From: Dictyoglomus sp. NZ13-RE01
GTDB taxonomy: Bacteria > Dictyoglomota > Dictyoglomia > Dictyoglomales > Dictyoglomaceae
Direction of reading: 5' to 3'
DNA: 32,555 nt
Assembly: GCA_002878375.1 (NCBI GenBank)
Contig: NIRF01000016.1
Span: forward strand, 1 to 32,555
Shown: positions 1 to 32,555 of the stretch, piece by piece
Layout of the letters: every line of letters starts with the position of its first letter
How positions within the stretch are numbered: the stretch's first letter is position 1
Notes under the pieces: generated by a model
Told to the model about the DNA's origin: nothing
The model's database searches: none
What the model saw: the letters and a program-made list of their open reading frames with translations, nothing else
Made by a program: the position numbers and the translations under genes

Positions 1-201
1 GTATTTATGGGAGCATTGTTAGTTATTTACTTAACATCAAAAATAGAGAAGGGAGAGCATAGAATAAAGTTATTAAAAGAGGAATTAAAGAGAGGAATAA
101 TAAGCTTCATAAATTTTGCCTTAAGAATAATTGAGATATTAAGATTGAGGTTAAAGATAAGCAAGAAAGGAAGAATTGTGCTTATGATTGGGGGTGATTA
201 A
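1..201 (+). CDS. Probable transposase, C-terminal fragment
   Basis: The frame is open from base 1 (GTA TTT before the first ATG at 7), so this is the 3' end of a longer gene that begins outside the window. The visible part is about 66 residues. It is basic and helical, with a hydrophobic start, a Glu-Lys-Gly-Glu-His-Arg stretch and a Lys/Arg/Leu/Ile-rich tail ending Gly-Gly-Asp. That composition fits the C-terminus of a DDE transposase of the IS4/IS5 kind. No catalytic residue is visible, so this is inference from the exact repetition at 32355-32555, the closeness of the stop to the repeat end, and the interruption of a neighbouring gene. It could instead be another protein carried by the repeat. 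Confidence 0.5.
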   Translation, partial: VFMGALLVIYLTSKIEKGEHRIKLLKEELKRGIISFINFALRIIEILRLRLKISKKGRIVLMIGGD

Positions 202-219
202 AAATGATTACAGATCAGT
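1..219 (+). mobile_element. End of an insertion sequence, left inverted copy
   Basis: Bases 1-219 are repeated exactly, in reverse complement, at 32337-32555. Identity stops at 219: the next base here is A, while the other copy has G on the equivalent strand. The repeat holds the 3' end of an open frame that stops at 201, so only 18 bp lie between the stop codon and the element end, as is usual for IS elements. The neighbouring GH3 pseudogene keeps recognisable homology right up to base 220 and loses it at the repeat, which places an insertion boundary there. The rest of the element is outside the window, so its family, second terminal repeat and target duplication cannot be seen. Confidence 0.7.
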
Positions 220-687
220 ATAATTGATTTATTGCTCCCCAGTCAGAAACTAAAAATCCCTTAAAATTTAATTCTTTTTTAATACATCAATAAGTAAATA
301 TTTATTTGCATGCATTTTAATCCCATTCCAGCTGGAGAAAGATACCATGATAGATCTTGCTCCTACATTAATAACACCTATATATGGTTTTAAATGAATT
401 TCTCTTAATTCCTTTTCAGAAATTCTTGTATCCCCTTGATCCAATAATCCATTTATTCCAGTACTAAACTTGGTCCCGCCGTCTCCTAAAAAATGCTTGG
501 GACAAGAAAGAACACTATCCTCATCAGATAGATTATTACCCTGAAACCTATCAACCTGAGTCATTTGTCCTATTTTCTCATCTAAACTCATAGCATTTAA
601 GAGTTTCTCAACCTTTATATCTAAGCTATCCTGCCCATATAAAAAGGAAAGCAAAATTATTAAGAAGAAAATTATATACTTTTTCAT
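220..687 (-). pseudogene. Decayed secreted GH3 beta-glucosidase, cut by the IS
   Basis: The ATG at 685-687 has a good ribosome site (GGAGGAG in the minus sense) and is followed by a Lys-Lys start and a hydrophobic signal peptide. The usual GH3 N-terminus follows (LDEKIGQMTQVDR). At about 546/547 the sequence jumps in frame to FQGNNLSDED, which in intact homologues lies well over 100 residues further on. GH3 motifs then continue: KHFLGDGG, QGDTRIS, ELREIHLKPYI, SSWNG. The frame stops at 268 after an A-run. Adding one A restores a GH3 reading, GFLVSDWGAINQL, which includes the nucleophile Asp of the SDW motif. This runs to base 220, where the IS begins. The gene therefore has an internal deletion, a frameshift and a truncation, and cannot make an active enzyme. 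The missing C-terminal part may lie beyond the IS, outside the window. Confidence 0.85.
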
Positions 688-713
688 AAAACTCCTCCAA
701 AAAATTTTTCTTA

Positions 714-744
714 TTGCAACAAAGTATTATTGGTATGGTATACT
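714..744 (+). promoter_or_regulatory. Possible promoter of the intact GH3 gene
   Basis: TTGCAA at 714-719 and TATACT at 739-744 make a sigma70-like pair, but the 19-bp spacer is long. The -10 lies inside an imperfect inverted repeat (TTGGTAT-GGT-ATACTAA, 730-746) that could be a repressor site. The ribosome site AAGGAGG sits at 763-769, just before the ATG at 776. The -10 and ribosome site look convincing; the -35 is uncertain. Confidence 0.35.
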
Positions 745-775
745 AACAAAAAAGATTCATCAAGGAGGTAAATTT

Positions 776-3034
776 ATGGAAAGAGATATTAAAAAGCTTA
801 TATCTCAAATGACTCTTGAGGAGAAAGCCTCACTATGCTCTGGATTAAATTTTTGGCAAACCAAACCCATTGAAAGACTTGGAATACCCTCTATCAGGAT
901 GTCAGATGGTCCACATGGATTAAGAAAAGAAGACAAAGTTTTTGGCAAAAGTGTGCCTGCAACATGTTTTCCTACTGCAGCAACTATGGCTGCATCATGG
1001 GACAAAAAATTGGTTGAAAAAGTTGGAAAAGCAATAGGAGAAGAATGCCAAGCAGAAGGAGTAAACATACTTCTTGGTCCTGGAGTAAATATAAAAAGAA
1101 CTCCTCTTTGTGGAAGAAACTTTGAATATTATTCAGAGGATCCCTTCCTTGCCTCAAATTTAGCAGCATCCTTTATTAAAGGAGTACAAAGTGAAGGTGT
1201 GGGAACTTCTCTAAAACATTTCTGTGCCAATAACCAAGAACACAGGAGATTAACAGTCAATGCTGTCATAGATGAAAGAACCCTTAGAGAAATTTATCTT
1301 GCAAGTTTCGAAATAGCTGTTAAAGAAGGAAAACCATGGACCGTAATGTGTGCTTACAATAAAGTAAATGGAGAATACTGTTCAGAAAATAAGTATCTTC
1401 TTAATGATGTATTAAAAGAAGAATGGGGATTTGAAGGTTTTGTAGTTTCAGACTGGGGAGCTGTTAATGAGAGAGATAAGGGACTTTTTGCAGGTTTAGA
1501 TTTACAAATGCCCTATGATGGAGGAATTGGAGATAGAAAAATCATAGACGCAGTTAAGAGCGGAAAAATATCTGAGGAAGTTTTAGATAAGGCAGTAGAA
1601 AGAATATTGAAAATTGTATTTAAGGCAATAGAAAACAAGAGGGAAAATGCCACATATAGTAAAGAAGAACATCATAAGATAGCAAGAGAAGTAGCAAGAG
1701 AATGTTTTGTCTTATTAAAGAATGAAGATAAGATTCTTCCTCTTAAAAAAGAAGGAACAATAGCCATTATAGGAGCATTTGCTAAAAACCCCCAAATTCA
1801 AGGTGGAGGAAGCGCCCATGTAAATCCTACAATGATAGACAATGCCTATGATGAAATTGTAAAGATTGTGGAAGGAAGAGCACAAATTCTATATGCAGAT
1901 GGCTACAAAGTAGAAACTGACGAAGTTGATGATAATCTAATTTCTGAAGCAAAGGAAATTGCAAAAAAGGCTAACGTAGTAGTAGTATTTGCAGGACTAC
2001 CTGAAAGATATGAATCAGAAGGCTTTGATAGAGCTCATATGAGAGTGCCAGAAAGCCATAATAAATTGATTGAAGAAGTTTCAAAGGTAAATAGTAATTT
2101 GGTGGTAGTTTTATCGAATGGGGCACCCATAGAAATGCCATGGATAGATAAAGTTAAAGGTTTGTTAGAGACATATAGAGGTGGACAGGCTTGGGGTGGC
2201 GCAGTTGCAGACGTTTTGTTTGGAGTTGTAAGCCCTTCAGGGAAACTTCCTGAGACTTTCCCCAAAAAGCTAAGTGATAATCCATCATATTTATTCTATC
2301 CTGGAGAAGGCGATACTGCAGAGTATAGAGAAGGTATATTTGTAGGATATAGGTATTATGATAAGAAAGAAATGGATGTCCTTTTCTCCTTTGGTTTTGG
2401 CTTAAGCTATACGGATTTTGAGTATAGAGATTTACAAGTGGATAAGAAAGAATTAACAGATAAAGATACACTAACAGTCAGAGTAAAGGTTAAAAATGTT
2501 GGGAATATGAAAGGTAAAGAGATAGTACAATTATACGTCAGAGATATAAAAAGCAGTGTAATTAGACCCGAAAAGGAACTTAAAGGTTTTGAGAAGATAG
2601 AGCTTAATCCTGGAGAAGAAAAAGAAGTAACTTTTGTTTTAGATAAGAGGGCTTTTGCATACTATGATGTAGAATTAAGAGATTGGTACGTAGAGGAAGG
2701 TGAATTTGAAATATTAATAGGTAAATCTTCAAAAGACATCCTACTAAAAGAAGTAGTATACGTAAAGCCAGCTATAAGAAAAAGAAAGAAGTTCCACCTC
2801 AATTCTACTGTAGAGGATGTTATGAATGATCCAATAGCAAGAGAAATATTTAAACCTATAGCTGAAGGATTTATAAAGAATAACCCCAATTTAGCATCTA
2901 CTGATAAAGATATATACGAAATGTTTACTCAAATGATGAGATATATGCCTCTTAGAAGCTTAATATCCTTTAGCGGAGGAATGCTTACTGAAGAAATGAT
3001 GAAAGAATTAATAGAAAAAATGAACCAAGCTTAA
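776..3034 (+). CDS. Family 3 glycoside hydrolase (beta-glucosidase type), cytoplasmic
   Basis: A 752-residue retaining GH3 enzyme, expected to release terminal beta-linked sugars (glucose or xylose) from oligosaccharides. There is no signal peptide, so it should act on imported sugars in the cytoplasm. The TIM-barrel domain spans about residues 1-280, with KHFCANNQEHRR near 148 and the nucleophile Asp226 in VVSDWG. An alpha/beta sandwich domain follows (about 300-550), then a fibronectin III-like domain (about 560-645). The last 85 residues or so (from about 666) are a helical tail beyond the usual three domains. The start is fixed by an AAGGAGG site. The gene is monocistronic and diverges from the dead GH3 gene upstream. 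The two differ in subtype (cytoplasmic versus secreted), so they are not a recent duplication. Substrate cannot be read from the sequence. Confidence 0.93.
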   Translation: MERDIKKLISQMTLEEKASLCSGLNFWQTKPIERLGIPSIRMSDGPHGLRKEDKVFGKSVPATCFPTAATMAASWDKKLVEKVGKAIGEECQAEGVNILLGPGVNIKRTPLCGRNFEYYSEDPFLASNLAASFIKGVQSEGVGTSLKHFCANNQEHRRLTVNAVIDERTLREIYLASFEIAVKEGKPWTVMCAYNKVNGEYCSENKYLLNDVLKEEWGFEGFVVSDWGAVNERDKGLFAGLDLQMPYDGGIGDRKIIDAVKSGKISEEVLDKAVERILKIVFKAIENKRENATYSKEEHHKIAREVARECFVLLKNEDKILPLKKEGTIAIIGAFAKNPQIQGGGSAHVNPTMIDNAYDEIVKIVEGRAQILYADGYKVETDEVDDNLISEAKEIAKKANVVVVFAGLPERYESEGFDRAHMRVPESHNKLIEEVSKVNSNLVVVLSNGAPIEMPWIDKVKGLLETYRGGQAWGGAVADVLFGVVSPSGKLPETFPKKLSDNPSYLFYPGEGDTAEYREGIFVGYRYYDKKEMDVLFSFGFGLSYTDFEYRDLQVDKKELTDKDTLTVRVKVKNVGNMKGKEIVQLYVRDIKSSVIRPEKELKGFEKIELNPGEEKEVTFVLDKRAFAYYDVELRDWYVEEGEFEILIGKSSKDILLKEVVYVKPAIRKRKKFHLNSTVEDVMNDPIAREIFKPIAEGFIKNNPNLASTDKDIYEMFTQMMRYMPLRSLISFSGGMLTEEMMKELIEKMNQA

Positions 3035-3037
3035 AAA

Positions 3038-3067
3038 AAGAGAGGGAGGTTTTTCCCTCCCTCTCTT
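3038..3067. terminator. Bidirectional intrinsic terminator between GH3 and lgt
   Basis: A perfect 12-bp stem (3038-3049 with 3056-3067) closes a 6-base loop. The stem is flanked by A-rich sequence on the left and T-rich on the right. It starts just after the GH3 stop and overlaps the last bases of the convergent lgt gene, so it can end transcripts from both sides, including the long fab-to-lgt operon. Confidence 0.85.
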
Positions 3068-3881
3068 ATTTATGCTTCTTTGAAGATGCAGTCTTTGTTT
3101 TTGACGTCCAAGGAAGAAGTGGTAAATTTCTTAATCTTCTATTATAAGCATAAACCCCAAAAGCAATAATCAATAAGGATACTACTTGAGACCCTGTAAA
3201 CTGCCAAAGAAATTTTGGATTATCTCTAAATACTTCCACTGTAAAGTAAGCTAACGGATAGTAGATAAAGAATTTTGTAGCGACTTCCCCATCAAAAGTT
3301 TTATGCTTCTTCACGTATAAGAGATAAAAGAATACTATCAGGAATAGAGCAGTATAGTATAGTTCAGTAGGATGTCTATAGCCAAAAAGATTAGGGAATT
3401 TTACTCCCCAAAGAAGGGGTGTTTCATATCCATAGCAACACCCATTTAAGAAGCATCCAATTCTACCTATTGCAGAACCAATTGCTAAAGCAGGAGCTGT
3501 AATATCTAAAAATTTCCAATAATCAATCTTATATTTCCAAAGATACAGTAAAACAACAACTAAAGCGACAAAAAATCCACCAAAAAAGATTAGTCCACCA
3601 TCCCAAAGATGTAGAATAGTAATTGGGTTTGACTTATAACTATTCCAATATTTTAGCACATACGTAATTCTTGCTCCGATAATAGAGCTAATAATGCTCC
3701 AAACAGAAATATTTAGCACGTGATCTGGATCAATATTTTCCTTTTTTGCCCACCTCATAGCAAGGATTATACCTACTAAAAAACCTAAAGCCACAAAAGT
3801 TCCCCAGGAATAAATAGTGATAGGTCCAATCTTGTACTTAAGAATGTAAAATTGTGGAATAGTAAGCAATTTGGGATACAT
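3066..3881 (-). CDS. lgt: Prolipoprotein diacylglyceryl transferase
   Basis: A 271-residue integral membrane enzyme that moves a diacylglyceryl group from phosphatidylglycerol to the lipobox Cys of prolipoproteins, the first step of lipoprotein maturation. About seven hydrophobic segments are visible. The family signature GRIGCFLNGCCYG contains Arg140, matching the essential Arg143 of the E. coli enzyme, and RHPTELYY follows. The segment WDGGLIFFGG has Phe where E. coli has His103; similar Tyr/Phe forms occur in other bacterial Lgt proteins, as I recall. The tail is Lys/Ser-rich. It has a strong site (AAGGAGG) 13 bp after lspA and is the last gene of the operon, so the first two lipoprotein-processing enzymes are made together. 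Confidence 0.96.
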   Translation of the reverse strand: MYPKLLTIPQFYILKYKIGPITIYSWGTFVALGFLVGIILAMRWAKKENIDPDHVLNISVWSIISSIIGARITYVLKYWNSYKSNPITILHLWDGGLIFFGGFFVALVVVLLYLWKYKIDYWKFLDITAPALAIGSAIGRIGCFLNGCCYGYETPLLWGVKFPNLFGYRHPTELYYTALFLIVFFYLLYVKKHKTFDGEVATKFFIYYPLAYFTVEVFRDNPKFLWQFTGSQVVSLLIIAFGVYAYNRRLRNLPLLPWTSKTKTASSKKHK

Positions 3882-3894
3882 GTCTTATACCTCC

Positions 3895-4305
3895 TTATTT
3901 TTTTAAGATACTCAAAACAATCATAAGAAAACCAATCGAAATATAAGAATCTGCTAAGTTAAAAATAGGGAAATTACCAATAGAAATAAAATCAATCACA
4001 TATCCATAAAGTATTCTATCACAAAGATTCCCTAAAATTCCTGCCAATAAAAAGGAAATACTAACAGAAAAAACCCTCTCCTTTATGATATATAAAATAA
4101 TAGCAATTATAGCTATAATGCTTAAAGCTATTAAAATCCATCTTGGAAGCTCAAAACCTAAAGCTGCACCATAATTATGGGTCAATCTAATAGAGATAAA
4201 ACTATTTATATGATATGGTTTGTGATATATTAATACCCTCTCCATCACCTCCTTAACCAATCTATCTAATGAAAACAATATTACAAGGAGAAGTATTCTT
4301 TTCAT
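3895..4305 (-). CDS. lspA: Lipoprotein signal peptidase (signal peptidase II)
   Basis: A 136-residue membrane aspartyl protease that removes signal peptides from diacylglyceryl-modified prolipoproteins. The start is taken at 4305 (MKRILLLV), not at an upstream in-frame ATG inside the preceding gene. From 4305 the protein begins with its first membrane helix, and its ATG overlaps the upstream TGA as ATGA, so translation is probably coupled. There are four hydrophobic segments. The family blocks NYGAALG, GNLCDR (catalytic Asp96) and FNLADS (catalytic Asp119) are present. It lies 13 bp before lgt, which acts one step earlier on the same substrates. Confidence 0.95.
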   Translation of the reverse strand: MKRILLLVILFSLDRLVKEVMERVLIYHKPYHINSFISIRLTHNYGAALGFELPRWILIALSIIAIIAIILYIIKERVFSVSISFLLAGILGNLCDRILYGYVIDFISIGNFPIFNLADSYISIGFLMIVLSILKK

Positions 4306-4751
4306 AGATAATAAAGTAGTGCAATTTCCCCACAATCTGGAAACTTTGGACATTTTACACAATCCGTCCAAACTTTATAAGGTAGGCTTTTTTTATCTAT
4401 CCTTTCAAATCCCAATTTTTCAAAATACTCAGGAATATAGGTAAGAGATAAAACTCTTCTAAGACCTAAAAATTCCGCCTCTTTTAAGCACGTTTTCACA
4501 AGTCTTTCTCCAAATCTATTTCCTCTAAATTCCTCTCTTACAATCAATGATCTAACTTCTCCTAAATCTTCCCAAATAACATGTAAAGCACAACATCCTA
4601 CAATTATACCATCTATATCAACAACATAAAAATCTCTGATATTTTCATACAAATCACTTAGAGAACGTGGCAACAGCAGCCCTTTCTCAGCAAACTCATT
4701 TATCAATTTTTGAATCTCTGGAACATCTTTAATTTTTGCTTTTCTAATCAT
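4302..4751 (-). CDS. GNAT acetyltransferase, short N-acetylglutamate synthase type
   Basis: A 149-residue single-domain GNAT protein. The acetyl-CoA loop is RGNRFG (76-81), a variant of the usual R/Q-x-x-G-x-G/A. The C-terminal part KVWTDCVKCPKFPDCGE, with Cys131, Cys134 and Cys140, resembles the stand-alone ArgA-like acetyltransferases of some bacteria that acetylate glutamate for arginine synthesis. Nothing in the operon points to arginine metabolism, so the substrate is unproven and a protein N-acetyltransferase role remains possible. It sits 2 bp after ftsY and overlaps lspA by 4 bp. The start has a GGAG site at normal spacing. Confidence 0.8.
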   Translation of the reverse strand: MIRKAKIKDVPEIQKLINEFAEKGLLLPRSLSDLYENIRDFYVVDIDGIIVGCCALHVIWEDLGEVRSLIVREEFRGNRFGERLVKTCLKEAEFLGLRRVLSLTYIPEYFEKLGFERIDKKSLPYKVWTDCVKCPKFPDCGEIALLYYL

Positions 4752-4753
4752 GG

Positions 4754-5641
4754 TTATTCTCCTAAAAGAAAATTATTAATAAATTCTTCAGGATCAAATG
4801 GTTTTAAATCTTCTAACCCTTCTCCTACTGTTACAAACTTAACAGGCAATGAAAACTTCTTAACTAAGTTAAAAATAATTCCTCCCTTTGCAGAGCCGTC
4901 TAATTTTGTAAGTATTATTCCTGTCAAATTAATAGCAGAATGAAAAATTTCTACTTGTCTAATGACATTTTGTCCTAAGGTTGCATCAACTACTACCAAA
5001 TTTTCTTTTGCTTTATAACCTAAATTCTTTTCTATTATTCTCTCAATCTTTTTTAATTCCTCTATTAGATTACTCTTTGTATGCATCCTACCTGCAGTAT
5101 CTACCAAAACAACATTTTTCCCACGAGCTTTTGCAAAATCTAATGTTGTATACACAACTGAGGCTGGATCAGCCCCCTCTTTTTGAGCAACTACATCTAC
5201 ATTAGCCCTTTCACCCCATATTTTCACCTGATCAATTGCAGCAGCTCTAAAAGTATCCCCTGCAGATATAACAGGCGAATAGCCCAAACTTTTTAGGAAG
5301 TAGGCTAATTTACCTATCGTACTTGTCTTACCAGTACCATTAACTCCTAAAAATACTATCACATTAATTATGTTTGGATCCAAGTTAAGTTTGTTATCTA
5401 AATTTGAAAAGAGGCTTAACAAATAATTTTTTAAAAAATCCCTCACCTCAATTGGATTAGAAAATCTTTTCTCCCTAATAAGCTTCATAATCTCTGAGGT
5501 TAATTCAATTCCCATATCACCTTGAATTAGTTCTGCTTCTAATTCATCATAAAAATCATCATCTAACTTTGAAATTCTAAATAATTCCTGAACCTTCTTC
5601 GCAAAATTCTGTAATTTAGGTAAATTTTTCCAAAAGCTCAA
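4754..5641 (-). CDS. ftsY: Signal recognition particle receptor FtsY
   Basis: A 295-residue SRP-family GTPase that docks ribosome-nascent chain-SRP complexes at the membrane. It consists only of the NG domain: a helical N domain (about 1-90), P-loop GVNGTGKT near 98, DTFRAAAIDQ, DTAGR near 181-185, TKLDGSAKGG near 243, and the closing VGEGLEDLKPFDP. The acidic A domain of E. coli FtsY is absent, as in Thermotoga-like forms. The start is TTG, overlapping the smc stop as TTGA. A GGGGAGG site within the end of smc supports this start and suggests translational coupling. Confidence 0.96.
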   Translation of the reverse strand: MSFWKNLPKLQNFAKKVQELFRISKLDDDFYDELEAELIQGDMGIELTSEIMKLIREKRFSNPIEVRDFLKNYLLSLFSNLDNKLNLDPNIINVIVFLGVNGTGKTSTIGKLAYFLKSLGYSPVISAGDTFRAAAIDQVKIWGERANVDVVAQKEGADPASVVYTTLDFAKARGKNVVLVDTAGRMHTKSNLIEELKKIERIIEKNLGYKAKENLVVVDATLGQNVIRQVEIFHSAINLTGIILTKLDGSAKGGIIFNLVKKFSLPVKFVTVGEGLEDLKPFDPEEFINNFLLGE

Positions 5642-8600
5642 TTATTTACAACCTCCCCTTCTAATCTCCATGTCAAAACTTGGGTAGAACCCCTCTCATC
5701 AATAGTAACACCATACAGAGTCTCTGCGTATTCCATCAAAGTTGGATTATGGCTTATCAATATAAATTGTATACTTTTACTCATTTCTTTTATTTTTTTA
5801 CCTAATACATGGGCGTTATGATTATCTAAAGCGGAATCTATCTCATCCCAAAAACAAAAATTAACAGGTGCTATCTCTAAGCCTGCCAATAATAAAGAAA
5901 GGGCTGTAATGCTTTTTTCTCCTCCTGAAAGCATTAATAAACTCTTATAGTTCTTCTTATTAGAAGTTAATTTAATATAGATATTTGAATTAAGAGGATC
6001 TTGTTCTTTTTCTAATAAAATTTGTAGATCCCCATGAGGGAAAAACATTTTCCAATTATTATTAGCTAAATCTTTGAGAACAGAGTAGGCATTTAAAAAC
6101 CTTGTTTCTGCTTCCCTCAAAGTACTCTTAATGATACTTCTTAATGATGAAATAGACTCATAAACATCTTCCCATTGTTCAGTAAGCTCTCTATATTTTT
6201 CTTCCTCAGTAGTGAGTTTTTCTTTTGCTAAAAAGTTTATAGGTCCTAAATTTTCCAATGTTTTTAATATCTCTTTTTCTCTCGCTCTTAGTTTAGACTC
6301 TGGCAAATCAATCTTTAAGTTTGGGATTTTGTTTTCAAAATCCTTTTCGATTTCTTCCTTTCTCTTTACGATCTGTTGTAGATTTGTTTCACTTCTTATA
6401 ATTTCTTCTCTAATTTGTTGTCTCCTATTTATTAGCTTCTCCTTTACTTCTTTTAGATGCACTAACCTTTCTGTTAAAGAATTTATTTCTGATCTCAAAT
6501 TTTCTTCTTTTAATAAACCATCATCTATTTCTTTATTTATATCTTCCAAATTTCTTGTCATATTTACATATTCTTTGTCTATGAAATCTTTCTCTTTTTT
6601 CATTTCCTCAATCTTATTTTGTAGATCTTTCACAAGAGTTCCCAAAAATTCTCTTCTATTTCTATTATAAATGAAATTTTCTCTTAATTTCTCATACTTG
6701 TCCTTTATGCTTTCCCATTCATTCCGTAAATAAGAAAATTCTTCTAAAATCCTTCTGTATTCTTCAAATAACCCTACATTACCATAAAATTCCAGTTTTG
6801 AATCAATTTTCTTGAGCAGATTGTCTAATTTTTCCCTCTTGTTCTCGAGAATAGTTTTTTCAACTCTTAAGGTTTTTATGTCACTTTCTAATATAGATAT
6901 AGCCTGACTTAACTCTTTTATATTTTCTTCTCTCTCATGCATATTAATATTTATATTAAGGGTTGTTTGAATATTATTTCTAACACCACCGCTAATGGTA
7001 CCACTCCCTAAAAAAACTTCTCCCTTTAATGTAACTAATCTCCAACCTTCCTTTAAAAGCTCTCTTTTACTTAGTGCAGTCTCGAAATCTTTAAAAATTA
7101 AAACATTTCCCAATAAACTATAAACTAATTCCTTAAATCTTTCATCATAATTAACCACATTTAAAGCTCTTATTCCATCTTTTATCTCAATTATTCTTTC
7201 CTTAAAATCTTTATAAAAGCTTAATGGTCTAAAAGTTGCCCATCCCAAATTATTATCCCTTAAATATCTAATCAATCTTTCCGCAGTATATTCATCGGTT
7301 ACAATGATATCAAAGAGTGTATTCCCAAGGATATTAAAGATAGGGGTCAAATAATCTTTATCAATCTGTAAAATGTCTAATACTATTCCTAAAACATTAT
7401 TATCTTTTAAAGCTAAAATCTCTCTTACCCCTTTAGGTAAACTGTCTCTCTGGATATCTTCTAAATCCCTCAAAAGACGCCTTTCTCTTTGAAGTTCAAA
7501 AACCTTCTCATCTAAATATCTTTCCTTAGCTCTTATTAGAGATTCCTTTTCTCTTAGCTCCTTACTAATATAATTTTTGTATTCTTCTAATTTCTCTCTC
7601 TTTTGCTTTAGCCTTTGGATAAACCATTTTGCAAACTCTTCAGATACATTGGAAACCTCATGAAAATTCTTCAATTTTTCTTCATATCTTGCCTTAATGA
7701 TCTCCTTCTCCTTCAAGTTAGTCTCAATATCTCTTAGCTTTCTTCCCAGCTCTAAATAGTTTTCTTCCTCTTCTTCTATCAAATTTTGCTCTACATTTTT
7801 CAATTCTTCTTTATTGATTTCTAATTCCTTATTACTTTCTAAAATTTCCTTCTCTAATTTCTTTTTTCTATCATCAAAGTCTGAGATTCTTTGCAAAAGC
7901 TTTTCTCTCTTTATCTGGTTTTCTACAAGTATACTTTTAATATTCTCTAATTCTCTATTCAAGTCCTTTATTTTACTATTAATCTCCTCTTCCTCTTTTC
8001 TCATATTTTCCAACTCTATCTCAATACCTGAAAACTCATCTTTAAAAATTCTCAGGTTTTCATTTATTTCTTCTATATTTTTGTATAATTTCTGCCATTG
8101 ATAGTAATTCAGTGATTCCCTAACTTTTTCCAGTTCTTTTGTTAATTCTGTATAGTACTCTGCAAGTTTTGCCTCTTTTCTCAATTCCTCCAAGTTTTCC
8201 CAAAGCATTCTCCTTTTCTCTTCAATCTCTTTTCCTTTGGCTTCTATAATATCTAATTTCAGTTGTGTTTCTTTTACTTTTTCCTGATATCCAGAGATAC
8301 CTGCTATATCTTCCAGATATTCTTTTAATCTATCATTGTCTAATATAAGAGATTCTAATTCTCCCTGCCCTATAAAGGTTAGATTGTGCTTTCCTACCCC
8401 ACAAGAGGATAGAAAAATTTGCAAATCCTTTAATCTGATATTTTTATCATTTAAAAAATATGCACTATCTCCATCTCTTTCAATTCTTCTTGTAATAATA
8501 TAGATATCAAAGGCAAAACCAGAATTGATAAGAAGATGAAGAGAAACTTCTGCATACTTTGCAGGTGCTAAATTTTTGTTCCCACCAAATATTACTTCCT

Positions 8601-8784
8601 CAGATTTTTCAACTCTTAATAACTTGGATCGTTGCTCTCCAATAACCCATCTTATTGCATCCAATATATTACTTTTACCAGAACCATTCGGTCCTGTTAC
8701 GACTATGAATTTACCATTAAAAGGGATCTTATGATGACCATAAAAAGATTTGAAATAATTAATCTCTATTTCTTTAATATACAT
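5638..8784 (-). CDS. smc: Chromosome segregation protein SMC
   Basis: The ATPase core of bacterial condensin, which organises and separates the chromosome together with ScpA and ScpB (neither is in this window). Walker A GPNGSGKSN is at 31-39. Coiled coil runs from about 170 to 430 and from 600 to 880, with the hinge at about 450-595 (LPKGVREILAL through GSGTISGG). The C-motif LSGGEKS is near 950 and Walker B FCFWDEID near 976. At 1048 residues it is shorter than the usual 1150-1190, and the loss is roughly equal in both arms. The 5' end overlaps rnc by 11 bp and the 3' end overlaps ftsY; rnc-smc-ftsY is a common bacterial order. Confidence 0.97.
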   Translation of the reverse strand: MYIKEIEINYFKSFYGHHKIPFNGKFIVVTGPNGSGKSNILDAIRWVIGEQRSKLLRVEKSEEVIFGGNKNLAPAKYAEVSLHLLINSGFAFDIYIITRRIERDGDSAYFLNDKNIRLKDLQIFLSSCGVGKHNLTFIGQGELESLILDNDRLKEYLEDIAGISGYQEKVKETQLKLDIIEAKGKEIEEKRRMLWENLEELRKEAKLAEYYTELTKELEKVRESLNYYQWQKLYKNIEEINENLRIFKDEFSGIEIELENMRKEEEEINSKIKDLNRELENIKSILVENQIKREKLLQRISDFDDRKKKLEKEILESNKELEINKEELKNVEQNLIEEEEENYLELGRKLRDIETNLKEKEIIKARYEEKLKNFHEVSNVSEEFAKWFIQRLKQKREKLEEYKNYISKELREKESLIRAKERYLDEKVFELQRERRLLRDLEDIQRDSLPKGVREILALKDNNVLGIVLDILQIDKDYLTPIFNILGNTLFDIIVTDEYTAERLIRYLRDNNLGWATFRPLSFYKDFKERIIEIKDGIRALNVVNYDERFKELVYSLLGNVLIFKDFETALSKRELLKEGWRLVTLKGEVFLGSGTISGGVRNNIQTTLNININMHEREENIKELSQAISILESDIKTLRVEKTILENKREKLDNLLKKIDSKLEFYGNVGLFEEYRRILEEFSYLRNEWESIKDKYEKLRENFIYNRNRREFLGTLVKDLQNKIEEMKKEKDFIDKEYVNMTRNLEDINKEIDDGLLKEENLRSEINSLTERLVHLKEVKEKLINRRQQIREEIIRSETNLQQIVKRKEEIEKDFENKIPNLKIDLPESKLRAREKEILKTLENLGPINFLAKEKLTTEEEKYRELTEQWEDVYESISSLRSIIKSTLREAETRFLNAYSVLKDLANNNWKMFFPHGDLQILLEKEQDPLNSNIYIKLTSNKKNYKSLLMLSGGEKSITALSLLLAGLEIAPVNFCFWDEIDSALDNHNAHVLGKKIKEMSKSIQFILISHNPTLMEYAETLYGVTIDERGSTQVLTWRLEGEVVNN

Positions 8785-9484
8785 TTTTCCCTAATTTCTC
8801 TAAAGCTTTTTGCGCAGCTTGCATCTCCGCTTGACTTTTGTTTTTTCCAATTCCCTCAGAAATTTTCTCGTTATCAACCCATAATTCGATATAGAATACT
8901 TTGTTATGCTCTGGTCCTTCTTCCTTTACTAATCTATATTCAAATTTTTTCCCCTGCTTAAGCAAAACACTTCTGAGTATATTCTTCCAATCTATCTCGT
9001 ACTCTATATTCTCCAAATCCTCCTTGAATATTTTTAATACAAATTCTTTTGTAAACTCATATCCTTTATCTAAGAATAAAGCACCTATAAAAGCCTCAAA
9101 AAGATCAGAAAGAATGGATTCTTTTTCTCTTCCTCCTTGTAATTCTTCTCCATTTCCCAGTAGAACATACTTATTCAAACCAATTTCTTTCGCTTTTCGC
9201 GCTAAAGTTTTACCCTTTATTAAATGGCTCCTCATCTGAGAGAGCATTCCCTCGTTAGCATTCTTATGTAATTTAAACAAGGTTTCACTTATTATGAGAC
9301 CAATTACACTATCACCTAAAAATTCCAATCTTTGATTATCCTCAAGAACATTTAAATTTTCATTTCTATAAGATGGATGTACTAATGCTGTAAAAAGAAG
9401 CTCAACATCAGAAAAAATAATACCAAACCTTTCTTCTAATTCCTTCTCTGTTTTATTTATAGTCTCTATTTCTTTAGCTTTCAT
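8774..9484 (-). CDS. rnc: Ribonuclease III
   Basis: A 236-residue endonuclease that cuts double-stranded RNA, chiefly rRNA precursors and structured mRNAs. The catalytic domain carries the signature QRLEFLGDSV with Glu54 and Asp58, and SDLFEAFIGALFLDKG with Asp127 and Glu130, so the four Mg-binding acidic residues are all present. A double-stranded RNA-binding domain fills about 165-234 and ends with the usual Ala/Lys helix. It overlaps fabF by 11 bp upstream and smc by 11 bp downstream. Its position directly after the fab genes means it depends on the operon promoter or on internal ones. Confidence 0.97.
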   Translation of the reverse strand: MKAKEIETINKTEKELEERFGIIFSDVELLFTALVHPSYRNENLNVLEDNQRLEFLGDSVIGLIISETLFKLHKNANEGMLSQMRSHLIKGKTLARKAKEIGLNKYVLLGNGEELQGGREKESILSDLFEAFIGALFLDKGYEFTKEFVLKIFKEDLENIEYEIDWKNILRSVLLKQGKKFEYRLVKEEGPEHNKVFYIELWVDNEKISEGIGKNKSQAEMQAAQKALEKLGKNVY

Positions 9485-10721
9485 TTATATGTTTTTTAAA
9501 TACTAAGGATGCATTCTGTCCGCCAAACCCAAAGGAGTTTTTTAAGGCATACCTAATATTCATATCCCTTGCTTTATTAGGTACATAATCTAAATCACAA
9601 TCAGGGTCTTTTTCCTCGTAATTTATAGTAGGAGGAACAACCCCATAATATATGCTTAAAACTGTAGCCACAGACTCTAAGGCACCAGCAGCTCCTAAGG
9701 CATGCCCAAATACAGATTTATTAGAACTAATAGCTAAATTATAGGCATGCTCCCCAAATACCTTTTTAATGGCTAATGTTTCAATTTTATCATTAAGTTT
9801 TGTAGAAGTTCCATGAGCATTTATATAATCAACCATCTCAGGAGTAATACCCGCATCCATAAGAGCCCTTTTCATAGAAAGATATGCACCATAACCTTGA
9901 GGATCAGGAGCTGTAATATGATAAGCATCGTCAGAAGCTCCAAAACCAACAATTTCCGCATAAATCCTCGCATTTCTTTTCAAAGCATGTTCTAAACTTT
10001 CAAGGACAAGAATACCACAACCTTCCGCCATAACAAAACCATCCCTACGAGCATCAAAGGGCTTACTTGCCTTCTCCGGAGGATCGTTCTGAGTTGAAAG
10101 AGCTTGAATAGAACAAAAACCCGCAAGTCCCATAGGCGTGATACCTGCTTCTGTCCCGCCAACTATTGCACAGTCTACTTCTCCATTGGCAACCAGTTTA
10201 TAACCAAGTCCAATAGCATGTGAACTTGCTGCACAAGCTGTAACCGTTGCAAAATTAGGTCCTTTAAAACCAAACTGTATAGATATATTTCCTGCCGCCA
10301 TATTGATAATCATCATAGGAACTACAAAGGGGCTTACTTTGTTTGGTCCCTTCTCAAATAAAACTCTGAACTGATTTTCTAAAGTTTCTAAACCCCCTAT
10401 TCCCGAGGCTACTATAACTGCTGTATTTTCTTTCTCTTCCTCAGAGGGATTCCAATTTGCATCTTCCAAAGCTAATTTGGTTGCAGATATAGCAAACTGT
10501 GAGAATCTATCCAACCTTCGGGCTTCTTTTTTATCTATAAAATCCTCGGGATTAAAATCTTTTACCTCTCCTGCTATTTTCGTTGGGTAATCATCAGTTG
10601 GAAACTTTTCAATATAGCTTATGCCAGATCTTCCTTTTACCAAATTATCCCAAAATTTTTCCTTTCCTATGCCAATGGGAGATATCACACCAACCCCTGT
10701 AACAACAACGGTTCTTTTCAT
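9474..10721 (-). CDS. fabF: 3-oxoacyl-ACP synthase II
   Basis: A 415-residue condensing enzyme that extends acyl-ACP with malonyl-ACP in type II fatty acid synthesis. The catalytic triad is visible: Cys163 in TACAASSHAIG, His303 in NAHGTSTKLND and His340 in GHALGAAGALE. The length is normal. The start has a GGAGGAG site. It follows acpP after a 70-bp gap that contains a perfect hairpin, which may reduce its expression relative to acpP, and it overlaps rnc downstream. Confidence 0.97.
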   Translation of the reverse strand: MKRTVVVTGVGVISPIGIGKEKFWDNLVKGRSGISYIEKFPTDDYPTKIAGEVKDFNPEDFIDKKEARRLDRFSQFAISATKLALEDANWNPSEEEKENTAVIVASGIGGLETLENQFRVLFEKGPNKVSPFVVPMMIINMAAGNISIQFGFKGPNFATVTACAASSHAIGLGYKLVANGEVDCAIVGGTEAGITPMGLAGFCSIQALSTQNDPPEKASKPFDARRDGFVMAEGCGILVLESLEHALKRNARIYAEIVGFGASDDAYHITAPDPQGYGAYLSMKRALMDAGITPEMVDYINAHGTSTKLNDKIETLAIKKVFGEHAYNLAISSNKSVFGHALGAAGALESVATVLSIYYGVVPPTINYEEKDPDCDLDYVPNKARDMNIRYALKNSFGFGGQNASLVFKKHINES

Positions 10722-10747
10722 TAAATATCTCCTCCTTAAAATACATT

Positions 10748-10786
10748 AAAAGGGTACTGGAAGGATAATAAAACCAGTACCCTTTT
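10748..10786 (-). terminator. Hairpin between acpP and fabF, probable partial terminator
   Basis: A perfect 13-bp stem (10748-10760 with 10774-10786, AAAAGGGTACTGG and its complement) closes a 13-base loop. In the minus sense the stem ends with only four T's before AATG, so termination is probably incomplete. It begins 5 bp after the acpP stop. fabF has no obvious promoter of its own in the gap, so read-through is needed. An RNA-stability or processing role is also possible. Confidence 0.6.
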
Positions 10787-10791
10787 TATAA

Positions 10792-11031
10792 TTACAATTT
10801 TTTCTCTACGTATCTGACCACATCTCCTACTGTCTTAAATTTTTCTGTATCCTCATCAGGAACATCAATACCAAATTCTTCCTCTAAAGCCATGATTAAC
10901 TCTACTGCATCTAAAGAATCCGCTCCTAAATCATCCTGAATTGAAGAATCCATCGTGATAAGGTCTTCGTCAATTCTTAACTGTTCTACAATTATCTTCT
11001 TTATTTTTTCAAAGATGGTTGCCTCATCCAT
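10792..11031 (-). CDS. acpP: Acyl carrier protein
   Basis: A 79-residue acidic four-helix carrier that holds growing acyl chains on a 4'-phosphopantetheine arm. The attachment site is Ser39 in GADSLD, followed by the conserved acidic helix ([12 protein letters not shown]). The ribosome site AAGGAGGTGA is one of the strongest in the window, fitting a protein needed in large amounts. The gene lies between fabG and fabF, as in many bacteria, and is followed by the hairpin at 10748-10786. Confidence 0.97.
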
Positions 11032-11060
11032 TTACTCTTCACCTCCTTCCTTGTAAATTT

Positions 11061-11801
11061 TCACATAGCCAATCCACCATCAATGTTTATAACAGCCCCA
11101 GTAATATAGCCCGCCTCTTCAGAAGCCAAAAATTTGACCAAATTAGCAACTTCCTCAGGCTTTCCAAACCTTTGAAGAGGAATCTGTTTTAAATATAGAT
11201 CCTTTAAGTCAGGGGCTATACTTTCTGTCATTTCTGTCTCAATAAATCCAGGAGCAACAGCATTTACTGTTATACCCCTACTGGCAAGCTCACGGGCAAC
11301 AGTTTTTGTAAAACCAATTATTCCTGCCTTTGAAGCAGAATAATTAGCCTGTCCTATATTACCCATCTCTCCAACAATTGAAGAAATATTTATAATTCTT
11401 CCACTTCTTTGCTTAATCATAATTTTTGCTGCTGCTCTTGTACACAAAAATACACTTCTTAAATTTGTTGCCATAACCGCTTCCCAATCTTCCAATTTCA
11501 TTCTTAATAATAAATTATCTCTTGTTATCCCCGCATTGTTGACTAAAATATCAAGTCGACCAAATTTTGTCAATATATCCTTAAACATATTTTCTACTTC
11601 TTCCTCATTACTTACATCCGCCTTATATAAATACCCTACTGCACCCAACTTTTCAACTTCTTCTAATGTTTCTCTTGCAGACTCTTCATTACTTCTATAG
11701 TTAATTACCACCTTAGCTCCTTCTTTTGCAAGAGCAATGACTATTGCTCTTCCAATCCCCCTACTTCCCCCTGTAACCAAAGCAACCTTATCTTTAAGCA
11801 T
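11061..11801 (-). CDS. fabG: 3-oxoacyl-ACP reductase
   Basis: A 246-residue short-chain dehydrogenase that reduces 3-oxoacyl-ACP with NADPH. The Rossmann motif TGGSRGIG starts at residue 10, and NNAG lies at 88-91. The catalytic residues are Asn113, Ser141, Tyr154 and Lys158, within the FabG-like NISSIVGEMGNIGQANYSASK region. The start overlaps the fabD stop by one base (TAATG). The context among fabD, acpP and fabF leaves little doubt over the substrate. Confidence 0.97.
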   Translation of the reverse strand: MLKDKVALVTGGSRGIGRAIVIALAKEGAKVVINYRSNEESARETLEEVEKLGAVGYLYKADVSNEEEVENMFKDILTKFGRLDILVNNAGITRDNLLLRMKLEDWEAVMATNLRSVFLCTRAAAKIMIKQRSGRIINISSIVGEMGNIGQANYSASKAGIIGFTKTVARELASRGITVNAVAPGFIETEMTESIAPDLKDLYLKQIPLQRFGKPEEVANLVKFLASEEAGYITGAVINIDGGLAM

Positions 11802-12703
11802 TATTCCTCCCCCTTTAAAGCAAGAAAATCTTCGGGTTTCTCAATGCCTTTAATCTTTATATCCTTCAAAATCTTTTTTACAAGTCCTTGAAGTACTTTT
11901 CCAGGTCCAACTTCTATATATTCATCTACTCCTAAACTATTTAGTTTACTTATTGTATCAGTCCAAAATACTGATGATGTAAACTGTTTCAATAAAATCT
12001 CCTTTGCATCTTCAGCTTTTTCTACCTCACTTACTGTGGTACTACTTATAACAGGAATCTCAGGATCTCTAAAATTGATTTCCTTGATAATCTCCCAAAA
12101 TTTATCTTGAGCCTTACCCATTAATGGGCTATGAAAAGGTCCACTAACAGAAAGCGGTATTATCCTTTTAACTTCACTTCTAAAAATCTCCTGCCATCTT
12201 TGAAAGGATTCTATTGATCCTGAAATAATTATTTGTTCATGTGAGTTATAATTAGCTATAAATAGATTTTCAAAGTCTTTCAAACTTTCTCGAATCTTAT
12301 CAATATCTCCTCCTATTACAGCCCACATTCCACCTGAAACTTCTTCTGATATTTCTTGCATGATTCTTCCTCTCTCGTAAACCAATCTCAATCCCACAGA
12401 AAAATCAAAGATCCCTGCAGAACAAAAAGCAGAATATTCACCCAAACTATGACCCGTCACAAAATCAGGATAAAAATTATTATTTTTTAAATAGTAATCT
12501 AACATGCAACTTATTGAAAAAATTGCAGGTTGAGAATATATGGTTTTTCTCATTAATTCCTCTGTTCCATCTTGGTAAACTTTTATTATATTTTCATCTA
12601 TTTTTCTTATTTCTTCTAAAAAATACTCAAAATCTTGATTAAGAAAAGGTGAAAACATACCAAAAGATTGAGAGCCCTGTCCAGGAAATATAAATGCTCT
12701 CAT
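11801..12703 (-). CDS. fabD: Malonyl-CoA:ACP transacylase
   Basis: A 300-residue transacylase that loads malonate from CoA onto ACP. The oxyanion-hole segment GQGSQSFGM is at 8-16. The nucleophile is Ser86 in GHSLGEY, the carboxylate-binding Arg111 is in YERGR, and the catalytic His191 is in SGPFHSPLM. It starts 5 bp after fabK and overlaps fabG by one base. Confidence 0.97.
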   Translation of the reverse strand: MRAFIFPGQGSQSFGMFSPFLNQDFEYFLEEIRKIDENIIKVYQDGTEELMRKTIYSQPAIFSISCMLDYYLKNNNFYPDFVTGHSLGEYSAFCSAGIFDFSVGLRLVYERGRIMQEISEEVSGGMWAVIGGDIDKIRESLKDFENLFIANYNSHEQIIISGSIESFQRWQEIFRSEVKRIIPLSVSGPFHSPLMGKAQDKFWEIIKEINFRDPEIPVISSTTVSEVEKAEDAKEILLKQFTSSVFWTDTISKLNSLGVDEYIEVGPGKVLQGLVKKILKDIKIKGIEKPEDFLALKGEE

Positions 12704-12708
12704 AAAAA

Positions 12709-13659
12709 CTAACTCTCCTTTATAAAATTTTGCAAGTTTTTTATTATATTCTCCGCTTCCTTTACAATATCCTCAATAATATCTTTTACTGGTTTTATAT
12801 CATTTATTAAGCCGGATATTTGACCAGCCATAACAGAACCATATTCCACATCTCCATTTATAACTGCAGACCTAAGACGTCCTGTCCCAAATTTCTCTAA
12901 CTCCTCTATTGGTACTCCCTTTTTCTCTAACTCTAAAAATTCCCTTGCCAGTTTATTATATATAACTCTAACAGGATGACCTGTGCTTGCTCCTGTAACT
13001 ACCGTATCTCTATCCTTTGCTTTTAAAATAGCCCTTTTATAGTTTTCATGTACCTTACACTCTTCACTGGCTATAAATCTTGTACCCATTTGAATACCCT
13101 GAGCTCCTAAAGCCAAAGCAGCAACAAAACCTCTTCCATCTGCTATACCACCTGCTGCAATTACAGGAATCTTCACAGCGGATACCACTTGAGGAACTAA
13201 AGCCATAGTAGTTAGCTCTCCAATATGTCCTCCACATTCCATCCCTTCCGCTATAAGACCATCCACCCCAAGTCTTTCCAATCTTACAGCTAATGCAACC
13301 GACGATACCAAGGGAAAAATCTTTATTCCTTTCTCCTTTAAAAATGGTATGTATTTTCCTGGATTTCCAGCACCAGTAGTTACTACAGGAACTTTCTCTT
13401 CTATTACTACCTTCATTACTTCTTCAGCATAGGGAGAAAGAAAGTAAATATTAACTCCAAAGGGCTTATCTGTTAAAGTACGGGTTTTTCTAATCTCCTC
13501 TCTAACCCAATTAGGGTCTGCATTTCCAGCCCCTATTACACCTAAACCACCTGCATTTGAAACAGCGGACGCAAGTTCGGAAGTTGCTACCCAAGCCATA
13601 CCTCCCTGAATAATAGGATATTTAATATTCAAAAGATCACATAGAGGGGTTTTAATCAA
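12709..13659 (-). CDS. fabK: Enoyl-ACP reductase II (FMN-dependent)
   Basis: A 316-residue flavoprotein of the FabK/nitronate monooxygenase family, expected to reduce trans-2-enoyl-ACP with NAD(P)H. Family features are PIIQGGMAWV at the N-terminus, GGLGVIG, AEGMECGGHIGE, the FMN phosphate-binding GGIADGRG and GTRFIASEE. Its place between fabH and fabD argues for FabK rather than a nitronate monooxygenase. No fabI- or fabL-type reductase is present in the window. The start is TTG at 13659, inside the last codons of fabH, with a GAGGTG site upstream; it overlaps fabH by 8 bp. Confidence 0.93.
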   Translation of the reverse strand: MIKTPLCDLLNIKYPIIQGGMAWVATSELASAVSNAGGLGVIGAGNADPNWVREEIRKTRTLTDKPFGVNIYFLSPYAEEVMKVVIEEKVPVVTTGAGNPGKYIPFLKEKGIKIFPLVSSVALAVRLERLGVDGLIAEGMECGGHIGELTTMALVPQVVSAVKIPVIAAGGIADGRGFVAALALGAQGIQMGTRFIASEECKVHENYKRAILKAKDRDTVVTGASTGHPVRVIYNKLAREFLELEKKGVPIEELEKFGTGRLRSAVINGDVEYGSVMAGQISGLINDIKPVKDIIEDIVKEAENIIKNLQNFIKES

Positions 13660-14650
13660 ATAAATTCACCTCTTTCCATCGCATAAGAGCGGTACCCCAG
13701 GAAAGACCAGCCCCAAACCCAACAAAGGCTATTAAATCCCTATCTTTTATCTTTTTCTGAATTAAAAGTTCCTCTAAGGTTAACGGGATTGATGCTGTTG
13801 ATGTATTTCCATATTTATCTACAGTGATTCCAATTTTTTCCATAGGAATACCTAATCTCTCTGCTCCTGCTTGAATTATTCTTATGTTTGCTTGGTGAGG
13901 AATAAGCCAATCTAAATCTTTAGGAGATAAATTGGCTTTATTTAAAGCTTCCTCAGTGCTTTCAGAAATAACCCTAACAGAAAATTTAAAAACTTCTCTT
14001 CCATTCATCCTAATATAATGGAGCTTTTTATCAACAGTATCATAAGAAGCAGGAAGTTTTGAACCTCCTGCTGGAATTTCCAGTAGTTCCGCCCCCTCAC
14101 CATCCAAATGTAAATTCCATGATATTAATCCATAATCATCTCCCACTTCCCTTAAAATAACAGCTCCTGCCGCATCCCCAAAAAGAACACAAGTGTTTCT
14201 ATCTTCCCAATTAACCAATCTTGATAGTACCTCAGTCCCAACAATGAGCACTGTTTCTACATCACCACTTTTTATAAATTGAACTCCGGTTATTAAGGCA
14301 GAGACAAATCCCGTACAAGCAGAAAGTAGATCAAAACCTCCCGCCCTACTTGCTCCTATTTTTCTCTGAATAAGAGATACAGTGGGCGGGAAGATCATTT
14401 CAGGAGAAGAAGATGTAGTTATTATAAGATCTATATCCTTAGGAGAAAGTTTTGCCCTTTCTAAAGCTTTTAAAGCTGCCTCTGCTCCTAAATCTGATGC
14501 ATTAACTCCTTCATCAACAATGTGTCTCTTTTTAATTCCGGTTCTTGTAGTAATCCATTCATCAGAAGTATCTACCATCTTTTCTAAATCAAAATTAGTT
14601 AAGAACTTAGGTGGAACAGATGTTCCAACACTTATAATTCCAACACCCAT
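13652..14650 (-). CDS. fabH: 3-oxoacyl-ACP synthase III
   Basis: A 332-residue condensing enzyme that starts fatty acid synthesis by joining acyl-CoA to malonyl-ACP. The triad is Cys112 (SACTGFVSA), His252 (IPHQANIRII) and Asn282 (GNTSTASIPL). The primer may be acetyl-CoA or branched acyl-CoA; the sequence does not decide. The ribosome site is weak (GGG about 10 bp upstream), and the start is chosen from the normal N-terminus (MGVGIISVG). It follows rpmF directly; the plsX gene often found between these two is absent. Confidence 0.97.
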   Translation of the reverse strand: MGVGIISVGTSVPPKFLTNFDLEKMVDTSDEWITTRTGIKKRHIVDEGVNASDLGAEAALKALERAKLSPKDIDLIITTSSSPEMIFPPTVSLIQRKIGASRAGGFDLLSACTGFVSALITGVQFIKSGDVETVLIVGTEVLSRLVNWEDRNTCVLFGDAAGAVILREVGDDYGLISWNLHLDGEGAELLEIPAGGSKLPASYDTVDKKLHYIRMNGREVFKFSVRVISESTEEALNKANLSPKDLDWLIPHQANIRIIQAGAERLGIPMEKIGITVDKYGNTSTASIPLTLEELLIQKKIKDRDLIAFVGFGAGLSWGTALMRWKEVNLFD

Positions 14651-14665
14651 ATTTTTATACCCTAT

Positions 14666-14857
14666 CTATTTTTCTTCTTTCTCTTCCACTTCAACTATAC
14701 TTCTTCCTTTATAATAGCCACAGAAGGGACAAACCCTGTGAGGTAAAATCAATTTATGACAATGCCCACATTCCACCAAAGATACACCATGAAGCTTATA
14801 CCTTACCCATCTTCTGTCCCTTCTTGTAGTTGATAATTTTTTCTTAGGAAGTCCCAT
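14666..14857 (-). CDS. rpmF: 50S ribosomal protein L32
   Basis: A 63-residue ribosomal protein of the zinc-binding type. The N-terminus MGLPKKKLSTTRRDRR matches the conserved L32 start. Two CxxC pairs (Cys30/Cys33 and Cys43/Cys46) form the zinc ribbon. The Glu/Lys-rich tail is typical. A GGAGGG site precedes the ATG, and yceD ends 3 bp upstream. The yceD-rpmF pair is conserved in many bacteria. Confidence 0.96.
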   Translation of the reverse strand: MGLPKKKLSTTRRDRRWVRYKLHGVSLVECGHCHKLILPHRVCPFCGYYKGRSIVEVEEKEEK

Positions 14858-14860
14858 TTG

Positions 14861-15397
14861 TTATTTCCCTCCTTTTTTTAATATTTTCGTTAGTGGTTCC
14901 CATCTTGGATCTACATTTATTTCTCCTACATGTTCACATGGTCCTAAATTCAAATCGTGCCCACACACAGGACAAAGTCCTTTACAATCTGGCTTGCAAA
15001 GAGGCTTTATTGGAATAGAAATACGTACATTATCTTCTACTAAAGGATCCAAATCGAGAATCTCTTTTTCCAATACAAATTTAAAATCTTCCTCTGTTAA
15101 CTCAACCTCTGCTTCGGAAGGAGAAATATTTCTCAATATAGGTAAATCCCATAAATAAACTTCTTCTACATCCACATCAATATTATAGGTAAACTCTTTC
15201 AGACATCTACTGCACGTTAGCTCTACTTGACCAGTAATCTTACCTTTTATTAAAACTTCCCTTCCCAAATTTGTTAGTAATAAATCAATATGAAGAGGAT
15301 TTTCAAATTCCATATCTTCAAAATGCGGAAGAAAATCCTCCTTTATTGCCATCTTCTTACCAACTTCTGAATGTAGGTCCGCAAGAAAAATTTGCAT
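14861..15397 (-). CDS. yceD: YceD/DUF177 family protein
   Basis: A 178-residue protein of the DUF177 family, which is conserved next to rpmF. In plants and E. coli, members have been linked to 23S rRNA accumulation. Cysteines occur as Cys62/Cys65 (TCSRCLKEF) and as a cluster Cys134, Cys138, Cys142, Cys145 and Cys154 (CKPDCKGLCPVCG), so metal binding is likely. Its exact role is not known. The start has an AAGGTGG site; ackA ends 14 bp upstream. Confidence 0.88.
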   Translation of the reverse strand: MQIFLADLHSEVGKKMAIKEDFLPHFEDMEFENPLHIDLLLTNLGREVLIKGKITGQVELTCSRCLKEFTYNIDVDVEEVYLWDLPILRNISPSEAEVELTEEDFKFVLEKEILDLDPLVEDNVRISIPIKPLCKPDCKGLCPVCGHDLNLGPCEHVGEINVDPRWEPLTKILKKGGK

Positions 15398-15411
15398 TAT
15401 ACCACCTTCTT

Positions 15412-16617
15412 TTATCCCTTTATTTTCTTTAAAATTCTAACAGTTTCTCTTGCTATCATTAGTTCCTCATTAGTAGGTACCACCCAAACTTCTACCTTAG
15501 AATCATCCGTACTTATCCTTCTCTCCTCTCCTTTAAATTCATTTGCTTGTAAATCTATTTTTATTCCTAAATGTTCCATATCTGTACAAACCATTCTTCT
15601 TACAATAGGCGATCTCTCACCAATACCTGCAGTAAAAACTAAAGCATCAAGTCCTCCTAAGATTGCAAAGTAAGCTCCAATATATTTTTTAATCCTATAA
15701 ACATAAACTTCTAAAGCAAGTTGAGCCTTTTCATTACCTTTTTCTGCCTCATCTTCTAAATCCCTAAAATCACTGCTTATTCCGGAAAGTCCCCAAACAC
15801 CACTCTTTTTATTCAAGATCTCATCCATTTCTTTTGGAGAATACCCTTCTCTTTCCATAATTTTTAAAGGAATAGCAGGATCAATATCACCACATCTTGT
15901 TCCCATCACTAATCCTTCTAAGGGAGTATATCCCATGCTTGTATCTATGCATTTACCATTTTTAATTGCAGCAATGCTGGCGCCATTCCCTAAATGACAA
16001 GAAATAATTTTTAATTCTTCATAATTCCTATTCATAAGCTCTGAAACTCTTTTTGATACATACCAATGGGAAGTACCATGAAATCCATATCTTCTAATTT
16101 TATATTTCTCATACCATTCATAAGGTAGAGCGTACAAGTAGGCTCTTTTTGGCATTGTCTGATGAAATGCTGTATCAAAAACTGCAACCTGAGGAATATT
16201 AGGAACTATACTCTTGCAAGCATCTATTCCCTGAACTTGATAAGGATTGTGGAGAGGAGCAAGTTCCTCACATTCCTTAATAGCCTTATAAGACTCCTCA
16301 TCTATATAGGCAGACTCTACAAATTTCTCACCACCATGAACTACGCGATGTCCAATAGCATCAAGCTCATTTAGAGAGCTCAACACCCCGTTTTCACCAT
16401 CAACCAATAAATTCAATATAACCTCAATAGCTTTTTTATGAGTTTGCAAATTTTCATTAAAAACCTTTTTATCTCCATTTAATTTTTGATGGACAACCCT
16501 TGATCCATCTAAACCAATCCTCTCTGCAAGCCCCTTTGCTAACACTTGTTCATTTTCCATATTAAAAACCTGATATTTTACTGAAGAGCTTCCACAATTG
16601 AGCACTAGAACTTTCAT
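15412..16617 (-). CDS. ackA: Acetate kinase
   Basis: A 401-residue ASKHA-fold kinase that interconverts acetate plus ATP and acetyl phosphate plus ADP. It generates ATP during fermentation. The N-terminal VLNCGSSSVKY contains Asn7. Active-site Arg91 (GHRVVHGG) and Asp148 (FDTAFHQTMP) are visible, with RYGFHGTSHWYVS and the nucleotide-binding blocks further on. Length is normal. It has a strong GGAGG site and heads the 15-gene operon behind its own promoter. No pta is present here, although pta usually accompanies ackA. Confidence 0.97.
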   Translation of the reverse strand: MKVLVLNCGSSSVKYQVFNMENEQVLAKGLAERIGLDGSRVVHQKLNGDKKVFNENLQTHKKAIEVILNLLVDGENGVLSSLNELDAIGHRVVHGGEKFVESAYIDEESYKAIKECEELAPLHNPYQVQGIDACKSIVPNIPQVAVFDTAFHQTMPKRAYLYALPYEWYEKYKIRRYGFHGTSHWYVSKRVSELMNRNYEELKIISCHLGNGASIAAIKNGKCIDTSMGYTPLEGLVMGTRCGDIDPAIPLKIMEREGYSPKEMDEILNKKSGVWGLSGISSDFRDLEDEAEKGNEKAQLALEVYVYRIKKYIGAYFAILGGLDALVFTAGIGERSPIVRRMVCTDMEHLGIKIDLQANEFKGEERRISTDDSKVEVWVVPTNEELMIARETVRILKKIKG

Positions 16618-16658
16618 TGTTCTACCTCCTAATTTTTTCTTAGAAAAATTTCCACGTA

Positions 16659-16687
16659 ATTATACTATGGAATATATATGCAAACAA
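16659..16687 (-). promoter_or_regulatory. Promoter of the ackA-fab-lgt operon
   Basis: In the minus sense, TTGTTT (16687-16682) is followed after exactly 17 bp by a perfect TATAAT (16664-16659), about 40 bp before the ackA ATG. It lies in the 94-bp gap after the CBS-ACT gene, which shows a T8 run but no strong terminator hairpin. Some read-through from the liv operon is therefore possible. Confidence 0.65.
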
Positions 16688-16711
16688 GTAAACAAAAAAA
16701 AGAATGAGAAA

Positions 16712-17353
16712 TTAGAATTTTCTTATATGCTCCACAGGAATATTATGACTTCTAAAAAGCTCATTAATAGTCACTAAATCATCACTTTGTACACGGACAA
16801 CTAAATATCCGTAATCTTCACTATCCGAAGGGAAAGTTACTAAACTTAGTATATTTATTCCCTTCTCCCATAAAATATTTACTATTTTTGCAATCTCCCC
16901 AGGCACATTTTTAATCCTTAGTGTATACCTTAATCCCTTCTCTCCAGCCCCCAACATATCAATGAAAGCCTTAAAAAGGTCTGTTTCGGTTATTATGCCT
17001 ACTACCTCTCCCTTCTCTAATACTGGAAGAGCACTTATTTTATTTTCTCTCATAATCAATGCCGCCTCTTCAATAGGTGCATCAGCGTCTATAGTTATAG
17101 GATTGGGTGTCATAACATCCTTCACTTTCAGTTGTTCTAACAAATAATTTAACTCAAAAATACTTAAGGAGGTTGCCTGTGAAGGAGAAGCAGACCTTAA
17201 GTCCCTTTCCGTAACTATACCCACAAGCTTCCCTTTTTCTATCACCAATAATCTCCTTACTTGGAATCTCTGCATGGTTTTCCATGCTTCCAATATGGAG
17301 GTATTAGGAGAAACAAAAATTGGATTTTTTGTCATTCTCATTCTAACTAACAT
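16712..17353 (-). CDS. CBS-CBS-ACT domain protein (AcuB-like)
   Basis: A 213-residue regulatory protein: CBS domain 1 (about 1-60, MTKNPIFVSPN, GIVTERDL), CBS domain 2 (about 77-135, VMTPNPITIDADAP, GIITETDLFKAF) and an ACT domain (about 142-213, LRIKNVPGEIAKIVNILWEKGINILS). CBS pairs usually bind adenine nucleotides and ACT domains bind amino acids. No catalytic domain is present. An upstream in-frame start at 17404 lies inside livF; the ATG at 17353 has a GGGAGG site and begins the first CBS domain, so it is preferred. Only 4 bp separate it from livF, so it is the last gene of the liv operon. It may sense branched-chain amino acids, but that is inference. Confidence 0.85.
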   Translation of the reverse strand: MLVRMRMTKNPIFVSPNTSILEAWKTMQRFQVRRLLVIEKGKLVGIVTERDLRSASPSQATSLSIFELNYLLEQLKVKDVMTPNPITIDADAPIEEAALIMRENKISALPVLEKGEVVGIITETDLFKAFIDMLGAGEKGLRYTLRIKNVPGEIAKIVNILWEKGINILSLVTFPSDSEDYGYLVVRVQSDDLVTINELFRSHNIPVEHIRKF

Positions 17354-17357
17354 AAAT

Positions 17358-18062
17358 TTACCCTCCCAGATATGCCTTTCGAATCTCCTCGTTTTTAGAT
17401 ACAATCTCTGTTGGTCCGGACATAATTATTCTTCCAGTTTCCAAAACATAAACCCGATGAGCTATTTGAAAAGCCATATTTGCATTTTGCTCCACTAAAA
17501 GTAATGTCTTCCCTTCGTTATTTATCTCTTTTAAAACCTTAAAAATTTCTTGTACAAGTAGAGGGGCAAGTCCCATTGATGGTTCATCCAGTAAGAGCAA
17601 TCTTGCATCTGACATTAAGGCACGACCGATTGCAAGCATCTGTTGTTCCCCTCCACTTAATGTTCCTGCCAATTGTTTAGATCTTTCTTTCAGTCTTGGG
17701 AAAAGAGAAAAAACAAACTCCAAATTTTTCTTTATTTTGTTTCTATCATTGCAAAGATAAGCACCTAACTCGAGATTTTCAAAAACAGTTAAATTTGCAA
17801 AAACCCTTCTTCCCTCAGGAACATGTGCAATGCCAAGACCTGCAACTTTATGAGGAGGAAGCTTCTTTAAATTTATTTCATAAAAATAAATGTCACCCCT
17901 TGCAATAGGGACCAAACGAGAAATTGCCCTTAAAGTAGTTGACTTTCCAGCACCATTTGCCCCTATTAGAGAGACTATCTCTCCTTCTTTGACTTCAAAA
18001 TCTATTCCTTGTAAGGCTCTAATTCCCCCATAGTAAACATGAAGATCTTTAACTGATAACAC
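17358..18062 (-). CDS. livF: Branched-chain amino acid ABC transporter, ATPase LivF
   Basis: A 234-residue ABC ATPase. Walker A is GANGAGKST, the signature LSGGEQQ, and Walker B LLLLDEPS followed by the LivF-typical MGLAP. The start is set at the GTG at 18062 (VLSVKDLHVYYGG), with an AAGGAGG site 6 bp upstream. The ATG 30 bp further upstream (18092) lacks a site and would add an atypical N-terminus. The gene overlaps livG by 14 bp. It pairs with LivG to power the permease LivHM. Confidence 0.94.
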   Translation of the reverse strand: MLSVKDLHVYYGGIRALQGIDFEVKEGEIVSLIGANGAGKSTTLRAISRLVPIARGDIYFYEINLKKLPPHKVAGLGIAHVPEGRRVFANLTVFENLELGAYLCNDRNKIKKNLEFVFSLFPRLKERSKQLAGTLSGGEQQMLAIGRALMSDARLLLLDEPSMGLAPLLVQEIFKVLKEINNEGKTLLLVEQNANMAFQIAHRVYVLETGRIIMSGPTEIVSKNEEIRKAYLGG

Positions 18063-18828
18063 TTTCTTCCTCCTTACCCAAATAAGCCTCAATAACTCTT
18101 GGATTATTTTTTATTTCCTCAGGAGTTCCTTCTGCAATCTTCATACCATAGTCAAGGACAATGATTCTTTCACAAATCCCCATAACTACATCCATATGGT
18201 GTTCAATAAGGATAATAGTCAAATTGAACTTATCTCTTATCTGTAGAATAAGATTTGCTAATTCTTTTGACTCATGAGGATTCATGCCTGCAGCCGGCTC
18301 ATCTAAAAGTAAAAGAGTTGGATTCGTTGCCATAGCTCTTGCAATTTCCAATCTTCTCTGATCACCATAAGGTAAGTTTTGGGATATTTCGTCCTTTCTA
18401 TCATAAAGGTGGAAAAACTTTAGAAGTTCAATTGCTTTTTCCTCTTGCTCTTCCTCTGCCTTATATACCTTTTTATTTCTAAGTATAACATCAAAAACAC
18501 TGGCATTATATACTTTATGCATAGCTATTTTTACATTATCAAGAACAGAAAGCTGTTTAAAGAGGCGTGGATTTTGAAAAGTTCTGGCAATCCCCAAGCG
18601 AGTAATCTGATAAGGCTTTAAATTTTCTATATTTTTTCCTTTAAAAATTATCTCACCATGCAAGGGGGAATAAAAGCCTGTAATTAGATTAAAAACTGTA
18701 GTTTTTCCTGCACCATTGGGACCTATAATTCCCAATATCTCATTTTCTTCTACATGAAAATCCAACTCTGAAACTGCCATTAATCCGCCAAAGGCACAAG
18801 ATAAATTTTTCACCTCTAACACTTTCAT
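18049..18828 (-). CDS. livG: Branched-chain amino acid ABC transporter, ATPase LivG
   Basis: A 259-residue ABC ATPase. Walker A is GPNGAGKTT, the LivG-type signature region is LPYGDQRRLEIARA, and Walker B LLLLDEPAAGMNP carries the family's AAGMNP. The C-terminus (GTPEEIKNNPRVIEAYLG) is also typical of LivG. The ATG overlaps the livM stop as ATGA, and the 3' end overlaps livF. Confidence 0.95.
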   Translation of the reverse strand: MKVLEVKNLSCAFGGLMAVSELDFHVEENEILGIIGPNGAGKTTVFNLITGFYSPLHGEIIFKGKNIENLKPYQITRLGIARTFQNPRLFKQLSVLDNVKIAMHKVYNASVFDVILRNKKVYKAEEEQEEKAIELLKFFHLYDRKDEISQNLPYGDQRRLEIARAMATNPTLLLLDEPAAGMNPHESKELANLILQIRDKFNLTIILIEHHMDVVMGICERIIVLDYGMKIAEGTPEEIKNNPRVIEAYLGKEEESVIS

Positions 18829-19808
18829 GATCTATCCACCTTTGGATTTATAAATCTTTTGAAGATTGACAAAGATATTTCCCTGCCCCCTAAAAGCCCT
18901 TGAGGTCTAAGGAGCATAAGAAGAATGAGAATAATAGAATAAATCACTAATCTAAGATATGTAAATCCTCTTAAGGCTTCTGGTAGAATGGTTAATATAA
19001 ATGCCCCCAATATTGCTCCAGAGATACTTCCTAAACCCCCAAGAACAATCATGAGTAAAACTTCAACGGACCTAAAGAAGGTGAAGCTACTAGGATGAAG
19101 CATCATTAAATAATGAGCGAAAAGTCCACCCGCGATTCCTGCAAAGAATGCACCAATTACAAAAGCCAAAACCTTATAAAAAGTAGTGTTAATTCCCATG
19201 GTTTCAGAAGCTATCTCGTCTTCTCTTATTGAAATAATAGCTCTCCCATGAGAGGAGTTTATTAAATTCCTTATAACTAAATAACAAACAATAAACCAGA
19301 AAATGATCCATGATAGATTAGTCCTTTGAGGTATCCCAGGAAAACCACGTGGTCCACCTACAACATCCAAGTTTAAAATTGCAACCCTTACTATCTCTCC
19401 AAAACCTAATGTTGCAATTGCAAGATAATCTCCCCTAAGTCTCAATGTAGGAATACCAACCAAAAGTCCTAAAATTCCAGCTACCAATCCTCCTACCAAA
19501 AGGAAAATAAAAAATTCAACGATTTGAGCAACATTTGTTGGTAGAAAATTGAGAAAAGCAAGAAGTTTTTCTCCTTGGTAAACACTTAAAGCAGCACTAA
19601 AATAACCTCCAACGGCCATGAAACCTGCGTGTCCAATAGAAAATTGTCCTGCAAAACCATTTATCAAATTAAGACTCATTGCAAGAATACTATTAATCCC
19701 AAAGAATATCAATAATTGATAATAATAGGGATTAATTCCTTGGGCTTGAGTGCCAAGCAAAATCAAAAAAATGCTTATTATTAATGTAATCAAATAATTC
19801 CTTCTCAT
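18825..19808 (-). CDS. livM: Branched-chain amino acid ABC transporter, permease LivM
   Basis: A 327-residue polytopic inner-membrane permease with about nine or ten hydrophobic segments. Family markers are NGFAGQFSIGHAGFMAVGGY near residue 50 and the LivM motif TLRLRGDYLAIATLGFGEI near 121. The C-terminal RPQGLLGGRE is also typical. It overlaps livH by one base (TAATG) and livG by four. Confidence 0.95.
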   Translation of the reverse strand: MRRNYLITLIISIFLILLGTQAQGINPYYYQLLIFFGINSILAMSLNLINGFAGQFSIGHAGFMAVGGYFSAALSVYQGEKLLAFLNFLPTNVAQIVEFFIFLLVGGLVAGILGLLVGIPTLRLRGDYLAIATLGFGEIVRVAILNLDVVGGPRGFPGIPQRTNLSWIIFWFIVCYLVIRNLINSSHGRAIISIREDEIASETMGINTTFYKVLAFVIGAFFAGIAGGLFAHYLMMLHPSSFTFFRSVEVLLMIVLGGLGSISGAILGAFILTILPEALRGFTYLRLVIYSIILILLMLLRPQGLLGGREISLSIFKRFINPKVDRS

Positions 19809-20686
19809 TATACCTTTTCCCTCATATACTTTCCTAATATTCCTGATGGTCTAACTAATAATATTAATATGAGAACAATAAAAGCGACAGCATCCCTTAT
19901 TGTAGAAGATATAAAGGCGGAAACTAAAACTTCTGCAATTCCAAGAATATATCCACCAATCATTGCTCCTGGAATTATCCCAATTCCCCCAAGAACTGCA
20001 GCCACAAAAGCCTTTAACCCAGGCATTACACCCATATATGGTTCTATTTTGTTGAAATACAATCCTACTAAGACTCCTCCTGCTGCAGCAAGGGATGAAC
20101 CAATTGCAAAGGTCAAAGCTATTATTTTATCTATGTCGATACCCATCATTAAAGCAGTCTCTTTATCAAAAGAGACCGCTCTCATAGCTTTACCTACTTT
20201 GGTCTTTAAAACTATAAACTGCAATATAAACATAAGAAAAACAGAAACAGCGATAATAATAATCTGCCTATTAGTAAAAACTATGTTTCCTACAAAATAA
20301 ACTTCCACAGGAATTTTTTGAGGAAAGGGTCTCGGAGATGCTCCCACCCATAAAACCATAAGATTTTCTAAAAGAAATGAAACTCCTATAGCAGTGATCA
20401 AAAGTGATATCCTTGGAGCTAATCTTAATGGTCTATAGGCAAATCTTTCAATTAATATTCCTAATATGGCGGATCCAGCCATTGCAAAGATAAGTCCCAT
20501 AGGGAAAGATAAATTCCAATATCCCAAAGCAAAGTAACCCAAAAAGGCGCCTACCATGTATATATCCCCGTGGGCAAAGTTTATCAACCTCAAAATACCA
20601 TAAACCATGGTATAGCCCAAAGCAATTAGGGCATATATACTTCCTAAGGATAGTCCATTTATTATTTGCTGTAATATATTCTCCAT
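19808..20686 (-). CDS. livH: Branched-chain amino acid ABC transporter, permease LivH
   Basis: A 292-residue polytopic permease. The start QQIINGLSLGSIYALIALGYTMVYGILRLINFAHGD is characteristic of LivH, as is GGIGIIPGAMIGG in the C-terminal half. RPSGILG lies near the end. It is separated from livK by 79 bp containing a strong terminator, so less livHMGF than livK mRNA is expected. The start has an AAAGGA site. Confidence 0.95.
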   Translation of the reverse strand: MENILQQIINGLSLGSIYALIALGYTMVYGILRLINFAHGDIYMVGAFLGYFALGYWNLSFPMGLIFAMAGSAILGILIERFAYRPLRLAPRISLLITAIGVSFLLENLMVLWVGASPRPFPQKIPVEVYFVGNIVFTNRQIIIIAVSVFLMFILQFIVLKTKVGKAMRAVSFDKETALMMGIDIDKIIALTFAIGSSLAAAGGVLVGLYFNKIEPYMGVMPGLKAFVAAVLGGIGIIPGAMIGGYILGIAEVLVSAFISSTIRDAVAFIVLILILLVRPSGILGKYMREKV

Positions 20687-20732
20687 ATTCCTTTACCTTT
20701 CCAATTAATCTTCTTTTATAATTTACCAAAAA

Positions 20733-20760
20733 TTTAGGAGGGGGTAAACCCCCTCCTAAA
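20733..20760 (-). terminator. Intrinsic terminator between livK and livH
   Basis: A perfect 12-bp stem (20733-20744 with 20749-20760) closes a TTTA tetraloop in the minus sense. The base carries five G-C pairs next to the loop, and TTTTT follows the stem. It starts 5 bp after the livK stop. As no clear promoter lies between it and livH, it probably trims most transcripts after livK while allowing some read-through, giving excess binding protein. Confidence 0.8.
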
Positions 20761-20765
20761 AAATT

Positions 20766-21896
20766 TTATGGTTTTACAGTTGCTTTATATACCTGTTTTC
20801 CACCTTTAATCTCAATGATCACAGCACTCTTTATAGGATTTCTATTTTTATCAAAGACCATTGATCCAGTTACTCCAGTAAATATCTTTGTTCTTGCTAA
20901 TGCATCTCTAATCTTGGTAGGATCAGTGCTTTGTGCTCTCTTAATAGCATCCACTAATAACATAGCAGCATCATAAGAAAGAGCAGCTAAAGCATCTGGA
21001 GTTTCTTTAAATCTCTCCTTATAATTCTTTACGAATAATTTAACCTTAGGATCTGTGGATTCGGGACTATAATGGTTACTAAAGACACAACCTTCTGCTG
21101 CTTTTCCTGCTGTCTCAACCAACTTAGGAGAATCCCATCCATCTCCACCACCAAAAGGAACAGTAATGCCAAGTTCTCTTGCTTGAAGTAAAATAGGTCC
21201 AATATCTGAATAATATCCAGGTAGATAGACAAATTCAGGATTTGCTGCTTTAATCTTTGTTAACTGAGCCCTAAAATCAGAATCTCCCTCAGAGTAATAT
21301 TCTTCTGCTACAATTTTACCACCAAGCTTTGTAAAGGATTCCTTAAAGAATTGAGCCAAGCCTTTACTGTAATCACTGGTTACTGCCACAAACATTGCAG
21401 CAGTTTTCTTATTCATATTTTTATAAACATAATTTGCCATAACAGTACCTTGGAAATCATCAATGAAGCAAGCTCTAAATATGTAATCTCCAACTAAGGT
21501 AACCTTAGGATTTGTAGATGTAGGTGTAATCATAATAACCTTTGCCGCTTGACAAATAGGAGCAAGAACTAAACTCATAGAACTTGCAACTTCCCCAATA
21601 ATAGCTATTACCTTATCTCTTTCAATAAGTTTCTTTGCTGCATTAGCTACTTCCTCTGCTTTATACTGATCATCCTCTAAGATTAACTCTATTTTTTGTC
21701 CCAAAACTCCACCCTTTGCATTTACCTCATCAAAAGCCATCTTTACACCATTAGCAGAAGAGATTCCGAAGGTAGCAATGGGACCTGTAATAGGGAATAT
21801 AGCGCCAACCTTAATAGTTCCAGCAGCCTGAATAGGTAACATCAATAATGAGAGAAGGAGAGCAATTGAAAAAACAACTCTCAGTAAGCCTTTCAT
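20766..21896 (-). CDS. livK: Branched-chain amino acid-binding protein LivK
   Basis: A 376-residue periplasmic binding protein of the Leu/Ile/Val family. A cleavable Sec signal peptide of about 24 residues ends ...PIQAAG, followed by the mature start TIKVGAIFPITGPIATFG. NGVKMAFDEVNAKGGVLG and DDQYKAEEVANAAKKLI are typical of the family. There is no lipobox Cys, so the protein is soluble rather than lipid-anchored, which suggests a periplasm behind an outer layer. The ribosome site GGAGGTGATC is a perfect 10-base match to the 16S tail, so high expression is likely. The ligand may be Leu/Ile/Val or another amide or amino acid; this family is broad. Confidence 0.93.
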   Translation of the reverse strand: MKGLLRVVFSIALLLSLLMLPIQAAGTIKVGAIFPITGPIATFGISSANGVKMAFDEVNAKGGVLGQKIELILEDDQYKAEEVANAAKKLIERDKVIAIIGEVASSMSLVLAPICQAAKVIMITPTSTNPKVTLVGDYIFRACFIDDFQGTVMANYVYKNMNKKTAAMFVAVTSDYSKGLAQFFKESFTKLGGKIVAEEYYSEGDSDFRAQLTKIKAANPEFVYLPGYYSDIGPILLQARELGITVPFGGGDGWDSPKLVETAGKAAEGCVFSNHYSPESTDPKVKLFVKNYKERFKETPDALAALSYDAAMLLVDAIKRAQSTDPTKIRDALARTKIFTGVTGSMVFDKNRNPIKSAVIIEIKGGKQVYKATVKP

Positions 21897-21921
21897 CTGA
21901 TCACCTCCAAAAATTTTTTAA

Positions 21922-21966
21922 TAAAAAAAGGGATGTCCTGCTATACAGAACATCCCTGTTCTTATT
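21922..21966 (-). promoter_or_regulatory. livK leader with terminator and alternative hairpin (possible attenuator)
   Basis: In the minus sense a 12-bp stem (21957-21946 with 21940-21929, one G-U pair) closes a 5-base loop and is followed by six or seven T's, a strong intrinsic terminator. It ends only about 25 nt before the livK ATG, so any livK transcript must pass through it. The 5' arm can also form AGAACA-GGGA-TGTTCT with sequence just upstream (21962-21947), which would exclude the terminator stem. It also serves as the terminator of asnS. Regulation by attenuation is inferred. Confidence 0.6.
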
Positions 21967-21972
21967 TTCTGA

Positions 21973-22001
21973 AGTATATATTTATTGTCTTATAATGTCA
22001 A
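21973..22001 (-). promoter_or_regulatory. Near-consensus sigma70 promoter upstream of livK
   Basis: In the minus sense a perfect TTGACA (22001-21996), a 17-bp spacer and TATACT (21978-21973). The expected transcript start is near 21966. The -35 lies 1 bp after the asnS stop codon, upstream of the terminator at 21929-21957. Confidence 0.85.
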
Positions 22002-22002
22002 G

Positions 22003-23304
22003 TTAAGGATAAATCCTATAAATTTGTCTTGCAAAGGGAATAGCTTCTCTTACATGTTTTAAGCCACAAATCCATGCTACAGTCCTCTCAATACCAAGTC
22101 CAAAACCAGAATGAGGCACAGATCCATATCTTCGTAGGTCTATATACCATTCCAAAGGCTCCCTTTGAAGATTATATTCTTTTATTTTCTCTTCAAGTAA
22201 ATTCAGATCGTGGATTCTCTGGCTTCCCCCAATGATTTCTCCGTATCCTTCTGGAGCAAGCATATCATCGTTTAAAACCTCTTCAGGGTTATCAGGATCA
22301 GGTTGCATGTAAAAAGCCTTTATACGTGCAGGATAATGATGTACGAAAACAGGTTTATCAAACTCCTGAGAAATTACTGTCTCCTCATCACCCCCAAAAT
22401 CATCTCCATAACTGGCTGGCACGCCTTTCCTATTCAAAAGTTCTATAGCCTCTTTATATGTGATCCTTGGAAAAGGTGGAACTATTTTCTCTAATGGTTT
22501 AATATCTCTTTCTAAGATTTCTAATTCCTTGCTTCTTTTATCCAAGACTCTTTGGACAATATAGCTCACTAATTCCTCTTGCAATCTCATATTATCTTCC
22601 CAATCCCAATAAGCCATTTCAGGCTCTACCATCCAAAACTCTGTTAAGTGCCTCCTTGTCTTAGATTTTTCAGCTCTAAAAGCAGGTCCAAAACAGTATA
22701 CCTTACCCAAAGCCATACATGCAGCTTCCATGTATAACTGTCCACTTTGAGACAAATAAGCCTTTCCTAAATCGAAATAATCTAATTCAAAAAGAGTAGT
22801 CGTTCCCTCACATGAGGAGGGAGTCAAAATAGGAGCATCCACTAAAACAAATCCTCTACTATCTAAAAAATCTCTAATTGCTTTTATTATTTCACTTCTT
22901 ATTCTCAAAATTGCTTGCTGTTTTCGTGATCTTAACCATAAATGTCTATTTTCCATTAAAAATTCTATGGAATGCTCTTTTTTCTGTATAGGATAATCGT
23001 AGGCAGGAGAAACCAAATTGACTTCTTTTAAATGTATTTCAAAGCCTCCAGGTGCCCTCTTCTCCTCTCTTAATTTTCCTCTCACAATAATGGAAGATTC
23101 TAAAGGTATTTTCTCTATCCTCTCTAAATCCTCCTTTGAAAAACTATTTAAATCCGCAATACCCTGAAGATATCCTGTGCCATCTCTAATTATCAAAAAA
23201 ACCACTTTTCCACTGGATCTTTTATTAAATAACCAACCTCTGATCTCAACATCCTCAATATTCAATTTTGGAATATCCTCAATATAAACCCATTTATATT
23301 CCAT
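22003..23304 (-). CDS. asnS: Asparaginyl-tRNA synthetase
   Basis: A 433-residue class IIb synthetase that charges tRNA(Asn). An OB-fold anticodon-binding domain (about 15-105, VEIRGWLFNKR) is followed by the catalytic core with motif 2 (FRAEKSKTRRHLTEFWMVEPE) and motif 3 (GFGLGIERTVAW). The insertion DDFGGDEE and the C-terminal GGSQRIHDL point to AsnRS rather than AspRS. The start has an AGGAGG site. It lies 13 bp after mtaD and is the last gene of its operon, followed by the terminator at 21929-21957. Confidence 0.93.
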   Translation of the reverse strand: MEYKWVYIEDIPKLNIEDVEIRGWLFNKRSSGKVVFLIIRDGTGYLQGIADLNSFSKEDLERIEKIPLESSIIVRGKLREEKRAPGGFEIHLKEVNLVSPAYDYPIQKKEHSIEFLMENRHLWLRSRKQQAILRIRSEIIKAIRDFLDSRGFVLVDAPILTPSSCEGTTTLFELDYFDLGKAYLSQSGQLYMEAACMALGKVYCFGPAFRAEKSKTRRHLTEFWMVEPEMAYWDWEDNMRLQEELVSYIVQRVLDKRSKELEILERDIKPLEKIVPPFPRITYKEAIELLNRKGVPASYGDDFGGDEETVISQEFDKPVFVHHYPARIKAFYMQPDPDNPEEVLNDDMLAPEGYGEIIGGSQRIHDLNLLEEKIKEYNLQREPLEWYIDLRRYGSVPHSGFGLGIERTVAWICGLKHVREAIPFARQIYRIYP

Positions 23305-23317
23305 GTTTTTCCTCCTC

Positions 23318-24592
23318 TCAACGTCTTACTAAATCAAAAGCTCTCTTTTCAGCCTCATACATTATTCTTTCCTCATCTAATACTTTTACTTCTTTTCCTT
23401 CCATAAGTATCCTTCCATCAACTATAACTGTATCCACATCTTGAGAATTTGCAGAATAAACCAAATGAGATATTAAATTAAATCTGGGATAAAAATGAGG
23501 CTTATTGAGGTCTACTAATATCAAATCCGCTTTTTTACCCACATCAATCACACCACTGTTATTAAATCCAATGATTTTCATACCGTTTTCTGTTGCCAAA
23601 GAAAGAGCAACATGTGAAGGAACAACAGTTGGATCTTTCTTATAACCTTTATGGAGTAAAGCAGATAATCGCATCTCTTCCCACATATCGAGATTGTTAT
23701 TACTTGAAGCTCCATCAGTACCTAAACCAACCAATACATTCTTTTCTAACATTTCGCTTATAGGTGCAATACCAGAGGCCAATTTTAAGTTACTTTGAGG
23801 ATTATGTACAACCCCAACATGATTTTGAGCTAAGATTTCTATTTCTTCATTATCTACATATACACAATGAGCTGCAATAACCCTTGCCTTAAAAAGTCCA
23901 ACCTTTTCCATCAACCTAATAGGAGTTTCTCCATATTTTTCTTTAATTTCAATAACTTCACCATAGGTTTCAGATAAATGTGTATGAATCATTAAATCAT
24001 AAGCCAAAGCTTTATCTACAACCTTTTCTAAAAATTGAGGAGGACAAGTATAAGGAGCATGAGGAGCTAAACTAACCAAAATCCTTCCATTAGCTTTTTT
24101 ATTCCATCTTTTTGCAAAATCAAGAGATTCCTTAAGTTTTTCATCAGGATTTCCAAAGGTAGCTATCATTCCTATAGAGAGATTTGCTTTTAATCCGCTC
24201 ATTTCAACAACTTCAGCCACTCTGTCCATAAAGAAGTACATATCCGAAAAGGCAATAGTACCAGTCTTTATCATTTCTAAGGCTCCTAAAAGACTACCCC
24301 AATAAACATCCTCTTCATTCAATTTAGCCTCATTTGGCCATATTTTAGTTTCCAACCATTCCTTAAGTGGTAGATCATCTGCAAAACCTCTAAAGATGGT
24401 CATTGCCAAGTGCGTATGGGCATTAACCAAACCTGGCATAGCCAACTTTTTATCTCCATCAATAACATATTCATATTCTTTCGGGGATTCCTTTCCGATA
24501 TACTCTATCAAGTCATCATTAATTAGCATATTTACATTTTCTAATACTTTATCCTTCTGAAGCAAAGAGACATTCTTAATTAAAATCCTCAT
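23318..24592 (-). CDS. mtaD: 5'-methylthioadenosine/S-adenosylhomocysteine deaminase
   Basis: A 424-residue amidohydrolase that deaminates methylthioadenosine (to methylthioinosine) and S-adenosylhomocysteine. The metal site is visible: His59 and His61 in NAHTHLAM, HTHLSET further on, AAHCVYVD, and the catalytic Asp in GTDGASSNNNLDMWEE. RGFADDLPLKEWLE after the first motif is typical of MtaD and of chlorohydrolase relatives. The ATG overlaps the mtnA stop by 4 bp, which supports methylthioadenosine as substrate. Confidence 0.92.
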   Translation of the reverse strand: MRILIKNVSLLQKDKVLENVNMLINDDLIEYIGKESPKEYEYVIDGDKKLAMPGLVNAHTHLAMTIFRGFADDLPLKEWLETKIWPNEAKLNEEDVYWGSLLGALEMIKTGTIAFSDMYFFMDRVAEVVEMSGLKANLSIGMIATFGNPDEKLKESLDFAKRWNKKANGRILVSLAPHAPYTCPPQFLEKVVDKALAYDLMIHTHLSETYGEVIEIKEKYGETPIRLMEKVGLFKARVIAAHCVYVDNEEIEILAQNHVGVVHNPQSNLKLASGIAPISEMLEKNVLVGLGTDGASSNNNLDMWEEMRLSALLHKGYKKDPTVVPSHVALSLATENGMKIIGFNNSGVIDVGKKADLILVDLNKPHFYPRFNLISHLVYSANSQDVDTVIVDGRILMEGKEVKVLDEERIMYEAEKRAFDLVRR

Positions 24593-25623
24593 TGATCTTC
24601 CTCCTTAAACCTTTCAATATTCTCCCTAAAGGGAGGAAGTATAATTCCCTTTTCAGTTATAATAGCAGAGATAAGATCATTTGGAGTTACATCAAAAGCT
24701 GGATTAATAGCATTAATCCCTTCTGGAGCAATCCTCTTACCTGCTACAGATAAGACTTCCTCAGGATCTCTTTCCTCAATTACAATATCACTTCCCTTTT
24801 CTAATTTAAAATCAAAAGAGGAAAGAGGTGCAGCAACATAAAAAGGAATATTATGATGTTTTGCAAGCACTGCCAATGTATATGTACCTATCTTATTAGC
24901 AGTATCACCATTTAACGTAATTCTATCCGCTCCAACAATTACTAAATCAATCATTCCTTTAGACATTAAGTATCCAGCCATATTATCTGTAATTAAAGTG
25001 GCAGGAATATTTTCCATTGCAAGCTCCCATCCTGTCAATCTACTACCCTGCAAAAGGGGTCGTGTTTCTGTAAAATAAACCATATTTATATCTCTTCTTC
25101 TGTACCATACTTCTTTTATAATACCTAATGCTGTACCTAAGCCAATTGTAGCAAGACTTCCTGTATTACAATGAGTTAAAATATTAGCTTTTGGAGGAAC
25201 TAAATCTGCACCATAATTTGCAATAGCTTGTGATCTCTCCCTCTCTTCCTCTTCTATTTTTTTAGCTTCTTCAAGAAGCAGTAGCTTAAGATCTGTAGAG
25301 GACTTATTCCTATTTTTTAAGACAATCTCTCCTTGGCGCTTTAAAACCACAAATAAATTCACAGCAGTAGGTCTTGACAACGCAAATTCACTTATAACAT
25401 TCTGAATATAATCTGGCAAATTGTAGCCTGTATATTTTATAGCAGCAAGAGCAACACCATAAGCAGCTGCAACTCCAATAGCAGGTGCCCCTCTTATCTT
25501 TAACTTTTTTATAGCATCAATCACTTGCTGATATTTCTGACAGTTTATCCACTCTTCTTTCCAAGGCAATTTTGACTGATCTAAAATGTAAAGAGAATTA
25601 TTCTTCCATTCAATGATCTTCAT
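24589..25623 (-). CDS. mtnA: Methylthioribose-1-phosphate isomerase
   Basis: A 344-residue enzyme related to eIF2B that converts methylthioribose-1-phosphate to methylthioribulose-1-phosphate in methionine salvage. IRGAPAIGVAAAYG near 43-56, catalytic Cys152 in LTHCNTGSLAT and catalytic Asp233 in VGADRITLNGD are visible. FYVAAPLSSFD and ISAIITEKG are also family blocks. It sits 3 bp after mtnP and overlaps mtaD by 4 bp. Confidence 0.95.
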   Translation of the reverse strand: MKIIEWKNNSLYILDQSKLPWKEEWINCQKYQQVIDAIKKLKIRGAPAIGVAAAYGVALAAIKYTGYNLPDYIQNVISEFALSRPTAVNLFVVLKRQGEIVLKNRNKSSTDLKLLLLEEAKKIEEEERERSQAIANYGADLVPPKANILTHCNTGSLATIGLGTALGIIKEVWYRRRDINMVYFTETRPLLQGSRLTGWELAMENIPATLITDNMAGYLMSKGMIDLVIVGADRITLNGDTANKIGTYTLAVLAKHHNIPFYVAAPLSSFDFKLEKGSDIVIEERDPEEVLSVAGKRIAPEGINAINPAFDVTPNDLISAIITEKGIILPPFRENIERFKEEDQ

Positions 25624-25626
25624 TTT

Positions 25627-26412
25627 TTATCCCTTTCCTTTATACTCCTTTAAAGCATCTTTACAAATGCAATTTCTTTCCTTTGGTATTTTAGGAATTA
25701 CACTCATAAAAAGTTTTCTTACTTTTTCAATATTTTGTGACATAACTGTTAAGACTTCTTCATGGGTCAAAGGATTTTTTGATATGCCTGCTGCATAATT
25801 TGTAACAAGAGAAACCACTGCATAACACATTTCAAGTTCTCTTGCCAAAATTACTTCAGGAACATTTGTCATACCAACCACATCTCCAAAATTTGCAAAC
25901 ATTCTTATTTCTGCAGGAGTTTCAAATCTTGGACCCTCTGTACATATATATGTCCCATAAGGATATATATTTAGATTTAACTCTTTCCCTGTCTCAATAA
26001 GTAACTTTCTAAGTTCAGGACAATAAGGTTCAGTATAGTCAATATGAATGACTTTACCATCTTGTCCATCATAATACGTATATTCCCTATTCTTAGTAAA
26101 ATCAATAAACTGATCTATAACTACTAATCCTCCAGGCTCAAGATTCATTTTTAAACTTCCAACAGCAGTTGTTGCCAATATTCTTTCAACTCCCAAGGAT
26201 TTTAATGCCCATAAATTTGCTTTGTAATTTATTTTATGAGGAGGCACAGAATGAGAAACCCCATGTCTTGCCAAGAAAGCAACTTCCTCTCCCATATATA
26301 TTCCCTTCACAACTTTTGCTTGTCCATATGGTGTATCAATAACCAATTCTTCTGGTTTTTCTAAAAATTTGGGATCATAAACCCCAGTACCGCCAATTAT
26401 TGCTATTCTCAT
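25627..26412 (-). CDS. mtnP: Methylthioadenosine- or methylthioinosine phosphorylase
   Basis: A 261-residue PNP/MTAP-family phosphorylase that releases a purine base and methylthioribose-1-phosphate. Phosphate-binding GGTGVYDP (7-14) and RHG (49-51), CTEGPRFETPAEIR (158-170) and MTNVPEVILARE (181-192) are visible. The purine-pocket segment is TNYAAG with Asn205 and Ala207, where human MTAP has TDYD. Asn here is typical of enzymes acting on 6-oxopurines, and mtaD, which would make methylthioinosine, is two genes on. Either substrate is possible. The start codon directly follows the stop of the upstream plc-like gene (TAGATG). Confidence 0.9.
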   Translation of the reverse strand: MRIAIIGGTGVYDPKFLEKPEELVIDTPYGQAKVVKGIYMGEEVAFLARHGVSHSVPPHKINYKANLWALKSLGVERILATTAVGSLKMNLEPGGLVVIDQFIDFTKNREYTYYDGQDGKVIHIDYTEPYCPELRKLLIETGKELNLNIYPYGTYICTEGPRFETPAEIRMFANFGDVVGMTNVPEVILARELEMCYAVVSLVTNYAAGISKNPLTHEEVLTVMSQNIEKVRKLFMSVIPKIPKERNCICKDALKEYKGKG

Positions 26413-27150
26413 CTATTTCACCTCTACCCTCAAAATTTTTCTAAAATAATTCCAGAGCCAATCTACAAAATCATTGAATAAATCATTTATGGTAGGAATC
26501 CTATTCGCCCTCATCCATATGCTGTACCAATAACTTGCAACATCTAATGTTGCTTTATCAATCTGCTTCTGAGTTAACTTACTTACCTTGACAAAGCCAT
26601 TACCTTTTAGATAAGCGGTTTCTATATCTTTATAATAATTATGGGCATCTAATACACTCCTATAAATATAGCGGGTTGGCTGTGAAATATAAATTAATCT
26701 ATCTGCCCTATTAGGTACAATTTGTTCTGCGTCTTTTTCATATTTACTATGAAATCCCTTTTCTTGAGAACTTGATGACGTATGTAAAGGCTGATTTAAG
26801 TCAGCTATGTAATGAGAAAAAACTCCCAATTCAAAAGCTACAAGCCTCCAAGGTCTTTTCTCTCTAATGAGTTCTATAATATAAAAATACTTTTCTCTTA
26901 CTTTATCTAAACCTTTCCCTTTTCCAGTTTCAACCTCATAAATATGATTTTGAAAATCCCTATATACCCTATCTGGAGCTATAGAGCCCTCTAAAATTTC
27001 ATTTTTATATGGAATTATACGATTTTTAAAATCTCTTGGCAAAGAATCTAAAGCTTTTTCAACAATTCTTTGATGAGTCTTACCACTCCATCCTAATATA
27101 GGAGATAAGAACAATAAAAGAAACAAAAATAATAAAATATACCTACGCAT
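26413..27150 (-). CDS. Exported zinc-dependent phospholipase C/nuclease-fold protein
   Basis: A 245-residue protein with a signal peptide that appears to end at Gly20, leaving Trp21 as the mature N-terminus, as in the B. cereus phospholipase C fold. Likely zinc ligands are Trp21, His26, Asp60 (GSIAPD), His69, His113, Asp117 and His123 (SHYIADLNQPLH), His134 and Glu138 (HSKYE). The spacings 113-117-123 and 134-138 match the B. cereus enzyme (118-122-128 and 142-146). Substrate (phospholipid or nucleic acid) cannot be told. The ATG at 27150 has an AAGGAG site; an upstream in-frame TTG is disfavoured. It heads the mtnP-mtnA-mtaD-asnS operon, for which no functional reason is evident. Confidence 0.8.
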   Translation of the reverse strand: MRRYILLFLFLLLFLSPILGWSGKTHQRIVEKALDSLPRDFKNRIIPYKNEILEGSIAPDRVYRDFQNHIYEVETGKGKGLDKVREKYFYIIELIREKRPWRLVAFELGVFSHYIADLNQPLHTSSSSQEKGFHSKYEKDAEQIVPNRADRLIYISQPTRYIYRSVLDAHNYYKDIETAYLKGNGFVKVSKLTQKQIDKATLDVASYWYSIWMRANRIPTINDLFNDFVDWLWNYFRKILRVEVK

Positions 27151-27203
27151 CAAAAACAACTCCTTAGAATAGAAATTATTAAAAAAAGCTAACTAACTTA
27201 GTA

Positions 27204-27232
27204 TTATTAACATAAAAAGAGAAAATAGTAAA
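27204..27232 (-). promoter_or_regulatory. Possible promoter of the plc-mtnP-mtnA-mtaD-asnS operon
   Basis: In the minus sense TTTACT (27232-27227), a 17-bp spacer and TAATAA (27209-27204), about 55 bp before the plc-like ATG. Matches are moderate. The surrounding 122-bp gap is very AT-rich, so chance similarity is possible; nothing else was seen in it except a weak hairpin (AGTC-CTAAAA-GACT) near 27245. Confidence 0.4.
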
Positions 27233-27272
27233 GGGTTATTAACAGTCTTTTAGGACTTTATATTATAGAATT

Positions 27273-27611
27273 TTAAATAAAGGTTGAGATCAAAGCACCT
27301 TTAGTTTCATCTATCAATTTTATTGCGTTTAAAATTAGAGTCTCAGTATTTATAGTAATATTTTTATCTATTTTAACTGATGTATCCGAGTATATAAAAC
27401 TAAAATCTGAATTATTCATAAGCCTATAAAAAGCTGATTCTCCTCTTTCATTCATGTATTCTACTTCTATCATATTACCATTTTTTAGAAAAATGCTTCC
27501 TATTATATCATCATTATTTTTTACCATTAAAACTCCTGTTCTTCTTTGGATGGAAAGAAAATTTAAAAAGGTTAAAAGTTCTTCTCTATCCATGCTTCCC
27601 TCAATATTCAT
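27273..27611 (-). CDS. PATAN-domain (DUF4388) protein
   Basis: A 112-residue protein made almost entirely of one PATAN/DUF4388 domain: ELLTFLNFLSIQRRTGVLMV, a glycine turn, GSIFLKNGNMIEVEY, GESAFYRLM and a terminal helix. Such domains occur in signalling proteins, often beside response regulators or GTPase regulators, and are thought to mediate protein interaction. Here the domain stands alone, with no partner gene next to it. The ATG at 27611 is preferred over 27650 because a TATAAT (27645-27640) lies between them and a GGGTGG sequence precedes 27611. A CRP-like palindrome lies upstream. Function unknown. Confidence 0.72.
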   Translation of the reverse strand: MNIEGSMDREELLTFLNFLSIQRRTGVLMVKNNDDIIGSIFLKNGNMIEVEYMNERGESAFYRLMNNSDFSFIYSDTSVKIDKNITINTETLILNAIKLIDETKGALISTFI

Positions 27612-27639
27612 ATCCACCACCCAAACTTTTTTTGTTATT

Positions 27640-27645
27640 ATTATA
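27640..27645 (-). promoter_or_regulatory. -10 element of the PATAN gene
   Basis: A perfect TATAAT in the minus sense, 28 bp before the chosen ATG. No good -35 is present at 17-18 bp. A transcript start near 27633 would put the centre of the palindrome at 27667-27682 at about -41.5, where class II CRP-family activators bind and replace the -35. Confidence 0.5.
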
Positions 27646-27666
27646 TCCATTACAAAATAGTTTGAC

Positions 27667-27682
27667 TGTGATTTAAATCACA
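27667..27682. promoter_or_regulatory. CRP-like 16-bp palindrome between PATAN gene and pyrE
   Basis: TGTGATTTAAATCACA is a perfect palindrome and fits TGTGA-N6-TCACA, the CRP consensus; it also resembles Rex-type sites. It lies between two divergent genes, centred about 41 bp upstream of the likely PATAN transcript start and just upstream of the pyrE -10 (TATAAT, 27698-27703). The regulator is not in the window. Confidence 0.6.
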
Positions 27683-27733
27683 TTTCAAAGTATAAGTTAT
27701 AATATATAAAAATTAATGAGAAGGAGAGGAAAA

Positions 27734-28303
27734 ATGAACTGGTTAGAAATCTTTAAAGAAAAAGGAGCATTCTTGGAAGGTCATTTCTTATTATCCTCTG
27801 GACTTCATAGTCCTAACTATCTTCAGTGTGCTCTTATACTTCAATACCCAGAATTAGCAGAGATTATAGCAAAAGAGATAGCAAATAAAATTCCAAAAGA
27901 TGTTAAAATAGACACTGTTATAGGTCCTGCATTAGGTGGAATTGTTATTGCCTACGAATTAGCAAGAGCTTTAAAAGCAAGAGGCATATTTGCGGAAAGA
28001 GAAAATGGTAAAATGACATTAAGAAGAGGCTTTAGAATATTTCCAAAAGAAAATGTACTTATCTGTGAAGACGTTATCACAACAGGAGGGTCTGCCTTAG
28101 AAGTTGCAGAATTAGTAAAAGAATTTGGAGGAAATATTGTTGGATTTGCATGTATTGTAGATAGAAGTGGCGGAAAAGTAAATTTTGAAAAAGATTTATA
28201 TTCCCTTATTAGTCTTAGCTTAGAGACCTATAAACCTGAAGAATGTCCATTATGTAAGAAGAATATTCCCATAGTAAAACCTGGGAGCAAAAACATTAAG
28301 TAG
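27734..28303 (+). CDS. pyrE: Orotate phosphoribosyltransferase
   Basis: A 189-residue enzyme that makes orotidine monophosphate from orotate and PRPP in pyrimidine synthesis. The PRPP-binding loop VLICEDVITTGGSALE and the N-terminal FKEKGAFLEGHFLLSSGLHSP are clear. The C-terminal CPLCKKNIPIVKPGS is typical of the thermophile-type PyrE. The ATG at 27734 follows an AAGGAG site; the in-frame ATG at 27716 lies before that site and is rejected. No other pyr genes are nearby. Its 3' end overlaps the convergent MFS gene by 8 bp. Confidence 0.94.
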   Translation: MNWLEIFKEKGAFLEGHFLLSSGLHSPNYLQCALILQYPELAEIIAKEIANKIPKDVKIDTVIGPALGGIVIAYELARALKARGIFAERENGKMTLRRGFRIFPKENVLICEDVITTGGSALEVAELVKEFGGNIVGFACIVDRSGGKVNFEKDLYSLISLSLETYKPEECPLCKKNIPIVKPGSKNIK

Positions 28304-29453
28304 ATATCAAAGACTCTTTTAAAGACAAAAATGCAATAATTGTAGAGACAAGAGATATAAATGAAAGAAAAAGATACATTCCCGGCAAACCTAAGATATC
28401 TGCAGATACTCCTGCGATAAAGGGACCAAGAGTAGATGATAAAGCTGTGGTCATACTTAATATTCCTTGGGCTGTTCCTCTTTCTTCAGGTGATACAAGA
28501 TCATTCATATAAACTATAGGTATAGTACCAATTACAGCAAAGGTCACACTATGCATTAATTGGATTAATATCACATGATAAGAATTTTTAGCTAAAGAAT
28601 ATAAAAATAAACGTAAAGGAAGAGCTAATGAAGATAGTAAAAGAATAGGTTTTCTTCCAATTTTATCAGATAAGATTCCCCATAAAATCATAAAAGGAAT
28701 TTCTGATAATGCACTTGCTGAATAAGCAAAGCTAATATATCTATCTGTACCACCTAAATACTTTATTAACAGATTCACATTAGAAGAGGCTCCTACAAGA
28801 GCCGTATAATAGAAAAGATAAAAAATAAGAAAACTTCTCACTTCTGGTCTAAGTAAAAGCTTATTTATGTCTTTTAAACTTAACCTTTGAATGCTAACTT
28901 TTACCTTAGGTTCTCTTATCCCAGAAATAGTTATAATTCCTAAAATGTAAATCCCAGAAAGTAGGGGAAAAATAATATTGGGCTTAGTAAGAATAGGATA
29001 AATAGCTATTATAAGCATGAGAATTAAAAAACCAAGACTCCCCCAAATCCTTGTACTTGCATAGTCTTTACCAAATCTCTCACTTAGTGAGAGATCTAAT
29101 ACCAATATATTTGAGGATGTTAAAACCGCATTTATACAAATTCCAATTATAGGATATAGTATTAAAAAGTGGTAATAATTTTCAATTTTAGGAAATAGGA
29201 ATAAGTATATAAAACCTAATATAGAAAGACCTAAAATTATAAAGGGTTTTCTTTTTCCAATTTTATCCGATAAATAACCAATTAAGACCTGAAAAATAGC
29301 ACCTACAAGTGAAGAGATCGCAGATAAGATTCCAATCATTCCTACAGAAAAGCCTTTATCTTTTAAATAGACAGGAATAAAGGAAAATACAAAGGTCCAA
29401 GCAGAATAAAATATAAAGAAGAAGAGCCTTATTAATAACTTGTTTCTTCTCAT
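28296..29453 (-). CDS. MFS transporter, NupG/HcaT-like
   Basis: A 385-residue protein with 12 predicted membrane helices. Two major facilitator loop motifs are visible: GYLSDKIGKRKP in the N-terminal half and GILSDKIGRKP in the C-terminal half. STRIWGSLGFL is characteristic of the MFS_1-like group that includes nucleoside and phenylpropionate transporters. The substrate is unknown; the neighbours are tRNA synthetase and AdoMet genes and give no clear hint. It starts 8 bp after lysS without a visible ribosome site, so translation may depend on coupling. Confidence 0.85.
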   Translation of the reverse strand: MRRNKLLIRLFFFIFYSAWTFVFSFIPVYLKDKGFSVGMIGILSAISSLVGAIFQVLIGYLSDKIGKRKPFIILGLSILGFIYLFLFPKIENYYHFLILYPIIGICINAVLTSSNILVLDLSLSERFGKDYASTRIWGSLGFLILMLIIAIYPILTKPNIIFPLLSGIYILGIITISGIREPKVKVSIQRLSLKDINKLLLRPEVRSFLIFYLFYYTALVGASSNVNLLIKYLGGTDRYISFAYSASALSEIPFMILWGILSDKIGRKPILLLSSLALPLRLFLYSLAKNSYHVILIQLMHSVTFAVIGTIPIVYMNDLVSPEERGTAQGILSMTTALSSTLGPFIAGVSADILGLPGMYLFLSFISLVSTIIAFLSLKESLIST

Positions 29454-29461
29454 AGAAATTA

Positions 29462-31036
29462 TTATGAAAGGGCGGATTCTTCCAACCTATTTACTACAAA
29501 ATCCTTTGGCAAAGATACCAAAAAATAACCTGCTCTTGGACCTGAATTTTGATTCAAGAAAGATAAATATATTAATTGAAAAGCTCTTTTTCCATCTATC
29601 TCAAAACTTTTGGCAAGCTCATATATATGGGTCTGCAGTTCTTCCCCATCCCATTCCTTAGATTTTATACTTTCAGCTAAACTTTTTAAAAAGGCTTTTT
29701 CTTTAGGAGAAAAAGTCTTAGTTATTTCTGGAAGATTCTCTTGGAGCTTAAATTTAACCTGATCTGGAGCAAACTTCTTTAACCAATTATCCACATATTC
29801 AACCATCTTTAGTATCTGATCAAAATTTTTTAATTCTTTTTCATAACCACTCCTAACAAGCATATCCTTTAGCATCTCTTTATTACCTAAGGATATCTGA
29901 GTAAGAGTAATTAAATGCCTTAAAGGAACCTGGGGTCCTGGTTCTTTTGGAATGTTATCAGGTTGGGACATTTCATAAATTCTTGCTATTTCCTTCCAAT
30001 CTTCTTCTGTTCCCTCTAAATGAAAGTATATCCTTTCTATCTTCTCATATTCTTCTGCAAGCAAAATGTAGCCATTAACCGGATCAAAATCAATATGCTT
30101 ATCAGGTTTATATCGAAGAATTAAAAATCTTATCCATGAAGGAGGCATTATCTCCAACATCTCATTTATAGAAATAGCTATACCCTTAGAAGAAGACATA
30201 GCTCCCTTTCCTTTGAGGTAGATCCATTCGTATACAAAAGGATATGGAGGGTCATAATTAAAAATGTCTTTGGCTATAACTTTTCCAGTATCATAAGACC
30301 CCCCTGCTGTGGCATGATCCTTTCCAAAAGGCTCTACTGTAACGCCAAAGATTTTCCATCTTCCTGGCCAGTCCAATCTCCAAGGAAGCTTTGCTTCCCC
30401 TTTACTATAGTCCGCAACCCCCACATGTCCACATTTGCATTGATACTCTACTTGATGCTTACTAATATCAAAAGATATTATTTTTGTTGTATTTAATCTT
30501 CCACATTTCTCACATTTAGGTAAAAGTGGTACAAAGTCTTTTTCTAAATTTCTCCCAGCAATTTCATTTAAAATCTGAGTAATTCTTTCATTATTTTCTA
30601 AAGTTTTATCTATTATCTCGGTATATAATCCCTTTTTATAAGCCTCATGTGCTTTTATTACTTCTACTCTAATACCCAACTTCCTAATAGCCTCTAAGAA
30701 TGGCTCAAGGAAATGTTCTGCATAGCTTGAATGACATCCTAAAGGATCTGGAATTTCAGATATTGGTTTTCCTACATGCTCCGCATAGCTTTCTGGTAAA
30801 AAGGGATATACTTTTCTCAAAGGATCAAAAGTATCCGCTATATAAATAAATCTAACTGAAGAGCCATGTTCTCTCAAAGCTCTTGCTATAGCATCTCCAG
30901 TAAGTATCTCCCTCAAATTTCCTAAATGAATTGGACCTGAGGGAGTAATCCCTGTAGCTACAGTATTATTTTTTCCTTTTATTTTAATAATCTCTTCAGC
31001 AACCAGATCCGCCCAATGAGGAGTTTTCTCTACCAT
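29462..31036 (-). CDS. lysS: Lysyl-tRNA synthetase, class I (archaeal type)
   Basis: A 524-residue class I LysRS, the Rossmann-fold form found in archaea and a minority of bacteria in place of the class II LysS. The HIGH motif is HLGN (37-40) within ATGITPSGPIHLGNLRE, and the KMSKS motif is GAMSSSKG (about 277-284). A zinc-ribbon-like pair CEKC...CKC lies near 175-200. The C-terminal half is the helical anticodon-binding region. Its ATG lies inside the last codons of the archaeal-type AdoMet synthetase gene (7-bp overlap), so the two are translated together. Confidence 0.95.
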   Translation of the reverse strand: MVEKTPHWADLVAEEIIKIKGKNNTVATGITPSGPIHLGNLREILTGDAIARALREHGSSVRFIYIADTFDPLRKVYPFLPESYAEHVGKPISEIPDPLGCHSSYAEHFLEPFLEAIRKLGIRVEVIKAHEAYKKGLYTEIIDKTLENNERITQILNEIAGRNLEKDFVPLLPKCEKCGRLNTTKIISFDISKHQVEYQCKCGHVGVADYSKGEAKLPWRLDWPGRWKIFGVTVEPFGKDHATAGGSYDTGKVIAKDIFNYDPPYPFVYEWIYLKGKGAMSSSKGIAISINEMLEIMPPSWIRFLILRYKPDKHIDFDPVNGYILLAEEYEKIERIYFHLEGTEEDWKEIARIYEMSQPDNIPKEPGPQVPLRHLITLTQISLGNKEMLKDMLVRSGYEKELKNFDQILKMVEYVDNWLKKFAPDQVKFKLQENLPEITKTFSPKEKAFLKSLAESIKSKEWDGEELQTHIYELAKSFEIDGKRAFQLIYLSFLNQNSGPRAGYFLVSLPKDFVVNRLEESALS

Positions 31037-32244
31037 ACAGAATATTTCCCCTTTGCAAGATCATTACAGAAGTTTTCAATATTTTCTAATTCCTCATTTA
31101 TAATATCCTCCACTTGCTTTGAAACATCATAAATAGAAACACCATTTTGAAGAATCAACTGGGCTGTTGCTATTTTGGGTTGATCTATAGGTACACCAAT
31201 TTGGCTACATAGCCAAACATAAACTTCACGAATCCCAGGTACATTATTATAAATTTCATTTGCAATTTTATGAGTTAAGATATTATAAATCTTTCCAACA
31301 TGGCTTACAGGATTCTTTCCCGCCGCAGCTTCTGTTCCCATAGGTCTATTTAATGCAATCACACCATTTACCCTATTCCCTCTTCCCACTTGTCCAGAGT
31401 CTGCATCCTCAGCAGATGTACCAAGAACACTTATATACATACCATCAAGTCCTCTATCCGGATCATCTAATGTATTAATATCCACAATAACCTTTTCAAA
31501 AGGTTCATTTCTATTTTCTATAAACTTCTCAATCTCGTGTTTAATTATCTCTTTTTTCTCAAAATAATCTTTAACGCTATTTATAAATCTATCAATAAAA
31601 GGCATTGCTATTGTTAATTGTAAGACTTTTCTTTGTCTAAATCCCATTATTTTAATATCTTCTCCAACTTCTGGATGGATATTTTTAAATTCTGGTGAAT
31701 TTAAATACCTTTCCAAATCTATAACCAATCTTTCAGTAGGAGTTAATGGTGCATATCCAACAGCAGCTGATGTATCATTTGCAGGTAATAGTCCTTTCCT
31801 TCTCCTAAAAATATCTGTTAGCTCTGGAGACCCTGGCTTCAATTCTACCTGAAATTTTATATGTTTATCTGGGTCTATAAATCTTAGATTTTTTCTTATC
31901 CAATCTTTAGCAGTCTCTATTGCTATTTCCTCCACAGGAATTTTTATACCATCAACCTCAGATGTTGCTCTATCCCCTATTACTAACAACATTGGTTTTA
32001 GGACTCTTCCTCCAACTCCAAGCCTTCTTTCTACTTCACCAGCAACCAATAAACTCTTATCTATATTATGATGTAATATATTTCCTACTCTCTTTATATA
32101 TTCTTGTGATAAATTGACTGAAATCTGATCCATTATGGCATCACATATAGAATCTGGATGCCCTACTCCCTTTCTCTCTACAAGTTCTACTCCATGTTCC
32201 TCCACTGGCAATGAATTTAATTTTTCTACAAAAATGTTTCTCAT
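31030..32244 (-). CDS. mat: S-adenosylmethionine synthetase, archaeal type
   Basis: A 404-residue AdoMet synthetase of the archaeal family, which shares function but little sequence with bacterial MetK. It makes S-adenosylmethionine from methionine and ATP. Markers are [20 protein letters not shown] near the N-terminus, [36 protein letters not shown], and the block from [35 protein letters not shown] through [18 protein letters not shown]. It has an AAGGAGG site and heads the mat-lysS-MFS operon, 92 bp from the IS end. The product's by-product, methylthioadenosine, is the substrate of the mtnP-mtnA-mtaD operon about 5 kb away. Confidence 0.96.
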
Positions 32245-32336
32245 TTTTCCTCTATCCTCCTTACTCCAATTTTTTCTTTCTATAAAAACTCAAAAAAGGA
32301 TATCACATGTTAGTATTAATTACAAGAACCTTTATC

Positions 32337-32555
32337 ACTGATCTGTAATCATTTTTAATCACCCCCAATCATAAGCACAATTCTTCCTTTCTTGCTTATC
32401 TTTAACCTCAATCTTAATATCTCAATTATTCTTAAGGCAAAATTTATGAAGCTTATTATTCCTCTCTTTAATTCCTCTTTTAATAACTTTATTCTATGCT
32501 CTCCCTTCTCTATTTTTGATGTTAAGTAAATAACTAACAATGCTCCCATAAATAC
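32337..32555 (-). mobile_element. End of an insertion sequence, right inverted copy
   Basis: Exact reverse complement of bases 1-219. The flank beyond the element end (32336 and below) differs from the flank of the left copy, as expected for independent insertions. The element's gene reads toward mat, and no terminator is evident between them. The rest of the element is outside the window. Confidence 0.7.
32355..32555 (-). CDS. Probable transposase, C-terminal fragment
   Basis: Identical in sequence to the fragment at 1-201; the frame is open to the window edge, so the N-terminal part lies outside. The stop codon is 18 bp from the repeat end. Identification as a transposase rests on its repetition and position in the element, as no catalytic motif is visible. 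Confidence 0.5.
   Translation of the reverse strand, partial: VFMGALLVIYLTSKIEKGEHRIKLLKEELKRGIISFINFALRIIEILRLRLKISKKGRIVLMIGGD

Follow-up and report, generated by a model that had tools for sequence, protein, structure and literature searches.

The stretch of DNA analysed here (the window; 32,555 nt of Dictyoglomus sp. NZ13-RE01, contig NIRF01000016.1) carries on its minus strand, in this order, asnS, livK, livH, livM, livG, livF and a gene for a CBS-CBS-ACT-like protein (Table 1). Upstream of livK lies a compact leader with a near-consensus promoter (TTGACA-N17-TATACT; 11 of 12 consensus bases), a perfect dyad (AGAACAGGGATGTTCT) that begins 10 nt beyond the −10 element, an intrinsic terminator and a Shine-Dalgarno sequence. 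A preliminary description of this DNA had called the promoter perfect; the positions of TTGACA, the 17-nt spacer and TATACT hold, but with TATACT as its −10 element the promoter is near-perfect only. The terminator comprises 13 pairs and a T-run and incorporates the last 11 bases of the dyad, and the 3′ arm of the dyad (TGTTCT) is also the 5′ arm of the terminator. Because they share this arm, the dyad hairpin and the terminator would be mutually exclusive.

Table 1. Features of the livK leader, the liv operon and the adjoining asnS gene (positions within the window).
Feature	Position	Strand	Basis or remark
−35 element TTGACA of the livK promoter	21996..22001	−	sequence; 1 nt past asnS stop codon; TTGACAT invariant in 7/7 genomes
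−10 element TATACT	21973..21978	−	17-nt spacer from −35; TATACTT invariant in 7/7 genomes
Predicted livK transcription start	21965..21967	−	inferred from promoter spacing, 6–8 nt past −10
Invariant dyad AGAACA-GGGA-TGTTCT, candidate protein-binding element or antiterminator hairpin	21947..21962	−	16/16 bases identical, 7 genomes
Intrinsic terminator stem-loop AGGGATGTTCTGTATAGCAGGACATCCCT	21929..21957	−	sequence and folding; −19.6 kcal/mol at 37 °C
T-run (U-tract) of the livK leader terminator	21923..21928	−	sequence
Shine-Dalgarno GGAGG of livK	21904..21908	−	sequence; GGAGGTGA invariant in 7 genomes
livK-type periplasmic binding protein gene (Peripla_BP_6)	20766..21896	−	
Hairpin between livK and livH	20733..20760	−	same place in all 7 genomes, sequence differs
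livH-type permease	19808..20686	−	
livM-type permease	18825..19808	−	
livG-type ATPase	18049..18828	−	
livF-type ATPase	17358..18092	−	
CBS-CBS-ACT-like protein gene, directly after livF	16712..17404	−	position kept in six genomes whose contig reaches the gene
asnS, upstream gene in this genome, outside the cassette	22003..23304	−	other upstream gene in G001 and G002

With transcription predicted to start near 21966, the terminator hairpin begins about 9 nt into the RNA, the terminated transcript would be about 43–45 nt long, and the distance from start to ATG would be about 70 nt. The leader of roughly 70 nt given in the preliminary description is thus correct as a start-to-ATG distance but not as the size of the terminated product. 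Between the end of the U-tract and the livK ATG at 21896 there are about 25 nt, as had been stated, and the leader, whose folding had been proposed as a check, folds far better than shuffled sequences (z = −5.9). A hidden promoter of note between terminator and gene was looked for and not found, and none is conserved there: the best candidates reach 7–9 of 12 consensus bases and differ in each genome. The sequence evidence thus far supports the view that livK must be transcribed through the terminator, as was originally proposed.

We compared this leader across seven Dictyoglomota genomes from two genera, and the order of promoter, dyad, terminator and Shine-Dalgarno sequence before livK was kept in all of them. 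The terminator between promoter and gene and the proposed alternative stem that overlaps its 5′ arm were thus present in every genome; the relatives that might have retained the promoter and lost the stem were not seen among the seven. A leader covariance model (R1)—built on a MAFFT alignment that is imperfect in the terminator 3′ arm, and hence used for finding copies and not as structural evidence—hit every Dictyoglomota genome exactly once and had no hit in 34 other genomes. The promoter spacer differs in sequence between genomes (43% mean pairwise identity, one invariant column; six genomes) and is 17 nt long in six genomes and 18 in one, and the gap from −10 element to dyad goes down to 6 nt; in none of the seven, however, does the dyad extend outside the predicted transcript. 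Of the 1775 genes called in the complete relative G003, 10 have a sigma70-like promoter together with a leader terminator; among these the livK promoter is second-best, and a promoter of at least 11/12 with a leader terminator is found only at livK and at one cation-efflux-type gene. The livK terminators are near the median strength of G003 gene-end terminators. Judged from these comparisons, the livK leader cassette is more than a chance arrangement.

Since asnS ends directly ahead of the promoter in this genome, and is the upstream gene in five of the seven, the terminator might instead be that of asnS. In the two remaining genomes (G001 and G002), livK has other upstream genes (a metallo-beta-lactamase-like one and an unrelated one), while asnS lies elsewhere, ahead of a hypA-like gene, and is followed by no visible GC-rich hairpin; the cassette is still found before livK. 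An asnS terminator is ruled out on these grounds, and the cassette belongs to livK because promoter, dyad and terminator stay before it despite a different upstream gene.

The dyad is constrained more tightly than termination would require. The terminator partners of its positions G12, T13, T14 and T16 vary between genomes (C/T, A/G, A/G/bulge and A/G, respectively), C5 lacks a terminator partner in four genomes and pairs with G in the other three, and yet the 16-mer is invariant in all seven although the terminator 3′ arm drifts. As this arm varies while AGAACA and TGTTCT do not, the pattern indicates that the dyad is an element with a function of its own, be it as an RNA hairpin or as a DNA site. 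The suggested comparison of leaders in relatives found both hairpins kept (7/7) but the dyad without covariation: all 12 arm bases are invariant in the seven genomes, with no G-U variant. Missing covariation is not decisive here, because a shared arm that must pair with two partners would have little freedom to change.

Stability bears on what the dyad can do as RNA. The AGAACA/UGUUCU hairpin (6 bp) is predicted at −4.8 kcal/mol at 37 °C and at about 0 at 72 °C, a typical growth temperature of Dictyoglomus, where the terminator hairpin retains −6 to −9 kcal/mol (energies at 72 °C are extrapolated and approximate). A dyad hairpin of about 0 kcal/mol means that an RNA mechanism would need a bound protein, and the free-standing antiterminator/terminator RNA switch of the preliminary description is not supported on this count. 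Its attenuation reading is partly supported, i.e., it seems right in outline, and a switch made of RNA only is unlikely.

We considered whether a known regulator or leader type could account for the element. Part of the leader (GAACAGGGAUGU) resembles a CsrA/RsmE binding hairpin, matching the CsrA SELEX consensus RUACARGGAUGU (PMC4347634) at 11 of 12 positions with GGA in the hairpin loop; despite this site, CsrA regulation is ruled out, as csrA is absent from all seven Dictyoglomota genomes in a search that was positive in Thermotoga maritima, B. subtilis and E. coli. A BglG/LicT system acting on a RAT (ribonucleic antiterminator) is likewise ruled out by the lack of a CAT_RBD gene in the five Dictyoglomota searched. 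Regulation by Lrp is rejected because none of five Dictyoglomota tested yielded a full-length Lrp/AsnC gene (no match in four, and in G001 only a 79-residue frame with an effector domain). The preliminary description had found neither a known riboswitch nor a leader peptide, and we agree on both counts. Riboswitches and T-boxes of Rfam gave no match at gathering score, the best relaxed matches (E of at least 0.3) being far below it. The AUG inside GGGAUG opens frames of 11–18 codons in each genome, but leader-peptide attenuation is ruled out, since stop position, frame, length and residues are not conserved and the frames have neither a Shine-Dalgarno sequence nor a run of Leu/Ile/Val codons. 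A shared regulon is ruled out by the exact dyad (AGAACANNNNTGTTCT), which is single-copy in each of the five Dictyoglomota genomes scanned.

The account that we tentatively favour treats the livK leader as a compact, promoter-proximal attenuator, in which a dedicated protein holds the RNA of the dyad and so lets polymerase reach livK. RNA polymerase leaving the consensus promoter would meet the intrinsic terminator within about 45 nt, and by default many transcripts would presumably stop as RNAs of about 43–45 nt. The invariant 16-mer at the very start of the RNA (AGAACAGGGAUGUUCU) would be the binding site of the putative protein, which, by holding the 16-mer as a hairpin, would occupy the 5′ arm of the terminator and allow read-through into livK and on to livHMGF. 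We infer that read-through of the livK terminator is regulated, that the signal is amino-acid status, and that the dedicated protein acts on the nascent RNA (the option we favour) or on DNA, with the dyad serving as an operator near +1. At the level of sequence, promoter, terminator, the overlap of the latter with the dyad, conservation and linkage to livK speak for attenuation, and the RNA option draws on a dyad that is wholly transcribed in all seven genomes and overlaps the terminator; the lack of dyad covariation, which DNA recognition would explain equally well, the instability of the dyad hairpin at 72 °C and the lack of known RNA-binding antiterminators (CAT_RBD in five Dictyoglomota, CsrA in all seven) speak against a protein acting on RNA. 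We hold it rather doubtful that the regulator is a new Dictyoglomota RNA-binding antiterminator, unrelated in sequence to BglG or CsrA, that senses amino-acid status, holds a 16-nt hairpin at the 5′ end above 70 °C and prevents termination within 45 nt.

The main competitor, which we consider somewhat unlikely, is a DNA operator: the AGAACA-N4-TGTTCT palindrome, at about +4 to +19, would bind a repressor that blocks initiation, and the overlapping terminator would be a constitutive damper. The inverted repeat at the predicted start is indeed perfect (6+4+6); its half-sites are spaced by 10 bp, or one helical turn, and its overlap with the start is typical of repressor sites. The absence of both G-U and compensatory changes from its 12 invariant arm bases, and the melting of the RNA hairpin at 72 °C, are as a DNA site would have them, and pairing of the central GGGA with the terminator's UCCC accounts for the invariance of these four bases. 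Yet such an operator has no second exact copy in the five genomes scanned and no convincing weaker one in the intergenic DNA of G003 (a GGAACA-N4-TGTTCC at 1806310, tried as a second dyad, proved an ordinary gene-end hairpin), the locus is without a transcription factor gene, and the operator reading does not account for the terminator that all seven genomes retain between promoter and gene.

That the terminator is unregulated, i.e., a fixed partial damper or an insulator against read-through, with the dyad kept for reasons of promoter function or early elongation, we regard as improbable. Its ordinary strength would suit this role, as would the upstream genes, which lie on the same strand as livK in all seven genomes with no other terminator seen between. 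An insulator, however, ought to precede the promoter rather than follow it, and although the A-rich AGAACA can pair with the U-tract, such pairing leaves unexplained the invariant G2 and C5 (the latter unpaired in four of seven genomes) and the shared arm. Least probable by far, in our judgement, is a small riboswitch or kinetic antiterminator that works with no protein: the stems are mutually exclusive, the single copy is tied to one operon and no protein has been identified, but about 45 nt leaves no room for a separate aptamer, nothing in Rfam matches at either the gathering or the relaxed threshold, and at 72 °C the dyad hairpin would have to compete at about 0 kcal/mol with a terminator of −6 to −9.

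To our knowledge, gene control in Dictyoglomota, which are heat-loving bacteria, is almost undescribed. Premature termination was reportedly found in 1992 in a gene for branched-chain amino acid transport of E. coli. The RAT of the BglG/SacY/LicT proteins is a likeness in mechanism, being a short, protein-stabilised RNA hairpin over the 5′ arm of a terminator; it measures about 30 nt and has internal loops, whereas the livK dyad is a perfect 6-bp stem. More generally, premature terminators before ABC-transporter operons whose sensor is unknown have been described as a class, the "ABC-leaders" (Naville and Gautheret, 2010; PMC2965389), and the same paper allows for RNA-binding proteins that target palindromic RNA. 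Common to these and to the livK leader are a 5′ terminator just before an ABC-transporter operon, conservation among relatives and a possible alternative antiterminator; promoter, terminator and livK follow one another on one strand, no further promoter being conserved ahead of the gene, and the arrangement is conserved with the gene in all seven genomes, also where another gene lies upstream. None of the five ABC-leaders figured there is from a liv operon or from Dictyoglomota, and the livK leader differs in being much shorter and in having a sequence-invariant alternative stem. The rimP-leader (PMC2965389), too, has a terminator stem of highly conserved sequence, interpreted in that paper as a motif recognised by a protein, but it precedes another gene and has no visible antiterminator in place of the overlapping dyad of livK. 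Leader-peptide attenuation of ilv/leu genes (PMC6123439) likewise puts a terminator ahead of branched-chain amino acid genes, and differs by the ORF, Shine-Dalgarno sequence and Leu/Ile/Val codon run that have no conserved counterpart in the livK leader. The livK leader therefore appears to be a lineage-specific case of the ABC-leaders, in which the type of control is known and the example is new. Being short, invariant and present in a single copy, and with read-through of one terminator as a clear readout, the element could be used to pull out its regulator, and it illustrates how a short antiterminator could function at temperatures too high for an unaided 6-bp hairpin.

Several further observations concern the operon and similar leaders elsewhere. 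No gene for a regulator or transcription factor lies within the conserved liv locus; the CBS-CBS protein, whose C-terminal match to an ACT domain is weak, is by position only a possible amino-acid sensor for the operon. The hairpin between livK and livH is GC-rich (12 bp) and in several of the seven genomes has a TATAAT-like motif behind it. Terminator-like hairpins thus stand at both ends of livK, an arrangement that may set its expression above that of the permease genes or mark a second promoter. In our own scan of 172 convergent gene ends in G003, a hairpin with U-tract was found at only about 17%, which may mean that this lineage has few intrinsic terminators. The cation-efflux-type gene noted above (L133:8818-9930; G003 1728818-1729930, minus strand) combines a consensus promoter with a downstream leader terminator about 23 nt before its ATG, with no Rfam match; this arrangement is kept in G004, while the leader in G000 differs (two hairpins and a T-run), and it is possibly a second attenuator. 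Finally, eleven other distant livK relatives have no comparable hairpin before the gene, while in the distant, AT-rich genome G028 a terminator-like hairpin (AGGACAGCCTAACAAGGTTGTCCT) with a T-run lies about 45 nt before a livK-type gene (L016, minus strand), possibly as an independent case.

Follow-up and report, generated by a model that had tools for sequence, protein, structure and literature searches.

The intergenic region between the DUF4388 gene and pyrE

The stretch of DNA analysed here, 32,555 nucleotides from Dictyoglomus sp. NZ13-RE01 and referred to as the window, contains a palindrome between two divergent genes. One, on the minus strand, encodes a lone DUF4388 domain (PF14332), also known as PATAN, and the other, on the plus strand, is pyrE. 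The features of the region are as follows, in order of position.

26413 to 27159, minus strand: encodes an exported, zinc-dependent phospholipase C-like protein and lies downstream of the DUF4388 gene, an order kept in the related genomes G005 and G006
27273 to 27611, minus strand: lone DUF4388 (PATAN) gene, 112 aa (PF14332, E 2.9e-12), preceded by GGTGG at 27618-27614
27633, minus strand: start of DUF4388 transcription as predicted from the -10 hexamer
27640 to 27645, minus strand: -10 hexamer TATAAT of the putative DUF4388 promoter, with the operator centre at -41.5
27667 to 27682, no strand assigned: Crp-type operator TGTGATTTAAATCACA, centre 27674.5, recognised by its sequence
27698 to 27703, plus strand: -10 hexamer TATAAT of the putative pyrE promoter, with the operator centre at -35.5 and overlapping the -35 region
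27734 to 28303, plus strand: pyrE (orotate phosphoribosyltransferase), probable bystander, the domain evidence being phosphoribosyltransferase PF00156 only

The ATG at 27611 is probably the start of the DUF4388 gene rather than the listed ATG at 27650, since the latter lies upstream of the -10 hexamer and the former is preceded by GGTGG.

The palindrome TGTGATTTAAATCACA agrees with TGTGA-N6-TCACA in 10 of 10 defined bases, as a preliminary description of this DNA had stated, and is the only perfect match in the window, where matches with up to two mismatches are at chance level (12 against 10.7 expected). A scan for the exact 16-mer, as had been suggested, finds a single copy in the 1,927,013-base genome of the window (G000), namely the window's own. 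The distance from the palindrome centre to the first base of the TATAAT on the minus strand (27645-27640) is 29.5 bp, and taking this base as -12 places the operator at -41.5. With a 17-base spacer the corresponding -35 reads CAGTCA (27668-27663), which matches TTGACA in 3 of 6 positions. As far as sequence goes, a centring at -41.5 that overlaps the -35 is thus found on the DUF4388 side, where the TATAAT is at offset 21 from the site, and the class II layout earlier proposed for this gene is borne out; class II promoters are indeed characterised by a CRP site overlapping the -35 (PMC12360894). On the pyrE side the -10 is at offset 15 and the centre at -35.5, which is not a class II layout. 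The reading for which we argue is that TGTGATTTAAATCACA very probably serves as a class II Crp activator site for the DUF4388 gene and belongs to a genus-wide set of Crp sites, pyrE probably being a bystander.

Conservation in related genomes

The comparison covers three genomes of the same genus (G000, G005 and G006) and four of a sister genus (G001 to G004). Orthologues of the DUF4388 gene are present in G005 and G006 (49 and 46% identity), with the window's order of the phospholipase C-like gene and two further genes retained behind them, and one-mismatch sites, TGTGATTTTTATCACT and TGTGATTTATATCACT, are found just upstream of them. At offset 21 both genomes have the hexamer GAAAAT, with 4 of 6 matches to TATAAT and a score of 1.9 where the threshold is 4, and better-scoring hexamers sit away from this offset, so that the exact placing at -41.5 holds for the window alone. 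Lone DUF4388 genes of the sister genus were discarded as orthologues because of their different neighbourhood and 28-35% identity, and the stretches taken around them contain no site with two or fewer mismatches. G005 carries both the window type and the sister-genus type of DUF4388 gene. G000 furthermore has, at positions 169881-170183 of contig C1, a match to DUF4388 that is interrupted by a single in-frame TGA.

In G005 and G006 three genes separate DUF4388 from pyrE, encoding a radical SAM protein, a member of the putative cyclase family PF04199 and a glycosyltransferase, as judged from domains read in G005. Within the 300 bp upstream of pyrE, G005 has one match with two mismatches and none closer, and G002, G003, G004 and G006 have no site with two or fewer mismatches; pyrE was not found in G001, and a pyrE search of genome contigs gave no locus titled as this lineage among the 80 listed. 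These observations bear on the possibility of a shared divergent operator, by which Crp would activate DUF4388 and either repress or activate pyrE, thereby coupling pyrimidine synthesis to cAMP. The site does overlap the pyrE -35 region, 15 bases from a perfect -10, and because of this overlap Crp occupancy should interfere with the pyrE promoter. However, the fact that the 300 bp ahead of pyrE lack a site with fewer than two mismatches in all five other genomes where the gene was found, and the centring at -35.5, unlike the common -41.5, make such coupling rather unlikely. The earlier notion that pyrE shares the site is therefore not upheld, and of the conservation that had been sought upstream of both genes only that of DUF4388 is observed.

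Site counts and promoter geometry

Perfect TGTGA-N6-TCACA sites number 6 in G000, 6 in G005 and 8 in G006, and 0, 1, 0 and 0 in the four sister-genus genomes, and all 21 of them, including the single one from the sister genus, lie outside ORFs. A reversed control pattern gave 0 in six genomes, among them all three of the genus, and 2 in G004. When one mismatch and inner Y/R were allowed, 15, 18 and 25 sites were found in the genus (reversed control 2, 2 and 2), and for the sister genus the counts were 9, 4, 9 and 4, with 3, 5, 3 and 9 for the reversed control. Perfect sites are nearly absent from the sister genus although it shares the regulator, which counts against the reading preferred here. 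In G000 the 6 perfect sites compare with about 1.8 expected from independent bases, a roughly threefold excess that is weak when taken as a number alone, and the case is therefore carried by position, conservation and geometry.

For the geometry 58 sites were considered (15 of 15 in G000, 13 of 18 in G005, 19 among those listed in G006 and 11 of 26 in the sister genus), 10 of which lie inside ORFs and were set aside from the -10 count of the genus. This count covers both sides of 40 intergenic sites, that is 80 flanks, and the 40 sites are not independent since there are orthologous promoters among them. Hexamers were scored with an E. coli -10 matrix at a score threshold of 4, and with such a matrix and AT-rich DNA some of the -10-like hexamers will be due to chance. 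They peak at offsets 20, 21 and 22 (7, 9 and 6 flanks), giving 22 of 80 flanks against a rotation mean of 5.0 and a maximum of 15 in 5000 rotations, and the exact TATAAT is found at these offsets in 11 flanks against 1.6 by rotation (largest 7). Counted by locus, a -10 at offset 20-22, corresponding to a centre at -40.5 to -42.5, is present at 8 of 10 intergenic loci in G000, the window among them (rotation mean 1.5, largest of 2000 rotations 6), at 6 of 11 loci in G005 (null 1.5, largest 6) and at 7 of 12 in G006 (null 1.7, largest 6). The sister genus gives 6 of 8 loci, a figure biased by the picking of the better-looking 11 of 26 sites by eye. It may also be mentioned that a deviating outer letter tends to be a promoter-proximal T (TGTGA...TCACT). 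Of the 28 combinations of site and side that have a -10 at 20-22 in the seven genomes, 15 show it, and this could possibly be an orientation signal.

A chance palindrome in AT-rich intergenic DNA would be compatible with the approximately 1.8 perfect sites expected in the genome and with the window's chance-level number of matches having two or fewer mismatches. It is nevertheless made very improbable by the facts that the orthologous promoters in G005 and G006 keep a one-mismatch site, that the offset 20-22 geometry is common to seven other G000 loci, and that the reversed control is 0 in the genus.

Regulator and cyclase

The preliminary description had pointed to a CRP/FNR- or Rex-family gene as something to look for, and both a Crp-family protein and a protein with a Rex domain are indeed encoded in G000. 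A single protein of the Crp HTH family exceeds the curated cut-off, five weaker HTH matches falling below it. It combines a cNMP-binding domain with a Crp HTH domain, among proteins of solved structure its closest full-length relatives are Crp proteins, and orthologues are present in seven of seven genomes of the phylum that were compared. In E. coli CRP the residues R180, E181 and R185 read TGTGA, and the recognition helix of the G000 protein, SRETATR, presumably keeps these residues. FNR-type regulators possess an N-terminal cysteine cluster, and an FNR-type regulator was discarded since the Crp protein (226 aa) has a single cysteine and no such cluster. The crp gene is divergent beside a gene that, judged by eye, we take to be dnaA. 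Autoregulation of crp was likewise rejected, as no site with two or fewer mismatches occurs in the 160 bp upstream of crp in five of five genomes; the site in the crp region serves a PEGA-domain gene some 4.6 kb away.

The Rex-domain protein of G000, which carries the N-terminal domain of this family, raises the alternative that the palindrome serves the NADH-sensing Rex as its operator, all the more so as Rex and Crp half-sites have TGTGA in common at equal spacing (PMC6391272). The Rex consensus given there, TTGTGAANNNNTTCACAA, is however poorly matched, since its inner A and T occur in none of the 21 perfect sites (T/A in 11 and T/G in 6, the window site having T/A) and since the base before TGTGA in the window is C where Rex wants T. 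A Rex operator is on these grounds exceedingly improbable.

A single class III cyclase catalytic domain is encoded in G000, in a CHASE2 protein whose gene lies directly downstream of that of an exported FecR-domain protein. A Crp-type site accompanies this FecR-cyclase operon in each of G000, G005 and G006, always with TATAAT at offset 20, and the presence of the site suggests that the operon may exert positive feedback on cAMP.

Targets and tandem sites

Site-bearing targets include PorV/UPF0164-like and other exported proteins, the FecR-cyclase operon, a gene for polysaccharide synthesis, an iron-containing alcohol dehydrogenase, lipoproteins recognised by eye from their signal sequences, and the PEGA-domain protein, the site of which is found in G003 too with TATAAT at offset 21. 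The list is a partial one, with families named by Pfam and several targets belonging to no Pfam family, and since the targets are mostly exported or outer-membrane proteins, the set has the look of an envelope regulon to which the cyclase operon belongs. A type IV pilus regulon in G000 was considered and dropped, as a clear pilin site is found in G006 only; the pilin site has one mismatch in G006 and two in G005, and no site with two or fewer mismatches is seen at the gene in G000, G003 and G004. Hsp20-Lon was also rejected as an activated target, its offsets of 8 and 16 not being those of class II, and the PorV-like gene on the opposite side fits the class II layout. At a tRNA-Ser-like gene, identified by eye, a Crp site lies about 5 bases from the -10, a position from which it would be predicted to repress.

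A search around the 40 intergenic sites for a second site with two or fewer mismatches 11-80 bp away gave 8 pairs, all 8 of them at 23 bp, and a whole-genome search restricted to the 23-bp spacing gave 3, 1 and 4 pairs in the genus and none with the reversed control. Judged by the adjoining proteins, three of the eight pairs are at the PorV/Hsp20 locus and two at a NAD-synthetase-like/PorV locus, and as several are thus orthologous promoters there are some five independent cases. No tandem partner with two or fewer mismatches lies within 11-80 bp of the window site.

Proposed mechanism

Site, regulator, cyclase, geometry and conservation can be read directly from the genomes, and the course of events that we infer from them, from signal and cAMP ligand to Crp binding, activation and feedback, is as follows. 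An envelope or extracellular signal would most likely cause the membrane-bound CHASE2 adenylate cyclase to raise cAMP, upon which ligand-loaded Crp would bind the palindrome TGTGATTTAAATCACA. At -41.5 Crp would overlap the missing -35 and bring RNA polymerase to the TATAAT ahead of the DUF4388/PATAN gene in a class II activation. The window site would in this respect be one member of a genus-wide group of class II Crp promoters, mostly located before exported or outer-membrane proteins, and as the FecR-cyclase operon is among the predicted targets, the circuit may feed back positively on itself. The oppositely directed pyrE probably adjoins the site through the gene order of this species only and would at most be weakly repressed by Crp occupying its -35 region.

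Going further, we tentatively consider, as a possibility on which we would put somewhat less than even weight, that this is an undescribed cAMP-Crp envelope regulon of a deep, thermophilic lineage, with mostly class II sites at -40.5 to -42.5, in which a second dimer, where present, always sits 23 bp off (the distal one at about -64) in a fixed two-dimer arrangement, in which the CHASE2 cyclase activates its own synthesis and in which the lone PATAN protein is an output adaptor to the cell surface. The type of switch is well known, and it is its target set in this lineage that seems to be undescribed. This term follows from literature searches at the level of titles and abstract openings alone, in which no such regulon was found under Dictyoglomus CRP/cAMP regulon, adenylate cyclase or transcription factors, and no fixed 23-bp pair under tandem CRP spacing.

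What emerges is a map of how cAMP and Crp exert control in this lineage that is open to testing; it comprises a single regulator and a single cyclase together with a motif and an almost invariable promoter geometry, and is conserved enough for target prediction. The targets as sampled concern the cell envelope and not sugar use, and the initial lead is corrected in that the probable target is the signalling gene DUF4388 and not pyrE. It is the wider regulon, with the strictness of its geometry, that is of interest.

Comparison with known systems

Rex operators resemble the window site in their TGTGA/TCACA half-sites and spacing but differ (PMC6391272) in the inner A...T and the outer T, which the window lacks. 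Other parallels are the E. coli class II CRP promoters CC(-41.5) and mchA (PMC12360894), which share with the window a TGTGA inverted repeat with a 6-bp spacer, a site placed over the -35, a poor -35 and a good -10. Unlike these, the window would involve a distant Crp of another phylum and other target genes. With regard to the output, the arrangement is reminiscent of the Cya1/Sycrp1/PixG system of Synechocystis, where a cAMP-Crp pathway and PATAN proteins are likewise tied to cell-surface machinery (PMC7690835). In that source PATAN is part of CheY-like regulators and cAMP-Crp controls type IV pili, whereas in the present case the domain stands alone under a Crp site and a clear Crp site at pilin is confined to G006. 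PATAN domains of Synechocystis bind the pilus motor PilB, according to PMC10519157.
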